Shown here: positions 1 through 64,000 of the stretch, piece by piece
Layout of the letters: each line of letters begins with the position of its first letter
How positions within the stretch are numbered: position 1 is the first letter of the stretch
NCBI RefSeq assembly: GCF_006716785.1
Contig: NZ_VFPQ01000002.1
Location: 62,001 to 126,000, forward strand
Source of the DNA: Thermopolyspora flexuosa
Lineage (GTDB): Bacteria; Actinomycetota; Actinomycetes; Streptosporangiales; Streptosporangiaceae
DNA length: 64,000 nucleotides
Reading direction: 5' to 3'
Notes under the pieces: model-generated
The model's input: only the letters and a program-made list of their open reading frames with translations
Told to the model about the DNA's origin: nothing
Databases searched by the model: none
Made by a program: the position numbers and the translations under genes

Positions 1-1
1 C

Positions 2-1453
2 CCCTACCGCACCGGGCCGTGGCGCCCGCAGACCACCGAGTGGGCCGCCGACGACCTCGACGTGGAGGGCGAGATCCCGGCCGATCTCGACGGCGTCTAC
101 CTGCGCAACACCGAGAACCCGGTGCACCCGGCGATCGAGCTGTACCACCCGTTCGACGGCGACGGCATGATCCACCTGATCGGGTTCCGGGACGGCAAGG
201 CGTTCTACCGCAACCGGTTCATCCGCACCGACGGGTTCCTCGCCGAGCAGGAGGCGGGCCGCGCGCTGTGGGCGGGCATCGCCGAGCGGCGCGAGAAGGG
301 CATCCGCAAGGACGGCTGGGGCGCCCGCGGCGGGCTGAAGGACTCCTCCAGCACCGACGTGGTGGTGCACGCCGGGGTCGCGCTCACCAGCTTCTACCAG
401 TGCGGCGAGGTGTACCGGCTCGACCCGTTCACCCTCGACACGCTCGGCAAGGCCGACTGGGCCCCGGAGTGCGGGGTGTCCGCGCACACCAAGGTCGACC
501 CGCGCACCGGCGAGCTGCTGTTCTTCAACTACACGACCGAGGCGCCGTACATGCACTACGGCGTGGTCGACGCGGACAACCGGCTGGTGCACTACACCGA
601 GGTCCCGCTGCCCGGGCCCCGGCTGCCGCACGACATGGCCTTCACCGAGAACTACGCCATCCTCAACGACTTCCCGCTCTTCTGGGAGCCCGAGCTGCTC
701 AAGAAGGGCGTCTACGCGGTCCGCTTCCACCCGGAGATCCCGAGCCGGCTCGGCGTCATCCCGCGCCGCGGCGGGCCGGGCGACATCCGCTGGTTCGAGG
801 CGAGCCCGACGTACGTGCTGCACTGGATCAACGCCTACGAGGACGGCGACGAGATCGTCCTCGACGGCTTCTACCAGGACGACCCCGAGCCGGCCGACAC
901 CGGGGAGGGCGGCGTCTACCGGCGCATGTTCCGCTTCCTCGCCCTCGACCGGATGCAGACCCGGCTGCACCGCTGGCGGCTCAACCTCGTCACCGGCGAG
1001 GTGAAGGAGGAGCGGCTCACCGACACGATCACCGAGTTCGGCGTGGCCAACACCCTCATCGGCGGGCAGCGCCACCGGTACGCGTACGCCGCGACCGGCG
1101 TGGAGGGCTGGTTCCTGCTCAACGGCCTGGTCCGGCACGACACCGAGACCGGCGCCGAGCAGCGCTACCGGCTGCCGGAGGGGGTGTACCTGAGCGAGCC
1201 CGCGATGGCCCCGCGGGTCGGCGCCACGTCCGAGGACGACGGCTACGTCCTTACCTTTACCCTTGACATGAACGAGGATCGGTCCGACTGCCTGATCTTC
1301 GAGGCGTCGCGGATCGAGGACGGGCCGATCGCTCGGGTCCGGCTGCCGGAGCGGATCTGCAGCGGCACCCACGCCACGTGGGCGCCCGGGTCCGCGATCC
1401 CCGGCTGGCATCAGACGGAGTCGGCGGCCGACGCCCTCGGTTTCCGTCGATGA
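2..1453 (+). CDS. carotenoid oxygenase family protein (5' partial)
   Basis: The reading frame is open from base 2, so the N-terminus lies outside the window; about 483 residues are visible, close to the full size of the RPE65/carotenoid cleavage dioxygenase family. These enzymes use a non-haem Fe(II) held by four histidines to cleave a C=C bond in carotenoids, apocarotenoids or stilbenes. The beginning EIPADLDGVYLRNTENP is the family's blade-1 signature. Candidate iron ligands are seen in VSAHTKVDP, LPHDMAFTEN, LHWINAYEDG and near the end in SGTHATW. It is followed after 15 bp by an HxlR-type regulator and then by an acyl-CoA ligase and an LLM oxidoreductase, which suggests a catabolic set; the substrate cannot be read from sequence. 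Lignostilbene-type dioxygenase is an alternative within the same family. Confidence 0.85.
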   Translation, partial: PYRTGPWRPQTTEWAADDLDVEGEIPADLDGVYLRNTENPVHPAIELYHPFDGDGMIHLIGFRDGKAFYRNRFIRTDGFLAEQEAGRALWAGIAERREKGIRKDGWGARGGLKDSSSTDVVVHAGVALTSFYQCGEVYRLDPFTLDTLGKADWAPECGVSAHTKVDPRTGELLFFNYTTEAPYMHYGVVDADNRLVHYTEVPLPGPRLPHDMAFTENYAILNDFPLFWEPELLKKGVYAVRFHPEIPSRLGVIPRRGGPGDIRWFEASPTYVLHWINAYEDGDEIVLDGFYQDDPEPADTGEGGVYRRMFRFLALDRMQTRLHRWRLNLVTGEVKEERLTDTITEFGVANTLIGGQRHRYAYAATGVEGWFLLNGLVRHDTETGAEQRYRLPEGVYLSEPAMAPRVGATSEDDGYVLTFTLDMNEDRSDCLIFEASRIEDGPIARVRLPERICSGTHATWAPGSAIPGWHQTESAADALGFRR

Positions 1454-1468
1454 AAGGCGCCCGATTCG

Positions 1469-2449
1469 TTGACCCCGAGACCCGCCACCGCGGACGGCCC
1501 CGCCGAGCCGCTCGTCCACCCCCCGGACCGGCCCACCCGGCTCGCGCCCGGCGGGACGAACGCGGTCGGGTACACGCTCGGGCTGGTGAGCGACGAGTGG
1601 AACCTGCTGATCCTCCGGTACGCGATGGCGGGCGCCCGGCGGTACGCGGACTGGCGCGACGCGCTGCCGATCTCGCACGCGGTGCTCACCCGGCGGCTCG
1701 CCTACCTCACCGAGATGGGGGTGTTCGAGCGCACCCGGTACCAGGGCGGTAACCGCCTGGCGTACACGCTCACCAAGCGGGGCCGCGACCTGTGGCCCGT
1801 GCTGCTGGCGATCTGGGCGTGGGAGGCGGCGTGGGTGCCGGTCCACGTGGAACGGCTGCCGCGGATGGTGCACCGCGGGTGCGGGCGGGAGTTCACCCCC
1901 GTGCTCGAGTGCGCCGCCTGCGGCCGGCCGGTCGAGCCGCGCGACGTCGCGGGCGCGTTCGGCCCGAGCGGAAGCTGGAGCCGCTCGGTCCCGGCCGCGT
2001 CCACCCGGCGCCGGTCCGAGTCGACCGGCACGGCGGGGATGTTCCCCGAGACCATGGCGCTGATCGGCAACCGCTGGTCGGCGGCGATCCTCGGGGCCGC
2101 GTTCCTCGGCGCACGCCGGTTCCGCGACTTCGCCCAGTGGCTCGGCGCGCCGCCGTCCATCGTCTCGGCACGGCTGCGGACCTTCTGCGAGCTGGGCGTC
2201 TTCGCCCAGGAGCCGAACCCCGAACGACCCGACTGGCACACCTACCGGCTCACCAAGAAGGGCCGGGCCTTCTTTCCCGTCGCGATGACCGCCCTCGCCT
2301 GGGGCCAACGCTGGTTCCGCGCGCCCGAGGGGCCCGCGCTGGTCTTCACCCACCGCGCCTGCGGCCAGGACTTCCACGGCCGGCTCGCCTGCGACCAGTG
2401 CGCCTCGCCGCTGCGCGGCAGCGAGGTGCTCGTGGAATCCCCTAGCTGA
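1469..2449 (+). CDS. tandem HxlR-type winged-helix transcriptional regulator
   Basis: The protein of 326 residues contains two HxlR/MarR-like winged-helix domains in one chain: residues about 30-125 (LVSDEWNLLILRYAM ... YTLTKRGRDLWPVL) and about 190-290 (LIGNRWSAAILGAAF ... YRLTKKGRAFFPV). Each copy is followed by a small cysteine module, CGREF-x5-CAAC and CGQDF-x6-CDQC, which could bind a metal or sense redox state. HxlR proteins normally have one domain of about 110 residues and act as dimers, so this one may mimic a dimer as a monomer. The start is TTG at 1469; no strong Shine-Dalgarno is seen. It lies 15 bp after the carotenoid oxygenase and probably controls it or the following CoA ligase. 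Confidence 0.8.
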   Translation: MTPRPATADGPAEPLVHPPDRPTRLAPGGTNAVGYTLGLVSDEWNLLILRYAMAGARRYADWRDALPISHAVLTRRLAYLTEMGVFERTRYQGGNRLAYTLTKRGRDLWPVLLAIWAWEAAWVPVHVERLPRMVHRGCGREFTPVLECAACGRPVEPRDVAGAFGPSGSWSRSVPAASTRRRSESTGTAGMFPETMALIGNRWSAAILGAAFLGARRFRDFAQWLGAPPSIVSARLRTFCELGVFAQEPNPERPDWHTYRLTKKGRAFFPVAMTALAWGQRWFRAPEGPALVFTHRACGQDFHGRLACDQCASPLRGSEVLVESPS

Positions 2450-2583
2450 CCGCGGCGCACCCCGTCCACGGAGCCCGCACCCGGGGGCTCCGTGCACCCC
2501 CCATCGTTCACCGACCGTCATCCGTGGATGACGGTCCGTCTTCCCATCCACACATCGCCCCCGCACGCAGGAAGGAACGGAAG

Positions 2584-4275
2584 ATGACCTACCGGGGCTT
2601 GCATCCCAAGGAGCGGGTCGAGGAGTACGTCGGACGCGGCTGGTGGACCAACGAGACGCTGGACGACCTGTTCCGGGCCCGGGTCGCGGCGGATCCCGAC
2701 CGCACCGCGATCGTCGACCCGGCGAACCGGCGCGACCTCGTCGGCACCGACCCGCGCCGGCTCACCTGGCGGGAGCTGGACGCCGAGGTGGTGGCGCTCG
2801 CCGCCACGCTGCTCGACCACGGGTTGCGGCAGGGGCAGGTGCTCGCCGTACAGCTGCCGAACACGATCGAGCTCGCCGCCGTCTACCTCGCCTGCTGGCG
2901 GCTCGGCATCGTGATCTCGCCGCTGCCGGTGCAGTACCGCGAGCACGAGATCAACCGGGTCCGGGAGATCGTCGACGTCGCCGCGTTCCTCACCATCGAC
3001 CGGGTGGGCGACCGCCGGCTCGCCGCCGAGGCCGCCTCGACCGGGGTCAAGGTGCTCGCGTACGGCGCCGACCTGCCCGAGGGCGTCACCCGGCTGGAGC
3101 CCGCCGCGGCCACCCCCGAGCAGGCCGCGGCCGTGGACGCGTACGTCGCCGAGCACCCGATCGACCCCAACGACTGCGCCACGATCTGCTGGACGTCCGG
3201 CACCGAGAGCATGCCGAAGGGCGTGCAGCGCACCCACTACGACTGGATCGCGATCAGCTGGAACACCATCGACGCGCCCGCGCTCACCGACGCCGACGTG
3301 CTGCTCAACCCGTTCCCCATGGTGAACATGGCGGGCATCAACGGCATGTTCCTGCCCTGGCTGCGGGTCGGCGGCCTGCTCGTCCAGCACCACCCGTTCG
3401 ACCTGCCCACCTTCCTGCGCCAGATCGCCGAGGAGAAGGCCACCTACACGGTCGCCCCGCCCCCGCTGCTCAACCTGCTGCTCGCCAGGAGCGAGCTGCT
3501 CGCCGGGACCGACATCTCCTCGCTGCGCATGATCGGCTCCGGCTCGGCCCCGCTCTCCCCGGACATGGTGAAGGGCTGGCAGGAGCGGTACGGCATCGGC
3601 GTGATCAACTTCTTCGGGTCGAACGAGGGCGTGGCGCTGCTCACCACCCCGCGCGACGTGCCCGACCCGGTGGAGCGCGCCCGCTACTTCCCCCGGTACG
3701 GCGTGCCGGGCATGACCTGGAGCGCCCGCACCGCCACCCAGGTGGAGGTGAAGCTCGTCGACCTCGCCACCGGCGAGGAGATCACCGAGCCCGGCGTGCC
3801 CGGCGAGCTGCGGATCCGGGGCCCGATGCTGTTCCCCGGGTACGTGGACGGCGACCGGCTGCCCAGCCCGTTCGACGAGGAGGGCTTCCTGAAGACCGGC
3901 GACGTGTTCCAGATCGCCGGGGACAGGAACCAGTTCCTCGAGTACATCGACCGGGCCAAGGACATGGTGATCCGCGGCGGCATGAACGTCGCGCCCGCCG
4001 AGCTGGAGAACCTGATCCTCGGCCACCCGTCCGTCGCCGAGGTGGCGGTGGTCGGCGTGCCGGACGAGGTGTACGGCGAGCGGGTGTGCGCGGTGGTGGT
4101 GCCGCGCGAGGGCGCCACGGTGACCCTCGACGACATCACCGCGTACCTGCGGGAGCGCAAGATCGCCTCGTACAAGCTGCCCGAGCGGCTGGAGATCCGC
4201 CCGGCGCTGCCGCGCAACCCGCTGGGCAAGCTGCTCAAGCGGCAGCTCCGCGACGAGCTGCGCGGCCAGGGCTGA
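2584..4275 (+). CDS. AMP-dependent acyl-CoA synthetase/ligase
   Basis: A 563-residue ANL-superfamily enzyme that activates a carboxylic acid to the acyl-adenylate and then the CoA thioester. The P-loop-like motif TSGTESMPKGVQRTH (residues about 205-219), the central FFGSNEG motif and the C-terminal hinge and lysine region (IDRAKDMVIRGGMNVAPAE, then NPLGKLLKRQL with the conserved catalytic lysine) are intact. ATG 2584 is preferred over the in-frame upstream ATG 2524 because AGGAACGG lies just ahead and the family N-terminus matches here. Overall look is closest to cyclohexanecarboxylate- or medium-chain acyl-CoA ligases, but the acid is not predictable. It may handle a product of the neighbouring oxygenase. 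Confidence 0.88.
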   Translation: MTYRGLHPKERVEEYVGRGWWTNETLDDLFRARVAADPDRTAIVDPANRRDLVGTDPRRLTWRELDAEVVALAATLLDHGLRQGQVLAVQLPNTIELAAVYLACWRLGIVISPLPVQYREHEINRVREIVDVAAFLTIDRVGDRRLAAEAASTGVKVLAYGADLPEGVTRLEPAAATPEQAAAVDAYVAEHPIDPNDCATICWTSGTESMPKGVQRTHYDWIAISWNTIDAPALTDADVLLNPFPMVNMAGINGMFLPWLRVGGLLVQHHPFDLPTFLRQIAEEKATYTVAPPPLLNLLLARSELLAGTDISSLRMIGSGSAPLSPDMVKGWQERYGIGVINFFGSNEGVALLTTPRDVPDPVERARYFPRYGVPGMTWSARTATQVEVKLVDLATGEEITEPGVPGELRIRGPMLFPGYVDGDRLPSPFDEEGFLKTGDVFQIAGDRNQFLEYIDRAKDMVIRGGMNVAPAELENLILGHPSVAEVAVVGVPDEVYGERVCAVVVPREGATVTLDDITAYLRERKIASYKLPERLEIRPALPRNPLGKLLKRQLRDELRGQG

Positions 4276-4418
4276 CGCGCGCCGAGCCGTACCCTCGGCC
4301 GCCCGACCAGCGCGCCGGTGCCGCGGGATGGCGCGCCCCGCGGCGCCGGCGCGAGCCGCCGGGGCCGGCAGCGGTTTCCACCGGATGAGCGCGCGGCGGG
4401 AGATCACGAAGGAGCCCC

Positions 4419-5381
4419 ATGCACATCGAGGTTTCGCTTGGCCTGTGGCAGGACCGCCCGGCGGAGGAGGCGCTGCGCACCGCGCGCGCCGCCGACGAGT
4501 ACGGCTACCCGGCGGTGTGGGTGGGCGAGATGGCGACGTACGACGCCTTCGCCCTGGCCACCGCGGCGGGCCTGGGCATGACCCGGGCGTCGCTCGTGCT
4601 CGGGCCGTTCGCGGTGTCGGTGCGCGACCCGATGATGATCGCGATGGGCGCGGCCTCGGTCGCCGCGCTCACCGGCCGCCCGGTCTCGGTGGCGATCGGC
4701 ACCTCCAGCGCGGTGCTCGTCGAGGAGTGGCACGGCCGGTCCCGGGCCGGGGCGGCGACGGCGCTCGCGGAGACCGCCGAGGCGCTCGGGCCGCTGCTCG
4801 CGGGCGAGCGCTCCGACTTCACCGGCACGCACGTGCGCTCCCGCGGCTACCGGCTGCGGCTGCCCGCGCCCGGCGCCGAGCTCACCGTGGCCGCGTTCGG
4901 CCCGTCCGCGGTCGAGACGGCCGCGCGGTTCGCCTCCCGCATGGTGGTCAACCTGGTGAGCCCGGAGGCGGCCGGGGAGCTCGCCGCGGCGGTGCGCGAG
5001 GCCGCGGACCGGCTCGGCCGGCCCGCGCCGCGCGTCGCCGCCTGGATCCCGGCGGCGGTCGACGCGGACCGGGCGGCGATCGACCAGGCCCGCCGCGGCC
5101 TCGTGGGGTATCTGGCCGCGCCGGGGTACGCGCGCATGTTCGAGCAGGCGGGCTTCGGCGACATCGTCGCGCTCGCCCGCAGCCGCCCGCACCCGCGCGA
5201 GCTGCTCGCCGCGATCCCGGACGAGATGGTGCACACGATCGGCGCGTTCGGCACCCGCGACGAGGTCACCGCCCGGCTCGCCGCCTACGCCAAGGCGGGC
5301 GTCGACGACCTCGTCATCGTGCCGTCCTCCACCGAGCGCGACCCGGCGGGCGTCGGCACCCTCGCCGCGCTGCGCCCGTAG
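4419..5381 (+). CDS. LLM-class F420-dependent oxidoreductase
   Basis: A 320-residue bacterial-luciferase-like (LLM) TIM-barrel flavin/F420 enzyme. The N-terminus MHIEVSLGLWQDRP, the AADEYGYPAVWVGEM segment and the loop of small residues in VAIGTSSAVLVEEWHGR resemble the actinobacterial F420-dependent subgroup typified by Rv3093c. Such enzymes move hydride between reduced F420 and an organic substrate. The gene starts with ATG after AAGGAGCCCC and lies 143 bp downstream of the CoA ligase, so it may share its transcript. F420 use is inferred from the subgroup; an FMN-dependent role cannot be excluded. Confidence 0.8.
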   Translation: MHIEVSLGLWQDRPAEEALRTARAADEYGYPAVWVGEMATYDAFALATAAGLGMTRASLVLGPFAVSVRDPMMIAMGAASVAALTGRPVSVAIGTSSAVLVEEWHGRSRAGAATALAETAEALGPLLAGERSDFTGTHVRSRGYRLRLPAPGAELTVAAFGPSAVETAARFASRMVVNLVSPEAAGELAAAVREAADRLGRPAPRVAAWIPAAVDADRAAIDQARRGLVGYLAAPGYARMFEQAGFGDIVALARSRPHPRELLAAIPDEMVHTIGAFGTRDEVTARLAAYAKAGVDDLVIVPSSTERDPAGVGTLAALRP

Positions 5382-5666
5382 CGGCCGCCTCGGCCCGGTG
5401 GCCCGGCGAGCGGCAGGACACAGACGCCCTGCCCCGGTCGCGGGCGCCGCCTCGGCCCGGCCGTACCGCAGGGCGCCTGCGCCTCGGTGCCGCCGCGGCA
5501 CCCCCGGTACGGCGTGCGTGGACGTGCCCGCCGTACCGGCCGCCGGTGCCCGCCGGCCTGTCCCGCCCGCTCACCCGCGCGGCGGCCGCGCCCGCCGGGG
5601 CGGTGATGTGGATCTGTGACCCGCGAAGTCATCGCGGCGGGCGGGATGACGACGTAGCGTGGGGGC

Positions 5667-5837
5667 ATGGCCCGACTCATCCTGGCGATCCTGGGGGCGG
5701 TGCTCGCCCTCTTCGTGGTCTTCTCGTTCGTCATTCCGGCGCTCTTCGCGCTGGTGAAGCTCGCCCTCGTTCTCGGCCTGATCGGCCTGATCGTGTTCCT
5801 GGTGGTCGCGTTCGTCGGCAAGAGCTCGACGCGATAG
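5667..5837 (+). CDS. small two-helix membrane protein
   Basis: A 56-residue ORF starting MARLILAILGAVLALF and ending GKSSTR. It is almost wholly hydrophobic and forms two membrane helices (residues about 4-25 and 29-50) separated by a single lysine, with short charged ends. Such tiny membrane proteins are common in actinomycetes and have no assigned role. The coding frame is clear, and 160 bp of non-coding DNA upstream can hold a promoter. It does not resemble a toxin family I can name. Confidence 0.6.
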   Translation: MARLILAILGAVLALFVVFSFVIPALFALVKLALVLGLIGLIVFLVVAFVGKSSTR

Positions 5838-5842
5838 CCGTG

Positions 5843-5995
5843 ATGGGACCCCTCGCGCCGTTCGCGGACCTGGTCGCGGGGTCGCCCGGCCTCGTGACCC
5901 TGACCGCGTTCGGCCTGATCGGGGTCACCCTGCTCATGCCGGCCTCGGCGGCCGGCCTCGTGGCGGGCATGCCGCGGTCAGCCGCGCTCGCCTGA
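5843..5995 (+). CDS. possible short hypothetical protein
   Basis: A 50-residue frame (MGPLAPFADLVAGSPGLVTL...) beginning 5 bp after the two-helix membrane protein, with one hydrophobic stretch. It overlaps the 3' end of the opposite-strand ATPase gene by 18 bp. No recognisable family or clear ribosome binding site is seen. It may be a translationally coupled partner of the preceding peptide or a chance ORF. Confidence 0.25.
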   Translation: MGPLAPFADLVAGSPGLVTLTAFGLIGVTLLMPASAAGLVAGMPRSAALA

Positions 5996-6475
5996 CACGC
6001 TCATCTCGGCCTCGGCGATCCGGGAGGTGGTCACGGCGTGGCCGTTGAGGCCGCCCGGCTCGCCGGGCTCGGCCGCGAGCTCGTGGGCGACGCGGAGGAC
6101 CGCCCACACGGTGGTGCCGTCGTCGTCGTACCGCACCCCCCATTGCTCGGCGAGGTACTCGACGATGCCGAGCCCGCGCCCGCCCAGCGAGGACAGCGTG
6201 GCCCGGCCGGCGCGCGGCGCGGTCGCCGCCCCGCCGTCGGTCACCTGCACCTCGACGTTTTCCCCGGAGAACTCCCAGGCCACCCGGACCTTTCCCGACG
6301 GCAGCGGATGCGCGTGCCGCAGGGCGTTGCTCAGCAGTTCGCTCATCACCAGGACGGCATCGTCGGCGACCGCGGCGAAAATCCCCCGTGCCCGAAGGTC
6401 GGCGGCCAGGCGCTGGCGTGCGACGGCGACGCTGGACGGCGCGTACGGCAGCAGCACGACGCTCGACGCACTCAC
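5978..6475 (-). CDS. anti-sigma-factor-type HATPase (RsbW/SpoIIAB-like)
   Basis: A 165-residue single-domain GHKL ATPase. The N box is seen in VMSELLSNALRHA and the G boxes in VTDGG and LGGRGLGIVEYLAEQWGV, matching the short serine-kinase/anti-sigma regulators that actinomycetes carry in dozens. Known relatives bind a sigma factor or phosphorylate an anti-sigma antagonist; the partner here is unknown because no STAS protein or sigma factor is adjacent. It starts with GTG at 6475. A C-terminal tail of about 30 residues follows the ATPase fold. Confidence 0.78.
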   Translation of the reverse strand: MSASSVVLLPYAPSSVAVARQRLAADLRARGIFAAVADDAVLVMSELLSNALRHAHPLPSGKVRVAWEFSGENVEVQVTDGGAATAPRAGRATLSSLGGRGLGIVEYLAEQWGVRYDDDGTTVWAVLRVAHELAAEPGEPGGLNGHAVTTSRIAEAEMSVSGERG

Positions 6476-6609
6476 CTCCCCGTTTCCGGTTCCCCCTGAG
6501 GAAAAGCCAGCACAGATATGACCGAAATGCCCCGTTAGTCGGCCGGGGAAACCGCGCCCTGATTACGGCTTGTACACATTCGGCAATAGAACGGATCGTG
6601 CCCGCGGCG

Positions 6610-8538
6610 TCACCGCTCGGAGGTGTCGGAGCCGCCCTGCCGCCCGCTGGCGAGCACGGACGGCCGCTCGGCCGCGTCCGCCGCCCGCAGCACCAGGCGC
6701 ATCCGGGTGCCGCCTCCCGGCCGGGTGTGCGCGGTCACGTCACCGCCCTGGGCGCGCGCCAGGTTCCGCACGATGTAGAGGCCGAGCCCCACGCCGCCGA
6801 ACCGGCGCCTATCGCCGCTGTCCACCTGGACGAACCGCTCGAAGATGCGCTCCCGGTGGGCGGGCGGGATGCCCACGCCCTCGTCGTCGACCACGACCAC
6901 GACGTCGTCGCCCTCCGCCCACGCCGCCACGTGGATCAGCCCGCCGTCCGGCGAGTACTTGAAGGCGTTCTCCAGCAGCTGGTCGAGCAGGATGTCGATG
7001 GCGAGCGGGTCGCCGATCACCGGCGGCAGCTCGCCGATCTCCACCTCGACCTGGTGCAGCTCGGAGAACGTCTGCAGCCCGAGCGTCGCCGCCCGGATCC
7101 GCTCGGCGAGGTCGACCCGCTCCAGCCGGATCTTCAGCTCCTCCGCCCCGGCCTGCGCGCCGAGCATGAGGTGGTCGACGAGCCGCCCGAGCGAGTTCGC
7201 CCGCTCCGCGATCGTGTGCACCGCCGCCCGCCGCTCGGCGTCGGAGAGGCTGTCCCACTTGGTGTCGAGGGTGCGGGCGAACCCGCGCACCACGGTGATC
7301 GGGGTGCGCAGCTCGTGGCTCGTGGTGGCGAGGAACAGGTCCTTCGCCTCCTCGAGCTCCTTCTCCTTGGTGACGTCCCGGAAGTCGACCACCGTCTCGC
7401 CGGTCTCCACGATCTCGGCGCTGACGATGTCCAGCCAGCGGCCCGTGGGGAGCTGGGTGGTGAGCTTCTCCCCCGGCAGCGGCAGCGGGAACGGCGGCGG
7501 GCCGCCGATCACCTGCTCGGCGGAGAGCCCGGTGAGCTGCTCCGCGGCCGGGTTCCACTGCTCCACCCGGCCGAACGCGTCGAGCACGGCGATGCCGTCG
7601 GCGCTCGCGTCGACCACCGCCCGCTGGTGGGCGCGCTGCCGTACCGCCTCCTGGTAGGAGAGCGCGTTGCCGACCGCGATGCCCGCGTGCGCGGCGAGCA
7701 GCTCGAGCAGCTCCAGCTCCACGTGCTCCACGTTCGGCGAGGTGAACAGGGCGTACAGCGCCCCGTACGGCCGGGTGCCCACCGCGGCGAGCGCGAGCGC
7801 AACCGCGTTGACCTCCGGCATCCGGGACCAGATCGGCTCGCCGGGCTCGGCCGCGTCCCGGGTCTCGAGCAGCACGGTCTTGCCGGTGCGCAGCAGCTTG
7901 TCCACGAGGCTGTCCCGCAGGTCGCCGGTGATCCCGCGCATCTCGTCGGGCAGCCGGTCCCCGCTGACCAGGCGTAACCGCTCGCCCTCGATGAGCAGGA
8001 AGCAGCCCGCGTCCGCGCCGGTGAGCTCGGTGACGCTCGCCGCGATCCGGTCGAGCACCGCGGGCAGCTCCAGCTCGGCGTTGATGTCGCCCACCACGTC
8101 GGTGAGCCGGCGCACCAGCCGGTCGCGGCGGGCGTACCGGGCGCGCGCGACCTCGTCGTCCTTGGCCAGGTGGTAGTCGAAGGTGTAGCCGAGCAGCGTG
8201 CCCGCCTCCGAGCGCAGCGCGCTGATGTCGGCCACCACGTCGATCAGCGTGCCGTCCTTGCGGAGCCGCTTGGTGCGTAACGTCACCGGCCCGCCGGTGC
8301 GCACCCGCTCCAGCACGGCGTTCTGCTCGGCCACCAGGTCGTCGGGGACGATCGGCGCCCGTCGGCCCACCAGCTCTGTCGCGTTCCACCCGAACAGCCG
8401 CTCCGCGGCCGGGTTCCAGGTGAGAACCACCAGGTCGCGGTCGAGCGCGACGATCGCGTTGGCCGAGCTCGCGATAACGGCGCGGGCGATGCCCTCCTCG
8501 TCGGCGCTCTCGACCCTCTCGTCACCCACGTCCCCCAT
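6610..8538 (-). CDS. PAS-GAF-PAS sensor histidine kinase
   Basis: A soluble histidine kinase of 642 residues. Domains in order: PAS (about 20-130, NPAAERLFGWNATELVGR), GAF (about 160-300), second PAS (about 310-400), HisKA with H-box SHELRTP (His about 408), then HATPase with N box LLENAFKYSPDG, DDEGVGIP and GVGLGLYIVRNL. No membrane segment is present, so it should sense a cytoplasmic signal. The ATG at 8538 is chosen; the frame stays open upstream through the divergent ogt gene, but that extension has no homologous look. No response regulator gene is adjacent, so it is an orphan kinase here. Confidence 0.88.
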   Translation of the reverse strand: MGDVGDERVESADEEGIARAVIASSANAIVALDRDLVVLTWNPAAERLFGWNATELVGRRAPIVPDDLVAEQNAVLERVRTGGPVTLRTKRLRKDGTLIDVVADISALRSEAGTLLGYTFDYHLAKDDEVARARYARRDRLVRRLTDVVGDINAELELPAVLDRIAASVTELTGADAGCFLLIEGERLRLVSGDRLPDEMRGITGDLRDSLVDKLLRTGKTVLLETRDAAEPGEPIWSRMPEVNAVALALAAVGTRPYGALYALFTSPNVEHVELELLELLAAHAGIAVGNALSYQEAVRQRAHQRAVVDASADGIAVLDAFGRVEQWNPAAEQLTGLSAEQVIGGPPPFPLPLPGEKLTTQLPTGRWLDIVSAEIVETGETVVDFRDVTKEKELEEAKDLFLATTSHELRTPITVVRGFARTLDTKWDSLSDAERRAAVHTIAERANSLGRLVDHLMLGAQAGAEELKIRLERVDLAERIRAATLGLQTFSELHQVEVEIGELPPVIGDPLAIDILLDQLLENAFKYSPDGGLIHVAAWAEGDDVVVVVDDEGVGIPPAHRERIFERFVQVDSGDRRRFGGVGLGLYIVRNLARAQGGDVTAHTRPGGGTRMRLVLRAADAAERPSVLASGRQGGSDTSER

Positions 8539-8661
8539 CGTGCCTGTTCCGGACGCTTGATCATGCCGCTTTTCCGCGGCTGAGACCGCTCCGATACGCT
8601 GATGGAACGGTCGGCGGGGGTGGGAACGCGCCCAGCCGACCGCGGTGAGAGGACGTGGCCC

Positions 8662-9228
8662 ATGCCGACACCAGATCTGGAAGCCCTGATTCGGGTGACC
8701 GCGCCCGGCTACGTCGGGGCGGAACCACCCGAGATCGCCTTCGGTACCACGGACACACCCGTCGGCCGCCTGGTGCTGGCGGTCACCTCTCGCGGCGTGG
8801 CGGCCTGCAGTTTCGAGGACGAGCACGCGATCTTCGAGCGGGTGGGCCGGGAGATCGGCGGCTTCATCGGTCCCGACCCGCGGCGGCTCGACCCGCTCCG
8901 GCGCGAGATCGACGCCTACTTCGCGGGGCGGCTGCGCACCTTCACCGCGTCCGTCGACCTGCGGCTCGCCACGCCCTTCGCCCGGACCGTGCTGCAGATG
9001 ATGCTCGCCGTGCCGTACGGGACGGTGACCACGCACGCCGAGCTCGCCGCCCGCATCGGCCGCCCGCAGGCGCTGCACGCGGTCTCCAACGCCCTCGTGG
9101 CGAACCCGGTCTGCCTGATCGTGCCCTGCCACCGCGCGATCGAGGGCGACGGCGGCCCCGGCGCGTACGCCGGAGGCCCGGAGGCCAAGCGCCACCTGCT
9201 CGCGCTCGAGGGCATCACCGTCGGCTGA
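8662..9228 (+). CDS. ogt: methylated-DNA--protein-cysteine methyltransferase
   Basis: A 188-residue suicide alkyltransferase that moves the alkyl group from O6-alkylguanine in DNA to its own cysteine. The active-site motif PCHRAI and the preceding VANPVCLIVP stretch are present, as is the helix-turn-helix with the arginine finger (VPYGTVTTHAELAARIGRPQALHAV). ATG 8662 follows GAGAGGACGTG. It is divergent from the histidine kinase, with 123 bp between the two starts holding both promoters. Confidence 0.9.
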   Translation: MPTPDLEALIRVTAPGYVGAEPPEIAFGTTDTPVGRLVLAVTSRGVAACSFEDEHAIFERVGREIGGFIGPDPRRLDPLRREIDAYFAGRLRTFTASVDLRLATPFARTVLQMMLAVPYGTVTTHAELAARIGRPQALHAVSNALVANPVCLIVPCHRAIEGDGGPGAYAGGPEAKRHLLALEGITVG

Positions 9229-9255
9229 CCGCGGTACGGCGGGCCGCCGTGACGC

Positions 9256-9305
9256 CGGCGGGGGACCGGAGCGGCCCTGGCCCCGGCCACGCCGGTCCCC
9301 CGCCG
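9256..9305. terminator. bidirectional hairpin between convergent genes
   Basis: A perfect GC-rich inverted repeat (arms GGCGGGGGACCGG at 9257-9269 and its complement at 9292-9304, loop 22 nt) lies between the convergent ogt and permease genes. There is no T-run, as is usual in high-GC actinomycetes. Confidence 0.6.
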
Positions 9306-9309
9306 CGGG

Positions 9310-10677
9310 CTAGCGGGCCTCGGCCGCGGCGCGGGCCCGCCTCCACCGGACCGCGCCGACCGCGAGGGTGACGAGCGCCGACACGAGGAACGACCCGACC
9401 GCCGCGCTCATCCACGGGGCGGGGGTGAACCCGGCCGCCTCGCGCGCCGCGACCCACATCGCGTCCCACCAGGAGCCCTCGGGCTGGGCGGCGAGGATCC
9501 ACCAGGTGGCGAAGCCGAGCAGCCACGGCGGCACCATGCCCCACCGGGACGGCGCGGTCTCCGAGATGTCCCACCGCGCCCGGCCGCCGAGCACGAAGTA
9601 GTCGACGACGAGCACCGCGAACATCGGGGTGAACACCGCCCCGATCACGCTGAGGAACGCGCCGTAGGAGTTCACGTCGACCACGAGCGCGATCAGCGTG
9701 GTGAGCACGCCGATCGTGACGCTGAACAGCCGCCGGTCCACCCGCGGCATGAGGTTCTGCAGCGACATCGCCGTGGAGTAGACGTTCGCGAACGACTGGT
9801 CGACCTCGCGCAGCACGAGGATGCCGAAGAACAGCGCGCCGAGCGGCGCCGCCACGAACACGCTCCACACCCGGGACTCGTCGTTGCCCACCAGGGCGAG
9901 GGCGACGATGCCGAGCGCGAGGCACGCGACCTGCGCGATCGTGTACCCGCCGACCACGCCGGTGAACGCCGCCGAGCCGGACCGGGAGTGGCGCGCGTAG
10001 TCGGCCGCCACCGGCACCCAGGAGACCGACAGGGCGATCACGTAGTCCATCGCCGGGGCGAAGGCCGCCCAGGACCCGCCGCCGAGCGACGGCCCCTCCG
10101 CGACGAGCGCCACGGAGAGCCAGATCATCGAGACGATCACGCCGACGGTGACGTACCGGCGCAGCAGCCGGATCGAGCCGAGCGGCCGGATGGTGAGCGC
10201 GGTGGTGAGCACCCCCGCGGCGATCACCCAGGCCGCGTACGGCACGGCGTCACCGAAGATGGCACGGGCGCCCTGTGCGATGACCCAGAGCTCGAAGGCG
10301 CCCCAGCCGAGCATCTGGATGATGTTGAGCACGGTCGGCACGTACGACAGCCGTGCCCCGAACAGCCCGCGCAGCAGCACCATGGCGGGCTGGCCCGTGT
10401 ACGCCCCCGGCACGGCGGCGAGGCCGACCATGGCGGTGCCCACGAGGCTGCCGATCACCGCGGCCAGCATCGCGCCGGTGAACGTGAGCGGCTCGTCGCC
10501 GAGGGGGTTGATCAGGACTAGCGCCCCCGAGAACCCCAGCAGGCTGACGCCGAGGTTCGCCCAGAACGCCCCCTGGTCGAGGAGGCCGAGGGTTTGGGGA
10601 GGGGCTTCGTCGAGGGTGAGAGGAACTTCGTCGCGCTTGGTCCGAGTGGACTCGTTCTGGGCGGCGGCAGGCCCCAT
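9310..10677 (-). CDS. cytX: CytX-like NCS1 permease, probable hydroxymethylpyrimidine transporter
   Basis: A 455-residue member of the purine-cytosine permease (NCS1) family with about 12 membrane segments starting near residue 33 (GAFWANLGVSLLGFSGALVL). NCS1 proteins take up nucleobases and related compounds. The TPP riboswitch directly upstream marks it as part of thiamine metabolism, which fits the CytX subgroup that imports the thiamine precursor HMP or related pyrimidines. ATG 10677 is favoured over GTG 10680 because the AGGGAG of the riboswitch 3' end then sits 6 nt ahead of the start. It is monocistronic and convergent with ogt. Confidence 0.82.
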   Translation of the reverse strand: MGPAAAQNESTRTKRDEVPLTLDEAPPQTLGLLDQGAFWANLGVSLLGFSGALVLINPLGDEPLTFTGAMLAAVIGSLVGTAMVGLAAVPGAYTGQPAMVLLRGLFGARLSYVPTVLNIIQMLGWGAFELWVIAQGARAIFGDAVPYAAWVIAAGVLTTALTIRPLGSIRLLRRYVTVGVIVSMIWLSVALVAEGPSLGGGSWAAFAPAMDYVIALSVSWVPVAADYARHSRSGSAAFTGVVGGYTIAQVACLALGIVALALVGNDESRVWSVFVAAPLGALFFGILVLREVDQSFANVYSTAMSLQNLMPRVDRRLFSVTIGVLTTLIALVVDVNSYGAFLSVIGAVFTPMFAVLVVDYFVLGGRARWDISETAPSRWGMVPPWLLGFATWWILAAQPEGSWWDAMWVAAREAAGFTPAPWMSAAVGSFLVSALVTLAVGAVRWRRARAAAEAR

Positions 10678-10681
10678 CACA

Positions 10682-10783
10682 CGCTCCCTACGCCGGCATT
10701 ATCCGGACAGGTTCGGCGGTCGGCGGCGCGTCCGCTGCGGATAGCCGCCCTCTCAGCCCGGTCTCGCCCGAGCTCCCGCGGTT
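10682..10783 (-). promoter_or_regulatory. TPP riboswitch (THI element)
   Basis: On the minus strand the two hallmark TPP aptamer blocks are seen in order: GGGCTGAGAGGG (about 10747-10759), then CCGAACCTGTCCGG followed by ATAATGCCGGCGTAGGGA (about 10686-10717), with a variable P3 stem between. AGGGAG at the aptamer 3' end is also the likely ribosome binding site of the permease, so TPP binding probably blocks translation initiation. Exact ends are approximate. Confidence 0.93.
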
Positions 10784-11095
10784 TCTTGACTTTGGGCCGG
10801 ATTATGCCAGGGCAAGGTAAACGGACCCTCCGGCGGGGCCGTCCCGCCCGGCGCCGGCATGGGGGAACACCGCGAGGAAGGCCCTGAAGAAAAAGGTGCG
10901 GCACCGATTCCGTGCCGCACGAAGAATCCGGGCATCGCCGCTCGCCGGAGCGTGTGCGCCGGCCCGCGTGCCGTACCCGGTGCCGAGCGGGCCGCCGGCC
11001 TCGCCCACGGGCGTCCGTCCCGGGAGCCCGCACCCCGTGCGAGGGTCACGCCAGGGGCCCGGGCCGCCCCGGTCGTGCCGTGCCGCGGCCCGGCG
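10784..11095. other. intergenic region with one terminator
   Basis: About 310 bp between the riboswitch and the rhodanese gene. It holds the permease promoter region (an AT-richer patch around 10790-10810) and the terminator at 10885-10920. No gene is seen. Confidence 0.5.
10885..10920 (-). terminator. intrinsic terminator of the rhodanese gene
   Basis: A perfect 9-bp stem, GTGCGGCAC / GTGCCGCAC (10896-10904 and 10912-10920) with a 7-nt loop. It is followed on the minus strand by CCTTTTTCTTC, a classical rho-independent terminator for leftward transcripts. Confidence 0.8.
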
Positions 11096-11419
11096 TCAGG
11101 CCACGTACGGCGGCTGCCCGTTCTCGGCGGCCATCGGCCGGTCGGCCGCGGCCCAGGCCATCATGCCGCCCGCCACGTTGACCGCCTTGCGCCCGAGCTG
11201 GTTGAGCCACGCGGTCGCCTGGGCCGAGCGTCCGCCGACCCGGCACACCACGTACACGGTCACGTCCTCGGGCACCTCCGCGACGCGGGCGGGCAGGTCG
11301 AAGAGCGGGATGTGCACCGCGCCCGGGGCGTGCCCGGCCACCCACTCCTCGGGCTCCCGCACATCCAGCAGGAAGGCGTCGTCGGGGACGGCATGAACAG
11401 GGGTTTCCGGTACGTTCAC
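11096..11419 (-). CDS. single-domain rhodanese-like protein
   Basis: A 107-residue rhodanese domain. The sulfur-accepting cysteine is in the loop CRVGGRS (residues about 59-65), and LLDVREPEEWVAGHAPGAVHIP is the N-terminal family motif with the typical acidic start. Such proteins carry a persulfide for sulfur transfer or detoxification in the cytoplasm. It lies 67 bp after fpg on the same strand and may be co-transcribed with it. The substrate is unknown. Confidence 0.85.
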   Translation of the reverse strand: MNVPETPVHAVPDDAFLLDVREPEEWVAGHAPGAVHIPLFDLPARVAEVPEDVTVYVVCRVGGRSAQATAWLNQLGRKAVNVAGGMMAWAAADRPMAAENGQPPYVA

Positions 11420-11486
11420 CCGGCCATTCTGGCAGCTCCGCGGACGACGCCCGCCGCCGGGACACGCCGCCGCGCCCGCGCGGCGG

Positions 11487-12371
11487 TCACTTGAGCAGGC
11501 GGGACATGCGCCGGTCGGCGAGCGGACGGCCGCCGGTCTGGCAGGTCGGGCAGTACTGCAGGGACGAGTCGGCGAAGGACACCTCCCGGATCACGTCCCC
11601 GCATACCGGGCACGGCTCGCCGGTACGGCCGTGCACCCGCAGCCCGCCGCGCTTCTCCGCCTTCAGGTCCGCGGCGGCGAGCCCGCGCGCCCGCTCCACC
11701 GCCTCGCGCAGCGTGGTCACGATCGCCTCGTGCAGGCCGGCCACCTGCGCGTCGGTGAGCGTGCCGGCGATCTTGAAGGGGGACATCCGGGCCGCGTGCA
11801 GCACCTCGTCGGAGTAGGCGTTGCCGATCCCGGCGATCACCTTCTGGTCGCGCAGCAGCCCTTTGATCCGGGTACGGCTGCCGCCCACGATGCGCCCCAG
11901 CACCTCCGGGGTGAAGTCGTCGGCGAGCGGATCCGGCCCGAGCGTGGCGATGCCCGGCACCTCGGCCGGATCGCGCACGACATGGATGGCGAGCCGCTTC
12001 TGGGTGCCCGCCTCGGTGAGCTCGAACCCGGGGGTGCGGCCGGTCTCGCCGGGTGTGAAGCGCACCCGCGCCGCGAGCGGCCCCTTGCCCGGGCGCGCGG
12101 GCCGTGCCCCGGCGAGGTCGTCCCGCCAGCGCAGCCACCCGCCGCGGGCGAGGTGGACGACGAGGTGGAGCCCGGGCTCGCCGAACGCGAGGTCGAGGAA
12201 CTTGCCGTGCCGCGCCACGTCGCGCAGGGCGAGCCCGCGCAGCGCGGCCACCGGCGGGTCCACGGTCTTCAGCGCCTGGAACGCCGGGACCTCCACGTCC
12301 AGCACCGTGCGGCCCACCGCCCGCTCCCGCAGGAACCCGGCGAGCGCCTCCACCTCCGGCAGCTCCGGCAT
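11487..12371 (-). CDS. Fpg/Nei-family DNA glycosylase
   Basis: A 294-residue base-excision-repair glycosylase/AP lyase. It starts MPELPEVE, giving the catalytic N-terminal proline (after Met removal) and glutamate. The helix-two-turn-helix segment (LLRDQKVIAGIGNAYSDEVLHAARMSP) and the C-terminal zinc finger (CPVCGD ... YCPTCQTGG) are intact. It is somewhat longer than E. coli Fpg and is the type of actinobacterial paralogue annotated Fpg/Nei, so 8-oxoguanine versus oxidised pyrimidine specificity is not assigned. It runs toward the rhodanese gene, and DnaA-box-like sequences lie just upstream. Confidence 0.9.
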   Translation of the reverse strand: MPELPEVEALAGFLRERAVGRTVLDVEVPAFQALKTVDPPVAALRGLALRDVARHGKFLDLAFGEPGLHLVVHLARGGWLRWRDDLAGARPARPGKGPLAARVRFTPGETGRTPGFELTEAGTQKRLAIHVVRDPAEVPGIATLGPDPLADDFTPEVLGRIVGGSRTRIKGLLRDQKVIAGIGNAYSDEVLHAARMSPFKIAGTLTDAQVAGLHEAIVTTLREAVERARGLAAADLKAEKRGGLRVHGRTGEPCPVCGDVIREVSFADSSLQYCPTCQTGGRPLADRRMSRLLK

Positions 12372-12420
12372 ACCCCCACGGTACGTCCCCGGCCGCGGCC
12401 GTCACCCGGAGCGGCGCGGA

Positions 12421-12495
12421 TTATCCACAGCCCGACGGCCGATCATCCACAGGCTTTTCCACAGATGGGCATAATCATCAACAGCCTGTGGACGA
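12421..12495. promoter_or_regulatory. cluster of four DnaA-box-like sequences
   Basis: Four 9-mers resembling TTNTCCACA lie within 75 bp: TTATCCACA (12421-12429, perfect), TCATCCACA (12443-12451), TTTTCCACA (12455-12463) and, reversed, TCGTCCACA (12487-12495). An inverted repeat (TCCACAGGCT 12446-12455 / AGCCTGTGGA 12483-12492) links two of them. The cluster lies in the 213-bp gap upstream of fpg and downstream of the LCP gene, a position that fits DnaA titration or regulation of fpg rather than oriC itself. Confidence 0.5.
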
Positions 12496-12584
12496 CCGCG
12501 GGCGCACCGCCGTGCACAGGCGGTCCCCCGGCCGGGGCGGGCGCGGCACGCGCCGCGGGCGCCGGGCGTGCCACGCCGTACCCG

Positions 12585-13832
12585 TCACTTGGCGAGCACC
12601 TCCTTGGGCACCGGCTTGTCCTGGGCGAGCGCGTTGAACAGCTTCAGCGCCTTCTCCCGGTCCCACTGCACGTAGTTCACCCCGTTGATGGTGGGGAACG
12701 ACGCGGTCGGCACCACCGTGTTCACCGGGTCGTCGCTCATCGCCAGCCCGAGCGACAGCAGGTCGAAGGTGCCGGTGCCCTCGTCGACGGTGACCGCGTC
12801 GGTGGCCGCGGCGGCGAGCGGGATGCCCTTGAACGGGTTGAACAGCACCCCCGGGCTCGCGGCCTTCTTCACCACCGCGGAGAAGAACTGCCGCTGCCGC
12901 TGGGTGCGCTCGAAGTCCGGGATGGCGCCGGTGGCGCGGGTGCGCACGTAGCCGAGCGCGGTCGCGCCGTCCATCTCCTGGCAGCCCTTCTTCACGTTGA
13001 GCCCGGCCTTGGGGTCCTTGATGTTCTGCTTCACGCAGATCTCCACCCCGCCGACCGCGTCCACGATCTGCACGAACCCGGCGAACCCGATCTCCATGTA
13101 GTGGTCGATCCGGATGCCGGTGACCTTCTCCACGGTCCGCACGAGCAGCTTGGGGCCGCCGCCCTTCACCGAGTACGCGGCGTTGAGCTTGGTCCGGCCG
13201 TGCCCGTCGATCGGCACGAGCGAGTCGCGGGGCAGGCTCACCAGGGTCGGCCGGCCGCCGTCCTCCGGGATGTGGAGCAGCATCATCGTGTCGGTGCGCT
13301 TGCCCACCGCGCGGCCGGTGGCGAGCTTCTTCCGCTCGGCCTTGGACAGCCCGGCGCGGCTGTCGGAGCCGACGAGCAGCCAGTCCTGGCCCGGCGTCTC
13401 GGGCGGACGGCCCTCGTAGTCCTCGAACACCTCGATGCCGTTGATCCGCGAGGAGAGCCAGCCGTACAGGCCGATCCCGGACACGAGCACGAGCACGACC
13501 AGCACCGCCAGCGACCGGAGGACGATCTTGCCGATCCGCCGCGGGTCGCGCGGCGCCCTGTCGCCGCCGGAGCCCCGGCCGCGCGGCCGCAGCGGCTCGA
13601 CCGGGCTGCGGCCCGAGCGCGGCCTGCCGTACACCCGGGAGACCTTGCGCACGATGGTCTCGTCGAGCCGGCGGCCGGACGGCGACTCACCCAGGCGGGA
13701 GGTCGGCTCGCTCGGGCCCGGCGGCGGGGCGGAACCGCCGCGGACGTCCCACGCGGGCGGTGGCGGCGGCGTCTGCCCCGGTCGCCGTACCACCCGTGTG
13801 CGGTCGTCCTCCGCACCCGGCCAACTGTTCAC
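12585..13832 (-). CDS. LytR-CpsA-Psr (LCP) family cell-wall glycopolymer ligase
   Basis: A 415-residue type II membrane protein. It has a cytoplasmic Pro/Arg-rich tail of about 110 residues, one membrane helix (about 115-138, IVLRSLAVLVVLVLVSGIGL) and an extracellular LCP catalytic domain. LCP signatures are LLVGSDSRAGL, KRTDTMMLLHI, LVSLPRDSLVPI and KLNAAYSVKGG. The family attaches lipid-linked glycopolymers to peptidoglycan. GTG 13832 is chosen over the track start at 13868 because GGAGGAG sits 2-8 nt before it. The length is typical, without a C-terminal LytR_C domain. Confidence 0.88.
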   Translation of the reverse strand: MNSWPGAEDDRTRVVRRPGQTPPPPPAWDVRGGSAPPPGPSEPTSRLGESPSGRRLDETIVRKVSRVYGRPRSGRSPVEPLRPRGRGSGGDRAPRDPRRIGKIVLRSLAVLVVLVLVSGIGLYGWLSSRINGIEVFEDYEGRPPETPGQDWLLVGSDSRAGLSKAERKKLATGRAVGKRTDTMMLLHIPEDGGRPTLVSLPRDSLVPIDGHGRTKLNAAYSVKGGGPKLLVRTVEKVTGIRIDHYMEIGFAGFVQIVDAVGGVEICVKQNIKDPKAGLNVKKGCQEMDGATALGYVRTRATGAIPDFERTQRQRQFFSAVVKKAASPGVLFNPFKGIPLAAAATDAVTVDEGTGTFDLLSLGLAMSDDPVNTVVPTASFPTINGVNYVQWDREKALKLFNALAQDKPVPKEVLAK

Positions 13833-14288
13833 CGCTCCTCCTCCGCTTCGTCGGCGTGGCCTGTCCACCGTTCTCCACGGCCGCGGTCCGGCGCGCCCGC
13901 CCGGATCCGGTGTCGGCCTCCGGGCACGTCCGCCTCCCCGAACGCGGCAGGCCCCGGCGCGACCGGCGACGCACGACCCTACCCGCGCATCCGGCGGTCG
14001 GCGGACCGAGGCCCGATTCTGACGCTACGTCCGCTCGCTTGCGGTTCGCTTGCAAGTGAGCGAGTTGTGTCCGGCATAGAGATACACGGCCCGGCTATGG
14101 CGGAGCGAACCGGAAACGGGGAACACTCGGAACACACGGACGGGCCTCGCCCGTTATCGTGAGTAGACCTTGAGTGAAGGGATGGACGTGTCCGGCTCGG
14201 ACCCGTGGAGTACCTGCCCGTGCTCCGGCACGGGTGACCCACAACAACGTCGGGCACATCGTCGCCCTGCGGGACGGTGTGCTCGCTG
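13833..14288. other. divergent intergenic region with an imperfect inverted repeat
   Basis: About 455 bp between the leftward LCP gene and the rightward CNNM gene. An 11-bp inverted repeat with one mismatch, CGCTCGCTTGC (14032-14042) and GCAAGTGAGCG (14052-14062), is the only clear element and could be an operator. No gene is supported. Confidence 0.4.
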
Positions 14289-15632
14289 ATGGAAACCTTC
14301 CTTGGCCTGTTGGCCGTTCTCCTGCTCACCCTGGGAACCGGCTACTTCGTCGCCCAGGAGTTCGCGTTCCTCGCCGCCGACCGCCCGCTGCTGCGGGAAC
14401 AGGCCGCCGCCGGTGACGCCGCGGCGGGCCGCGCCCTCGCGGTCACCGACCGGCTCTCGTTCATGTTGTCCGGCGCCCAGCTCGGCATCACCGTCACCAC
14501 CCTGCTCGTCGGGTTCATCGCGGAACCCGCGATCGCGGACGTGGTCCGCCCCGGGCTGCTCGCCCTCGGCCTCCCCGACGCCGCCGTACCGGGCATCGCG
14601 GTCGCCATCGGGCTGGTGATCGCCACCGCGGTGCAGATGGTGTTCGGCGAGCTCGCGCCGAAGAACCTCGGCATCGCCCGGCCCGAGGCGGTGGCGAAGT
14701 TCCTCGCCCGCTCGACCCTCGTCTACCTCGCGGTCGCCGGGCCGGTGATCCGGCTGTTCGACGGCGCCGCCACCCGGCTGCTGCGCCGCATCGGCGTGGA
14801 GCCGGTCGAGCACGTCGAGCACGGCGCCACCCCCGAGGAGCTGTCCCGCATCATCGCCGAGTCCGAGGCCGCCGGGGAGCTGCCGCACCGGCTGTCGGAG
14901 CTGCTCGAGCGCGCCCTGGAGTTCGGCGACCGCACCGCCGAGGACGTGATGGTGCCGCGGCCGCGCGTGGTCTCGCTGCGCGCCGACCGCACCGTCGCCG
15001 ACGTGCTCGACGCGCTCAAGCGCGCCGGGCACTCCCGCTACCCGGTGCTCGACTCCGGGGACGACGTCGTCGGCGTGATCGGCCTGCACGAGGTGGTGCG
15101 GGCGATCGAGAGCGGCGACGACGACGCGCCGCTGTCCCGGCTCGCCCGGCCCGCGCTGCTCGTGCCCGAGACGCTGCCGCTGCCGGCCGTACTGAAGGAG
15201 ATGCGCGCGGCCGACGACTACTTCGCCTGCGTGATCGACGAGTACGGCGGGCTCGCGGGCATCATCACGATCGAGGACCTCGCCGAGGAGCTCGTCGGCG
15301 AGCTGGTCGACGAGAACGACCCCGAGCCGCTGCGCGCCGAGGCCCGCGACGACGGCACCTGGCACGTCGCCGGGACGCTGCGCCTCGACGAGGTGGAGCG
15401 CGCCACCGGCCTGTGCCTGCCGGAGAGCGAGGAGTACGACACGATCGGCGGCCTGGTGATGGCGCGGCTCGGCCGGCTGCCCGAGCCCGGCGACACGGTC
15501 ACGGTGCCGCTCGTCAACGGGTCCTCGCTCGAGGACGACGACGAGCAGCCCACCTACACCGCCGTGCTCACCGTGCTCGGCGTGCAGCGCCGCGTGCCCG
15601 ACAAGGTACGGGTCGCGCGCGTGGCCGGCTGA
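14289..15632 (+). CDS. CNNM/hemolysin-C-type membrane protein with CBS pair and CorC_HlyC domain
   Basis: A 447-residue protein with an N-terminal DUF21/CNNM domain of about four membrane segments (residues about 1-190), a CBS pair (about 210-340, including VMVPRPRVVSLRADRTVADVL and YFACVIDEYGGLAGIITIEDL) and the C-terminal CorC_HlyC FAD-like domain. CNNM/CorC proteins are linked to Mg2+ or Co2+ transport. ATG 14289 is used; GTG 14277 is an alternative. A shorter paralogue follows 136 bp later on the same strand, a pairing common in actinomycetes, so the two may form a heteromer. Confidence 0.87.
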   Translation: METFLGLLAVLLLTLGTGYFVAQEFAFLAADRPLLREQAAAGDAAAGRALAVTDRLSFMLSGAQLGITVTTLLVGFIAEPAIADVVRPGLLALGLPDAAVPGIAVAIGLVIATAVQMVFGELAPKNLGIARPEAVAKFLARSTLVYLAVAGPVIRLFDGAATRLLRRIGVEPVEHVEHGATPEELSRIIAESEAAGELPHRLSELLERALEFGDRTAEDVMVPRPRVVSLRADRTVADVLDALKRAGHSRYPVLDSGDDVVGVIGLHEVVRAIESGDDDAPLSRLARPALLVPETLPLPAVLKEMRAADDYFACVIDEYGGLAGIITIEDLAEELVGELVDENDPEPLRAEARDDGTWHVAGTLRLDEVERATGLCLPESEEYDTIGGLVMARLGRLPEPGDTVTVPLVNGSSLEDDDEQPTYTAVLTVLGVQRRVPDKVRVARVAG

Positions 15633-15767
15633 CCGGCCGCGCCCACCCACTTTCCGATGACCACCAGCGGACCACGAACCCACCGCACCACAGATGACGA
15701 CTCTTAAGAATTCGCCGATCCATCGAAGATCCGGCCGGCCGGTTCGCAGCCGGGGAGCGGCGGCCCG

Positions 15768-16781
15768 ATGAACACCCTCGCCGCGATCCTGCTGGGCGTC
15801 GTGCTCCTCGTCGCCAACGGCCTGTTCGTCGCCGCCGAGTTCGCCGTGGTGAGCGCCCGGCGGCACCGCCTGGAGGAGACCGCCGCCCGTGGCGGGCGGC
15901 TGGTCCGCACCGTCGCCCGCGCCGCGGTCCGCAACGGCCGCGAGCTCACCCTCATGCTCGCCGGCGCCCAGCTCGGCATCACGCTCTGCTCGCTCGGCCT
16001 CGGCATGGTGGCCGAGCCCGCGATCGAGCACCTGCTCGAACCCGTCTTCGGCCTCATGGGCGTGCCCGAGTCGCTGCGCGCCCCGGTCGCCTTCGCCTTC
16101 GCCCTCGCGCTCGTCACCTTCCTGCACATGGTCGCGGGTGAGATGGCGCCCAAGTCGTGGGCGCTCACCCACGCCGAGGCGGCCGCGATGGGCCTCGCCC
16201 TGCCGTTCCGCGGCTTCACCTGGCTCGCCCGCCCGCTGATCGCCACGCTCAACGGGCTCACCAACGCCATGCTCCGGCTGTTCGGGGTACGGCCGCGCGA
16301 CGAGCTCGCCACCGCGCGCACCCCGCACCAGCTCGCCATCCTCGTCGGCGAGTCCGGGCGCATGGGCCTGCTCGACCGGGACGAGCACGACCTGCTCACC
16401 CGGGCGCTGCGGGTGCACGACGAGACGATCGGGCCGCTCGCCCGCCCGATCGGCGAGGCCGCCCGGGTGGACGCGGACGCGAGCGCGGCCGAGATCCGCC
16501 GGGTCGCCGCCCGGACCAACCACCTGCGGCTGCTGGTGACCGGGGACGGCCCGCAGGACGTGCTCGGCGTGCTGCACGTGCGGGACGCGCTGCTGCGGCC
16601 GAAGGCCCGGCCGCGCGACCTCGCCACCTGCGCGCCGCGCCTCGACGCGGCCACCACGGTGCCGGACGCCCTCGCCGCGCTCCAGGACGCCCGCGCCCAC
16701 CTGGGGCTGGTCACCTCCGGCGGCCAGGTGGTCGGCCTGATCACCCGCAACGACCTGATCAACCAGCTGCTCACCGCCTGA
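15768..16781 (+). CDS. CNNM-type membrane protein with CBS pair, lacking CorC_HlyC domain
   Basis: A 337-residue paralogue of the preceding gene. The DUF21/CNNM membrane domain (MNTLAAILLGVVLLVANGLF, then VAGEMAPKSW) and a CBS region (about 205-335, ending LITRNDLINQLLTA) are present, but the C-terminal CorC_HlyC domain is missing. ATG 15768 follows GGGGAGCGGCGGCCCG. It probably partners the longer paralogue in metal ion transport. Confidence 0.85.
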   Translation: MNTLAAILLGVVLLVANGLFVAAEFAVVSARRHRLEETAARGGRLVRTVARAAVRNGRELTLMLAGAQLGITLCSLGLGMVAEPAIEHLLEPVFGLMGVPESLRAPVAFAFALALVTFLHMVAGEMAPKSWALTHAEAAAMGLALPFRGFTWLARPLIATLNGLTNAMLRLFGVRPRDELATARTPHQLAILVGESGRMGLLDRDEHDLLTRALRVHDETIGPLARPIGEAARVDADASAAEIRRVAARTNHLRLLVTGDGPQDVLGVLHVRDALLRPKARPRDLATCAPRLDAATTVPDALAALQDARAHLGLVTSGGQVVGLITRNDLINQLLTA

Positions 16782-17156
16782 CCGCCGCCGATGCGCTCCG
16801 CCGTGCCCCGCCGGACCCGGGCGCCGCGCCCCGAGGCGGCCCGTACCCGGCCGCAAGGGCCGCCGGCGCCGACGTGCGCCGCCGGGGTACGGCCCGCCGG
16901 GGTGCCGTGCCGTACCGGCTCGCGGCCCCGCATTCCGCTCCACGGTTCGCGGGCGTGGGCCGCTCGGCACCCCGGAACCTTCAGCAAGTTTTTACCGGCT
17001 TGTGACCCGCGGGGCCCGATGTGAGAAAGGACTCCGGGGCCGCGTAGCCGTCCGCGCCGCCCGGAGGCCCGTCCTGCCGGCCCGCCACGGGGGCGGTCAC
17101 CGGCGCGGCGCGCCCGCCTCCGCCGGCGGGCGAGGACGGCGTCCGCGTATGGACAC
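16782..17156. other. intergenic region, nothing recognised
   Basis: About 375 bp of very GC-rich DNA between the second CNNM gene and the tRNA-Leu terminator. I see no gene, repeat or clear promoter in it. Confidence 0.4.
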
Positions 17157-17200
17157 ACAAAAAACCTCCGGCGGCACCGTGCTCGGTGCCGCCGGAGGTT
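17157..17200 (-). terminator. intrinsic terminator of tRNA-Leu
   Basis: A perfect 16-bp stem (AACCTCCGGCGGCACC at 17163-17178 and its complement at 17185-17200) with a 6-nt loop, followed on the minus strand by a T-run. It lies immediately 3' of tRNA-Leu. Confidence 0.92.
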
Positions 17201-17206
17201 CACGCG

Positions 17207-17289
17207 TGGGCGAGGAGGGATTTGAACCCTCACGTCCTCACGGACACACGGACCTGAACCGTGCGCGTCTGCCGTTCCGCCACCCGCCC
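17207..17289 (-). tRNA. tRNA-Leu(CAG)
   Basis: An 83-nt class II tRNA. The acceptor stem GGGCGGG pairs with CTCGCCC with one G-T, the anticodon loop TTCAGGT gives CAG, a long variable arm follows, and the T-loop is GGTTCAAATCC. CCA is not encoded. A tRNA-Leu next to fhaA is the usual actinobacterial arrangement. Confidence 0.95.
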
Positions 17290-17518
17290 GTTTTTTGGGT
17301 GCGTGGAAAGGCTAGCACGGAACAGCCAGTGGTGAGGAACCCGGATACGATCCCTCTAGACGACGAAAGCCGGAAGTAGGTGGCGAGGGGCACCGGCTTC
17401 CAGGTGGTCGTGACGAGTGGCACGCAGGGAGGGTGCCGAGCCGGGCACGGTCGGTGCAGCGAACCGGCCTGCGGGTGAGGCGGACTCGACCAGTGGAAGT
17501 ACGGAAGGGAGGTACCCG

Positions 17519-18256
17519 GTGGGAGTCCTGCAGCGCTTCGAGCGAAGGCTCGAAGGGTTGGTCGAGGGGGCCTTTGCGCGGGCGTTCAAATCTGACCTTC
17601 AGCCGGTCGAGGTCGCCAGCGCGATCCAGCGGGAGATGGACGAGCGGGCCGCGATCGTGGCCCAGGGGCGCACGCTCGTGCCCAACGATTTCGTGGTCGA
17701 GCTGTCGGTGACCGACAGCGAGCGGCTGGAGGTGTACGCCGACAGCCTCAGCCACGAGCTCGCCAACCTCGCCCGGGAGTACGCCAAGGAGCAGGGCTAC
17801 TCGTTCGTCGGTCCGGTCCGGGTGCGCTTCGAGCGCGCCGACGACCTCGCCGTGGGCCTGTTCCGCATCCGCTCGGGCGTGATCCGCGGCGCCACCGTGG
17901 AGCAGGACGAGATCCGGCAGCCGGTGACCGACATGCCCCAGCCGCGCGGCATGTTCCCCGGCCGTCCGCGCCTGCTCGTGTCCACCCAGGACGACCCGCA
18001 GGGCCAGCGCTCGTACGAGCTGACCACTCCGGTGACCCTGCTGGGCCGGGGCACGGATTGTGATCTTCGGCTGGTGGACCCGGGAGTTTCGCGGCATCAT
18101 GCCGAATTGCGGGTCGAAGGTCAGCAGGTGATCCTGGTGGATCTCGGCTCCACGAACGGAACCTTCGTCAACGGGCAGCCGGTTCGCCGGGTCGAGCTGA
18201 CGGATGGCACGCGAGTGACGTTGGGACGCACGACCTTGGTCTTCCGGCGCGATTAG
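17519..18256 (+). CDS. fhaA: FHA-domain protein FhaA (DUF3662-FHA)
   Basis: A 245-residue protein with an N-terminal DUF3662 domain (about 1-120, GVLQRFERRLEGLVEGAFAR) and a C-terminal FHA phosphothreonine-binding domain (about 160-245; GRGTDCDL, SRHHAELR, DLGSTNGTFVNG). GTG 17519 with GGGAGGT just upstream matches the family N-terminus; the in-frame ATG at 17417 is too early. In relatives FhaA binds phosphorylated membrane and cell-wall proteins such as MviN. It heads the fhaA-pknB operon and is transcribed away from tRNA-Leu. Confidence 0.93.
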   Translation: MGVLQRFERRLEGLVEGAFARAFKSDLQPVEVASAIQREMDERAAIVAQGRTLVPNDFVVELSVTDSERLEVYADSLSHELANLAREYAKEQGYSFVGPVRVRFERADDLAVGLFRIRSGVIRGATVEQDEIRQPVTDMPQPRGMFPGRPRLLVSTQDDPQGQRSYELTTPVTLLGRGTDCDLRLVDPGVSRHHAELRVEGQQVILVDLGSTNGTFVNGQPVRRVELTDGTRVTLGRTTLVFRRD

Positions 18257-18273
18257 AGGTAGACAGACGGTCC

Positions 18274-18735
18274 ATGTCCGAACTCACGCTGCTGCTGATC
18301 CGGCTCGCGTTCCTCGCGGTGCTGTGGTTCTTTGTGATTGCCGCGGTCGGCGTGATCCGGACAGACTTGTTCGGAGCACGACCGGCGTCCGCCGCACCGA
18401 AGCCAACCAAGCCCGCGAAAACGGCGTCGAAGCCTAAGAGGGGTGAGCCGAGGCAGATGATCGTCACCGGTGGCCCTCTGCAAGGCACGGTGATCAACCT
18501 CACCGACGCGCCCATCACGATCGGCCGGGCCCCCGACTCCACGCTGGTGCTCGCCGACGACTACGCGTCAAGCCGGCACGCGCGGCTCTATCCGCAGAAC
18601 GGGCAATGGATCGTGGAAGATCTCGGTTCGACCAACGGGACCTACCTGGACCGCACGAAAATCACCCGCCCCACTCCGGTGCCGCTCGGCGTTCCGATCC
18701 GCATCGGTAAGACCGTCATCGAATTGCGCAAATGA
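18274..18735 (+). CDS. fhaB: membrane-anchored FHA-domain protein FhaB
   Basis: A 153-residue protein with one N-terminal membrane helix (residues 5-27, LLLIRLAFLAVLWFFVIAAV), a Lys/Pro/Ala linker and an FHA domain (about 80-150; TIGRAPDSTLVL, SSRHARLY, DLGSTNGTYLD). It follows fhaA by 17 bp and overlaps pstP by 4 nt. Relatives interact with the operon's kinases and phosphatase in coordinating peptidoglycan synthesis. Confidence 0.93.
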   Translation: MSELTLLLIRLAFLAVLWFFVIAAVGVIRTDLFGARPASAAPKPTKPAKTASKPKRGEPRQMIVTGGPLQGTVINLTDAPITIGRAPDSTLVLADDYASSRHARLYPQNGQWIVEDLGSTNGTYLDRTKITRPTPVPLGVPIRIGKTVIELRK

Positions 18736-20162
18736 CCATCGCACTCCGCTACGCGGCCCGCTCGGACGTCGGCCTCCTCCGCGAAGGCAACGAGGACTCG
18801 GCGTACGCGAGCTCGCGCCTGCTCGCCGTCGCCGACGGTATGGGCGGGCACGCTCACGGCGAGGTGGCCAGCTCGGTCGCGATCGCCGCACTGTCGTCCC
18901 TGGAGCACGAGATCCCCGGGGGTGACCTGCTGGGCGCGATCGAGGCAGCGGTCCGGAACGCCAACCGCCAGCTGCACGAGATGGTCACCCGTGACCCGAG
19001 CCTCAAGGGCATGGGCACCACGCTCACCGCGATGCTGTGGAACGGGCCCGAGGTCGCCCTGGTCCACGTCGGGGACTCACGGGCCTATCTGCTGCGGAAC
19101 GGCGAGCTCTATCAGATCACGCACGACCACACGCTCGTGCAGTCGCTGGTGGATGACGGACGCATCACCCAGGAGGAGGCGGCCACCCACCCGCAGCGGT
19201 CGATCCTGCTGCGCGCGCTCGACGGCAGCGGCGAGGTCGACCCGGACCTCACCCTCCGCGTCGCCCAGGTGAACGACCGCTACCTGCTGTGCTCCGACGG
19301 CCTGTCCACGGTGGTGAGCGCGGAGACGCTGCATCACACGCTCACCACGTACGAGGACCCGGAGGCGGCGGTACGCCAGCTCATCGACCTCGCCAACCGC
19401 GGCGGCGGGCCGGACAACATCACCTGCATCGTCGCCGACGTGATCGAGGTCGAGGACGGCCAGCCGCTGCCGGAGCTGAAGACCGTGATCGTGGGCGCGG
19501 CCGGCTCGAGCCGGTTCCGCGATCTCACCGAGCTCATCAGCAGCGGGAGGTCGCCCACCGCGACCGCCCCGCAGCCCGTCATCCTCGGCGACGAGGAGGA
19601 CGGGCCGGACGAGACCACCTCGTACGCGCAGGCCGTGCCCCGCCGCAAGCGCCGGATCTGGCCGATGGTGCTCGCCACCCTCGGCGTGGTCACCGCCGGG
19701 CTCGCCGTGGGCGGCTGGTACGCCATGCAGTGGATCAACCAGCAGTTCTACGTCGGCGCCGACAAGGACGAGATCGTCGTCTACCAGGGCATCGACGCCG
19801 AGCTCGGCCCCATCCAGCTGTTCGAGGTCGCGCACCGCAGCAGCCTCGCCGTCTCCGCGCTCCCCCAGCCGCAGCAGGGCCGGGTGCGCAACGGCATCGC
19901 GGTGCCGAGCCTCGCCGCCGGCAAGGAGGAGATCAACAAGCTGGCGGCGGTGGCGACGTCCCGGCCGAACCGGGACCGGGAGGACGCCGGCGACGCCGCG
20001 GAGGCCGAGGACCCCGCCGTGGACGCCGAGACCGAGCAGGACACCCGCGGCGACCGGCAGGGCGCCGAGGGCCGCCAGGCGAACCGGCAGGAGGCCGGTG
20101 ACGAGCCGGCCGGCCGGAACGACGAGGAGAGCCCGAACCCGAGCAGGAGGGCCTCGGGGTGA
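18732..20162 (+). CDS. pstP: PP2C-family Ser/Thr protein phosphatase PstP
   Basis: A 476-residue membrane phosphatase. The catalytic PP2C domain (about 1-240) has the metal-binding motifs GNEDSAY, VADGMGGH, VGDSRAYL, CSDGLS and GGPDNITCI. One membrane helix follows at about 303-325 (WPMVLATLGVVTAGLAVGGWY), then an extracellular region and an acidic, Arg/Glu-rich C-terminal tail that is longer than in Mycobacterium. It removes phosphate from PknA/PknB and their substrates. The start overlaps fhaB (ATGA) and the stop overlaps rodA (GTGA), so translation is coupled. Confidence 0.94.
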   Translation: MTIALRYAARSDVGLLREGNEDSAYASSRLLAVADGMGGHAHGEVASSVAIAALSSLEHEIPGGDLLGAIEAAVRNANRQLHEMVTRDPSLKGMGTTLTAMLWNGPEVALVHVGDSRAYLLRNGELYQITHDHTLVQSLVDDGRITQEEAATHPQRSILLRALDGSGEVDPDLTLRVAQVNDRYLLCSDGLSTVVSAETLHHTLTTYEDPEAAVRQLIDLANRGGGPDNITCIVADVIEVEDGQPLPELKTVIVGAAGSSRFRDLTELISSGRSPTATAPQPVILGDEEDGPDETTSYAQAVPRRKRRIWPMVLATLGVVTAGLAVGGWYAMQWINQQFYVGADKDEIVVYQGIDAELGPIQLFEVAHRSSLAVSALPQPQQGRVRNGIAVPSLAAGKEEINKLAAVATSRPNRDREDAGDAAEAEDPAVDAETEQDTRGDRQGAEGRQANRQEAGDEPAGRNDEESPNPSRRASG

Positions 20163-21538
20163 GCGTCGACGCGGGTTCCGCAGTCCCGATGCCCCCCAAG
20201 CGGCGCGGCGCGCAGCTGTTCATGCTCGCCCTCGCCGTGGGGATCATCATGGCCGCGTACGCGAGCGTCGGCATCGGGATGGACGGCCAGGTCCCGGCCG
20301 GCATGCTCACGTACGGCCTGGGCCTCGGCGTCCTCATGCTCATCGCCTACCTGGTGCTGGCCAAGTTCGCGCCCTGGGCGGACCCGCTCATCCTGCCGCT
20401 GGTCACGCTGGTGAACGGGATCGGCCTGGTGATGATCTACCGGATCGAGCAGGCCCCGTGGCGTACCGGCGCCTCGGCCACCCAGCAGATCACGTGGACC
20501 GCGGTCGGCATCGTGATGTTCACGGTGACCCTGGTCGTGCTCCGCGACCACCGCCTGCTGCAGCGGTTCACCTACACCGCCGGGGCGCTCGGCGTGGTCC
20601 TGCTCATCCTGCCGCTGCTGCCGTTCATCGGCCGCGAGATCAACGGCGCCCGCATCTGGATCAACGTGGGCTTCAGCGTGCAGCCGGGCGAGTTCGCCAA
20701 GCTGGCGCTCGTGGTGTTCTTCGCGGGCTACCTCGTGGCGAAACGCGACGTGCTCGCGCTCGTCGGGCGGCGGCTGCTCTTCATCGACCTGCCGCGGGCC
20801 CGCGACCTCGGCCCGATCCTCGTGATCTGGGGCATCAGCGTCGGCATCCTGGTGCTGCAGAAGGACCTCGGCACCTCGCTGCTGCTCTTCGGCGGCTTCA
20901 TCAGCATGCTCTACATCGCCACCGGCCGCACCGCCTGGGTGCTCATCGGCCTGACGCTGTTCGTCGGTGGCGCCTTCCTCGCCGGGCAGATCTTCTCGCA
21001 CGTCGGCCACCGGTTCGAGGTCTGGCTCAACCCGGAGAGCAACGAGTTCTACGAGCGGGCGGCCGGCGGCAGCTACCAGCTCATGGAGGGCCTGTTCGGC
21101 CTCGGCTCGGGCGGCATCCTCGGCACCGGGCTGGGCCAGGGCCACCCGTACCGCATCCCCCTGGCGTTCTCCGACTTCATCTTCCCGGCGACGGGCGAGG
21201 AGCTCGGCCTCACCGGGCTGATGGCGCTGCTCATGTGCTACGCGCTCATCGTGGAGCGCGGCCTGCGCACCGCGCTCGCCGCCCGGGATCCGTTCAGCAA
21301 ACTGCTGGCCGGTGGCCTAAGCTTCATCCTGGCCTGGCAGGTGTTCATCATCGTCGGCGGCGTGACGAACCTCATCCCGCTGACCGGTCTGGTGACGCCG
21401 TTCATGTCCCAGGGCGGCTCCGCCCTGCTGGCCAACTGGATCCTCATCGCGCTGCTGGTGCGCATGTCGGACGCGGCGCGCAGGCCGCCGCCGCAGGCCA
21501 TCCAGGACGAGGGGCTCACGCAGGTGATGCAGCGATGA
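20159..21538 (+). CDS. rodA: FtsW/RodA/SpoVE-family peptidoglycan glycosyltransferase
   Basis: A 459-residue SEDS protein with about ten to twelve membrane segments. Conserved blocks include GFSVQPGEFAKLALV, LQKDLGTSLLLFGGF, SYQLMEGLFGLGSGGILGTGLGQG and FMSQGGSALLANW near the end. SEDS proteins polymerise lipid II glycan chains together with a class B PBP. The gene starts with GTG inside the end of pstP and overlaps pbpA by 4 nt, matching the conserved rodA-pbpA pair. FtsW is the alternative name, but the context favours the elongation-type RodA. Confidence 0.93.
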   Translation: MSVDAGSAVPMPPKRRGAQLFMLALAVGIIMAAYASVGIGMDGQVPAGMLTYGLGLGVLMLIAYLVLAKFAPWADPLILPLVTLVNGIGLVMIYRIEQAPWRTGASATQQITWTAVGIVMFTVTLVVLRDHRLLQRFTYTAGALGVVLLILPLLPFIGREINGARIWINVGFSVQPGEFAKLALVVFFAGYLVAKRDVLALVGRRLLFIDLPRARDLGPILVIWGISVGILVLQKDLGTSLLLFGGFISMLYIATGRTAWVLIGLTLFVGGAFLAGQIFSHVGHRFEVWLNPESNEFYERAAGGSYQLMEGLFGLGSGGILGTGLGQGHPYRIPLAFSDFIFPATGEELGLTGLMALLMCYALIVERGLRTALAARDPFSKLLAGGLSFILAWQVFIIVGGVTNLIPLTGLVTPFMSQGGSALLANWILIALLVRMSDAARRPPPQAIQDEGLTQVMQR

Positions 21539-22986
21539 ACGGCACGCTCAAGCGGGTTGCGGTCGCCTGCATGGTGATGTTCGGCCTGCTGCTGCTCAAC
21601 GTGAACTACCTGCAGGCGGTGAAGGCCGAGGAGTACCGCGAGGACAACCGGAACTTCCGCCGCTTCTTCCAGCGGTACGAGAACCAGCGCGGCAGGATCA
21701 TCGCGGGCAACGAGGTGATCGCCGAGTCGGTCGACACCAAGGGCGACATCCGGTTCGAGCGCCGGTACCGCAACGGGCGGCTGTACGCGCACGTCATCGG
21801 CTTCTTCGCCCCGGAGAGCGAGCGCGGCATCGAGGCGGCGCAGAACAAGCTGCTCGACGGCACCTCGGCCGACCTGGTCGTGCGCCGCGCGGTCGACCTG
21901 CTCACCAACAAGCCGACCCGTGGCGCGGACATCGAGCTCACCATCGACCCGCGGGCGCAGCGGGCCGCGTACGAGTCGCTGCGCCGCGCCGGCCGCAAGG
22001 GCGCCGTGGTCGCGCTCGACCCGCAGACCGGCGCGATCAAGGCGATGGTGTCGCTGCCCACCTACGACCCCAACGAGCTCGCCGTGCCGAACAAGGGCAA
22101 GGTGGCGCAGGCGTACAACAAGCTCGACGCCGACAAGGACCAGCCGCTGCTCAACCGGGCCATCGAGACCACGTACGCCCCGGGCTCGACGTACAAGGTG
22201 GTCACCACGGCCGCCCTGCTCAGCGAGGACGACACCGTCGGGCCGCAGACCACGGTCGACGCCCCGCAGGTGCTCGACCTGCCGGGCACCTCGGTGGGGC
22301 TGCCGAACTACGCCGGCGCGGCGTGCGGCTCCGGGCGGGTGACCCTGCAGTTCGCGCTTGAGAAGTCCTGCAACACACCGTTCGCCAAGATCGGTATGGA
22401 GCTGGGCTACGAGAAGATGAAGGAGCAGGCGGCGCGGTTCGGCATCGGCGAGCCGCTGCAGATCCCGCTCAACGTGGCCCCGAGCAGCATCGGGAAGAAG
22501 GAGGACGACGCCGCGCTCGCCATGGCCTCGATCGGCCAGCGCAGCGTGCAGATGACGCCGCTGCAGATGGCCATGGTCGCCGCCGCCGTCGCCAACGACG
22601 GCACGGTGATGAAGCCGTACCTGGTCGACAAGGTGGTGAGCCCGGACGGCGACACGCTCGAGGAGACCGAGCCCGACGAGCTGAGCGAGGCGATGAGCCC
22701 CGACGCCGCCCGCAAGCTCCGGCAGATGATGGTCTCGGTGGTGGCCCAGGGCACCGCGACCGCCGCGCAGATCCCCGGCGTCACCGTGGGCGGCAAGACC
22801 GGTACCGCCGAGACCTCCGACAACGCGCCGCCGCACGCGTGGTTCATCGGCTTCGCCCCGGCCGAGAACCCGAAGGTCGCGGTGTGCGTCTTCGTGCAGT
22901 CCGGCGCGGCCGGCGACCGGGCCACCGGCGGCGGGACCGCCGCCCCGGTCGCCCGCGAGGTCATGCAGGCGGTGCTCCGGCGGTGA
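21535..22986 (+). CDS. pbpA: class B penicillin-binding protein PbpA (transpeptidase)
   Basis: A 483-residue monofunctional transpeptidase with an N-terminal membrane anchor (residues 7-25). The penicillin-binding motifs are intact: STYK (Ser about 218), SCN and KTGTAE (Lys about 421). It cross-links the glycan strands made by the neighbouring SEDS protein. ATG 21535 overlaps the rodA stop, and the stop overlaps the next kinase start (GTGA). Domain size and order are normal for actinobacterial PbpA. Confidence 0.95.
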   Translation: MNGTLKRVAVACMVMFGLLLLNVNYLQAVKAEEYREDNRNFRRFFQRYENQRGRIIAGNEVIAESVDTKGDIRFERRYRNGRLYAHVIGFFAPESERGIEAAQNKLLDGTSADLVVRRAVDLLTNKPTRGADIELTIDPRAQRAAYESLRRAGRKGAVVALDPQTGAIKAMVSLPTYDPNELAVPNKGKVAQAYNKLDADKDQPLLNRAIETTYAPGSTYKVVTTAALLSEDDTVGPQTTVDAPQVLDLPGTSVGLPNYAGAACGSGRVTLQFALEKSCNTPFAKIGMELGYEKMKEQAARFGIGEPLQIPLNVAPSSIGKKEDDAALAMASIGQRSVQMTPLQMAMVAAAVANDGTVMKPYLVDKVVSPDGDTLEETEPDELSEAMSPDAARKLRQMMVSVVAQGTATAAQIPGVTVGGKTGTAETSDNAPPHAWFIGFAPAENPKVAVCVFVQSGAAGDRATGGGTAAPVAREVMQAVLRR

Positions 22987-24464
22987 CCTCCGGCAACCTG
23001 CTGCTGGGCAACCGGTACCGGCTGACCGGACGCATCGCCGCCGGCGGGATGGGCGAGGTCTGGCGGGCGGTGGACGAGCTGCTCGGCCGCGAGGTCGCCG
23101 TGAAGCTGCTGCGCCAGCACGTCGCCGCCGACCCGTCGTTCCGGGAGCGGTTCCGGCACGAGGCGCGGATCACCGCGGGGCTCACCGACCCCGGCATCGC
23201 CCAGGTGTTCGACTACGGCGAACAGGAGGACGGCGCCTACCTGGTGATGGAGCTCGTGGTCGGCGAGCCGCTGTCGGCGATCCTCGCCCGGCACGGCACG
23301 CTGACCGCGGACATCACCCTCGACCTGGTCTCCCAGACCGCGCGCGGGCTGCACGCCGCGCACCGCTCGGGGGTCATCCACCGGGACATCAAGCCCGGCA
23401 ACCTGCTCATCACCGAGACCGGCCAGGTCAAGATCACGGACTTCGGCATCGCGCGGGCGCTGCAGGCCGCGCCGATGACCCGGACCGGCACCGTGCTCGG
23501 CACGGCCCAGTACGTCAGCCCGGAGCAGGCCTCGGGCAGCCCGCTCACCCCGGCGACCGACATCTACTCGCTCGGCGTGGTCGCGTACGAGTGCCTGGCC
23601 GGGCGGCCGCCGTTCGTCGCCGACACCCAGGTGGCGATCGCGCTCATGCACCTCAACGAGCCGCCGCCACCGCTGCCCCCGCACGTGCCCGGGCCGGTGC
23701 GCGACCTGGTGATGGCGATGCTCTCCAAGGCCCCGGAGAAGCGGCCGGGGCCCGCCCAGGAGCTCGCCGAGCACGCCGCGCGGCTGCGCGAGCAGCTCGC
23801 CGCCGGCACCGCGGGCGCCGACCTGCGCACCGTGACCGACCCCGCATGGCGGCCGGTACGGCACGGCGACGCCGCGACGGCCGGCCACCCGTCCGGGCCG
23901 ATGGGCCCGGCGGCGGGGCCCGCCACCGGGCCCTCGTCCTTCCCGGGCGAGCCCGGGGTGTACCCGTCGGGCGCGATCCCCGGGGTGCCCCCGGGCGTGC
24001 ACGCCGACTTCGGGCAGGCCGCGCCACCCCGGCGGCGGGCCACCACCGTGGTCCTCGCCGTGGCCGGGACCGCGGCCGCGGTGGGCATCGCCGCGCTCGC
24101 GTTCGTCGCGCTGCGGGACACCGGGGTGACCCAGAGCCCGGTCGAGCCGTCCGGCCAGGTCACGCAGGCGCCCACCCCCGCGCCGACCTCCGCTGGACCG
24201 GATCGGCACGCAACTTTGCCCATAGCTCCTGGGAAGTCGGCGCGGCCCATCCCGCCTCCGTCGGCTACCGTTGATAGGTCGGCATCTGAGACGCCTCAGC
24301 CGTCCCAGACCCCGAGCACCACCCCCACGCCGACGCGCGAGGAACCGTCCTCGACCCCCACCCCGACACCGCCGACCACCCCCACGCCAACGCCAAGTGA
24401 GACGCCGACTCCTTCGGACACCCCGACCCCGACCGAGACGGAAACCCCGGACGGGGAGACGTGA
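22983..24464 (+). CDS. pknA: Ser/Thr protein kinase, PknA-like, with Pro/Thr-rich tail
   Basis: A 493-residue eukaryotic-type kinase. The glycine loop GRIAAGGMGEVW, catalytic Lys41 (VAVKLL), HRDIKPGNLL (about 133-142) and DFGIARAL are complete. A membrane helix is at about 350-372 (ATTVVLAVAGTAAAVGIAALAF). The extracellular part has no PASTA domains and ends in a low-complexity Thr-Pro/Ser-Pro tail of about 60 residues. The operon position between pbpA and pknB supports PknA. PknA and PknB phosphorylate cell-shape and cell-wall proteins in relatives. Confidence 0.9.
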   Translation: MTSGNLLLGNRYRLTGRIAAGGMGEVWRAVDELLGREVAVKLLRQHVAADPSFRERFRHEARITAGLTDPGIAQVFDYGEQEDGAYLVMELVVGEPLSAILARHGTLTADITLDLVSQTARGLHAAHRSGVIHRDIKPGNLLITETGQVKITDFGIARALQAAPMTRTGTVLGTAQYVSPEQASGSPLTPATDIYSLGVVAYECLAGRPPFVADTQVAIALMHLNEPPPPLPPHVPGPVRDLVMAMLSKAPEKRPGPAQELAEHAARLREQLAAGTAGADLRTVTDPAWRPVRHGDAATAGHPSGPMGPAAGPATGPSSFPGEPGVYPSGAIPGVPPGVHADFGQAAPPRRRATTVVLAVAGTAAAVGIAALAFVALRDTGVTQSPVEPSGQVTQAPTPAPTSAGPDRHATLPIAPGKSARPIPPPSATVDRSASETPQPSQTPSTTPTPTREEPSSTPTPTPPTTPTPTPSETPTPSDTPTPTETETPDGET

Positions 24465-24546
24465 TGCGGTATTGGGTCGATGATGGACAGCGGCAGCCTC
24501 AGGGCGCGTCGGCACCCGAGATGAATGGCAAGGGACAGTGCAGGAC

Positions 24547-26523
24547 ATGACGACTCAGCCTCGGCGGCTAGACAACCGCTACGAACTCGACGGAGTCGTC
24601 GGGCGCGGCGGCATGGCCGAGGTGTACCGCGCACGGGATCTCCGGCTGGACCGCGTGGTCGCCATCAAGACGCTCCGGGCGGATCTGGCCAGGGACGCGA
24701 CCTTCCAGGCGCGTTTCCGCCGGGAGGCACAGTCGGCGGCCTCGCTCAACCATCCCTCGATCATCGCCGTGTTCGACACCGGCGAGGACCGCTCCACGGG
24801 CACGCCGGTGCCGTACATCGTGATGGAGTTCGTCGAGGGCAAGACCCTGCGCGAGATCCTGCGCCAGGAACGCAAGCTTCCGCCCGAGCGCGCCCTCGAG
24901 CTCACCGACGGCATCCTGCGCGCGCTCGACTACAGCCACCGCGGCGGGATCGTGCACCGGGACATCAAGCCCGCCAACGTCATGATCACCCGCAACGGCG
25001 ATGTCAAGGTGATGGACTTCGGCATCGCCCGGGCCATGGCCGACTCGGCGGCCACGATGACCCAGACCGCGCAGGTGATCGGCACGGCCCAGTACCTGTC
25101 GCCGGAGCAGGCGCGCGGTGAGCGGGTGGACGCGCGCAGCGACCTGTACTCGACCGGGTGCGTCCTGTACGAGCTGCTCACCGGGCAGCCGCCGTTCACC
25201 GGCGACTCGCCCGTCGCGATCGCCTACCAGCACGTGCGGGAGGAGCCGATCCCGCCGTCGCAGCTCGACCCGTCGATCCCGCCGTGGGCCGACGCGATCG
25301 TGCTGAAGTCGATGGCGAAGGACCCGGCGATGCGCTACCAGAGCGCGGCCGAGATGCGCGCCGACATCCAGCGCGCGCTCTCCGGCATGCCGGTCGAGTC
25401 CTCCGCCACCCAGACGATGGCGATGACCAACGGCGCCTACGGGGCGACCCAGACCATGGTGGCGCCGAACGGGCCCGCCACCCAGCAGGGCACCACGGCG
25501 CTGCCGCCGTACGAGTACGCCCCGACCGAGCTCGGCACGCCCGTCGCCGGCGGGCCGCCCACCCAGGCCGGAGGCCGGGCGGACCGGCGCCGCGCGCGGC
25601 GGAACAACCAGGCGCTCAAGACCGCGCTGTGGATCCTCATCCCGCTGCTGGTGATCGGTACGTTCATCGGCATCGGCTGGGCCTTCCTCAGCGGCGGCAG
25701 CGGTGACGCGACGACCGGCCAGGTGACGATCCCCGAGGTGGCCGGGCAGACCATCGACGGCGCCAAGGAGGCGCTCACCGCCGCCGGGCTCAAGGTGGCC
25801 GACGAGGTCAAGCAGAAGCACAGCGACGAGTACAAGAAGAACACGGTGATCGGCACCGAGCCGGAGGCCGGCACCAAGGTCGACCGGGACTCCACGGTCA
25901 CGCTCGTCGTCTCCAAGGGCCCGGAGACGGTCGAGGTGCCCAACGTGATCGGCCAGGACGAGGACGCCGCCAAGGAGGCCCTGGAGTCGGCCGGGTTCAG
26001 CGTGCAGACCGTCCGGGAGCCGACGAACCAGCCGCCCGGCAAGGTGTTCAAGATGTCCCCGAAGCCGGGTACCGAGCGGCCGAAGGGCTCCGTGGTCAAG
26101 ATCTACGTGCCGGTCGAGGCGACCGAGCTGCCGAACGTGGTCGGCCAGACGCTCGACGACGCGCGGGCGACGCTGGAGGGCGCCGGGTTCAAGGTGCGGG
26201 TCCAGCAGCAGCCGAGCGACACCGTGCCCGCGGGCAGCGTGATCAGCATGAGCCCGCCCGGCGGCACCAGCCTCACGCCGGGCCGTACCGTGACGCTCGT
26301 CGTGTCCACCGGGCCGCGGCAGGACACCCCGAGCCGGCCGCCGGCCGACGAGCCCTCCGGTGGCGGTGACTTCGACGGTGGCGGCGGTGACTTCGGCGGC
26401 GGTGGCGACACCGGCGGCGACCCGGGCGGTGGCGACACCGGCGACGGCACCCTCGAGGACGGCGGTGGCGGCCTCGGCCCCGGCGAGGTCGAGGATCCGC
26501 CGCTCGACGAGGGCGGGTTCTAG
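24547..26523 (+). CDS. pknB: Ser/Thr protein kinase PknB with three PASTA domains
   Basis: A 658-residue receptor kinase. The kinase domain occupies about 10-275 (GRGGMAEVYRA, Lys41 in VVAIKTL, VHRDIKPANVMI, DFGIARAMA). A juxtamembrane linker and membrane helix follow at about 358-382 (LWILIPLLVIGTFIGIGWAF). Three extracellular PASTA repeats follow, each with P-x-V-x-G-x3-D-A-like starts (IPEVAGQTIDGAKEAL, VPNVIGQDEDAAKEAL, LPNVVGQTLDDARATL). PASTA repeats bind muropeptides or lipid II in homologues. The C-terminus is an unusual Gly/Asp-rich tail of about 55 residues. ATG 24547 is preferred over GTG 24538 by spacing from AGGGACAG. Confidence 0.93.
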   Translation: MTTQPRRLDNRYELDGVVGRGGMAEVYRARDLRLDRVVAIKTLRADLARDATFQARFRREAQSAASLNHPSIIAVFDTGEDRSTGTPVPYIVMEFVEGKTLREILRQERKLPPERALELTDGILRALDYSHRGGIVHRDIKPANVMITRNGDVKVMDFGIARAMADSAATMTQTAQVIGTAQYLSPEQARGERVDARSDLYSTGCVLYELLTGQPPFTGDSPVAIAYQHVREEPIPPSQLDPSIPPWADAIVLKSMAKDPAMRYQSAAEMRADIQRALSGMPVESSATQTMAMTNGAYGATQTMVAPNGPATQQGTTALPPYEYAPTELGTPVAGGPPTQAGGRADRRRARRNNQALKTALWILIPLLVIGTFIGIGWAFLSGGSGDATTGQVTIPEVAGQTIDGAKEALTAAGLKVADEVKQKHSDEYKKNTVIGTEPEAGTKVDRDSTVTLVVSKGPETVEVPNVIGQDEDAAKEALESAGFSVQTVREPTNQPPGKVFKMSPKPGTERPKGSVVKIYVPVEATELPNVVGQTLDDARATLEGAGFKVRVQQQPSDTVPAGSVISMSPPGGTSLTPGRTVTLVVSTGPRQDTPSRPPADEPSGGGDFDGGGGDFGGGGDTGGDPGGGDTGDGTLEDGGGGLGPGEVEDPPLDEGGF

Positions 26524-26530
26524 GCGGAAA

Positions 26531-26579
26531 CGAGTGAGGGTCTCCGCCGCTCGGGGGCAACGGCGGAGACCCTCACTCT
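26531..26579. terminator. strong hairpin terminator after pknB
   Basis: A perfect 17-bp stem (AGTGAGGGTCTCCGCCG at 26533-26549 and its complement at 26561-26577) with an 11-nt loop, 9 bp after the pknB stop. It ends the fhaA-pknB operon; there is no T-run. Confidence 0.85.
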
Positions 26580-26771
26580 GATGTCGTCTCTGAGGGCGAA
26601 TGCGTTACAGGGTTCCGATGAGTCTTTTCGGCGGATCGTCCCGGGAGACGCCGGAGCCCGGACGGCCCGCCCGCCGGTGGGGCACCGCACCGTCCGGCCG
26701 CCGGACATCCCCCCTGCGCGCCCTTGACGACTATCCTTGCTTGACGTCGGCATCTACCCAGGAGCGTTACC

Positions 26772-27017
26772 GTGCCCAAGTCCAAGAATCGCAAGAAGGC
26801 GGTCTACACCCCGCCGCCGAAGGCGAAGGAGGTCAAGGTCAGCCCGCGGTGGCTCGCGCCGCTGATGGTGACCTGCTGGATCCTCGGGGTGGCCTGGATC
26901 TCCACGTGGTACGTGTGGACGGACGCGCCGCTGCTGGGCACGCTGCAGGAGTGGAACCTCGCGATCGGGTTCGGCTTCATCATCCTCGGGGTGATTCTGT
27001 CCACCCGGTGGCGCTGA
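26772..27017 (+). CDS. crgA: cell division protein CrgA
   Basis: An 81-residue protein with a basic N-terminus (MPKSKNRKKAVYTPPPK) and two membrane helices (about 28-50 and 60-78) ending LSTRWR, the hallmark of CrgA. In Streptomyces and mycobacteria CrgA binds FtsZ-ring and septal proteins and times septation. The GTG start has AGGAG 8 nt upstream. Its place after pknB is conserved across actinobacteria. Two TTGAC motifs near 26724 and 26741 may belong to its promoter. Confidence 0.95.
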   Translation: MPKSKNRKKAVYTPPPKAKEVKVSPRWLAPLMVTCWILGVAWISTWYVWTDAPLLGTLQEWNLAIGFGFIILGVILSTRWR

Positions 27018-27043
27018 CGCCGGTTTCGACCGCTCGGTGATGC

Positions 27044-27076
27044 TGATCCACAGGTTTGTCCACACCCTGTGGATTC
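27044..27076. promoter_or_regulatory. three DnaA-box-like sequences forming a palindrome between convergent genes
   Basis: TGATCCACA (27044-27052), TTGTCCACA (27056-27064, a perfect high-GC DnaA box) and reversed GAATCCACA (27068-27076) lie in the 63-bp gap between crgA and the rhomboid gene. ATCCACAGG and CCTGTGGAT also form a 9-bp hairpin, so the site could instead, or also, act as a terminator. Confidence 0.45.
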
Positions 27077-27080
27077 ACGC

Positions 27081-27941
27081 CTACACGATGGGGAACGGAA
27101 AGTTCGGCCGGATCATGACCAGCACGCCGAGCAGCGCCAGCACGGCGGCGAGCGCCGCCACCTGTACGGGCGTGCGGGCGGACTTCGGCGCGTAGGCGAG
27201 CGCCGCGGCGACGACGGCCCCGGTGATGAGGCCGCCCACGTGGGCGGTCCAGCTGATGTTCGTGCCGGGCCAGAACGTGATCACCAGGTTGATCACGATC
27301 AGCACGACGATGCCGCGGATGTCGACGTTGAGCCGCCGGCCGATCACGAAGGTCGCGGCGAACAGGCCGAAGATCGCGCCCGACGCCCCGACGCTGAGCA
27401 CCCGGGGATCGTCGAACCAGTAGCCGAGCACCGACCCGCCGAGCGCGCTCAGCAGGTACAGCGCGAGGAACCGCACGTGGCCGAGCATGCGTTCCAGGCT
27501 GGGCCCGAGCACGTACAGCGCCCAGCTGTTGAACAGGATGTGCAGGATGCCCCAGTGCAGGAACGCGCTGGTGATCAGCCGGTGGTACTCGCCGAGCACC
27601 GCCACGTAGGCCACGTTCATCCCGAACCGCTCGGCGATCCCGCCCTGGGTGAGCTCCTGGGCGATGAAGAGCAGGACGTTGATGCCGAGGATGGCGAACG
27701 TGACATACGGCTTGGCGATCAAGCCGCCGCCGAACACGGTGCGGGCCGCGCGCGTGGCCCGGTTCGCCTCGGCCACGCAGTCCACGCACTGGTGCCCGAC
27801 GGCGGCCTCCCGCATGCAGTCGGGGCAGATCGGCCGGTCACAGCGCTGGCAGCGGACGTACGTCTCACGCTCGGGATGCCGGTAACACGTGGGTACCGCC
27901 TCCTCGCCCTGCGAGGGGGTGGTGGGTGGCTGACTCGTCAT
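27081..27941 (-). CDS. rhomboid-family intramembrane serine protease with N-terminal zinc ribbon
   Basis: A 286-residue protein. The N-terminal 50 residues hold a B-box-like metal site (YVRCQRCDRPICPDCMREAAVGHQCVDC). A six-helix rhomboid domain follows, with catalytic Ser in VGASGAIFG and His in AHVGGLITG, plus the HLLSFNSWALY-type loop seen here as HILFNSWALYVLGP. Rhomboids cleave membrane proteins within the bilayer; no substrate is known. ATG 27941 is chosen over the upstream track start (28010), since a basic unrelated extension precedes it. Confidence 0.9.
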   Translation of the reverse strand: MTSQPPTTPSQGEEAVPTCYRHPERETYVRCQRCDRPICPDCMREAAVGHQCVDCVAEANRATRAARTVFGGGLIAKPYVTFAILGINVLLFIAQELTQGGIAERFGMNVAYVAVLGEYHRLITSAFLHWGILHILFNSWALYVLGPSLERMLGHVRFLALYLLSALGGSVLGYWFDDPRVLSVGASGAIFGLFAATFVIGRRLNVDIRGIVVLIVINLVITFWPGTNISWTAHVGGLITGAVVAAALAYAPKSARTPVQVAALAAVLALLGVLVMIRPNFPFPIV

Positions 27942-28012
27942 CGCCTGCCTGGGTTCCTTGCCGTTCCGACTTCCTTGCTCCCGCCGTCGCCGGCGCGCGG
28001 CGCCCGACACGG

Positions 28013-28021
28013 TTATCCACA
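28013..28021 (+). promoter_or_regulatory. single perfect DnaA box
   Basis: TTATCCACA in the short gap between the rhomboid gene start and the cyclophilin gene end. The 12-mer TTATCCACAGCC is identical to the first box of the 12.4-kb cluster. Confidence 0.4.
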
Positions 28022-28095
28022 GCCTGCCATCGAATCCGCGTGCCCGGGCACGCGGGTCACGTGAGTGTCACTCGGTCCGGCGCTCACCGGGCCGC

Positions 28096-28632
28096 TCACC
28101 AAGGCACGCGGTCGATCGTGACCTGCTCCAGCACGACATCCTCGAGTGGCCGGTCGTTCCAGTCGGTGGCCACCTTGGAGATCTCGTCCACGACCTCGTG
28201 GCCCTCCATCACCTCGCCGAAGATCGTGTGGTTGCCGTCGAGGTGCGGGGTCGGCACCACGGTGATGAAGAACTGCGAGCCGTTCGTGCCCATGCCGCCG
28301 ATCCGGCCCGCGTTCGCCATGGCGAGCAGGTAGGGCCGGTCGAACTTCAGGTCCGGGTGGATCTCGTCGTCGAACCGGTAGCCCGGCCCGCCGGTGCCCT
28401 GGCCCAGCGGGTCGCCGCCCTGGATCATGAAGCCGGCGATCACCCGGTGGAAGATCGTGCCGTCGTACAGCCGGTCACGGGTACGCCGGCCGGTCCGCGG
28501 GTCGATCCACTCGCGGGTGCCCTCGGCGAGCTCCACGAAGTTCCGCACGGTGACGGGCGCCTGCTCCGGGAACAGGCGAATCCGGATGGTGCCGCGGTTG
28601 GTCCGCAGCGTCGCGATCAACGTCTCAGCCAC
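28096..28632 (-). CDS. ppiA: cyclophilin-type peptidyl-prolyl cis-trans isomerase
   Basis: A 178-residue cytoplasmic cyclophilin with no signal peptide. The active-site residues are in FHRVIAGFMIQGGDP (Arg, Phe, Gln), GTNGSQFFITVV, and HTIFGEVMEGHEVVD. It catalyses proline isomerisation in folding proteins. Its place near crgA matches PpiA of mycobacteria. The start is ATG, and the sequence runs full length. An insertion after LAEGTREWIDPRTGRR is typical of actinobacterial PpiA. Confidence 0.93.
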   Translation of the reverse strand: MAETLIATLRTNRGTIRIRLFPEQAPVTVRNFVELAEGTREWIDPRTGRRTRDRLYDGTIFHRVIAGFMIQGGDPLGQGTGGPGYRFDDEIHPDLKFDRPYLLAMANAGRIGGMGTNGSQFFITVVPTPHLDGNHTIFGEVMEGHEVVDEISKVATDWNDRPLEDVVLEQVTIDRVPW

Positions 28633-28817
28633 GAGGGCCGCCCTTCTTCGACACCTCTTTGACGAGGTGGGGATCCGTCACTGACCTGCCTGCCCCACCG
28701 GGCCTTTCGGTGTGGACCTGCGCTAGCAGCCTACGCAACATCTCCGCCGCCCCGGTCACGGTTGAGTCCGGATCTGACGGGAACGGAGCGTTCGACCCGA
28801 ACGGACAGGAGGTTGTC

Positions 28818-29360
28818 GTGTCCCTCACCATGAAGAAGCGCCGCCTGGAGCTCGTCATCCCGAAGTCGCGGATCGACCAGGTACGGTCGCAGACCGCGCG
28901 GGCGGTGGAGAAGGTCGGCCCGCTCGCCGCCCAGGCGCGCGACGTCGCGTCCCGGCGCATCGAGGACGCCCGGGTCTGGGCCGCGCCACGGCTGGAGCGC
29001 GCGGCGCACTCGGTCGAGGAGCGGATCGCGCCCCGGGTGAGCGCGATGCTCTCGGACGCCGCCAAGGCCGTCGACCCCGGTAAGACCGCGAAGGCGAAAC
29101 GCCGCTGGCCGGTACTCACCCTCGTCACCGGGGTGGCGCTCGGCGCGATCGGCTACGTGATGTACCGGAACAACCAGAACTGGGTCGACTCGATGACCGA
29201 GGCCGAGGGCGAGGCCGCCGCGCTGGCGGGCGAGCAGGTGGCCGAGACGAGCCGCCGGGCCGCCGCCACCGGTGAGCGGGCCGCCGAGGCGAGCGAACGG
29301 CTCGCCGAGAAGGCCGAGCGGCTCGCCGACCCCAAGGGCGGGTCCGGACGCCGGCCCTGA
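28818..29360 (+). CDS. single-pass membrane protein, DUF5324-like
   Basis: A 180-residue protein beginning VSLTMKKRRLELVIPKSR (first V read as Met). It has a long amphipathic, Arg/Ala/Glu-rich helical region (about 15-95), one membrane helix (about 97-115, WPVLTLVTGVALGAIGYVMY) and a C-terminal Ala/Glu/Arg coiled-coil-like stretch. The layout resembles the actinobacterial DUF5324 family found beside ppiA in Streptomyces; function unknown. GTG 28818 with AGGAGG 5 nt upstream decides the start. It is divergent from ppiA. Confidence 0.7.
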   Translation: MSLTMKKRRLELVIPKSRIDQVRSQTARAVEKVGPLAAQARDVASRRIEDARVWAAPRLERAAHSVEERIAPRVSAMLSDAAKAVDPGKTAKAKRRWPVLTLVTGVALGAIGYVMYRNNQNWVDSMTEAEGEAAALAGEQVAETSRRAAATGERAAEASERLAEKAERLADPKGGSGRRP

Positions 29361-29727
29361 TCCGTTCCCGGCGGACCCGCCGAACGGTGGCCGGCGGCGC
29401 GCAGGACGGCGCCGGCCACGGCCCGTGTGCCCCGTCGGCGGTTCCCGCCGCCGGTGCACCTCATGTGGGCACCGGGTACGGCGGGCGCCCCGGACCGGCG
29501 GCACGGCGAGCCCCACGGCCCGGCACCGTCGTGCAGGGCGTCCCTCCGCGCCTCCCGACGACGCGGACCGAATGTGGGGCGTGGCCGGCGCGTGGGTGCT
29601 TCGAATACGACGGCGACATCGGCTACGGTCGGTCCGAGTACTGGGCACTTGGGCCGAACCCCTCGTTCCCGTGAACCGGCCCGGTGATCCTCCCCGAGCC
29701 GGTCCACGAACGATCGAGGAGGACGCC
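29361..29727. other. intergenic region, nothing recognised
   Basis: About 365 bp between the DUF5324-like gene and the Rieske gene. ORFs crossing it have no family look. The last 120 bp are richer in A/T and probably hold the Rieske promoter. Confidence 0.4.
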
Positions 29728-30153
29728 ATGTCCGAGCGCACCCGCCGTGCCGTCTTCACCGGAACCGCCCTCGCCGGCGCCGCCGCGTTCCTCGCCCAGG
29801 TGATCGCCCGGGTACGGCCGGCCGACGCGGCCACGTCCCCCGAGCGTCCCGTGGGGCGCCACGCCCCGGGCCCGGTGATCGCCCGGGTCAGGGACATCCC
29901 GGTGGGCGGCGGGAAGGTCATCAGGGGCAGATACGTGGTGACCCGGCCGAGAAAGCGGGTCTTCCGCGTCTTCGACGCCGCGTGCACCCACCAGGGCTGC
30001 CCGGTCGCCGACGTACGCGACGGCACGATCATCTGTCCCTGCCACGGCAGCAGGTTCGCGATCACCGACGGCTCCGTGGTGGCGGGCCCGGCGAGACGGC
30101 CCCTCGCCAGGATGCGGTTCGAGATCGCGAGGGGGAGGATCCACCTCCGCTGA
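29728..30153 (+). CDS. Tat-exported Rieske [2Fe-2S] protein
   Basis: A 141-residue protein. The Rieske ligands are C-T-H in ACTHQGCP and C-x2-H in CPCHGSRF, about 17 residues apart, in a small domain (about 50-140). The N-terminus MSERTRRAVFTGTALAGAAAFLAQV resembles a twin-arginine signal. ATG follows GAGGAGGACGCC. It is a stand-alone ferredoxin-like Rieske protein rather than a cytochrome bc1 or QcrA subunit, and no partner redox enzyme is adjacent, so its electron partner is unknown. Confidence 0.87.
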   Translation: MSERTRRAVFTGTALAGAAAFLAQVIARVRPADAATSPERPVGRHAPGPVIARVRDIPVGGGKVIRGRYVVTRPRKRVFRVFDAACTHQGCPVADVRDGTIICPCHGSRFAITDGSVVAGPARRPLARMRFEIARGRIHLR

Positions 30154-30414
30154 ATCCCTCTCGCCCGGGCCGCCGGCCGCCGTGATGTGCCCGGCGGCGG
30201 CCGCCCGCCGTACCTCCGCCGCCGGGCGACGTTCACCTCGAGGACAGACGGCCTGCGGCCGGCGTCGGCGATGGCGTCGGTGCGCGAGACGTCCCGCAGG
30301 CCGAGGGCTGCCCTCGTAGGCGGCAACCGCCACGTCAGACTCGGCGACCTCCGGGTGGAGCCGGGCCAGGACGGTGCGGCGGAGCCGTCGCCGCCGCCTC
30401 GCGGAGGGGCCGCG

Positions 30415-31962
30415 TCAGCAGGCGGGCGGATGGAGCCGGGCGGGCTTGCGCCGGTCCCTGGGCCCGGCGGGAACGGCTCCGTCCGTCTCTCCGTCCTCAT
30501 CGAGGCCCGCCAGGTCGTCCGGGCCGACGGGTTCGAACGGCTCCTCGGCCTCGGCGAGGCGGGCCCGGCCCTCGCGGCCGCCGAGCAGGGCGCGGGTGAG
30601 CGCCTGGCCGGCCCCCGACATCGCCTCCAACGCCGCGGTGAAGTGCTCGTCGCGCAGGGTGTGCTCGTTCGCGCGGATGGCGAGCAGGATGACGCGGCGC
30701 AGCAGTTCCCTGATGTAGGACGCGGTGACGCCTTCGGTCGCCGCGACCACCGCGGCGAGGTCCGCCTCGATCGGGCGGTTGCGCGCGTACAGGCGGATGA
30801 GGCGCTCCCGTGCCCGGGCGTCGGGCAGGGGTATCTCCACCGCCAGGTCGACCCGGCCCGGACGCTGGATGAGGGCCTTTTCCAGCACCTCCGGCCGGTT
30901 GGTGGTGAGCACGAAGGTCACGTCGGCGTCCCCGGAGGTGCCGTCCATCGCGTCGAGCAGGGAGAACAGCAGCGGGCTCGTCTCGAAGTGGTCGCGGCTC
31001 TCGGCGATCAGGTCGACGTCCTCGATGATCACCATCGACGGCTGCATGGCGCGGGCGAGCGCGACGGCCTGGTCGATCCTCGCCATCGCCGGACCCGTGA
31101 TGACCACGACGGTGCTCTCGCGCATGCGGCTCATCAGGTACCGGGTGGTGTGCGTCTTCCCGGTGCCCGGCGGGCCGTACAGCAGCAGGCCGCGCCGCAG
31201 GTGCTGCCCGGCCTCGCGGAGCAGGTCGGCCGCCTCGCCGATGCCGACGACGTGCTCCTCGATCGCCTCCAGCCGGCCCTCGGGCAGCACGACGTCCTCG
31301 GCGCTCAGCTCCGGCCGCGGCAGGAAACTGACGACCCCGTTGTCCTGGTGCTCGCTCATCGAGAAGCTGAGCACCTGCCCGCGGAGCGGATTGTGCTCGC
31401 GCCGCAGCCGCTCGATCTCCTCACGTACGGCGGTCGCCGCGGCGTGGTCGGCGGCGAGGACGGCGAGCAGGCACCGCGGCTGGAAGTCCTCCCTGACGAA
31501 GACGCCGACGACCACCGGGGTGCCGTCTGGGGCGAAGGTGGGGATCATGCCCAGCTTCACGACCTCGACGGTGTCGTCCGGGCCGATCGGCGCGGTGCCG
31601 TAGTCGGGCCGTCCGAGCGTGGCGGCGCCCCAGCTCACCGCCCTGAGCAGCGTGGTGGTGACGCTCTCCCAGCCACCGTCGGCGCCGACGATCCCGAACC
31701 AGCGGGCGTCGGGGCTGTGCGCCGCCAGGTAGCGGTCGATGGCGATCTGGAGCCCGGCGTGCTCGAACGCAGGGTACTGCTCCTCGACCGTGACCACATC
31801 GGTGAGCGGACACCCGATGTGGCCCGTCACCCTCTGCACCAGGGGCGATGCCGCGTTCTCCGCGTCGATGCGCTGCGAGACCGCCTCGTAGACGCGACGA
31901 AGGGCGTGGGCGAGGGCGCGGGCGTCGGCCGGATCGATGTCGGTCATGTTTTCCATCATCAT
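30415..31962 (-). CDS. CDC48-like AAA+ ATPase with uncharacterised N-terminal domain
   Basis: A 515-residue protein. The AAA+ module (about 225-450) has Walker A LLYGPPGTGKTHT (about 262-271), Walker B MVIIEDVDLIAES, sensor 1 LTTNRPE and the arginine finger in KALIQRPGRVDLAVEIPLP. The first 210 residues form a domain I cannot assign; it is seen with bacterial ATPases of the 26S-protease-regulatory-subunit-like type. The starts at 31962, 31959, 31956 and 31947 are all possible. No peptidase or toxin-like partner is adjacent. The role may be unfolding or remodelling, but the substrate is unknown. Confidence 0.8.
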   Translation of the reverse strand: MMMENMTDIDPADARALAHALRRVYEAVSQRIDAENAASPLVQRVTGHIGCPLTDVVTVEEQYPAFEHAGLQIAIDRYLAAHSPDARWFGIVGADGGWESVTTTLLRAVSWGAATLGRPDYGTAPIGPDDTVEVVKLGMIPTFAPDGTPVVVGVFVREDFQPRCLLAVLAADHAAATAVREEIERLRREHNPLRGQVLSFSMSEHQDNGVVSFLPRPELSAEDVVLPEGRLEAIEEHVVGIGEAADLLREAGQHLRRGLLLYGPPGTGKTHTTRYLMSRMRESTVVVITGPAMARIDQAVALARAMQPSMVIIEDVDLIAESRDHFETSPLLFSLLDAMDGTSGDADVTFVLTTNRPEVLEKALIQRPGRVDLAVEIPLPDARARERLIRLYARNRPIEADLAAVVAATEGVTASYIRELLRRVILLAIRANEHTLRDEHFTAALEAMSGAGQALTRALLGGREGRARLAEAEEPFEPVGPDDLAGLDEDGETDGAVPAGPRDRRKPARLHPPAC

Positions 31963-32353
31963 CAACGGCACGAGTCGCGAGCACGCTTTTTCACGCCGAC
32001 CCGCTGACACGGAGCGCCAGGACGCCTACCGTCGAGTCGTCACCGTCGTGGGGGGACGGCCCGGTCGCCGATTCCCTGCCATGCGGACGGTAGCGACAAG
32101 GCGGACAACCAGCCTATTAACTGGTTTACCTGGCCAAATGCGTACGAACGGGGGTCAGTCGGGACCTTGAATGCATGAGACACCGATTGCACGCCGTACC
32201 TGAAAGGGATTCCGAATCGGGTAAATTCGGCACGACCGCTCTCGCAGGGCACCGAGTTCCGTGCCGATGGCTTGCTAGGCTGCAAGCAACCATAAGAACC
32301 GGGCGTCGTCTCACCCCACCGGGTGGTGAGACCGTCGAGAAGTGGGGTCACAC
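31963..32353. other. intergenic region with leader hairpin upstream of DLW-39
   Basis: About 390 bp of noticeably lower GC between the AAA+ gene and DLW-39, so it probably holds two promoters. GTCTCACC (32308-32315) and GGTGAGAC (32325-32332) form an 8-bp hairpin about 20 bp before the DLW-39 start. No gene is seen. Confidence 0.45.
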
Positions 32354-32473
32354 GTGAAGAAGCTGCTCGTTCTCGCATTGGTCGCCCTTGGGGGCCTGCT
32401 CATCTGGCGGAAGGTGCAGGCCGACCGCGCCGAGCTCGACCTGTGGACCGAGGCCACCGGTAGCGAGAACTGA
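32354..32473 (+). CDS. DLW-39 family peptide
   Basis: A 39-residue ORF reading MKKLLVLALVALGG, LLIWRKVQADRAE, LDLWTEATGSEN. It has the exact length, the N-terminal membrane helix and the D-L-W motif (residues 29-31) that name the DLW-39 family. These peptides are conserved in actinobacteria close to tRNA-Ile/tRNA-Ala and gyrA; their function is unknown. GTG start, about 30 bp ahead of the HAD hydrolase gene. Confidence 0.92.
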   Translation: MKKLLVLALVALGGLLIWRKVQADRAELDLWTEATGSEN

Positions 32474-32501
32474 CCGCTTGGCTACCGACACGGGTGCGTA
32501 C

Positions 32502-33254
32502 ATGGTCGTCGAGCAACGCGACGGTGACGGCGTAGGCAGCACCCCGCACACCAAGCTCGTCTGTCTCGATCTGGCCGGCACCACGGTAGGCGACTCCGCC
32601 ATGGTGGAGCGGGCGTTCGCCGAGGCGATCGCCACCCAGGGCATCGTCCCCGGGACCGGTGCGTACGCGCGCGCAATGGTGCACGTGCACCGCTCCCGGG
32701 GCCGCCCCGAACTCGACATCTTCCGCGCCATATTCCCCGGCAACGAGGCGCAGGCCCAGGCCGCGAACCTGACCTTCCAGCGCGCCTACGCGGGCGTCAT
32801 CGAGCGTTCCGGCCTCATCCCTCTCCCGGGCACCGTCGAGGCCCTGGAGAAGCTGCGCGGCGTCGGCATCAAGGTCGCCCTGCTCAGCAGCTTCAACCGC
32901 ACCACCCTCAGCCGCATCCTCGACGTGCTCGAGTGGACCGACAAACTCGACCTCGCCCTCAGCCCTGAGGACGCCGGCCGCGGCCGCCCCTGGCCGGACA
33001 TGATCCTCACCGCCGTCCTCCGCCTCGGCATCGACGACGTACGCGAGGTCGCCGTCGCCGGCGACTCCGAAAGCCACATGCTCTCCGGCCGCCGCGCCGG
33101 CGCCTCCATCGTCGCCGGCCTCCTCACCGGCAACCACAGCCGCGAACGCCTGCTGGCCGGCGGCGCCACCCACATCATCGACTCGATCGCCGACTTCCCG
33201 TCCCTCCTCCTCGACCCCACCCGCACCCCTCCCCAGCCAGGCCCTCCCGGCTAG
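32502..33254 (+). CDS. HAD-superfamily hydrolase, phosphonatase-like
   Basis: A 250-residue haloacid-dehalogenase-type enzyme. The nucleophile motif reads CLDLAGTTVGD (instead of DxDGT), motif II is LLSSFNR, and motif III/IV is AVAGDSESHMLSGRRAGA. The helical cap insert follows motif I. DxAGTT is the signature of the phosphonoacetaldehyde-hydrolase-like subgroup, so it may hydrolyse a phosphate or phosphonate, but no phosphonate genes are nearby. ATG 32502 is used; TTG 32478 is possible and would sit 4 bp after DLW-39. Confidence 0.83.
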   Translation: MVVEQRDGDGVGSTPHTKLVCLDLAGTTVGDSAMVERAFAEAIATQGIVPGTGAYARAMVHVHRSRGRPELDIFRAIFPGNEAQAQAANLTFQRAYAGVIERSGLIPLPGTVEALEKLRGVGIKVALLSSFNRTTLSRILDVLEWTDKLDLALSPEDAGRGRPWPDMILTAVLRLGIDDVREVAVAGDSESHMLSGRRAGASIVAGLLTGNHSRERLLAGGATHIIDSIADFPSLLLDPTRTPPQPGPPG

Positions 33255-33345
33255 CACCCATCACCACCGCCACATGTCCTATGCTGTTGGAGGTACGGCC
33301 GCACCTCGGCGATCTTGTCGAACGGTCCACCCGAGAGCGGCACAC

Positions 33346-33421
33346 GGGGCTTTAGCTCAGTTGGAAGAGCATCTGCTTTGCAAGCAGAGGGTCAGGGGTT
33401 CGAGTCCCCTAAGCTCCACCA
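33346..33421 (+). tRNA. tRNA-Ala(TGC), CCA encoded; AICE integration site
   Basis: A 76-nt tRNA. Acceptor GGGGCTT/AAGCTCC (one G-T), D arm TAGCTCAGTTGGAAGAGCA, anticodon loop TTTGCAA giving TGC, T arm GGGGTTCGAGTCCCC, and CCA encoded at 33419-33421. Its 3' half, from the anticodon loop to ACC, is the attL copy of the integrated element, so integration restores the gene. Confidence 0.97.
33377..33420 (+). repeat. attL, 44-bp att repeat
   Basis: Exact copy of the sequence at 45080-45123; starts TTTGCAAGCAG and ends AAGCTCCACC. It lies inside tRNA-Ala from the anticodon loop to the 3' end. Confidence 0.95.
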
Positions 33422-33426
33422 GGGAA

Positions 33427-33459
33427 AACGCCCCGATCCAGATCATGGACCGGGGCGTT
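33427..33459. terminator. hairpin between int and tRNA-Ala
   Basis: AACGCCCCG (33427-33435) and CGGGGCGTT (33451-33459) form a 9-bp stem. On the minus strand it is followed by TTTTCCC, so it should end int transcription; it may also stop tRNA read-through. Confidence 0.7.
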
Positions 33460-33480
33460 CGTGCCATTAACGTGCCATTA
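33460..33480 (+). repeat. two direct repeats, probable integrase arm-binding sites (left)
   Basis: CGTGCCATTA at 33460-33469 and again at 33471-33480, start-to-start spacing 11 bp. The second overlaps the int stop codon. The same pair with the same spacing lies near attR (44974-44994). Confidence 0.6.
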
Positions 33481-34647
33481 GCCTTCTGAGGCGGGCGGGC
33501 CGGGCAAGCTCCCGCCGTTCCGCTCCCGACGCTCGGCCTCGATCCGCGCGCTCAGCGCATCGGCGATCATCTGGTCGGCACGCCGCGTCGCGTGCTGGTA
33601 GATCAGCGCCGCCCGGTCACTGTCGTGCCCCATCCGCGCCTTGAGATCGGCCAGGCTCGCACCGCTCTGCGCGGCCAGCGTGTTCCCGGTGTGGCGAAGG
33701 TCGTGAAAGTGCAGGCCGGTCAGCCCCATTTCCTTCAGCGCCTCCGCCCATTTCGCCTCCCGCCGGAAATTGCCACCGCGGAGGAATCCGCCCCGCGCGC
33801 CGAGGAATACGAACGCGTCCGGCACGTCGTCGACGTACGTGGCGAGGTGCTCTTCCAGCGCCGGAATGATGACGGCCGGAATACTGACGATGCGTTTCCC
33901 GGCCCGGGACTTGGGCGGACCGAGGATCAGCTTTCCGCTGGTCAGCTCCACAAGCTGGTGGCGAACCCTCACCGTCCGCGCCGCCAGGTCGATGTCGCAA
34001 CGCTGCAGCGCGGTCACCTCGCCCCAGCGCAGGCTCGCGAAGGTGGCCAGCAGAATCAGCGCCCGGAAACGCCGATCGGCCATACGGTCGGCCAGCTCGA
34101 AGACCTGGGCGACGGAGAGAACGGGGCGTTCCGGCGTCTGCTCGTTGTCCGCCCCCTTGATCCGGCAGGGGTTGCGGCTCAATAGTTTGTCCTCTTCCAC
34201 GGCCGTCATCAGCACGGCCCGCAGCAGCCGGTACGCCTTGGCCGCCGTCGACACCGAAACGCCGCTGTCCAGTAGCTCACTCCGCCAGGTGCGGATCATC
34301 TGGGTGGTGAGCTTGCCGACCGCGACCCCGCCGAGGGTGGGCGCGATGTGGCGTTCCAGCAGCCACGTGTACAGATCGATCGTTTTCGGCCGAAGGCCGG
34401 GCCGTTCCTTGATCCACCGTCGTGCGTAGTCGCCGAGCCGGACCTTGCCACGGTCTGGGTCGGTCCAGTCACCGGAAATGATCTGAGCCTCGATCAGCGT
34501 GAGCGCGCGATCGGCGTCCGTCTTGGTGGCGTACGTGGTCTGGCCGGTCCTCATCCGTCCATCCGGGCCGGGGTAGCGAATCTGGTAGCGGCCCGAGGGC
34601 AGTTTGCGGATGTTGCCGAAACGCCGGTGACCCTTCTTATTCGCCAT
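33478..34647 (-). CDS. int: tyrosine-type site-specific integrase
   Basis: A 389-residue phage-type integrase. The N-terminal arm-binding AP2-like domain is at about 1-60 (MANKKGHRRFGNIRKLPSGR), a SAM-like core-binding domain at about 70-170, and the catalytic domain at about 180-360 with Arg207 (SLRWGE), His315-x-x-Arg318 (HDLRH) and Tyr350 (ALIYQHAT). It performs site-specific recombination between attP and the tRNA-Ala attB. ATG 34647 overlaps the xis stop (TGATG), so the two are translated together. Confidence 0.95.
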   Translation of the reverse strand: MANKKGHRRFGNIRKLPSGRYQIRYPGPDGRMRTGQTTYATKTDADRALTLIEAQIISGDWTDPDRGKVRLGDYARRWIKERPGLRPKTIDLYTWLLERHIAPTLGGVAVGKLTTQMIRTWRSELLDSGVSVSTAAKAYRLLRAVLMTAVEEDKLLSRNPCRIKGADNEQTPERPVLSVAQVFELADRMADRRFRALILLATFASLRWGEVTALQRCDIDLAARTVRVRHQLVELTSGKLILGPPKSRAGKRIVSIPAVIIPALEEHLATYVDDVPDAFVFLGARGGFLRGGNFRREAKWAEALKEMGLTGLHFHDLRHTGNTLAAQSGASLADLKARMGHDSDRAALIYQHATRRADQMIADALSARIEAERRERNGGSLPGPPASEG

Positions 34648-34853
34648 CAGGCAACGCCCCTCGCGACGTTCCCGGCCGTCAGCGGCGGCACCGTACCGGC
34701 GGCGACGAAGGCGTCCAAGGCGTGCTCGGTAATGCGCACGTGCCGCCCGACTTTGACGAACTCGATGCGCCGCTCTGCGACCAGACGCCGGATGAACCGC
34801 ACCGAGGTATTGAGCCGCTCGGCCGCTTCCTGGACGGTGAGAAGTCGCTTCAT
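34647..34853 (-). CDS. xis: excisionase-type helix-turn-helix protein
   Basis: A 68-residue MerR/excisionase-like winged helix-turn-helix protein (MKRLLTVQEAAERLNTSV, then RRLVAERRIEFVKVGRHVRI). Such proteins bend DNA and direct the integrase towards excision. It overlaps the rep stop by 4 nt (ATGA) and int by 1 nt, the normal rep-xis-int order of AICEs. Confidence 0.9.
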   Translation of the reverse strand: MKRLLTVQEAAERLNTSVRFIRRLVAERRIEFVKVGRHVRITEHALDAFVAAGTVPPLTAGNVARGVA

Positions 34854-36478
34854 GCCGCCCTCCCTCGATCGGCTGCCGACGTTGCCGAAAGATCTTGCAA
34901 GGTGCGTCCTTCGGCTCTGGCCTGTAGCCGTTGCATGGCCGCGCGCCAGCGCTGGCGCTCGGCGACGGCCCGCAGGAGGCGTACGGCGAGCGGTGGGACG
35001 TCCCGCTCGTTGCGGGAGACCGGGCGCCAGGTGTAGCGGTGCGGGTCGGCCGCCTCCTCCTCCGACAGCCCGAGGGCTTCCAGCACCCAGGCCCGCCGGT
35101 CTTGCCGGTGCTCGGCGAGGGTCTTGTTCGACCACTTGCGCGACACCAGCACGCGGCGGCCCGCATAGCCCAGGTGCTCGGGCTTGTGCGCCTTGCCCCT
35201 GCAGCAGCCGGGGCGCATCCCGGCGCGGGCGTTTTTGGGCTGGATGCCATAGCGCAGCCAGTTGGGGCAGCTCGGCGAGCAGGGTTCGTACCGCAGTGCC
35301 TCGACCAGCCTTGCGGCGTGCTCGGCCTGGGCCGCATCGGCCGGGTTGGCGGCGTCGCCGATGGACTTGGTCAGGTACTTGGACAGGTAGCGGATGCACT
35401 GGTCGGCATCTTTGGACCCGGCGAGCACGCCTTGGACATCCATCTGCGGGCCGAAGCGGATCACGTGCAGCGGCTTGGCGTCCGGGTCGGCGTCGAGCGC
35501 ATCCAGGGCCTGGTCCCAGGTGGGCAGCACCTCGCCGGTGTCCGGATCGACATAGCCGGCCTTCTCATCCCAGACCGGCAGGTGGTCGCCGTCGTAGACG
35601 ACCCGGTCGGCCGCAGGCCACCAGACCTGGTGATAGGTGGCCGCGGCGATCTGCCGGATCTCCGCCCGAGGCAGGGTGCCCCGGACGGCCATGTGCAGGT
35701 GCGGGGCAAGCCGCCGCTGCGGCTCAACGGTGGCGAAGTACTGCACGTCGTACCCGGCCACCCGGCGCAGGTTCTGCACGAACCGGTCGATCAGCTTGGA
35801 AAAGTGCAGCGCGTCCCGGGCAGCCCGCGCATAGTCGTACTCCTCCGGATCGACCGGGACGCCGTCGCGGACCCGGCCGTAGGAGGGGAGGGTGAGGGTG
35901 ATGAACATCGACGGCCGGTAGACCTTGCCGTCCGGCGCGGTGAACGTCCGGCCCAGCGTCGTGCTGGCCCGCTTGCGCTTGGGCAGGTCCGGCGCGTCCT
36001 GGCGGCGCCGGGTCGAACGGGTGCGCTTCGGCACCGACCGGCCTAGGACGTTGCCGCGCAGGCCCGCGGCGTTGATTTCGGCATCCAGGTCGGTGATCGC
36101 GCCGTCGAAATCTTCGGTGGGCTCGCCCGCCGCCTGGGCCGCATCCCGCCAGGCCTGCAGGTCGGCCCGCAGCTCGACCAGGTGCCGCTGATGCTCGCTG
36201 GGCTGATTCGGGGTGATGACCGGTTCGGTCTCCAGGTGCCAGCCCTCGCGGCACTGGGCCATGCGAAGCTGCCGGTTGCGCTTCGCGCAGGACGGGCACA
36301 CGGTCTCCAGGGTCGCCCCGCAGGGGACGTCGATGATCTCGGACTTGCCCGTGTGGGTGTCGATGCGCCGCATCGGCACCGGGCGGATGCACACCCCGTA
36401 GTCGATGGCGATGTGCTCGACGACCTCCCGGGCCAGCGGCATCGCCTGCCGTACCGACCGTGGCACCTGCAGGGTCAT
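34850..36478 (-). CDS. repSA: RepSA-family rolling-circle replication initiator
   Basis: A 542-residue replication initiator of the AICE type. The HUH metal-binding motif is PHLHMAVRG (residues about 259-267), and candidate catalytic tyrosines lie in CIRYLSKYLTKS. The N-terminal part has a zinc-ribbon-like VCPSCAKRN, and CSPSCPNW lies further on. It nicks the double-strand origin, probably within or near its own gene, to start rolling-circle replication of the excised circle. GTG/ATG start at 36478 overlaps the tra stop; xis and int follow with overlaps. Confidence 0.9.
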   Translation of the reverse strand: MTLQVPRSVRQAMPLAREVVEHIAIDYGVCIRPVPMRRIDTHTGKSEIIDVPCGATLETVCPSCAKRNRQLRMAQCREGWHLETEPVITPNQPSEHQRHLVELRADLQAWRDAAQAAGEPTEDFDGAITDLDAEINAAGLRGNVLGRSVPKRTRSTRRRQDAPDLPKRKRASTTLGRTFTAPDGKVYRPSMFITLTLPSYGRVRDGVPVDPEEYDYARAARDALHFSKLIDRFVQNLRRVAGYDVQYFATVEPQRRLAPHLHMAVRGTLPRAEIRQIAAATYHQVWWPAADRVVYDGDHLPVWDEKAGYVDPDTGEVLPTWDQALDALDADPDAKPLHVIRFGPQMDVQGVLAGSKDADQCIRYLSKYLTKSIGDAANPADAAQAEHAARLVEALRYEPCSPSCPNWLRYGIQPKNARAGMRPGCCRGKAHKPEHLGYAGRRVLVSRKWSNKTLAEHRQDRRAWVLEALGLSEEEAADPHRYTWRPVSRNERDVPPLAVRLLRAVAERQRWRAAMQRLQARAEGRTLQDLSATSAADRGRAA

Positions 36479-37899
36479 CGGCCCTCACCCCCACCCGCGG
36501 CGTAGGCGACCATGGCGCGGATGTCGGCGTCGGAGACGTAGGCGGCGCGCACCCGGATCGGGTCAGGGCTGGACTCCAGCCGCACATACCCCACGCCGGC
36601 CCCGCGCTCGGGGATGGGTGAGATGTGGTCGGCCAGCGCGCCCCGGTCGCGGGCACCCTCGCCGAGCACCATGTCCACCTGTTCTGACTCATCCAGCCGC
36701 AGGGCGATCTTGTCGGGGAACAGGTTGCGGATGCTCATGACCTCCTTGCGCGGGTCCTGCAGCGCGGCCAGCACGCCGACGCCGACGGCGCGGCCCTGGG
36801 TGGTGAGCGTGGCCAGGGCGGCGATGGTCCGGGCGCGAAGGTGCTTGTCGGACTGGTAGGCGGTCAGGAACGCGACCTCATCGACGATCACCAGGATGAA
36901 CGGGTCGGCGGCGGTCGGCTCGTGCACGCGGCGGACCCCGGCGTAGCGGTCGGCGCGCTGTTGCATCACCGCCACCGCGGCCTCAAGCAGGTCGGCGCAA
37001 TCGGCCGGGTCGGCCGCATAGCGGTCGAACAGCTCCCGGCCGTAGGACAGCTCCATGCGCTTGGGATCGAGCGCCCAGATCTGCACCAGGCCTGATCGCA
37101 TCGCGGGCAGCAGGCCACGGATCACCGACCACAGGTAGGAGCCCTTGCCCGAGCCGGTCGCACCCGCGATCAGCACGTGCGTGCCGTGCACCTTCAGCCG
37201 GTAGGGGGTGCCGTCCTCGCAGATGCCGATCTCCACCGGCCCCACCGAGGGGGTCTCGGGGATGGGTATGGCGGGCAGCGGAACCGCCAGCGGGTCCCGG
37301 CGCGGGAAGGTCAGGCGGAGCCGACCGGCCCGGGCAACCGACACCCGGCAGCCTGCCGCGCCGAAGCCGTGGGCCAGATGGTCGGCGCGGTCGGTCCAGT
37401 CCTTGACCGCTTGGCCGTGCAGCATCCTGACGGTGACGTGGTCGGCCCAGTCGTCGCAGCGGACCTTCAGCAGCGCGGGCAGGTAGTCGCGGCCGCGCAG
37501 GTGCCGCCCCAGACCGGAGACGACCATTACCGGCTGCCAGTGCCGCCGGTAGACCCACACCCAGCGCCACCAGGCCAGCAGCCGCCAGCCGACCAACCGC
37601 GCGAACGAGGAGCGGTGCAGGGTCGCCCACGCGGTCAGCGCCGAGGTGGTCATGCAGACGGCGGCGACGGTGACATGCCAGCCATACAGCCAGCAGGCCG
37701 CGACCGGTGTCGCCGCCACGGCCAGGGCGACCGGGTGCCGCCACACCAGGCGGGCAAGGCCCGCGACGAGCCGGTACAGCCAGATCGCCAGGGTGATGCT
37801 GACAGGGGTGTTCATGACGGCCGGGCGGAAGACCACGGCCGTGTCTGGGGTGGTGGAGACGAGGTTGCGGGCCTCGTCGCCAGGCAGTTTCTTGAACAT
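36475..37899 (-). CDS. traSA: FtsK/SpoIIIE-type conjugal DNA translocase (TraSA-like)
   Basis: A 474-residue membrane-anchored motor. Two to three membrane helices lie at about 25-95 (VSITLAIWLYRLVAGLARLV and following), then the FtsK-like ATPase with Walker A IAGATGSGKGSYLW (about 243-256) and Walker B ILVIVDEVAFL (about 333-343). Family members move double-stranded DNA between mycelia with a single protein. ATG 37899 is chosen because the frame upstream overlaps unrelated genes; GAGAGGA lies about 11 nt ahead. It overlaps repSA by 4 nt. Confidence 0.92.
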   Translation of the reverse strand: MFKKLPGDEARNLVSTTPDTAVVFRPAVMNTPVSITLAIWLYRLVAGLARLVWRHPVALAVAATPVAACWLYGWHVTVAAVCMTTSALTAWATLHRSSFARLVGWRLLAWWRWVWVYRRHWQPVMVVSGLGRHLRGRDYLPALLKVRCDDWADHVTVRMLHGQAVKDWTDRADHLAHGFGAAGCRVSVARAGRLRLTFPRRDPLAVPLPAIPIPETPSVGPVEIGICEDGTPYRLKVHGTHVLIAGATGSGKGSYLWSVIRGLLPAMRSGLVQIWALDPKRMELSYGRELFDRYAADPADCADLLEAAVAVMQQRADRYAGVRRVHEPTAADPFILVIVDEVAFLTAYQSDKHLRARTIAALATLTTQGRAVGVGVLAALQDPRKEVMSIRNLFPDKIALRLDESEQVDMVLGEGARDRGALADHISPIPERGAGVGYVRLESSPDPIRVRAAYVSDADIRAMVAYAAGGGEGR

Positions 37900-37982
37900 T
37901 AAGCTTGGTGTCCTCTCAGCACCGGCGTGTATGAGAGATCCAGGGGCCGCTGGAATGGCAGTTCCAGCGGCCCCGCCTTTTG

Positions 37983-38285
37983 TCAGGCCGCGCGGTCGGT
38001 GACCTGGGCGTGTTCGGCGTGCATGAGCTCGCAGCCAGCCAGGTGCCGCGCCGCAGCGCCGAAGACCTGCCGCACGATGTCGAGGTCCTTGGCGGCGACC
38101 GGCCCGCTCCGCGTTGTCGAGACCGTCACATCCGCCTCGTCGGGCTCCAGGGCCAGGTGCGGCCGTCCGGAATCGAGCACCCAGGCACGCGCTCGGATCA
38201 TGGAGCCGCAGAGCGACATTCGGACACGGGAACGCTCGCCGGGGTCGATCGACATCGAAAGGTACGTGTACGGCTGCTCGGTCAC
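37983..38285 (-). CDS. conserved-position AICE protein of unknown function
   Basis: A 100-residue protein starting MTEQPYTYLSMSIDPGER. It looks like a small alpha/beta protein without membrane segments or known motifs. GTG start overlaps the pra stop by 4 nt (GTGA), so it is translated with pra. Many AICEs carry an unnamed gene between pra and tra; a transfer or regulatory role is only inferred. Confidence 0.6.
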   Translation of the reverse strand: MTEQPYTYLSMSIDPGERSRVRMSLCGSMIRARAWVLDSGRPHLALEPDEADVTVSTTRSGPVAAKDLDIVRQVFGAAARHLAGCELMHAEHAQVTDRAA

Positions 38286-38695
38286 GCCGCGGCCTCCTTG
38301 CTGTTCCCTGCCTTGGCATGAGCGCGAGGAGCGCGCATCTCCCGAGCCCGGATGGAGTAGGCGAGCCTTCCGGACCCGTTGACGTACGGAGTCACGGTCA
38401 GCCCGTCGAACTCGACCGGCGTGAACGGCACGCCTGCCACCGGGGCTGGTAGCACTGGCTGAGCCGGAGCGAGGATCTTGACGGCTACGGTCTTCTGGGC
38501 CGCCTTCAGCGACGGATCGGCGTCCATTACGGCGATCTGCCAGACGAGTTCGCCAGTCTGCTTGTCCCGCGCCTGGACGAAGCGGCCGTTGCTCGACGCC
38601 TCGAAATCCTTGACCGGCTCGACCTCACCCACGGCGTAGCAGCCGTACGGGAAGATCTGGTCGAAGCTGATCGGAATGGGTCCCCGAAGAGCCAT
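38282..38695 (-). CDS. pra: Pra-like activator of AICE replication, integration and excision
   Basis: A 137-residue protein with the pattern MALRGPIPISFDQIFPYGCYAV ... VKDF ... FVQARDKQTGELVW ... DADPSLKAAQKTVAVKI ... PVEFDGLTVTPYV, which I recognise from actinomycete plasmid replication, integration and excision activators such as Pra of pSAM2. In pSAM2, Pra switches on rep, xis and int and is repressed by KorSA. ATG 38695 follows GAGGTGGTGACC. The likely KorSA operators lie directly upstream. Confidence 0.8.
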   Translation of the reverse strand: MALRGPIPISFDQIFPYGCYAVGEVEPVKDFEASSNGRFVQARDKQTGELVWQIAVMDADPSLKAAQKTVAVKILAPAQPVLPAPVAGVPFTPVEFDGLTVTPYVNGSGRLAYSIRAREMRAPRAHAKAGNSKEAAA

Positions 38696-38710
38696 GGTCA
38701 CCACCTCTGT

Positions 38711-38780
38711 TTGTCTAGTCAGCCAACTTGACTGACCAAGTTGCTCTCCATTTAGCACTGAACCCACTTGGCTAGTCAAG
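38711..38780. promoter_or_regulatory. KorSA-type operator cluster in the pra promoter
   Basis: Three copies of a CTTGnCTAGnCAAG-like palindrome: CTTGGCTAGTCAAG (38767-38780), CTTGACTGACCAAG (38727-38740) and a weaker TTGTCTAGTCAGC (38711-38723). A fourth is upstream of the GntR gene. GAACCCACTTG / CAAGTGGGTTC (38760-38770, 38786-38796) also forms a hairpin that may end the GntR transcript. Confidence 0.7.
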
Positions 38781-38813
38781 TAGCCCAAGTGGGTTCAGGC
38801 AGGAAAGTTTGGA

Positions 38814-39545
38814 TTACTTGATCGGGTAGGCATCCTCAAGCTCGTGGCGATCGCCAGGAAGCACCGTCTCCACGACGACCCACGGCTTGCCGGTCGCCTC
38901 ACGGGCGACGGCGTAGACGGCCAGCAGGGCGGCAGAGGGCTTGACGCCGAGGAGCTTGCACTCCTCCCGAGTGGGGTTGCGGGCGGTCACGTGCTCGACG
39001 ATGTGGTCCAGCTGGATACCGGCCGCGGCTTCTACGTAGCGCCGCACCCCCTGCTTGAGATCGTCGGTTCCTGTCAGCGGGGTACCTTCGGCCACGTCGG
39101 CTGGTACCCAGGTGGAGGAAATCTCAGATGCTTCGTCATCGCGCGTGACGAGGATCTTACGAAGAACGACTGGTGACTTGGGCTCGATGTTGAGGTAGGC
39201 CGCGATGCGGTTGGGTGCCGGCACCGGCCCCGCCGATAGCAGCGAGCTTTCGACCTGAGCCTCTTTGCGGTCGAGCAGCTCCCGGCCCATACGAGTCTGC
39301 TGCCCGGAGGCGATGGCAGGACGGCCGCGCACGAAACGACCCTTGCCCTGATGGGTGACGATCCATCCCTGATCGCGGAGCACGCCAAGCGCCTTGACCA
39401 CCGTGGGCCGCGCCATGCCGAACTCCGCCATGAGCTGGTGCTCGCTCGGCAGCGGCGAGCCGGGCGGATACTCACCTGACTCGATGCGCCGTTCAAGCTC
39501 GGCGATCAGCTGGGCGTACTTGGGAGGAGTGTATTTGAATGACAT
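38814..39545 (-). CDS. korSA: GntR-family repressor, KorSA-like (HutC/UTRA type)
   Basis: A 243-residue regulator. An N-terminal winged helix-turn-helix (about 5-75, ELERRIESGEYPPGSPLPSEHQLMAEF split over the domain) is followed by a UTRA effector domain (about 95-240). The neighbouring pra gene and the four palindromes of one type, upstream of pra and upstream of this gene, match the KorSA circuit of pSAM2, in which the repressor blocks pra and itself. Effector unknown. Confidence 0.87.
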   Translation of the reverse strand: MSFKYTPPKYAQLIAELERRIESGEYPPGSPLPSEHQLMAEFGMARPTVVKALGVLRDQGWIVTHQGKGRFVRGRPAIASGQQTRMGRELLDRKEAQVESSLLSAGPVPAPNRIAAYLNIEPKSPVVLRKILVTRDDEASEISSTWVPADVAEGTPLTGTDDLKQGVRRYVEAAAGIQLDHIVEHVTARNPTREECKLLGVKPSAALLAVYAVAREATGKPWVVVETVLPGDRHELEDAYPIK

Positions 39546-39565
39546 CAGGGCTCCGCATACAACAT

Positions 39566-39581
39566 GCTTGTCTAGCCAAGC
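39566..39581. promoter_or_regulatory. KorSA-type operator upstream of korSA
   Basis: GCTTGTCTAGCCAAGC, a near-perfect palindrome 20 bp ahead of the korSA start and matching the sites before pra, so autoregulation is expected. Confidence 0.7.
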
Positions 39582-39703
39582 AGGCTAGCAGCGCAAGCGC
39601 GCCATGCGAAGGCCCATGGCCGACAGGAGCCCATTACCCCGTGGGCAGCCGATCACCGCCCTACCGGACCTCAGCCGTCAGCAGGTCGAACCACACCTTC
39701 CAG

Positions 39704-40045
39704 CTATGAGGAACCCTCTGCCAGCCACGGCGGTGGAGGGTACTGCTGGCGCAGTTGCCCATAGCGCTGAGCCACCCGTCGTGCAGCAGTCACAACATCG
39801 GAGGCCGGGGCGAAAGCGTAGACCGGCCGCCCGTTGATCGAGATACGACCCGAGCGCCAACGGAACCAGCGGCCGTCGGTCCACACCACCAGGTCGGCCC
39901 AGACCGACACCAGCGCCAACCCAAACCCCGCGTGAACCTCGGCGGTCACGCCGTACTTCTCCAGCTCCCGGCGCAGCCGCTCGGCGCACTCAGCGGCGGT
40001 GAGGGGCCGGGGACGACGACCTGCCACGAGCCGGTCCGCGTTCAC
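39704..40045 (-). CDS. hypothetical AICE protein
   Basis: A 113-residue protein of unknown family. The first half has a helical segment (LTAAECAERLRRELEKYGV), the middle a beta-rich, Trp-containing segment (VWADLVVWTDGRWFRWRSG) and the end a Pro-rich tail. GTG start overlaps the stop of the upstream CxxC protein (GTGA), so the two form an operon. No function can be given. Confidence 0.65.
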   Translation of the reverse strand: MNADRLVAGRRPRPLTAAECAERLRRELEKYGVTAEVHAGFGLALVSVWADLVVWTDGRWFRWRSGRISINGRPVYAFAPASDVVTAARRVAQRYGQLRQQYPPPPWLAEGSS

Positions 40046-40209
40046 GACGCGACCGCCCTACGGCCTGAGCCCGAGCACTCGAAACACGTGACCGTGGACA
40101 GCTGCAGGATCACGCCGTCAAGCCGGTACTCGGCATCCGCCGACGCTCGCCGAACGAGCCGCCATCCCTTCCCCCGGCAGGCCCAGCACCTCTCCGTCTT
40201 CGGAACCAT
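40042..40209 (-). CDS. small CxxCxGxG zinc-finger protein
   Basis: A 55-residue protein with two DnaJ-type knuckles, CWACRGKGWR (residues 8-17) and CFECSGSGRR (about 42-51), which should bind one zinc. The middle is short and polar. It starts MVPKTER at ATG 40209 and is translationally coupled to the 113-residue gene. It is too short to be DnaJ and may be a DNA- or protein-binding accessory of the element. Confidence 0.65.
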   Translation of the reverse strand: MVPKTERCWACRGKGWRLVRRASADAEYRLDGVILQLSTVTCFECSGSGRRAVAS

Positions 40210-40250
40210 GGGGCAAGGGTCGTAATTGCCAGCCGCTTAACCCATCCCGA

Positions 40251-40279
40251 GCCGATATTCCAAGCGGGCATGCCGATAT
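40251..40279. promoter_or_regulatory. direct repeats in the divergent promoter of the XRE regulator
   Basis: GCCGATAT at 40251-40258 and 40272-40279, 21 bp apart (two helical turns), each followed by TCC or CCC. Flanking TTCCAAG (40258-40264) and CTTGGAA (40309-40315) form a wide inverted pair. They lie between the two divergent operons and are candidate binding sites for the XRE protein. Confidence 0.4.
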
Positions 40280-40350
40280 CCCTTGACGGGTTACCTCCAA
40301 TCCGGAAGCTTGGAAATGCTCGTGGTCATGCGATGCAAGGGGAAGGACTT

Positions 40351-41838
40351 ATGCCCGCAGACGCGGCGGAACCGGTTTCGATACCGCCCGATCTCTGGGA
40401 GCGCCCCGAAATGCTTGACGCTCTACAAAAACGGAATATCGGGCAGGTTTTCCGACTTGTCAGACAATATGCGGGCGTGAGTCAGACTCGCATCGGCATT
40501 GCGGTGAATCTCAGCCAGGGCAAGGTCAGCGAGATCATGCGCGGAACCGCCCAGGTCACCGCACTCGAAGTGTTCGAGCGGATAGCCGACGGGCTGCGCA
40601 TGCCGGACTCGGCCCGACTCGCTCTCGGCCTCGCACCCAGCTCATCCAGCCGTGCCCAGATCATCGGCACCGTCCCATCCCGCCGCGCTATCCCTTCTCG
40701 GGATGGGGTCCCAGCGGGACAACTCCTTAGCGTCGAAGGCGTGCTGTTGGGCTCGCGCCGAAGTGACGACCTGTGGGATATCGATCTTCTGACGCTGGCG
40801 TGGGTAGTGGGAAGGCTGGATTCTCGGATGGACCGACGTACGATGTTGCTCCTCGCGGTCGGAATGACCGCCGAAACCGCGGCTTCCATGGCGGATCCTT
40901 GGGAACGCCTTTCTCGCGCACTGAGAGGGCCGCAGGCGCTCGACGAGGAAACGATTGAACGGCTCGAAGCACGGACCATCGGCTTCCATCGGCTGGAATA
41001 CGTCCTGCCTGCCCGGGCCATCTACCAGGGCTTGACAACGCACATCAACGAGCTGAGCACCTTGCTTCAGAGCGGGCCGCCGGAGCGCTACCGGCGCCGC
41101 CTGGCGGCTACGGCCGGCGAAGCCGCGACGCTGGCATCCTGGATCGCCTGGGACCTCAACCAGCCTGCGCAGGCGGCCTCGTTCGAGCGCGTCGCCGCCC
41201 TGGCCGCGAAGGAGAGCGGTCACCACATCATCCAGGCATGCACCTATGCCTACCGTTCGTACGCGGTCGCGGGCCCCGAAGCCGTCGAATACATCCGGCG
41301 AGCGCAACAGTTCCTTCCAGCCAAGGGAGACGACGCGACTCGGGCATGGCTGCTGGCCCGCGAAGCCGAAGAACTGGCCGCGCTCGGCGACGGCCATGCC
41401 GCCGAGCTGCTGCAGCGAGCCGAGGAAGCCCACACTCGAGCCCGACCCCACCGAGAGCGGGCGTGGACCCGCTTTCTCGACCCCGGACGAATGGCCGCTT
41501 TTCAGCTCTCGACCTATGTACGGCTCGGCGATGAGCAGCGCGTGGCAGAGGCCAGCCAAGCCGCCCTCGCGGCTCTCGGTCCGGACGAGGATCAAAAGCG
41601 CGTGTCCGTCGTCTACGCCGACATCGCCCAGGCACAGCTTCAGCTCGGCGACGTGACAGAAGGAGTCGCCTACGCCCGCCGTGCCCTCGAAGCCGCCCAG
41701 CGCACCGAATCCACCTGGGGCATGCAGCACCTCACGAAGGTGGAGAAGGCCCTTGCGGCCCGGCCCGACAAGGCCGCGCGCGAACTGCTCGGGGACCTTC
41801 GTGCTAATCGCCGCGCGCTGGGTCTGTCTCCTGCCTGA
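40351..41838 (+). CDS. XRE-family regulator with TPR-like C-terminal region
   Basis: A 495-residue protein. The N-terminal helix-turn-helix is at about 30-95 (VRQYAGVSQTRIGIAVNLSQGKVSEIMRG shown in part), followed by a long all-helical region with TPR-like repeats (about 190-480). This architecture is common in actinomycete signalling regulators, including AICE and plasmid copies. ATG 40351 is chosen for the AAGGGGAAGGA just upstream; the frame opens at 40270. It is convergent with cutA, overlapping it by 35 bp. Confidence 0.83.
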   Translation: MPADAAEPVSIPPDLWERPEMLDALQKRNIGQVFRLVRQYAGVSQTRIGIAVNLSQGKVSEIMRGTAQVTALEVFERIADGLRMPDSARLALGLAPSSSSRAQIIGTVPSRRAIPSRDGVPAGQLLSVEGVLLGSRRSDDLWDIDLLTLAWVVGRLDSRMDRRTMLLLAVGMTAETAASMADPWERLSRALRGPQALDEETIERLEARTIGFHRLEYVLPARAIYQGLTTHINELSTLLQSGPPERYRRRLAATAGEAATLASWIAWDLNQPAQAASFERVAALAAKESGHHIIQACTYAYRSYAVAGPEAVEYIRRAQQFLPAKGDDATRAWLLAREAEELAALGDGHAAELLQRAEEAHTRARPHRERAWTRFLDPGRMAAFQLSTYVRLGDEQRVAEASQAALAALGPDEDQKRVSVVYADIAQAQLQLGDVTEGVAYARRALEAAQRTESTWGMQHLTKVEKALAARPDKAARELLGDLRANRRALGLSPA

Positions 41839-42136
41839 TCCACTCCAGGTAATCCGGCGTACCTCGCACGATCGGTACTGCCACGACCTGCGGCGCTTCG
41901 TAGGAGTGCAGCTCACGTACGCACGCTGCGAGGTCGTCAAAGCGATCAGTGGTCGTCTTCATGAGCAGCAACCATTCCTCTGCCTGGCGTACCTCGCCCT
42001 CCCACCAGTAGGTGGAGGAGATTTTGGCGACCACTTGCGCGCACGCGGCCAGGCGCCGGGATACGACCGCACTTGCGATCTGATCGGCCTCCTGCCGATT
42101 ACTCGTAGTGACGTGAACTTCAACCTCGGTGCTCAT
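41804..42136 (-). CDS. cutA: CutA-like divalent-cation tolerance protein
   Basis: A 110-residue ferredoxin-fold trimer-type protein. Diagnostic residues are in VVSRRLAACAQVV, STYWWEGEVRQAEEWLLLMKTT and LHSYEAPQVVAVPI (HxYExP motif). CutA was linked to copper tolerance in E. coli, but its general role is unclear. ATG 42136 fits the family length; ATG 42154 is possible. It lies between the XRE regulator and the NUDIX gene within the AICE, an unusual place for this gene. Confidence 0.9.
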   Translation of the reverse strand: MSTEVEVHVTTSNRQEADQIASAVVSRRLAACAQVVAKISSTYWWEGEVRQAEEWLLLMKTTTDRFDDLAACVRELHSYEAPQVVAVPIVRGTPDYLEWIRQETDPARGD

Positions 42137-42224
42137 AGTTCCCAAGAAGTCCATTCCGACTGAACTGTTCGTTGACAATGGCGCCGACGCCAGCGCCGCC
42201 GTATCGACGAAGTGGCCCGCTTGC

Positions 42225-42785
42225 TCAAGCGCGCTCTGAACTGAGCCACTCCCGGGCCGCATACAACCCGATCAACGTCCCCGACGTCCAGATGTCACCC
42301 CGGGCGATCATCTGTGGGATCTCGGCCATCGGGATCCAGCGGATCAGATCCGCCTCGACCTCCCCCGTCGGCTCACCGACGTACTCGGCGCCGCGAGCGA
42401 GAAACAGCAGGTGCTCGGCATCCACCAAGCCCGCGATCGGCTGGTAGGTGAGCAGCGGCTCCATCTGCTTGGGCCGGTACCCGGTCTCCTCCTCGACCTC
42501 CCGGGCCGCCGTGACAAGAGCATCCTCGCCGGCCTCCACCAGCCCGCCGGGCAGCTCCCAGCCCCACCGGTCGGCCACGAACCGGTGCCGCCACATCATC
42601 AGCACCCGATCGTCCTCATCGACCACGACCGCGATCGCCGCCCGTTTCAGGTGCACCACATGATGCTCGAACCGCTCACCCCCGGGGATCTCAACGTCGG
42701 CCAGCGCCAACCGGATCCACCGGTTGTCATAGACCAGCCGCTCCCCGTGCACGATCCAGCGCGTACGCTCGGTGTCCTCGCCCAC
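42225..42785 (-). CDS. NUDIX hydrolase (Pif-like)
   Basis: A 186-residue NUDIX protein of the ADP-sugar pyrophosphatase type. The Nudix box is complete: G-x5-E-x7-REVEEETGY within residues about 84-106. The family cleaves nucleoside diphosphates linked to another group. pSAM2 encodes the NUDIX protein Pif, which blocks redundant transfer between element-carrying mycelia; the same role is plausible here but not proven. It lies 88 bp upstream of cutA on the same strand. Confidence 0.88.
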   Translation of the reverse strand: MGEDTERTRWIVHGERLVYDNRWIRLALADVEIPGGERFEHHVVHLKRAAIAVVVDEDDRVLMMWRHRFVADRWGWELPGGLVEAGEDALVTAAREVEEETGYRPKQMEPLLTYQPIAGLVDAEHLLFLARGAEYVGEPTGEVEADLIRWIPMAEIPQMIARGDIWTSGTLIGLYAAREWLSSERA

Positions 42786-43371
42786 ACCGCGAAGCTAACG
42801 TCCCACGGCCCCGCCGTACACGCGTCCGCGCGATCACTGTGGCGGTTGCCGAATTACGCCTATACAGATCAAGGGCGGCGCTCCGCGCCGCCTCGCGGCC
42901 CTCCGCCGCTCGGCGGTCGGGCATGCGGCTCGCGGCCGGTCCCGGCCGCCGACGGCTCCGGGCCGCATCGGCTTTAGCCGCCATGCCCTGCCGCCGTAAC
43001 CGTGCATGCCTCACGATCGCCCCGTCATGGCCGGTCGCCGTAGACGGCTCGGGGCGATCGCCGGGCCAGGGCTTCGTTCCTCAGCCCTGGCCCACCGGAC
43101 ACCGGGATGCCTGTCTCGTCTGTGCGCCTGAGTGCTTCGCCGAGTCTCGAGATACCGTTGCGCTACGGTGTCCTTTGGTGTGCCGTACTCTCCCCATGCA
43201 GATACGCGGGAATCCCTCCCGACCGCCCAACTGCACCGAGTAGGGGCCCGGTCCGAAACAGCCTCAAATCGTGCTATTAAAATTCATGCTCGACTCGCCG
43301 GCAAAAGGGCTGACTGTGCATACCGGCTACCGGGCGGAAGTGAGCATCGTGGCGTGCGAGTTCGTTCATCG
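42786..43371. other. structured non-coding segment with five hairpins
   Basis: About 585 bp without a supportable gene. Perfect stems: GGCGGCG/CGCCGCC (42874-42892), CCGCC/GGCGG (42903-42916), GCGGCCG/CGGCCGC (42932-42949), CGATCGCCCC/GGGGCGATCG (43014-43023, 43051-43060) and GGGCCAGGGCT/AGCCCTGGCCC (43063-43073, 43083-43093). A 15-codon ORF (43198-43245, MQIRGNPSRPPNCTE) follows TACTCT-like promoter elements. The GC content falls sharply after about 43250. A replication or transfer origin or a structured RNA are possible readings. Confidence 0.5.
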
Positions 43372-44694
43372 TTAGTCACCTTCTTTATCTTTTGACTCCG
43401 AGGGAAGAGATTTATCTAACACCGCATTCACCCGCTCTGAGACGCTGACACCTCCGCTAGCTAGGGCGATAACTGCAGCTGCTACCAGAGTGATTCGAAC
43501 ACTCTGAGCTGCTTGCTGAGAGTTATCAAAAACGGGGAGTAGCGGCAGGACGAAACCCATACTGGCGAGCACTATTGCTGGCCACAAGCGAGCCGCAAGT
43601 CGACGAACCCTCTCTGCAAGAGTAACCTCTCCCGCCGCCTCCCATAGCTGTTTAATACTACCGTCGCTCCATAACTCGACAATCTTCAGTATCTCGACCG
43701 AGATCTTTTCAAGGTCTGTACCGTTAGAGCTAGCGGCAAGGCTGGCCTTGTGCTTCCGAATCTCATTAGCTAAGCAAACACCGATACGTCGAGCATCTCG
43801 GCGAGCTGTTATGTCCCATAACGGAACCCGTCGAACGGCGAACCGTTCTGCTTCACGGCCCAACCGTTCTAACGCTGCAATAAGAGCCTTGATGTGTCGT
43901 GGATAGGACCACCGTCTGCGCTCGCGGCACCAATGCGACCAGTATGCGACCTCGAGAAGCCCGAGAATAATCCTATCTAGAGGTCCAGGAGCTGAGTGAC
44001 GACGCCTTTCTCGATAATATCTGATACCTATAATTATATTCACCATCAGGACTGCCACTATATGAAATAGCGCGATCAGAAATACCATGTCGGGAGCCCT
44101 GCTCATATCGGGGATATCGAGCAGGGCTCCCGCCATTAAGAGCAGAGATACAGCAAAGAAGAAAAGCAGCATTCTCCAATAGAAGTACATCGAGGAAGGG
44201 GTGTTAAGGTCTAGGTGCGATGTGCAGACATCAACGAAGCGGACGTAAGGTGTCGGAATCATGACGAGCAGCAGCAATGACCCCGCAAATACTAGGGAGG
44301 TCAATATGAGTGCCCCAACGGTCGACGCCTCGCGAAGAAACGTAATCACCATGGCCCCTACCGCCCCGAGTAGCAGGATAACGTAATTTAGGGTTAGCAC
44401 AACGGATGCCGAACCGTGGAAAATGAATTGCTTGTAGACGGCACCTCGCATTGCTGTCGCGAGCAGGCGAAGCCGTATCACTGGGTCGGTCAGCTCTGGC
44501 AGGCCATCTATGTAGCCGATTATCGTCTGCGATTCTCTGCGAACTCTGCCAGCTACTCGTATATACGTCCAATATTTAGAGAATGTTATCTGAGCGCGAA
44601 GCGCATTTATAATTTTCCAGGTATAGGCATGTTTTGATATCATCCAGACTGCCGATCGGATACGTGATAGGTACATAGGTTGATGATGCAACAC
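43372..44694 (-). CDS. low-GC multi-pass membrane protein, AICE cargo
   Basis: A 440-residue protein I do not recognise. An N-terminal basic region is followed by about four membrane helices (about 95-120, 126-150, 168-190, 200-225), a cytoplasmic, Arg-rich helical region (about 230-365) and two further helices near 370-415. The codon use is much richer in A/T than all neighbours (many AGA, ATA, TTA codons), showing recent acquisition. It sits between the element's regulatory genes and attR, where AICE cargo lies. A phage-defence or exclusion role is speculation from position alone. Confidence 0.75.
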   Translation of the reverse strand: MLHHQPMYLSRIRSAVWMISKHAYTWKIINALRAQITFSKYWTYIRVAGRVRRESQTIIGYIDGLPELTDPVIRLRLLATAMRGAVYKQFIFHGSASVVLTLNYVILLLGAVGAMVITFLREASTVGALILTSLVFAGSLLLLVMIPTPYVRFVDVCTSHLDLNTPSSMYFYWRMLLFFFAVSLLLMAGALLDIPDMSRAPDMVFLIALFHIVAVLMVNIIIGIRYYRERRRHSAPGPLDRIILGLLEVAYWSHWCRERRRWSYPRHIKALIAALERLGREAERFAVRRVPLWDITARRDARRIGVCLANEIRKHKASLAASSNGTDLEKISVEILKIVELWSDGSIKQLWEAAGEVTLAERVRRLAARLWPAIVLASMGFVLPLLPVFDNSQQAAQSVRITLVAAAVIALASGGVSVSERVNAVLDKSLPSESKDKEGD

Positions 44695-45079
44695 CGGAAG
44701 GCGACTTGTATCCGAAGATGAGAAGACCCCGACGAGGGGGCTTGGTGCGGCACAGACGCACTACACGCCAGGCACTTCCCTAGAAATTTTTCCTCTCTAC
44801 ATATAAAGGTTTCGGTCGCCCTCTACGCCTCGCTGGTGCCAACGGCGTCGCTGCGATCACATCGTTGGCTCTTCGCAGGTACCACTGTCCGGAAGATCGG
44901 CAGTTTTGAGGAAGACGGGGGCCATGAGGCGGGGCGGGCCGACCGCTCTTGGACAGGTCGCGTCGCGTGATCGCGTGCCATTAGCGTGCCATTAAGAGGG
45001 GTCTGCAGGGGGCAGTCACGGTCGCTTGCGGCTACATGGTCGGGCAGGTCATGGCCTATGACGGCCGTGATCCGGCCGT
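44695..45079. other. right-end region of the AICE with arm-type repeats
   Basis: About 385 bp without a real gene. CGTGCCATTA occurs at 44974-44983 and 44985-44994, the same 10-mer pair with the same 11-bp spacing as at the left end, 85 bp before attR. The leftward ORF 44823-45122 starts inside attR and is not a gene. Confidence 0.6.
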
Positions 45080-45123
45080 TTTGCAAGCAGAGGGTCAGGG
45101 GTTCGAGTCCCCTAAGCTCCACC
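45080..45123 (+). repeat. attR of the AICE and att copy 2
   Basis: Identical over 44 bp to 33377-33420; the flanks differ immediately on both sides. Confidence 0.95.
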
Positions 45124-45128
45124 GGACA

Positions 45129-45210
45129 AAATCCCAGGTCAGCGACACAGCGCTGACCTGGGATTTGATCTTTCCGGAGCTATTCAAGGCTTCCGTGCCC
45201 GTTGTGTGCC
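45129..45210. repeat. left-end-like structure after att copy 2: hairpin plus spaced GTGCC pair
   Basis: AAATCCCAGGTCAGCG (45129-45144) and its complement (45151-45166) form a perfect 16-bp stem with a T-run on the minus strand. GTGCC then occurs at 45195-45199 and 45206-45210, 11 bp apart. This mirrors the hairpin and arm pair at the int end of the AICE and suggests the left end of a second, now int-less element. Confidence 0.5.
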
Positions 45211-45342
45211 CGATGGAGTTTCGAAGGCCTTACGCGTCGCGCTGCCGCGGCCGTTCCGCCTTGGGCCCGGCCGCGGCGTACGCGCGAGCACCTTTGCAGG
45301 TACGAGGCATATGCGGCAGATGGACTAGTGGGCTGCATAAAT

Positions 45343-45376
45343 GAAAGGCGCGGTGTATGCGGGCACCGCGCCTTTC
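45343..45376 (-). terminator. terminator of the secreted repeat-protein pseudogene
   Basis: GAAAGGCGCGGTG (45343-45355) and CACCGCGCCTTTC (45364-45376) form a 13-bp stem 12 bp past the stop codon of the leftward gene, with a T-containing tail on the minus strand. Confidence 0.75.
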
Positions 45377-45387
45377 TTCGGGTCAGG

Positions 45388-46842
45388 TCATGCGGTCGGG
45401 CAAGGCGGAGGAGTGAAGTCGGTGACGATGCCCCTGACGTCGGGGTGAGAGGTCACCCTGATCCGCGCGCGCATAATGCCCGTGTTGGTGTAGGACGAGC
45501 TCTCCAGGCGGTGCGAGACGGTGACGGTGTCCGGCCCGGTGGTCTCGAACGACCCGGGAACCGTGATCTCGCCACCGCTGCCGCTGAGGAACTCCCACTG
45601 GTACTCCACGCGGACCGGGCCGTTCACCTGGATACGGCTGGTGAAGTTGATCGCGGGCCCGTTACCGGGGGTGCAGGCGGAGGTGTCGTAGTTCCGCTGG
45701 AGATTAAGGACCTGGATGCTCAGCGCCTCACAGGTCACCTGCACTTCGGCCGTGTTGGACACGCCGGTGTTGGGCGAGAGGATCTCGATCCACCGCTGCA
45801 CAGGGCCGCTTTCGGTCACCTCCACCGTGTGCGAGACGTTCTTGCTCAGCGCATCGCCCTCGGCGAAGGTCAGCGTCTCGGTGGGGCCCTGGAAGCCCGG
45901 ACCGGCCCAGCGGTACTGCACGGCCGTACCGCCGGCGTTGATCCGGTCGACGGTCACGGTGCCGGTGAACACGCGGGTGATCGGAGGGCAGGCGCCCGTG
46001 TAGTTCTCCGGAGCCGTCACCGAGGCCGTCGCCTCGACCGGAGGCGGCGGAGGGGGTTCCTCCTTCTCACACGTCACCGTGTAGCCGTCACGGCCGGAAA
46101 CGCCATGGCGCGGGGAGACGATGTCCAAGGTCACCCAGCCCTTGTGGCTCTTGTCCGGTTTGAAGGTGTAGGAGACCTTCTTGTCGCGGACGACCTTGAC
46201 CTTGCCCGTGTCGACGACCTTGCCGTTGTGCACCCACCGGTACGTCACCACGGTGGGGCGGAAGGTCTTGATCACGCCCTTGGCCGTGACGCCGCGCGAC
46301 GGGGGCACACACCGGTGTAGTCAGGCACATGGACAAACGCCTTGACGAACGCCGGTATCTTCCCGTGTCCCGGCTTGCCCGGTCCGGGCCTGCCCGGCGC
46401 AGGCTTCACCGGGCGGCGGCAGGACACCTCAAAGTACGCCTTCTTCGTCGTCACCTTGCGCGGCGACAACAGCTGCAGGGCCTGCCAGCCCTTGACGCTC
46501 TTCGTGAAGGTCGCCTTCTCCGCCACGGTGACGGTCTTGACGCCCCGGCCCTTGACGGTCCGGGTCTTGACCGCGCTCCTGGAACCGTCACCGCGCAGCC
46601 AGCGGTAGGCGACGGTGGCCTTGCCGCGAACCTTCAGACGCACCTTCGCCGAGAAGGTGACCGTGACCGGGCACTTGCCGACGTGTCCGTGGGGTGACGC
46701 CGTGGGTGTGCTCACCGACACGGACGGCTTCTTGACCGGAGCGCCGGCCGCGGCTGCGGGGGTGGCCACAAGACCCGACCCCCACGGCGGTCAGCGCGGC
46801 GGCGCCGACAGCGGCGAGCCGGGCTAAGCCTCTGGAGAACAT
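45388..46842 (-). pseudogene. secreted protein with four Ig-like repeats, two frameshifts
   Basis: Read leftward, the gene starts MFSRGLARLAAVGAAALTAVG, a good signal peptide. One extra base in a five-C run (plus strand 46779-46783) breaks the frame; without it the reading continues to VATPAAAAGAPVKKP. The body is in frame to about 46306, where one base missing from a G run (46301-46305) shifts it again, and it then continues to 45388. Four repeats of about 90-100 residues share the pattern TG-x-CPP, Y-x-W and a closing V-x-C (VAYRW, VTYRW, VQYRW, VEYQW). Joined, it would be about 484 residues, an exported repeat protein of unknown role. Sequencing error in homopolymers is the alternative. 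Confidence 0.7.
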
Positions 46843-47590
46843 GAGGGTGAGACTCCGTTCAGAAAGGTGTTCTGTGGATCGAGGCGGTTGCCGTATGAGT
46901 GGAACTCACATCAATACCGCGAAGCCTCAGCAATGCATTTTGGCCTAAATGCTGCGCTCATAGAAGTTCCAAAACAGAGTTTCGAATCCGCCTCATCGCG
47001 TCAACGGAGTCACACCAGACCGCCCTCGCCGGGGAGAACCCGGACGAAAACGCCTGAACGGCGAAGCGTCCGACCGACCGCCGGCGCACGCGACCATGCA
47101 CGGCCAGGTCTTGACCCGCACCGGTTGCCCCATGGTGTACGCCTGCCTACCAGGGCCATGTCCCCTCCGACCCGCACGTCGCCCGCGATCGGGCGCCGCA
47201 GGACCCCAAACACTCGTCGGAGCCCTCAATGACGTGCTCGACCCTTGAACAGGCAGGACTCGTCGAGCCGGTCGCCGCCCTCCGGGCCTGTCTGCAAGGG
47301 CATGACATTGGCCGCCACAGCGACCCACGCCGCTCCGTCTCAGGCGTTCCGCTATCTTTTTGAAAGCTTGAAGTCACATGATCATGAGGTCTGCGGCGGG
47401 CCATCGGGATTCCGGCACTACCGCAGGTTCCTGCGAAACTCGCCGCTCAGCCCGGGGACAGAGCACCTGTCACCTGCTGCTTTACCCTCGGCGCGTCATC
47501 GTCGCCCGTCGTGCGCGCCCGGTCAGCCGGAAACCCCGAGCGCGTGCCGGGCATTCGCGGTGGAGTTCTTCGCGCATCCGCCCAGGCCGG
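46843..47590. other. decayed intergenic region
   Basis: About 750 bp with lower GC in the first 150 bp. ORFs in all frames are short and without family look. It probably includes the promoter of the secreted repeat protein; otherwise nothing can be recognised. Confidence 0.4.
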
Positions 47591-47864
47591 TCAACGGCGC
47601 ACCCGATAGCGCAGGTGAAGCACCCGGTTGCCGCGGATCACCACGTCGGGGTCCTCCAGCAGGTGCTGCGCGTCGACCGACCCGAAGAAGCGCTTGCCAA
47701 ATCCGAACACGACGGGTACGACGTCCATGCGCACCTCGTCGACCAGGCCCGCGGCGAGCACCTGCCCGCCGACGTCGCCCGCGGTGACCTCTACCAGGCG
47801 GTCACCGGCGAGCTCCTGCGCCTTGGCCACGGCCGCCTCGATGCCGTTGACGAAGTGGAACGGC
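47591..47864 (-). pseudogene. C-terminal fragment of a RibD-type dihydrofolate reductase-like protein
   Basis: The last 90 or so residues of a RibD C-terminal-domain reductase are readable: FHFVNGIEAAVAKAQELAG, then VTAGDVGGQVLAAGLVDEVR, VVPVVFGFGKRFFG and LHLRYRVRR at the stop. Intact members have about 190 residues, so the N-terminal half with the NADPH-binding start is gone. The upstream end abuts an unrelated AraC-type fragment in another frame, so a deletion fused two genes. Confidence 0.72.
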
Positions 47865-47970
47865 GCCGGGGCAGCGTGAGCCGGGCGTACGGCGGCGCGC
47901 CCGCCAGGTAGTAAAGGTCGTCGATCAGCCCGTCCAGCGGTGGCCGCGGCGCTCGGGACACGTACTCCAC
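47865..47970 (-). pseudogene. N-terminal fragment of an AraC-type regulator
   Basis: A 34-residue stretch from GTG 47970, MEYVSRAPRPPLDGLIDD then LYYLAGAPPYARLTLP, matches the N-terminal start seen in actinomycete AraC-family regulators. It ends at about 47869, where the frame runs into the RibD-type fragment. The DNA-binding domain is missing. The family call rests on the short N-terminal pattern only. Confidence 0.5.
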
Positions 47971-48104
47971 GCCCTCAGCATCGCCGATCCGACCCCCCGT
48001 GTGCCCAGACCGTCAGGGCCAGGGGCGGCGGCCGGACGGTGGCGGGAACGGGTCGGCCCCGCGAACGAGCCGCGAGGCCGACGCGGTGCGCGTGTGCGCC
48101 GGGG

Positions 48105-49184
48105 TCATGGCTTCCAGTCGCCGATCAGCCTCACGTTGTTCTTCCCGCTGACCTTGGTGTTCCGGTGGACGCCGGTGAAGGACGTGGTGGCTTCGAGACG
48201 GCCGCCCGAGCCCTGGGTGATCTCCTGCTTGCGGGGGCCCACCACGGTGACGGTGAGCTTCGTGCCGAGCGCGGGGATGCCGATGCGCCAGCGGGTCGGG
48301 TACCGGTCACCGCTCACGGAGCTCGTGTAGAAGCGGTCCGCGCGCCTGGCGAGCGGCTCGACCGCCACCACCTCGTGGGTGCCGTCGCGGCGTACCACGG
48401 TGGCCCAGGAGTTCTCGCCGTGGATGGAGACGGCGTCCCAGACGGCCAGGGAGTCGCCGTTGGGCATGTTGAAGTTCATCCACGTCCACCGCCACCGGAG
48501 GTTCGGGTCGTCCGGGATCACGCCCCACTGGCGGTCGAGCCAGGAGCGGCCGGTCACGCGCCGCGCCTTGCCGTCGATGACGAGGGTGCCGGTGGTCTGC
48601 ATGTCCGGGAAGGCGTACTCGTGGTTGGTGCGGCCGAAGAGCGGAAACGCGCCGACGCCGCCGTAGTGGAGGACCGGTCCCCGCGCCCGGGCGGTCACGT
48701 TGAAGGAGCCCCACGGCACGGTGATCGACACGTTCATCCGCCGGGCGTCGCCGGTCCACTTCAGGCCCGGCGCCGTGATCTCGAAGCCGGTCGTGCTCCA
48801 CCGGTAGTCACCCGGGTCGACGACGATCGCTTCGTTCTTGTACCAGCCGGTGGTCACGTTGGTGACGGCGAAGGACACGATCCGCGGTTGCGCATTGTGC
48901 GCGCTGACGGTCTGCACCACCACCCCGATGTCCTGGCCGCCGGCCTTCACGCGGCTGCTGAAGTAGATGTTGTCGGTCCAGCGGCCCTCCGGCTCGGGGG
49001 TCTGCGCGGCCAGATCCGCCTCGGGATCGACCATGGTCGGGGCCCCCTTGGCCGAGGTGGTCGCGGCGGGCCTCGGGTGGGTCGTGTCGGCGACGGCCGC
49101 CCGGCCGCCGGTCGTCATGATGGTGGTGAGCAGCGCCGTCAGGGCGGCGGCGGTGCTCAGTTTGAGGACTGTGGTTTTCCGCAA
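48105..49184 (-). CDS. secreted AttH/CrtC-like lipocalin-fold protein
   Basis: A 359-residue exported protein. A signal peptide is seen after the TTG start at 49184 (LRKTTVLKLSTAAALTALLTT, first residue read as Met), preceded by GGGAGG. The mature part has the double-lipocalin pattern of the AttH/CrtC (carotenoid 1,2-hydratase-like) family: GVGAFPLFGRTNHEYAFP, ARRVTGRSWLDRQWG, WRWTWMNFNMPNGDSLAVW and a C-terminal GDWKP. Enzyme activity is not assured; many relatives are uncharacterised secreted proteins. The in-frame extension to 49283 is less likely. Confidence 0.78.
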   Translation of the reverse strand: MRKTTVLKLSTAAALTALLTTIMTTGGRAAVADTTHPRPAATTSAKGAPTMVDPEADLAAQTPEPEGRWTDNIYFSSRVKAGGQDIGVVVQTVSAHNAQPRIVSFAVTNVTTGWYKNEAIVVDPGDYRWSTTGFEITAPGLKWTGDARRMNVSITVPWGSFNVTARARGPVLHYGGVGAFPLFGRTNHEYAFPDMQTTGTLVIDGKARRVTGRSWLDRQWGVIPDDPNLRWRWTWMNFNMPNGDSLAVWDAVSIHGENSWATVVRRDGTHEVVAVEPLARRADRFYTSSVSGDRYPTRWRIGIPALGTKLTVTVVGPRKQEITQGSGGRLEATTSFTGVHRNTKVSGKNNVRLIGDWKP

Positions 49185-50032
49185 TGCGGCCTCCCAGGGC
49201 AATAGGCGAGGATTGACCGGCGCCGCAACAGCCGTGCAGGCGTAGCGCGGCGTCCTATCGTCGTGTGGAGATTTCCTGAGCACCGCCGGGCATGGCGATC
49301 AACCCGGCATGGAATCGATTCCAGGGCGTCAGGTGATCACAGGTTTCGCCGCGCTGACGGCACCCGGACACGAGTTTCACGCACGCCGTTGTACGTGAAA
49401 TCTCCCGCCGGTTTCAGCGGCGTCCGGCCGACATCGGCTCCGGCACCAGGAAACGAGCACGGGCCGGCGGTAGCCCGGCGACGGCACGCATTGATCTCCC
49501 CCGAGACGATCAAAGTTGGTATTCCCAACTATCTATGGACATGACTCGGGTGTCAAGTCGGCCGCGAGCGGCGCGCCAGGGCATGGCGCAATGTGCCGAA
49601 GGAGGCGACAGGCCTCGCAGACCCGGAGGTCGTACGGGTGTGTCAGGGTGCGACAGGGGCCTCCGCCGTATGGCGGTCAGGATTTTCCGACCTCGGCACC
49701 GACGGAATCGACAGCCTCCTGCGAGGCGACCTCCGAGGACGCCTCCACGGTTGTGGACGGCTTCCAAGCGCATTCGGCTGGAACGTTTTCGGTTCGAGCA
49801 GCACGGCAAGCAGGCGATGAGCACCGCGATTCAGGATCACGCGTTTCCCGGTTCGCCGACTCGCCCAAATCCCTCCCCTGAGGGATTGCAAGCAAGCATC
49901 TGCACGATATTTCGCCGATCGCGCCGTCGCCGACCCAAGAAATGGGAACAGATGAGAAGCGGGGAATCAGGGGGGAGCACGATTGGTGCGCTGAACCGCG
50001 GCTTCCCAGGTCAACGGAGATCGGAATGCGTA
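49185..50032. other. long non-coding, probably decayed segment
   Basis: About 850 bp in which ORFs are short and unrecognisable. One palindrome, AGTTGG-TATTC-CCAACT (49514-49530), looks like an operator of a lost gene. Confidence 0.4.
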
Positions 50033-50132
50033 TTTGCAAGCCGATGCTTAGGGTTTCGAGTCCCTAAGCTCCACCGGCGAGAACGCACCGAGCCCGGCCA
50101 TTGACCGGCGTTCGTGCCGTTGCGGTGCCTTT
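50033..50132 (+). repeat. third, degenerate att copy with hairpin and arm pair
   Basis: 50033-50075 matches the 44-bp att repeat at both ends (TTTGCAAGC; GAGTCC-CTAAGCTCCACC) with a diverged centre and one missing base. It is followed by GAACGC/GCGTTC (50081-50086, 50108-50113) and by CGTGCCGTTG / CGGTGCCTTT, whose GTGCC cores (50114, 50125) are again 11 bp apart. This is a remnant of the int end of a related element. Confidence 0.65.
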
Positions 50133-50183
50133 GGCCGATCGGGCCCGGCGATCTCGGCGTCCCGCTGGTCCCGCTGCTCGGGA

Positions 50184-51077
50184 TCAGCGCACGCCGAGCA
50201 CGTCGAGGGGATCCTTGGCCAGCCGCTCGCTGACCTCTTTCGCCGTTTCGATGAGGCCGGCCAGTGCGGGGGACTGCACGCCGGCGGGCCAGGCGAGGAG
50301 GGTTGTGGCCAAGGGGGCGTCGGTGACCGGGACCGCGACGTGTTCCGGCCACTGCCAGGCGCGGCTGGAGGCCGGGATGACCAGCAGCGTCCGCCCGAGG
50401 GCGACGAGTTGCGCGAGCTGGGACTGGCTGCGTACCTCGGGCCCAGGGCCGGGCGGATAGGTGAAGTCGTGGCGCGGCCACCGGGCCATCGGCAGGTCGG
50501 GGACGTTGCTCACCTCCGCCATGGTCAGGGTGGAGCGCCGAGCGAGCGGATGCGACCTCGGCAGGATCGCGACCTGGCCCTCCGTCAGGATCTCGACGCT
50601 CTCGAGCCCGGTCATCAGGTCGAACGGCGCGTGCATGATCGCCACGTCGGCCTGGCCGTTGAGCAGCAGTCCCCGCTGCTCGCCGATCTCACACAGCAGT
50701 ACGTCGATCTCGACGGCCCCCGGCCGCGCGGCATACGCGTCGAGCAGCTCCTTCAGCAGCGCGTGGGAGGCGCCCGCCTTCGTGGTGAGCACCAGAGTGG
50801 GCTTGGCCATCGCGGCGCGGCGGGTACGGCGTACGGCCGCGTCGACCGCGTCGAGCGCGCGCCGGGCCTCCTTCAGGAGGGTCTCGCCCGCCGGAGTGAG
50901 CGAGACGCCCCGGTTGTCGCGGTTCAGGAGCTGGACTCCCAGGCGGCGCTCGAGCCGGCGGATGGCCCGGGACAGCGGCGGCTGGGCCATCTGCAGACGC
51001 TCGGCGGCGCGGCCGAAGTGGAGTTCCTCGGCCACCGCCACGAAGTACCGCAATTCGCGAGTTTCCAGACCGTCCAC
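50184..51077 (-). CDS. LysR-family transcriptional regulator
   Basis: A 297-residue LTTR. The N-terminal winged helix-turn-helix (about 1-62) begins METRELRYFVAVAEELHFGRAAERL-like with TRELRYFVAVAEELHFG visible, and a type-2 periplasmic-binding-protein-like effector domain follows (about 90-290). It is divergent from the frameshifted aldo/keto reductase with 154 bp between starts, the usual LysR-target arrangement. The effector is unknown. Confidence 0.9.
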   Translation of the reverse strand: MDGLETRELRYFVAVAEELHFGRAAERLQMAQPPLSRAIRRLERRLGVQLLNRDNRGVSLTPAGETLLKEARRALDAVDAAVRRTRRAAMAKPTLVLTTKAGASHALLKELLDAYAARPGAVEIDVLLCEIGEQRGLLLNGQADVAIMHAPFDLMTGLESVEILTEGQVAILPRSHPLARRSTLTMAEVSNVPDLPMARWPRHDFTYPPGPGPEVRSQSQLAQLVALGRTLLVIPASSRAWQWPEHVAVPVTDAPLATTLLAWPAGVQSPALAGLIETAKEVSERLAKDPLDVLGVR

Positions 51078-51231
51078 GCCCGCAGACTACCTGCGATACC
51101 GCTGCGGTATCGGCCGAGATCCAGCCGGTCTTGGACAGCCTCGGAGCGTCGTCCGCACCATTTCTGCAGACGGCAGGCGAGCACAAGGCCGTCTGCCGCT
51201 TTTCTCTGTTTGTGGAAATGGGTGAAAGAAC

Positions 51232-52106
51232 GTGAGCAGTGCCACTCCTTCCCTGCCCGGCGGTACCTGGACCCTGGGCGACCTGACCGTCACGCGATTC
51301 GGCTACGGCGCCATGCGGCTCACAGGGCCGGGGGTGATGGGTCCGCCCGCCGACCGTGACGAGGCCCTCGCCGTCCTCCGCGAGGTCCGCAACCTGGGGA
51401 TCACGCACATCGACACCGCGGACGTGTACGGCCGCACGTCGCGAACGAGCTCATCCGCGAGGCGCTGCAGCCGTACGGCTCGCTGCTCGTGGCCACGAAG
51501 GTCGGGGCGGTCCGTGACGAGCAGGGCGGCTGGCCGCCGGCCCGCGAGCCCGACCAGCTGCGCCGGCAGGTCGAGGACAACCTCAAGACCCTCGGGGTGG
51601 ACCGGCTGGACCTGGTCTACCTGCGCCTCGGCGACGCCACCGGGCCGCAGCCCGGCTCGATCGCCCGGGCCTTCGAGACGCTCGTCGAGCTGCAGCGGCA
51701 GGGCGTGATCCGGCACCTCGGGGTGAGCAACGCGACGCCGGAGCAGGTCGCAGAGGCCCAGTCGATCGGGCGGATCGTGGCCGTGCAGAACCTGTACAAC
51801 CTCGCCATCCGCTTCGACGACGAGCTCATCGACCGGCTCGCCGCCGAGAACGTCGCCTACGTGCCCTTCTTCCCGCTCGGCGGGTTCACCCCGCTGCAGT
51901 CCGAGGCGCTTTCCGCGGTGGCGAAGCGGCTGAACAGCACGCCGTTCAGCGTCGCGCTGGCGTGGCTGCTGCACCGCTCGCCGAACATCCTGCTGATCCC
52001 GGGGACCTCGCGCGTGCAGCACCTGCGGGAGAACGTGACCGGTGCCGCCCTTTCGCTCAGCGACGAGGACCTCGCCGAACTGGACAAGATCGGCCGTCAG
52101 GGCTGA
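51232..52106 (+). pseudogene. aldo/keto reductase with one frameshift
   Basis: The frame from GTG 51232 carries the AKR N-terminus ([18 protein letters not shown], then HIDTADVYG with the catalytic Asp and Tyr). At about 51432 the frame shifts; one C missing from GGCCG accounts for it. The rest is in another frame to 52106: [38 protein letters not shown] and a complete C-terminus. Restored, it would be about 291 residues, a normal NADPH-dependent AKR. As it stands the product is broken unless this is a sequencing error. Confidence 0.78.
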
Positions 52107-52198
52107 GGGACAGGTCACGGCCCGCGGCGGCCATGACCCGAAGGATATACCGGCAAAAGCGCCAAGGGTTCGATCCGCCAATCCCCACCCCAGGTGAG

Positions 52199-52230
52199 AG
52201 GCCACTTCCGGTCACCGGAAGTGGCCTTTT
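52199..52230 (+). terminator. intrinsic terminator with tRNA-3'-end-like sequence ahead
   Basis: AGGCCACTTCCGGT (52199-52212) pairs with ACCGGAAGTGGCCT (52214-52227), followed by TTTT. Just before it, GGGTTCGATCC and CCCCACCCCA (about 52166-52192) look like a decayed T arm and 3' end of a tRNA. A partial second copy of the stem sequence (AGGCCACTTCCG) is at about 52294-52305. Confidence 0.7.
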
Positions 52231-52360
52231 GACCCCGGGGAACAGGGCACACGACACATGCTCAGCCGCTCGCTCCGGCTACCGGCGGCGAAAGGCCACT
52301 TCCGAGATCTGGGATCGGCCATTTTGCCGCTCCGTACGGTAGCGGACCACGGCTCCGGCG

Positions 52361-53881
52361 CTATCGCCGCGTTCGATCGGGTTGGAATTGCGCCTTGGGG
52401 ATCCAGCGCAGGGTGAGAACGCCCATGCCCGCGCAGAGGATGGCGCCGGTCGCCATGGCGATGTGCAGTCCGGTCAGAAATGCGGACTTCGCTGCGCTCA
52501 CGACGGTCGCCGTGCCCGCCAGGTCGAGCGTCTCGTTGAGTGTGGGGGCGAGTTCGGGGCCGAGGACGCGGAAGGCGAGGGCGGCGATGGAGCCGAGGAG
52601 GGCGATGCCGAGGGCGTTGCCGATCTCGTTCGAGGTCTCCGCGATGGCGCCGGCCGCGCCCGCCCGGTCGGCGGGGACCGCGGCGACGGCGGTGTCGGCC
52701 ACGAGCGCGAACGAGATGCCGTAGCCCACTCCCGCGATGGCCGTCGACGCGATGTACCAGCCGATCCCGCCGGTGGTCGTGGTCGGCAGGAGGAGAGCGA
52801 GGCCGGCGGCGATCGCGAAGTAGCAGAGGGCGAGCGCGCGGCGCTTGCCGATTCGCTCCGCGATCCGGGGAGTGATCACGCACATCGTGATCAGCACCGC
52901 CGCACCGGGCAGCGCGAGGAGGGCGGCGGTGAGGACGGGCAGGTCGAGGACGGTCTGCAGGTAGATGCCGGTCAGGTAGGCCGCGGCCGACCAGGCGACC
53001 AGGGAGAGCACGCCGGTGACGATCGCGACGGTGAAGACCTTCTCGCGGAAGAGGGTCACGTCGACCAGCGGATACGCGAGCCGCCGCTGCCGGAGGACGA
53101 ACCAGATCAGTACCAGGACACCCGCCGCGCCGGAGGCGAGGACCGGCCAGGACGGGCCGTAGGCGGCGAAATCCTTGATCGCGTACACCACCGCCAGGAG
53201 CCCGCCCGCGGAAAGCAGGATCGACGGCACGTCGACGCCGCCCGGACGGGTGGCCCTGACCTCGCGGAGCACGAACGGGGCGGCCGCGAGGAAGACGACG
53301 ACCACGGGAAGGTTGATGAGGAACACCGAGCCCCATGCGAACCGGCTCAGCAGCAGTCCGCCTATCACCGGGCCGATCGCGAAGCCGGCGGCGAAGGTGG
53401 CCGCGAAAACGCCGATGGCCTGGGCGCGTTGCCGGGGATTCGGGAAGAGTTCGCCGAGTACGGCGAGCCCGGACGGCAGCAGTGTCGCGCCACCGAGGCC
53501 CATGAGCACGCGGCAGCCGATGAGCCACTCGGGCGAGGGCGAGAACGCGGCCCCGGCGGAACCGAGGCCGAAGACGGTCACGCCGATCATGAGCAGCTTC
53601 AGCCTGCCGTACCGGTCCCCGAGATTGCCGAACGCGATCAGCAGCGAGCCGACGGCGAAGCCGTAGCCGTCGAGGATCCACAGCGCCTGATCCGCCGTGG
53701 GCGCGAGCGCGTGGGTGATGGTCGGCATGGTCAGGAACAGGATCGAGCCGTCCATCGAGACCAGCAGCACCGGGCCGAGGACGACCAGCAGGCCGAGCCA
53801 GGCACGGCGGCCTGCCCTCGCCTGCTCCGGCGGCGGTGCGGACGTGGCGATCGGAACCGGGTCACGCTTCGGGTCAGCCAT
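52361..53881 (-). CDS. MFS drug exporter, DHA2 (14-TM) family
   Basis: A 506-residue transporter with about 14 membrane helices beginning at residue about 32 (AWLGLLVVLGPVLLVSMDGSIL). Motif A-like GNLGDRYGRLKLL and motif C-like GPVIGGLL are present, as in EmrB/QacA-type proton-driven exporters. ATG 53881 (MADPKRDP) is favoured because the longer frame to 54070 runs through the divergent promoter. It is divergent from an XRE regulator, with a palindrome between. Confidence 0.9.
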   Translation of the reverse strand: MADPKRDPVPIATSAPPPEQARAGRRAWLGLLVVLGPVLLVSMDGSILFLTMPTITHALAPTADQALWILDGYGFAVGSLLIAFGNLGDRYGRLKLLMIGVTVFGLGSAGAAFSPSPEWLIGCRVLMGLGGATLLPSGLAVLGELFPNPRQRAQAIGVFAATFAAGFAIGPVIGGLLLSRFAWGSVFLINLPVVVVFLAAAPFVLREVRATRPGGVDVPSILLSAGGLLAVVYAIKDFAAYGPSWPVLASGAAGVLVLIWFVLRQRRLAYPLVDVTLFREKVFTVAIVTGVLSLVAWSAAAYLTGIYLQTVLDLPVLTAALLALPGAAVLITMCVITPRIAERIGKRRALALCYFAIAAGLALLLPTTTTGGIGWYIASTAIAGVGYGISFALVADTAVAAVPADRAGAAGAIAETSNEIGNALGIALLGSIAALAFRVLGPELAPTLNETLDLAGTATVVSAAKSAFLTGLHIAMATGAILCAGMGVLTLRWIPKAQFQPDRTRR

Positions 53882-53908
53882 GGTTCCGATCGTCAGGAGC
53901 GCACCGTG

Positions 53909-53945
53909 ACCTGCCAGGCCTCTGTCGTGGGTACACCTGGCAGGT
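53909..53945. promoter_or_regulatory. palindromic operator between MFS and XRE genes
   Basis: ACCTGCCAGG (53909-53918) and CCTGGCAGGT (53936-53945) are perfect 10-bp inverted arms in the 103-bp divergent promoter region, a likely site for the XRE regulator. Confidence 0.6.
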
Positions 53946-53984
53946 GCAGGCACGGCCGCGCGCCGCGAGGTTACGCTCGGCCCC

Positions 53985-54812
53985 ATGCGGACCGAGACGC
54001 TGGGCGTGTTCCTCAAGACGCGCCGTGCCCGGGTCACGCCGCAGGACGTGGGCCTGCGGTCGTACGGCACGGTACGCCGCGTTCCGGGCCTGCGGCGGGA
54101 GGAACTCGCGCAGCTCGCCGGCGTCAGCGTCGGCTACTACACGCGGCTGGAGCAGGACCAGGGCACCGCCTCGCCGCAGGTGCTCGACGCACTCGCCCGG
54201 GTGCTCCGTCTCGACACCACCGAGACCGCGCACCTGCACAATCTCGCGCAGCGCTCCGGGCTCTCCCGGCTCAGCCCGCCCGAGCCGGAGGTCCTCGCGC
54301 CCCGCGTCGCGACGTTGCTGGCCTCGCTGGGCGAGAGCGTGCCGGCCATCGTGCTCGGCAGACGCGGTGACGTGCTCGCGTGGAACCGCACCGGTCACGC
54401 GCTCATCGCGGAACACCTCGAGTACACGGCCCCGGACTCGCCGGAGACCAGGCCGTCCATTCCGCGCATGTTCTTCCTCGACCCGCTGCATCGCGACCTG
54501 TACCGGAACTGGGACGAACTGGCGCGCATCCACATCGGCTATCTGCGGCTGACCTCCGGGCGGTATCCCGACGACGCGAAGCTCGCGGAATTGATCGGGG
54601 AACTCGCCATGCGCAGTCCCGAGTTCGCGAGCGTCTGGGCCACCGGGGAGGTCGCCGACTGTACGGCGGGCCCGATGGATCTGCGTCACCCCACCCTCGG
54701 CGATATCGAGCTGGATTACCAGGTCTGGCTCCAGCCGGACAGCCCCGATCACCGCCTTGAGGTCTACACGCCGCGCAATGAAACGTCGCGCGACGCCATC
54801 AGGCTCCTGTAG
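53985..54812 (+). CDS. XRE-family regulator with MmyB-like ligand domain
   Basis: A 275-residue regulator. The N-terminal helix-turn-helix (about 5-75; RREELAQLAGVSVGYYTRLEQ) is followed by an MmyB-like domain (about 100-270) with the typical DVLAWNRTGHALI and ATGEVADCTAGPMDLRHP blocks. Relatives often control a divergent exporter or oxidoreductase and bind a small hydrophobic ligand. The adjacent exporter is the likely target. Confidence 0.9.
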   Translation: MRTETLGVFLKTRRARVTPQDVGLRSYGTVRRVPGLRREELAQLAGVSVGYYTRLEQDQGTASPQVLDALARVLRLDTTETAHLHNLAQRSGLSRLSPPEPEVLAPRVATLLASLGESVPAIVLGRRGDVLAWNRTGHALIAEHLEYTAPDSPETRPSIPRMFFLDPLHRDLYRNWDELARIHIGYLRLTSGRYPDDAKLAELIGELAMRSPEFASVWATGEVADCTAGPMDLRHPTLGDIELDYQVWLQPDSPDHRLEVYTPRNETSRDAIRLL

Positions 54813-55196
54813 GCCGGCAAAGCGCACGGGCGGGCCCTGAAAGATTCCGGCGGCTCACGTTTTCCGGCGACCGCCTGCGGACGAACGGGCGGGCCACGGA
54901 ATCGCCGCCGGCGCCCGCCGCAGAACCGGTCAGGGAGATCCGTCCGCATCACCGGGTCCGCCTTGCGCCGACCACCCGGCCGGGCCGTCGCGCGGCGGAA
55001 TAACGGCCCTGCCGGACGACGGTGAGGGCGTACCACACGACGGTGGCCTCCCTGGCTCCCTGACGTGAGATTACTCACGCGGCGGGCGGCTCTGGTCATG
55101 GTTCCCGGCAAACGGAACGGTCGTTATTTACCTAACCAAGATCCAAAATTGACAGCACTGAGGATTGTCAGGAGAATTTAACCAAAGCTGTGGTAT
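54813..55196. other. intergenic region with palindromes upstream of the DegT-like gene
   Basis: About 385 bp; the last 70 bp are AT-rich. CGTGAG-ATTA-CTCACG (55064-55079) is a perfect palindrome and TGACA/TGTCA (about 55150-55170) a looser one. They may regulate the following gene. No coding region is seen. Confidence 0.45.
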
Positions 55197-56384
55197 TTGT
55201 TTGCGGTGACGCCTGCCCAAATCGTTGCAAAGAGGACCGGCCGTCGCTGTCTTGATCTGCCGTCGAACAGGCTCGGCCTGTACCTCGCACTCCGGCACTG
55301 GTGCACGCCTGGACAGCGGCTGCTCATGTCGCCCATATCCGCCGATGAGATCATTTTCCTGGTGCTGGCCGCCGGGCTGGTGCCGGTCATCGCGCCGCTG
55401 TCGATTCTGGACGGGAACATCGAGGTCACCCGCGCCCTCCTCGAGTCGGTGGACGCCGTGCTCACCACCAACCTGTACGGCCTGCCGGACCGGGTCACCG
55501 AATACTCCGGCAAGACGCTCATCGAGGATGCCGCGCACGGCATAGAGACGACCGTGAACGGGCAACCGCTCGGCACCTTCGGCGTCGCCGGCGTGTTCAG
55601 CCTCTCCAAACATGCGGCGGCGGGCTCGGGAGGCGTCCTGGCCGTCGAGCACGAGTCCGACTACCGCGAGCTGAAGCGCCACCGTGACCTGCTGCTCCGG
55701 CCCGGATCGCTCCGCTGCGAGATCCGCTCGGTGCTCACCTCCATGGCCCGCCAGACGGCGCTGCGCCTGAACCAGGTACGGCCCGCCCTCGCGATATCCC
55801 GCATGCTGGGCCTTGAGGAGGAGCGGGAGGGGTACCGCATTCCCCCGCGCCGGGCTGACCTGGAGAAAGCCCTCGCCCACGCGCCGAACCTGCCGCCGTT
55901 CGACCCGTGGGTACGCGCCGACCTGCACCACTACCGCAACCGGAACGGCGCGCTCGCCCGCTGGTACCAGTCCAGGCGCATGCGGGCGCTGCCGCGCGAG
56001 CGGGACCGGCGGATCGCGGGCGTACACCTCCTGGCCGAGCTACCCTCGGCCGCCGAGGGCGTGCGGATGCACGTGGACCAGCCGCTGTTCCGCGTCCCCC
56101 TCCTCGTCGAGGACCGCGACGCCGCGATCGCCACCCTGGAACGGCACGGCGTCGCCACCGGCTACCTGTACGACCCGCCGTACGACGACTACCTTCCCGG
56201 CCTCGTCGTGCCCTCCCCGTCCCCCGAGGCGGCCCGCTTCTGGGCCCGGCACGTGCTTCCGGTCGACCCGCTCTACGCCCACCGGGCGCTCCCGGTCGTC
56301 AGGCGGCTCCGGCCGGCATCCCCGCCGCCCGCCACGCGTCCTCCGGCTCCGGCCCGGCCGACGACGGCGCCGAACTCCCGCTGA
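55197..56384 (+). CDS. DegT/DnrJ/EryC1-like PLP-dependent aminotransferase
   Basis: About 395 residues resembling the sugar aminotransferase (DegT) fold. IEDAAHGIETTVNGQPLG carries the PLP-ring Asp, and FSLSKHAAAGSGGVLAV holds the candidate Schiff-base lysine followed by the Gly-rich loop. The N-terminus is short, and the start is unclear: TTG 55197, GTG 55206 or CTG 55188 are possible after CAGGAG (55169-55174). The C-terminus ends in a Pro/Arg-rich tail. There is no sugar-biosynthesis cluster around it, so its substrate is unknown. Confidence 0.68.
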   Translation: MFAVTPAQIVAKRTGRRCLDLPSNRLGLYLALRHWCTPGQRLLMSPISADEIIFLVLAAGLVPVIAPLSILDGNIEVTRALLESVDAVLTTNLYGLPDRVTEYSGKTLIEDAAHGIETTVNGQPLGTFGVAGVFSLSKHAAAGSGGVLAVEHESDYRELKRHRDLLLRPGSLRCEIRSVLTSMARQTALRLNQVRPALAISRMLGLEEEREGYRIPPRRADLEKALAHAPNLPPFDPWVRADLHHYRNRNGALARWYQSRRMRALPRERDRRIAGVHLLAELPSAAEGVRMHVDQPLFRVPLLVEDRDAAIATLERHGVATGYLYDPPYDDYLPGLVVPSPSPEAARFWARHVLPVDPLYAHRALPVVRRLRPASPPPATRPPAPARPTTAPNSR

Positions 56385-56405
56385 TCACCGGGCCTTCCGG
56401 GGAGG

Positions 56406-57095
56406 TCATGACGACTCGGCGACCGCCGGAGGTCTCCGGCGTCGCTCCGCGAAGAGGAAATGGGCGACGATGATGGCGATACTCACCGCGGCCGCCGTCC
56501 ATACGATCGTCTTTCCGATGGCCTGGACCACCTCGTTCCGGCCGGGTGGGAGCACGACCATCTGTACGGCGGCGCCGACCGGCACGGTCAGTCTCGCGAG
56601 CAGACCGATCACGCCGGATCGCCTGACGCAGGCACCGATCGCGCCCAGCGGGGCGCCGAGCACGATGCCGGCGATCCCCCACGCGAGCACCTCGGCATCG
56701 AACCAGGGGGACTGCCCTCCGTCGGCGATGCTCTCCCCGATGCTGTAGGCGGCCGTGGCCGCGAGCAGGGCCGGCGGGGCGGCGATGGCACCGAGCGCCG
56801 GCCCCGCAAGGCGGCCATCGGTGTCGCGCGTGACCAACCAGCCCACAGCGACCGCGAAACCGGCCCACGCCCAGCCGGAGTCGAGCAACAAGCTGATGAT
56901 CTCCGCGATCGACCAGCCACTGGTGGTGTAGTCACGACTGGACAGGTCGGTTTGGCTGAGCGCGAGCGCGTTCACCAAGGCGGTCACAGCGCCGAATCCC
57001 GCTCCTGCCGCAAGGGCGCTCACCAGGATTCCCGCGGTACGGCCCGCGGACGAGCGGCCCTGCCGTCCACTACCTCGCCGCTGACTCTTACCCAC
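56406..57095 (-). CDS. hypothetical multi-pass membrane protein
   Basis: A 229-residue protein with a basic N-terminus (MGKSQRRGSGRQGRSS) and about five membrane helices (about 20-45, 72-90, 98-120, 135-155, 190-215). I do not recognise a family. It is convergent with the DegT-like gene (21 bp apart) and lies 39 bp downstream of the YwiC-like gene on the same strand, so the two may form an operon. Confidence 0.65.
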   Translation of the reverse strand: MGKSQRRGSGRQGRSSAGRTAGILVSALAAGAGFGAVTALVNALALSQTDLSSRDYTTSGWSIAEIISLLLDSGWAWAGFAVAVGWLVTRDTDGRLAGPALGAIAAPPALLAATAAYSIGESIADGGQSPWFDAEVLAWGIAGIVLGAPLGAIGACVRRSGVIGLLARLTVPVGAAVQMVVLPPGRNEVVQAIGKTIVWTAAAVSIAIIVAHFLFAERRRRPPAVAESS

Positions 57096-57134
57096 GCTGC
57101 CTTCCTACCACGAAGATCGCGAGGGTGCGGCGGC

Positions 57135-57896
57135 TCAGATCAGGGCGATGCAGGTGAGGAGCAACACCGAGTTGACGATCTCGGTGATGCCGATCTGTTT
57201 GGGGGTGAGGCCGCGCCGGGGGAGCAACGCCGCACGGGCCAGGAACCAGGCGAACAGCACGCCGGCCCACGGGCTCAGGTACGCGGCGGCGGCGAACGCG
57301 ACCACGTGGTAGGCGATCGACCAGCGATGGTAGGCGGCGTTGCCGCGCTCGCGGATCATGGTCTTCACGTACGGCACGGTGCCGATGAAGTACGCCGCGC
57401 ACAGCAGGAACGGGACGAGGACCGCGGACGGCGGCGTATCGGCGATGGTGGCCACGACGAAGACCATGAGGCAGCTCTCGGCGACCGAGGCGAGGTCGTT
57501 GCCGAGGTCGCGTTCCCGGCGCCGCCAGGCGTACCAGGCGTTGATCGCGAAGAGCACGGCGTAGGCCGGGGCGTACCAGAGCACGCCCGGCGCGGCGATC
57601 ACGACGACGAGCAGCAGCGGCACGGAGATCAGGCCGTACACGAGGAGCTGGTCGCGGTATCGCCGGGGGCGGCGGGACTTGAGGGCCTGGAACACGAAGT
57701 AGGACAGCAGGTAGCCGCCGATCCAGGCGCCGAGCAGGGGCAGGGCGGGCCAGCGGAACCCGGCGGTGACGAGCCCGGCCAGGTACGGCACGGCGAGCAT
57801 GGCCCATGCGCCGTGCTGGGGTGGCACGAACCGCCGCCGTCGGCGTCCCGCCGGGCGGCGTTCCGCCCTGCCGGTCACTGTGGCAGCGTCGTCCAT
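57135..57896 (-). CDS. YwiC-like family membrane protein
   Basis: A 253-residue protein with about eight membrane helices. The N-terminal FVPPQHGAWAMLAVPYLAGL motif is the signature of the YwiC-like family, whose function is unknown although B. subtilis ywiC lies next to nitrate-respiration genes. ATG 57896 with GGAGAG 5 nt upstream is chosen; the longer frame to 58034 has no signal. Confidence 0.85.
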   Translation of the reverse strand: MDDAATVTGRAERRPAGRRRRRFVPPQHGAWAMLAVPYLAGLVTAGFRWPALPLLGAWIGGYLLSYFVFQALKSRRPRRYRDQLLVYGLISVPLLLVVVIAAPGVLWYAPAYAVLFAINAWYAWRRRERDLGNDLASVAESCLMVFVVATIADTPPSAVLVPFLLCAAYFIGTVPYVKTMIRERGNAAYHRWSIAYHVVAFAAAAYLSPWAGVLFAWFLARAALLPRRGLTPKQIGITEIVNSVLLLTCIALI

Positions 57897-58100
57897 GGTG
57901 CTCTCCGTGATCGCTGGAGATGCGCGCCCTCCGTCGTGCCGGGCGCACCCGGCGGCAGATGCGGCCGAGCCGCCCGGAGGGCCTGGGGCCAGGCTAGCGA
58001 ACGGGGTGCCCGCCCCGATTCCGACGTTCGGCATCGGATAAAAGGACCTTCGGCCCGGATGTCCGGGCTCGTGGCGGGGGCGCGGCGGCGCGGCGGCCGG

Positions 58101-59663
58101 TCAGACGATCCGGAAGTCCGCCATCATCGCCATGTCCTCGTGCTCGAGGTTGTGGCAGTGGAACATGTACCGGCCCCGGTAACCGTCGAACCGCACGAGC
58201 ACGTCGACGATCTCGTACGGCCGGACGTCCACGGTGTCCTTCAGGCCCGCGTCGGTCGCCTCCGGCCCCCGCGTGCCCCGGCCGAGCACCTGGAAGTGCG
58301 CCAGGTGCAGGTGCACCGGGTGGTGGAAGTCGCTGGTGAACCGCCACACCTCGGCGGTGCCGAGCCGCGGCTCGGCGATCGGCCTGCCCGGCTCGTACGG
58401 CTCGCCGTTGATCGTCCACATGTCGCCGGAGTCGTGCCGGGTACGCCGGAAGTCGAAGGTGCGCACGGTCACCGCGGCGGCCCGGTCGGCGGGCGGGAGC
58501 TCGGCGAGCCGCGGCGGGACGCGGCTGTCGTCGCGCACCCGCGAGGTGACCCGGAACCGCATGACGGCCCGGGTGTTCGGGCTCTCGCCGAGCGCGTTCA
58601 CCATGGTGATCTCGGTGCCCGGCGGGTACCCGGAGAAGTCCACGACCACGTCGAACCGCTCCCCCGGCACGATCGTCAGCGAGCTGTGCTCGACCGGCGC
58701 GGCCAGCAGCCCCTGGTCGCTGCCGACCTGCACGAACCGCGCGCCGCCGGTGAGCTCGAGACGGTACCGCCGGGCGTTCGACCCGTTGAGCAGGCGGAGC
58801 CGGTACCGCGCCGTGCCCACCTCGAGCACCGGCCAGGGGGCGCCGTTGACCAGGATCACGTCCCCCTGCACGCCCTCCATGTACGCGTCCTCGACGCCGG
58901 GCCGTACCAGCAGGGTGGGGTCGAGCGACGGGTAGCGGAACGAGCCGTCCTCCTCGAACGCCCGGTCGCAGATGAACAGCGGGATGTCCCGCTCGCCCTT
59001 GGGCAGCGGCAGCGCGTCGTCCTCGTCGTCGCGCACGATCGCGAACCCGGCGAGGCCGCGCCACACCTGCGGGGCGGTGAAGTCCATGCGGTGGTCGTGG
59101 TACCAGAGCGTGGCCGCGCGCTGCTCGACCGGATAGACGTAGTCCTTCGCGCCGGAGTGGAACGTCCACACGGACGGGTCGTGGTGGCCGTGCATGCCGC
59201 CGGACGGCCGGAACGTGCGGCCCTCCGCCACCACCAGGTCGGTCGGGTACCCGTCGGAGTCGGCCGGGGTGACACCGCCGTGCAGGTGGGTGGAGGTCGG
59301 CACCGGCAGCTCGTTGCGGACCCGCACCGTGGTACGGCTGCCGCGGCGCAGCTCGAGCGTCGGGCCGGGGAAGGCGCCGTCGAACCCCCACACCTCGGTC
59401 GTCGTGCCCGGGATGATCTCGACGCGCGCGGCCCGCTGGGTCAGCTCGTAGCGGCCGGGCTCGACCGGCCGGGCGGCGGGCGGGATCGGCAGCGGCACGG
59501 TGAACGGGCGCGGCAGCCGGACCGCGCTGGTGAGCGTCTCGCCGGTGGCCTCGGCGGGCAGCAGGGTGGCGCCGATCGCCCAGCCCGCCCCGGCGAGGCC
59601 GGTGCCCGCGGCCACGCCGAGGAACGCGCGCCGGGTCAGGACGCGCCGGGACGGCGTGGTCAT
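58101..59663 (-). CDS. Tat-exported multicopper oxidase
   Basis: A 520-residue multicopper oxidase with three cupredoxin domains. The signal peptide is twin-arginine type (SRRVLTRRAFLGVAAGTGLAG). Copper ligands are in THLHGG, LWYHDHRM, HPVHLHLAHF and MFHCHNLEHEDMAMM, giving type 1, 2 and 3 sites with an axial Met. The sequence resembles CotA/bilirubin-oxidase- and SufI-like enzymes. ATG 59663 overlaps the upstream membrane-protein stop by 4 nt. Substrate could be phenolics or Cu(I)/Mn(II). Confidence 0.93.
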   Translation of the reverse strand: MTTPSRRVLTRRAFLGVAAGTGLAGAGWAIGATLLPAEATGETLTSAVRLPRPFTVPLPIPPAARPVEPGRYELTQRAARVEIIPGTTTEVWGFDGAFPGPTLELRRGSRTTVRVRNELPVPTSTHLHGGVTPADSDGYPTDLVVAEGRTFRPSGGMHGHHDPSVWTFHSGAKDYVYPVEQRAATLWYHDHRMDFTAPQVWRGLAGFAIVRDDEDDALPLPKGERDIPLFICDRAFEEDGSFRYPSLDPTLLVRPGVEDAYMEGVQGDVILVNGAPWPVLEVGTARYRLRLLNGSNARRYRLELTGGARFVQVGSDQGLLAAPVEHSSLTIVPGERFDVVVDFSGYPPGTEITMVNALGESPNTRAVMRFRVTSRVRDDSRVPPRLAELPPADRAAAVTVRTFDFRRTRHDSGDMWTINGEPYEPGRPIAEPRLGTAEVWRFTSDFHHPVHLHLAHFQVLGRGTRGPEATDAGLKDTVDVRPYEIVDVLVRFDGYRGRYMFHCHNLEHEDMAMMADFRIV

Positions 59664-60121
59664 GCCCGCGTCCCCTGCGGGGCACCGGCCCGCTCGTCCC
59701 GGGCCACGGCGGGCACATCCGCCGCCCGGCCCTCGATGCGGCCCCACGCCCAGACGGCCATCACCGCGGAGATCCCGACGATCAGCATCGCGAGCGGGAT
59801 GTGCAGGTCGAGGACGCGCCACAGACCGGTGGTGTGCTGCGCACCCTCGAGCAGCGTGAGCAGCAGGCTCAGCCACATCGGCCAGGCCGCCCCGCGCCCC
59901 GGCCGCCACAGCAGGATCGCCGCCACGAACTGCAGCGTGGCGAGGCCCGAGGCGACCTCCCCGTTGATCGAGTGCAGGCGCAGCAGGTCGACGTCCCCGG
60001 TGATGAACATGCCGGCGGTCACGCCCTGCGCGAGCACGGAGACCAGGTGCGCGGTCACGGTGACCCGGATCGACCAGACGATCCAGCCGGCCATGGGGGT
60101 TCGGCGCGACACGGGGTTCAT
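59660..60121 (-). CDS. four-helix membrane protein coupled to the multicopper oxidase
   Basis: A 153-residue protein with four membrane helices (about 8-30, 45-65, 70-92, 105-127), starting MNPVSRRTPMAGWIVW. Histidines at helix ends (AHLVSV, LRLHSING, EGAQHTTG, DLHIPLAM) could bind haem or copper. It overlaps the oxidase start (ATGA), so both are made together, and it may feed electrons or copper to the enzyme. Start ATG 60121 has GGAGG about 10 nt upstream. Function is not known. Confidence 0.75.
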   Translation of the reverse strand: MNPVSRRTPMAGWIVWSIRVTVTAHLVSVLAQGVTAGMFITGDVDLLRLHSINGEVASGLATLQFVAAILLWRPGRGAAWPMWLSLLLTLLEGAQHTTGLWRVLDLHIPLAMLIVGISAVMAVWAWGRIEGRAADVPAVARDERAGAPQGTRA

Positions 60122-60408
60122 GGGGAGGCGTCCTCCTGCAACGGTTTCGTACGGCACGCCGGCCGTACCCGGGATCGCCCTCAGCCGAGGGGAATGCCGT
60201 CTCGCGCGTACCGTATCCCGTGCACCCGTCGCCCCCGAATCCGGGTCGGGCCCGGCCCCGGCGGACCCGCGCGCCGCCTCCTGCCTGCGATTTCGCCCTC
60301 GTCACGCACCGATACCGGCCGATGCCGGACCGCTGCCGGGCATGGCCGCCGCGATCACCCGCGTGCCCCGCGGAGCCGCGCCCCACCTGGGGCCGGGCCG
60401 AGGCGCGC

Positions 60409-60699
60409 TCAGCCGGGCGGCGGGTTGAGAGGGCGGGCCCGCGCCGGCCAGTCCTCCGGGTCCGTCGCGTCGATGGGATAGATGAAGAACATGTCCGCGT
60501 GCCCGGAGGTCATCGAGTCCTCCGCCCACAACCGGCGGCAGCGCGTGCAGCGCAGCACGCCGAGCCGGCGGCCGGAGTCGCGGGCGACGACGGTGAGCAG
60601 GTGGGCGATCTCGTCGTGGTGCCGGGCCAGGGCCAGGGCCTCGCGCCGGTTCGCGGGGGCCGCCCAGGTGCCGTGGCCGCAGGGGCAGGAGCCGGGCAT
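60409..60699 (-). CDS. small CxxC-containing hypothetical protein
   Basis: A 96-residue protein starting MPGSCPCGHGTW and containing LRCTRCRRLWAEDSMTSG; the four cysteines could bind one zinc as a ribbon. The rest is helical, ending DATDPEDWPARARPLNPPPG. No family is recognised. It lies 139 bp downstream of the FtsX-domain gene and may be transcribed separately. Confidence 0.55.
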   Translation of the reverse strand: MPGSCPCGHGTWAAPANRREALALARHHDEIAHLLTVVARDSGRRLGVLRCTRCRRLWAEDSMTSGHADMFFIYPIDATDPEDWPARARPLNPPPG

Positions 60700-60838
60700 G
60701 GACACCGAGGGTACGGGCGAGCGCAGGGGCACGCCAGGCGCGCCGCCGGGGAAACCCGGGGGCCCTGCCGGGGCCGTGGGTCCCGCCGGCGGCGCGGCGC
60801 TCGCCGTACGGCCGGCCGTGCGCGGCGAGGCCGAGGGC

Positions 60839-61525
60839 TCAGCAGTCCGGCGGCGGTGTCCGGCCCGCGCGCTTCGCCTCCTCCGCTTCCTCCCGGGCCT
60901 TCGCCCGCTCCGCACACCGCTGGTCGACCACGGCGGCGACGCCGGGCATGGCCTGCGCGGCCTCGATCAGGGGGCGGGGGTCGGCACCCGGCTTGAGGTG
61001 GACGCGGTAGCTCTCCGGTAGATCGTCGGGCTTGGTCGCCTCGAGCAGGAGCTTGTTGTCCCGGTACATCCGCTTGAAGTTCTCGAACGCGGTGTGCCGA
61101 TCCTCGAAGATCACCGAGTCGACCTCGGGCCGGTCGCGGAGCATCCGGCCCACGGCGCTGATCTCCGCCTGGGTCGCGGGTCGCGCGGCTGCGGGCGAGC
61201 CGCCCTGGCATGCCGTATACGGTGAGGTCTTGGTGCACAGGAAGACCGCGATGTCGCCCGCCGGGCTCGCCGTCTGGACGACGTACAGCGTGCCCGCCGC
61301 CGGGGTCGCCGCGGGCGCGACCGTGCGGAAGACCACCGATCCCCCTGCCACGGCCACCACCACGGCCGCCGCCGCGGCGGCGACGAGCACGGGCCGCCGG
61401 AGGCGCGGTGGGCGGGACGGGACCTGCCGATCCGGGGCGGCGAGCGGGCGGAGCACGGCCGGGTCGACCGTCCCGGCGGCCTCGCGGAGCGCCGCCCGCA
61501 GCCTGGCCTCCACCTTCCGGTTCAT
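60839..61525 (-). CDS. single-pass membrane protein with FtsX extracellular domain
   Basis: A 228-residue protein. A cytoplasmic N-terminal segment of about 45 residues is followed by a membrane helix (about 45-67, PVLVAAAAAAVVVAVAGGSV) and an extracellular domain matching the FtsX ECD (IAVFLCTKTSP, ISAVGRMLRDRPEVDSVIFE, RMYRDNKLLLEA, LPESYRVHL). It ends in a charged helix. The ABC-permease part of FtsX is absent. Its ATG overlaps the stop of the sigma-factor gene (ATGA), so it probably acts as the membrane anti-sigma partner and senses an envelope signal. Confidence 0.8.
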   Translation of the reverse strand: MNRKVEARLRAALREAAGTVDPAVLRPLAAPDRQVPSRPPRLRRPVLVAAAAAAVVVAVAGGSVVFRTVAPAATPAAGTLYVVQTASPAGDIAVFLCTKTSPYTACQGGSPAAARPATQAEISAVGRMLRDRPEVDSVIFEDRHTAFENFKRMYRDNKLLLEATKPDDLPESYRVHLKPGADPRPLIEAAQAMPGVAAVVDQRCAERAKAREEAEEAKRAGRTPPPDC

Positions 61526-62052
61526 GCCTCCTCCTTCAGGGCCTTGCCGAGGGCGGCGATGCCACGGGCGATCGTGGAGCGCACCGTGCTCGCACCGATG
61601 CCCATGACGTCGGCGATCTCCGGGTCGGACAGCTCGAGGTAGTAGCGCAGGACGAGCGCCTCGCGCTGGCGGCGCGGCAGCCGCTGCAGCGCGGCGAGGA
61701 CCTCGCGCCGCTCCTCGCCGATGAGCACGGCGCTCTCCGCCGACCAGATCGGCGGCTCGTACGGCGTGCGGCGGCGGAAGGCGAACGCCCGTCTGCGCAG
61801 CACCGACCGGCAGCCGTTGAGCACGGCGGAGCGCACGTACGTGAGCGCCTTGTCCGGGTCCCGCAGCCGCGGCAGACCGGCGTGGGTCCGCTCGAAGGCC
61901 TCCTGCACCACGTCCTCGGCGGTGGCCAGATCGCCGACCATGATCAGCGCGAGCCGTACCAGCCCGATGTGGTGCGCGGCGAAGATCGCGGCGACGTCCA
62001 CCCGTTCTCGGGGAACGGCTTCCTCGGCGGTGGCCGGCGGTTCGACTCTCAT
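61522..62052 (-). CDS. ECF sigma factor (SigE-like group)
   Basis: A 176-residue sigma-70 factor with region 2 (about 22-90; LVRLALIMVGDLATAEDVVQ) and region 4 (about 118-170; LQRLPRRQREALVLRYYLEL, DVMGIGASTVRSTIARG). It directs RNA polymerase to alternative promoters. ATG 62052 is used; GTG 62076 would add 8 residues. It overlaps the following FtsX-domain gene by 4 nt, suggesting that this gene encodes its anti-sigma factor. Confidence 0.9.
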   Translation of the reverse strand: MRVEPPATAEEAVPRERVDVAAIFAAHHIGLVRLALIMVGDLATAEDVVQEAFERTHAGLPRLRDPDKALTYVRSAVLNGCRSVLRRRAFAFRRRTPYEPPIWSAESAVLIGEERREVLAALQRLPRRQREALVLRYYLELSDPEIADVMGIGASTVRSTIARGIAALGKALKEEA

Positions 62053-62103
62053 GTCCCAGAGACGCGCGGCGGGCACGGATGCTGCTCGCGCCGGGACACG
62101 GAA

Positions 62104-62766
62104 TCAGACCCGGGAGAAGACCTCCTGGAGGGAGCGGCAGGCGCCCTCGAGGTGGGCGCGCATGCGGCGCACCGCCTCGTCGGCGTCGCCGGCGCGCATC
62201 GCGTCGAGGATCGAGGTGTGCTCGGCGACGATGCGTTCCCGGCCGAGGGTGTGGCGGGTCTGCACCATCGACAGGTGGAGCTCACCTCGGATGAGGCGGT
62301 AGGCGCGCTGGTAGCGCGGGCTGTCGAGGGCGTCCACGAGGCACTGGTGGAAGCGCAGGTCGGCCTCGACGAACGCGCTGTGTGAGGCGTCGGGCTCGAT
62401 GTGCCGGAGGTCCTCGACGGCGCGTGCGGCGGCGACGACGGGGACGGTGCCGCGTTCGATGAGCAGGCGCACGACCTCGGTCTCGATGGGTATGCGGATC
62501 AGAAACAGGTCCTCGACGTCCTCACGGGACAGGCGGGGCACACAGGCGCGCTTGTTCGCCTCCCGGTAGAGCAGGCCCTCGTGCACGAGCGCGGTGAGCG
62601 CGCTGCGCGCGGTCGGGCGGGAGACGCCGTACGTGGAGGCGATCTCGGCCTCGGTCATCGTGCTGCCCGGCGGGATCTGGCCGTCCAGTACGCGGTCCCG
62701 AAGGGATGCGGCGAGCGCGTCGACGACCGAGACGGTGGACAACCGGAGCGCGGCGTCCCGGGGCAT
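62104..62766 (-). CDS. GntR-family regulator, FadR/FCD type
   Basis: A 220-residue regulator. The N-terminal winged helix is at about 10-75 (GSTMTEAEIASTYGVSRPTARSAL), and an all-helical FCD domain (about 85-215) carries the metal-binding histidines (FHQCLVDAL, EHTSILDAM). It is divergent from the L-lactate permease with an inverted repeat between, so it most likely controls it. ATG 62766 has GGGAGGTG upstream; GTG 62772 is possible. Confidence 0.9.
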   Translation of the reverse strand: MPRDAALRLSTVSVVDALAASLRDRVLDGQIPPGSTMTEAEIASTYGVSRPTARSALTALVHEGLLYREANKRACVPRLSREDVEDLFLIRIPIETEVVRLLIERGTVPVVAAARAVEDLRHIEPDASHSAFVEADLRFHQCLVDALDSPRYQRAYRLIRGELHLSMVQTRHTLGRERIVAEHTSILDAMRAGDADEAVRRMRAHLEGACRSLQEVFSRV

Positions 62767-62824
62767 GCACACCTCCCATGAAGCCTGCCCTCATTCTCTC
62801 ACGCTCCGCGAAACCGACTGTTGA

Positions 62825-62844
62825 CAGACAAGAAACATTGTCTG
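62825..62844. promoter_or_regulatory. inverted repeat operator before the lactate permease
   Basis: CAGACAA (62825-62831) and TTGTCTG (62838-62844), a perfect 7-bp inverted repeat with a 6-nt spacer. It overlaps a TTGACA (62821-62826) that resembles a -35 box, in the divergent GntR/permease promoter region. Confidence 0.65.
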
Positions 62845-62903
62845 ACACTTTCACATCACGGGGCGTGCAGACGGGGACACTCTCGATCAAAAGGAGCAGG
62901 GCC

Positions 62904-64000
62904 GTGGACGGGTACCAGCAGGTCTTCGACCCCGTAGCGGGGTCACTCGCGTGGAGCGCGCTGTTCGCCGCGCTTCCACTCGCCACACTCTTCGTGCTGC
63001 TCGGCGCGCTGCGCTGGAAGGCGTGGAAGGCCTCGATCGCCGCGCTGGCGGTGAGCCTCGCCGTCGCGATCTTCGCGTACTCGATGCCGGTCGGGCAGGC
63101 ACTGCTCGCCGCGAGCGAGGGGGCGGCCTTCGGGCTGTTCCCGATCATCTGGATCGTGCTCAACGCCCTGTGGATCTACAAGCTGACCGAGATCACGGGC
63201 TACGACCAGGTGCTGCGCCGCGCCTTCGGCTCGCTCTCCGACGACCAGCGCATCCAGGCGATCATCATCGCGTTCTGTTTCGGCGCCCTGCTCGAGGCGC
63301 TCGCCGGCTTCGGCACCCCGGTCGCCGTCTCCTCGGTCATGCTCATGGCGGTGGGCCTGCGGCCGATGAAGGCCGCCGCGGTCTCGCTGGTCGCGAACAC
63401 CGCGCCGGTGGCGTTCGGCGCGATCGCCGTGCCGATCACCACGCTCGGCAAGATCACCGGGCTCGACGCGGGCGCGCTCGGCGCCATGGTGGGGCGGCAG
63501 ACCCCGGTGCTCGCGCTGTTCGTGCCGCTGGTGCTCGTGCTCATGGTCGACGGCCGGCGCGGCGTGCGGCAGACCTGGCCGGTGGCGCTCGTCGGCGGCG
63601 CCGCGTTCGCCGGGGCCCAGTACCTCACCGCGAACTTCATCTCGTACGAGATCACCGACATCGTGGCCGCGTTCGCCGGGGCCTTCGCCATCGTCGGCAT
63701 GCTGCGCATCTGGCGGCCGCGTGAGGTGCTCACCGCCCAGGGCCCGATGCCGGTGGTCGCCGGGGCGGCCGTGGCCGACGCGCGGTTCGAGGCCGAGCAC
63801 AAGCGCCGCCGTACCGGGGAGGGCTCGGCCACGATGGCCTTCGCCCCCTACCTCATCGTGGTCGCGCTGTTCGCCATCGCCACCTTCGGCCCGGTCAAGG
63901 CCTGGCTCGCCGAGCACTCCGGCTGGCAGTTCGCCTGGCCCGGCCTCAACGTGGTGAACGCCGCGGGCGAGACCGTCTCCTCGGTCACCTTCAACTTCAA
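62904..64000 (+). CDS. L-lactate permease (3' partial)
   Basis: 365 codons are visible; the gene runs off the window. It starts GTG (MDGYQQVFDPVAG) after AAGGAG and shows many membrane helices. Blocks such as LFPIIWIVLNALWIYKLTE, EALAGFGTPVAVSSVML and VANTAPVAFGAIAVPITTL are typical of the LctP family of H+-coupled lactate/glycolate permeases. Family members have about 550 residues, so about one third is missing. Control by the divergent FCD-type GntR regulator fits lactate-responsive uptake. Confidence 0.93.
   Translation, partial: MDGYQQVFDPVAGSLAWSALFAALPLATLFVLLGALRWKAWKASIAALAVSLAVAIFAYSMPVGQALLAASEGAAFGLFPIIWIVLNALWIYKLTEITGYDQVLRRAFGSLSDDQRIQAIIIAFCFGALLEALAGFGTPVAVSSVMLMAVGLRPMKAAAVSLVANTAPVAFGAIAVPITTLGKITGLDAGALGAMVGRQTPVLALFVPLVLVLMVDGRRGVRQTWPVALVGGAAFAGAQYLTANFISYEITDIVAAFAGAFAIVGMLRIWRPREVLTAQGPMPVVAGAAVADARFEAEHKRRRTGEGSATMAFAPYLIVVALFAIATFGPVKAWLAEHSGWQFAWPGLNVVNAAGETVSSVTFNF

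What the first reader, a model, noticed from the sequence alone, without database searches (positions are those of the whole stretch)
43250..44694. Low-GC multi-pass membrane protein as AICE cargo
The 440-residue gene uses A/T-rich codons unlike everything else in the window and stands alone beside attR. Its layout (four helices, long Arg-rich cytoplasmic region, two helices) is not one I know. Cargo in this position often serves the host or excludes phages and other elements. It is the best candidate here for an undescribed function.
Basis: partly seen in the sequence, partly recalled or inferred. Interest (0 to 1): 0.6.

Follow-up and report, generated by a model that had tools for sequence, protein, structure and literature searches.

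The report
Undescribed membrane protein, AICE cargo
A gene carried near the edge of a mobile DNA element in a soil bacterium encodes a six-helix membrane protein of an unnamed family; its job is unknown, and keeping out rival mobile DNA or viruses is only the best guess.

Summary
A 440-aa frame (43372-44694, minus) lies alone between the NUDIX gene and the right repeat of an 11.7-kb pSAM2-type AICE in a tRNA-Ala gene. Its GC, 51%, is the lowest of 43 window frames and below all 237 sampled host frames (mean 73%). Hydropathy and an AlphaFold model (pLDDT 82) give four TM helices, a cytoplasmic four-helix domain and a TM hairpin. No Pfam, NCBIfam, PADLOC or PHROG family matches it, and no solved fold at E 0.001.

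It belongs to a sparse actinobacterial family: 19 intact relatives aligned with it, six apparent remnants. AICE-type genes lie near 5 of 24 relatives' loci against 0 of 28 control stretches. Conservation sits in the Arg-rich cytoplasmic bundle and last hairpin, hardly in TM1-4. One fact argues against a simple 'recent foreign gene': the four closest copies, in one clade and with saturated silent sites in the two pairs measured, all keep 51-52% GC3.

Function is unproven; membrane-anchored exclusion or defence is my best guess (0.35).

The parts
43372..44694 (-). the 440-aa six-TM membrane protein gene (the finding)
44002..44415 (-). TM helices 1-4 (residues 94-231); poorly conserved in sequence
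   Evidence: AlphaFold helices and hydropathy; 1 of the 32 conserved columns falls here
43651..43989 (-). cytoplasmic Arg-rich four-helix domain (residues 236-348)
   Evidence: related stretch in a TPR-like protein of another genome
43456..43620 (-). C-terminal TM hairpin (residues 359-413) with LPxLPxF-type turn
33346..33421 (+). intact tRNA-Ala(TGC), insertion site of the AICE
33377..33428 (+). left direct repeat (attL)
45080..45131 (+). right direct repeat (attR)
33478..34674 (-). tyrosine integrase
   Evidence: PF00589 5.6e-14
34647..34850 (-). excisionase-like HTH protein
   Evidence: PF12728 2.1e-14
34850..36478 (-). RepSA-type replication initiator
   Evidence: PF20199 9.6e-105
36475..37896 (-). 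FtsK/SpoIIIE transfer protein (Tra)
   Evidence: PF01580 2.4e-13
38814..39545 (-). GntR/UTRA regulator (KorSA-like; that name is recalled)
42225..42785 (-). NUDIX protein (candidate Pif-like conjugal immunity factor)
   Evidence: PF00293 1.8e-20; Pif as NUDIX protein: PMC3218068, passages

Best explanation
Shown: the gene is accessory cargo at the attR edge of a complete pSAM2-type AICE and encodes a membrane protein of an undescribed, sporadic actinobacterial family. Modelled: both ends are in the cytoplasm; four TM helices, a cytoplasmic Arg-rich four-helix bundle, a TM hairpin. Inferred (not shown): it acts alone as a membrane-anchored barrier or defence protein. The bundle would bind a signal, incoming DNA or a phage or transfer protein on the inner face of the membrane, and the conserved C-terminal hairpin would respond, blocking entry or opening the membrane. 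It would thus protect the element's host cell, complementing the NUDIX (Pif-like) immunity gene next to it.
For: AICE gene set and repeats. Copies in other elements: a RepSA/FtsK/DUF2637/integrase AICE, a RepSA/FtsK AICE, beside an integrase with DUF3987, with a relaxase-like and a DUF2637 gene, next to ParA/ParB, on two Streptomyces megaplasmids. Window int/rep/tra proteins hit 5 of 24 relatives' loci, 0 of 28 controls from the same genomes and 0 of 20 stretches of the window's genome (Fisher 0.016 for the first two). No constant partner gene seen in the listed loci (read by eye). Of 32 conserved columns, 20 lie in residues 232-358, 7 in 359-413, 1 in 94-231. No ATP-loop or metal motif shared by the 20 members in the three patterns tried. 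One relative stands beside a GajA/GajB-like pair, one beside a NACHT protein.
Against: No direct functional evidence. No PADLOC match. The two defence neighbours were chosen by eye without a control; most loci have none recognised. 19 of 24 relatives' loci show no AICE-type gene in the strict test, and one lies beside an AzlD transporter gene in ordinary-looking DNA. A four-helix bundle is a generic fold, and poor alignment of TM1-4 lowers their conservation score.
Confidence: 0.35

Rival explanations
1. A conjugation helper: a Spd-like membrane protein that aids spread of the element through the mycelium, with the basic bundle holding DNA at the septum.
For: Multi-TM protein with a basic cytoplasmic domain on AICEs, beside a relaxase-like gene, and on mobilizable megaplasmids. 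[quoted passage not shown]
Against: Not next to tra; no similarity to the DUF2637 protein of the Planotetraspora AICE (hhalign probability 0.1), which carries that gene as well as a relative of this one; several relatives lie in loci without tra, rep or integrase.
Confidence: 0.2
2. A channel, transporter or sensor that serves the host (ions, metabolites, stress), moved about by mobile elements.
For: Six TM helices, purifying selection, chromosomal copies with host-like GC such as L066 and L072, sub-threshold VIT1 match of one relative at the hairpin (E 0.00099, cut-off 28.1 bits, score 19.4).
Against: TM1-4, where a path would lie, are the least conserved part; no transporter family passes its cut-off in 20 members; sporadic (1 of 346 phylum-wide genomes, the window's own).
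Confidence: 0.25
3. A silenced toxin-like or addiction cargo: AT-rich composition keeps the gene under Lsr2 silencing, and it acts only when silencing is lifted.
For: The four closest copies share GC3 0.51-0.52; the genome has four Lsr2-domain matches; Lsr2 binds AT-rich DNA in Streptomyces (PMC6584129, abstract start in listing).
Against: No antitoxin-like partner noticed; more distant relatives have ordinary GC up to 0.75; Lsr2 binding was not tested.
Confidence: 0.1
4. Neutral passenger on the way to decay.
For: Six apparent remnants beside 20 intact members; AICE cargo decays often (42% against 7%, PMC9513070, passages).
Against: dN/dS 0.21-0.49 in five pairs of relatives; the window frame is intact.
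Confidence: 0.1

Closest known systems
Pif, the NUDIX conjugal immunity factor of pSAM2
   Same: Carried by the same kind of element; blocks redundant transfer between carriers (PMC3218068, passages), the role proposed here.
   Different: Pif is a NUDIX protein; this is a six-TM protein without that domain. The window AICE has its own NUDIX gene.
Spd/DUF2637 spread proteins of Streptomyces elements
   Same: Multi-TM accessory proteins of AICEs and plasmids (for DUF2637 in the Planotetraspora AICE).
   Different: No sequence similarity by hhalign; different position.
WP_331744038.1, hypothetical protein of a Streptomyces sp. NBC_01136 megaplasmid
   Same: Named relative: 29% identity to the Planotetraspora copy over 135 residues, 41% to L066 over 138.
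   Different: Annotated only as hypothetical protein; neighbours are a LigA and a TetR gene.
DUF6594 (PF20237) and VIT1 (PF01988)
   Same: Weak matches at the bundle and hairpin in two relatives each (DUF6594 0.097 and 0.23; VIT1 0.00099 and 0.022).
   Different: All below the curated cut-offs; the window protein itself matches neither.

Membership tests
AICE (the carrier element) | site-specific integrase, pSAM2-type Rep, FtsK/SpoIIIE Tra | tested here: met
AICE (the carrier element) | direct repeats from a tRNA insertion site | tested here: met
AICE (the carrier element) | excision and conjugal transfer | not testable with these tools
   needs the strain
Known anti-phage defence families (PADLOC 2023) | match to a PADLOC model | tested here: not met
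   0 families up to E 10; only the window protein was scanned, not its relatives
SpdB-like DUF2637 | sequence similarity to DUF2637 | tested here: not met
   hhalign probability 0.1, E 0.45, against one DUF2637 protein; no DUF2637 match in 20 members
VIT1 | score over the curated cut-off of 28.1 bits | tested here: not met
   best of 20 members 19.4 bits
DUF6594 | score over the curated cut-off of 30 bits | tested here: not met
   best 13.0 bits
Any fold in PDB | shared fold beyond a generic bundle | tested here: inconclusive
   Foldseek 0 at E 0.001; VIA-align Z 10.6, rmsd 2.5 over 85 residues to a designed four-helix bundle, within the generic range stated by the tool

The most novel reading that the evidence does not exclude
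A new, stand-alone class of membrane-anchored exclusion or defence protein that actinobacterial mobile elements pass around: an Arg-rich cytoplasmic four-helix sensor wired to a C-terminal TM hairpin. In one Streptosporangiaceae clade the gene is held at about 51% silent-site GC, perhaps by selection to keep it under Lsr2 silencing until an invader lifts it.
Probability: 0.12. Interest if true: 0.75.

Novelty: new variant of a known kind. Interest (0 to 1): 0.42.

Why it matters
AICE cargo is poorly understood, and multi-TM proteins of unknown family are usually left as 'hypothetical'. Here a family is delimited with named relatives, a confident domain layout, and a conserved cytoplasmic core, so the function can be tested in a laboratory Streptomyces. 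If it excludes phages or other elements it would add a membrane-based barrier to the one AICE immunity factor I found described in the two papers consulted (Pif). The constant GC3 in a diverged clade is a testable puzzle about how low-GC cargo persists in high-GC hosts.

Tried and rejected
Searches that found nothing or only noise: the search for related loci with the single protein in genome contigs (9 stretches, none confirmed) and with A2 in viral contigs (155 stretches, none confirmed); phages tblastn with the window protein; plasmids tblastn with the window, L064, L061 and L073 proteins; PDB sequence search with A4 (best E 0.041, TM noise); viral fold library (none at E 0.001); PHROGs (no match below 0.05).

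Hits set aside: G294 and G144 (by eye an LpqB-like and an MFS frame), G251 (by eye a frame antisense to a GlmS-like gene), G587 (725-aa frame, E 5e-4, not read). G268 shares the bundle only, with a TPR-like N-terminal part (probability 91, E 1e-6), and is kept out of the family count. Remnants counted apart: G118, G151, G842 (read), G559 (three pieces), G700 and G729 (known only from the rows).

Limits: in the class, phylum and family genome scans only 4-7 best first-look candidates per genome were scored (all), so absences are soft. The broader context count (any hallmark 10 of 24 against 1 of 28; non-transposase 6 of 24 against 1 of 28) used references taken partly from those same loci; one search used the window's proteins only. 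Controls were the 28 of 39 fetched stretches that are 15 kb or longer. The att pair was proved for the window AICE and the second AICE of the genome only; none was found for the Planotetraspora or L073 elements, so 'edge' there rests on the tRNA next door. Promoter and terminator scans were at chance.

Rejected ideas: DUF2637 spread protein, ferritin-like or ATPase motifs, known defence family.

Full report
What is there. A 440-aa frame with a GTG start runs from 44694 down to 43372. It lies inside an 11.7-kb element bounded by tRNA-Ala(TGC) and a 52-nt direct repeat. The element has a tyrosine integrase, a small HTH protein, RepSA, FtsK/SpoIIIE Tra, a GntR/UTRA regulator, an HTH protein, CutA1 and NUDIX: a complete pSAM2-type AICE. 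The genome has a second RepSA AICE beside tRNA-Ala(CGC), also with repeats (88%), an integrase and FtsK. Its 1-kb windows have GC 0.64-0.71, so it has no such low-GC gene, and the family occurs once in the genome. The gene is therefore accessory cargo.

Composition. GC 0.511 stands clear of 43 window frames and of 237 frames sampled elsewhere in the genome. I checked whether this marks recent arrival. The four closest copies (the window, Planotetraspora mira, Nonomuraea dietziae, [Actinomadura] parvosata; named through by matching contig lengths) form one clade (support 100/99) and share GC3 0.51-0.52 in stretches of 67-71% GC. Silent sites are saturated in the two pairs measured (pS 0.81 and 0.77). 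The composition has thus persisted, or been renewed, through deep divergence. Relatives elsewhere range from 0.56 to 0.75 GC. I cannot tell whether selection, for example for Lsr2 silencing, or repeated arrival from an unsampled pool explains it.

Family. Genome searches gave matches in 8 of 297 genomes (E 0.01), 9 of 345 (E 0.001), 6 of 394 class-wide, 16 of 249 and 3 of 22 in two further bacterial families (E 1e-4), and 1 of 346 phylum-wide, the window's own. These sets overlap and include the hits set aside in Tried and rejected. Twenty intact members, the window's included, were aligned. The window's family is that of Planotetraspora, Streptosporangiaceae; the other two families are unnamed. 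Two Streptomyces megaplasmids carry relatives, one annotated 'hypothetical protein'.

Anatomy. AlphaFold on the 20-row alignment gives pLDDT 82.3 and pTM 0.71, all helical. Helices at residues 94-120, 125-145, 166-192 and 200-231 match hydropathy peaks; 238-258, 265-285, 295-321 and 325-343 form a cytoplasmic bundle; 359-385 and 393-412 a hairpin; the positive-inside rule puts both ends and the bundle in the cytoplasm. Of 32 columns with one residue, or one charge, in at least 15 of 20 rows, 20 fall in residues 232-358, 7 in the hairpin region, 1 in TM1-4 and 3 before them, one of which is the start methionine. A related bundle occurs in a TPR-like protein of another genome. No solved structure matches beyond a generic four-helix bundle.

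Context of relatives. In the Planotetraspora element the gene lies between the integrase (9072 against 7859 in L011) and tRNA-Arg, with RepSA, FtsK and DUF2637 upstream. In L073 it lies between tRNA-Pro and an integrase. L013 is a RepSA/FtsK AICE, with a repeated tRNA-like stretch 3.2 kb away. L014 has an integrase 7.6 kb away and a NUDIX gene. L063 has a relaxase-like gene (24.2 bits, just under the 24.6 cut-off) and DUF2637; L068 has ParA/ParB next door. With the window's own int, rep and tra as probes, 5 of 24 relatives' loci and 0 of 28 controls are hit (Fisher 0.016). The 24 include four remnants or broken copies and the TPR-like locus. Nineteen of 24 show no such gene, so many copies are not evidently on AICEs. 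L064 stands beside a GajA/GajB-like pair, L065 beside a NACHT protein, and the G118 remnant near a TIR protein; these were chosen by eye.

Reading. A lone, sporadic, element-borne membrane protein under purifying selection, with conservation in an inner-face bundle and hairpin, fits an exclusion or defence role better than a transporter whose path would be conserved, or a spread protein tied to tra. That is inference; I put it at 0.35. Literature searches for AICE cargo, Pif, spread proteins, AICE with phage defence, DUF6594 and Lsr2 (listings; passages of two papers) showed no description of this family; they did not search by sequence, and subscription papers are mostly missing.

Noticed in passing
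41804-42262 (-) and 42225-42785 (-): A CutA1 gene overlaps the NUDIX gene inside the AICE; an unusual pairing that may be co-expressed with the candidate immunity factor.
   Followed up: no
L143 9475-19378 (G000:C1, about 211.5-221.4 kb): Second RepSA AICE of the same genome, in tRNA-Ala(CGC), with integrase and FtsK and no low-GC cargo.
   Followed up: partly
L038:9188-10789 (-): TPR-like protein sharing the cytoplasmic bundle with this family (hhalign probability 91).
   Followed up: partly
L064:10104-13605 (+): GajA-like and GajB-like genes 439 bp downstream of a relative.
   Followed up: partly
L034:13518-17444 (-): 1308-aa protein with a PADLOC PDC-M28B match, about 4 kb from a 65-aa remnant of the family.
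   Followed up: no
L068:8345-8611 (-): 88-aa LexA DNA-binding domain frame next to a relative and ParA/ParB genes.
   Followed up: no
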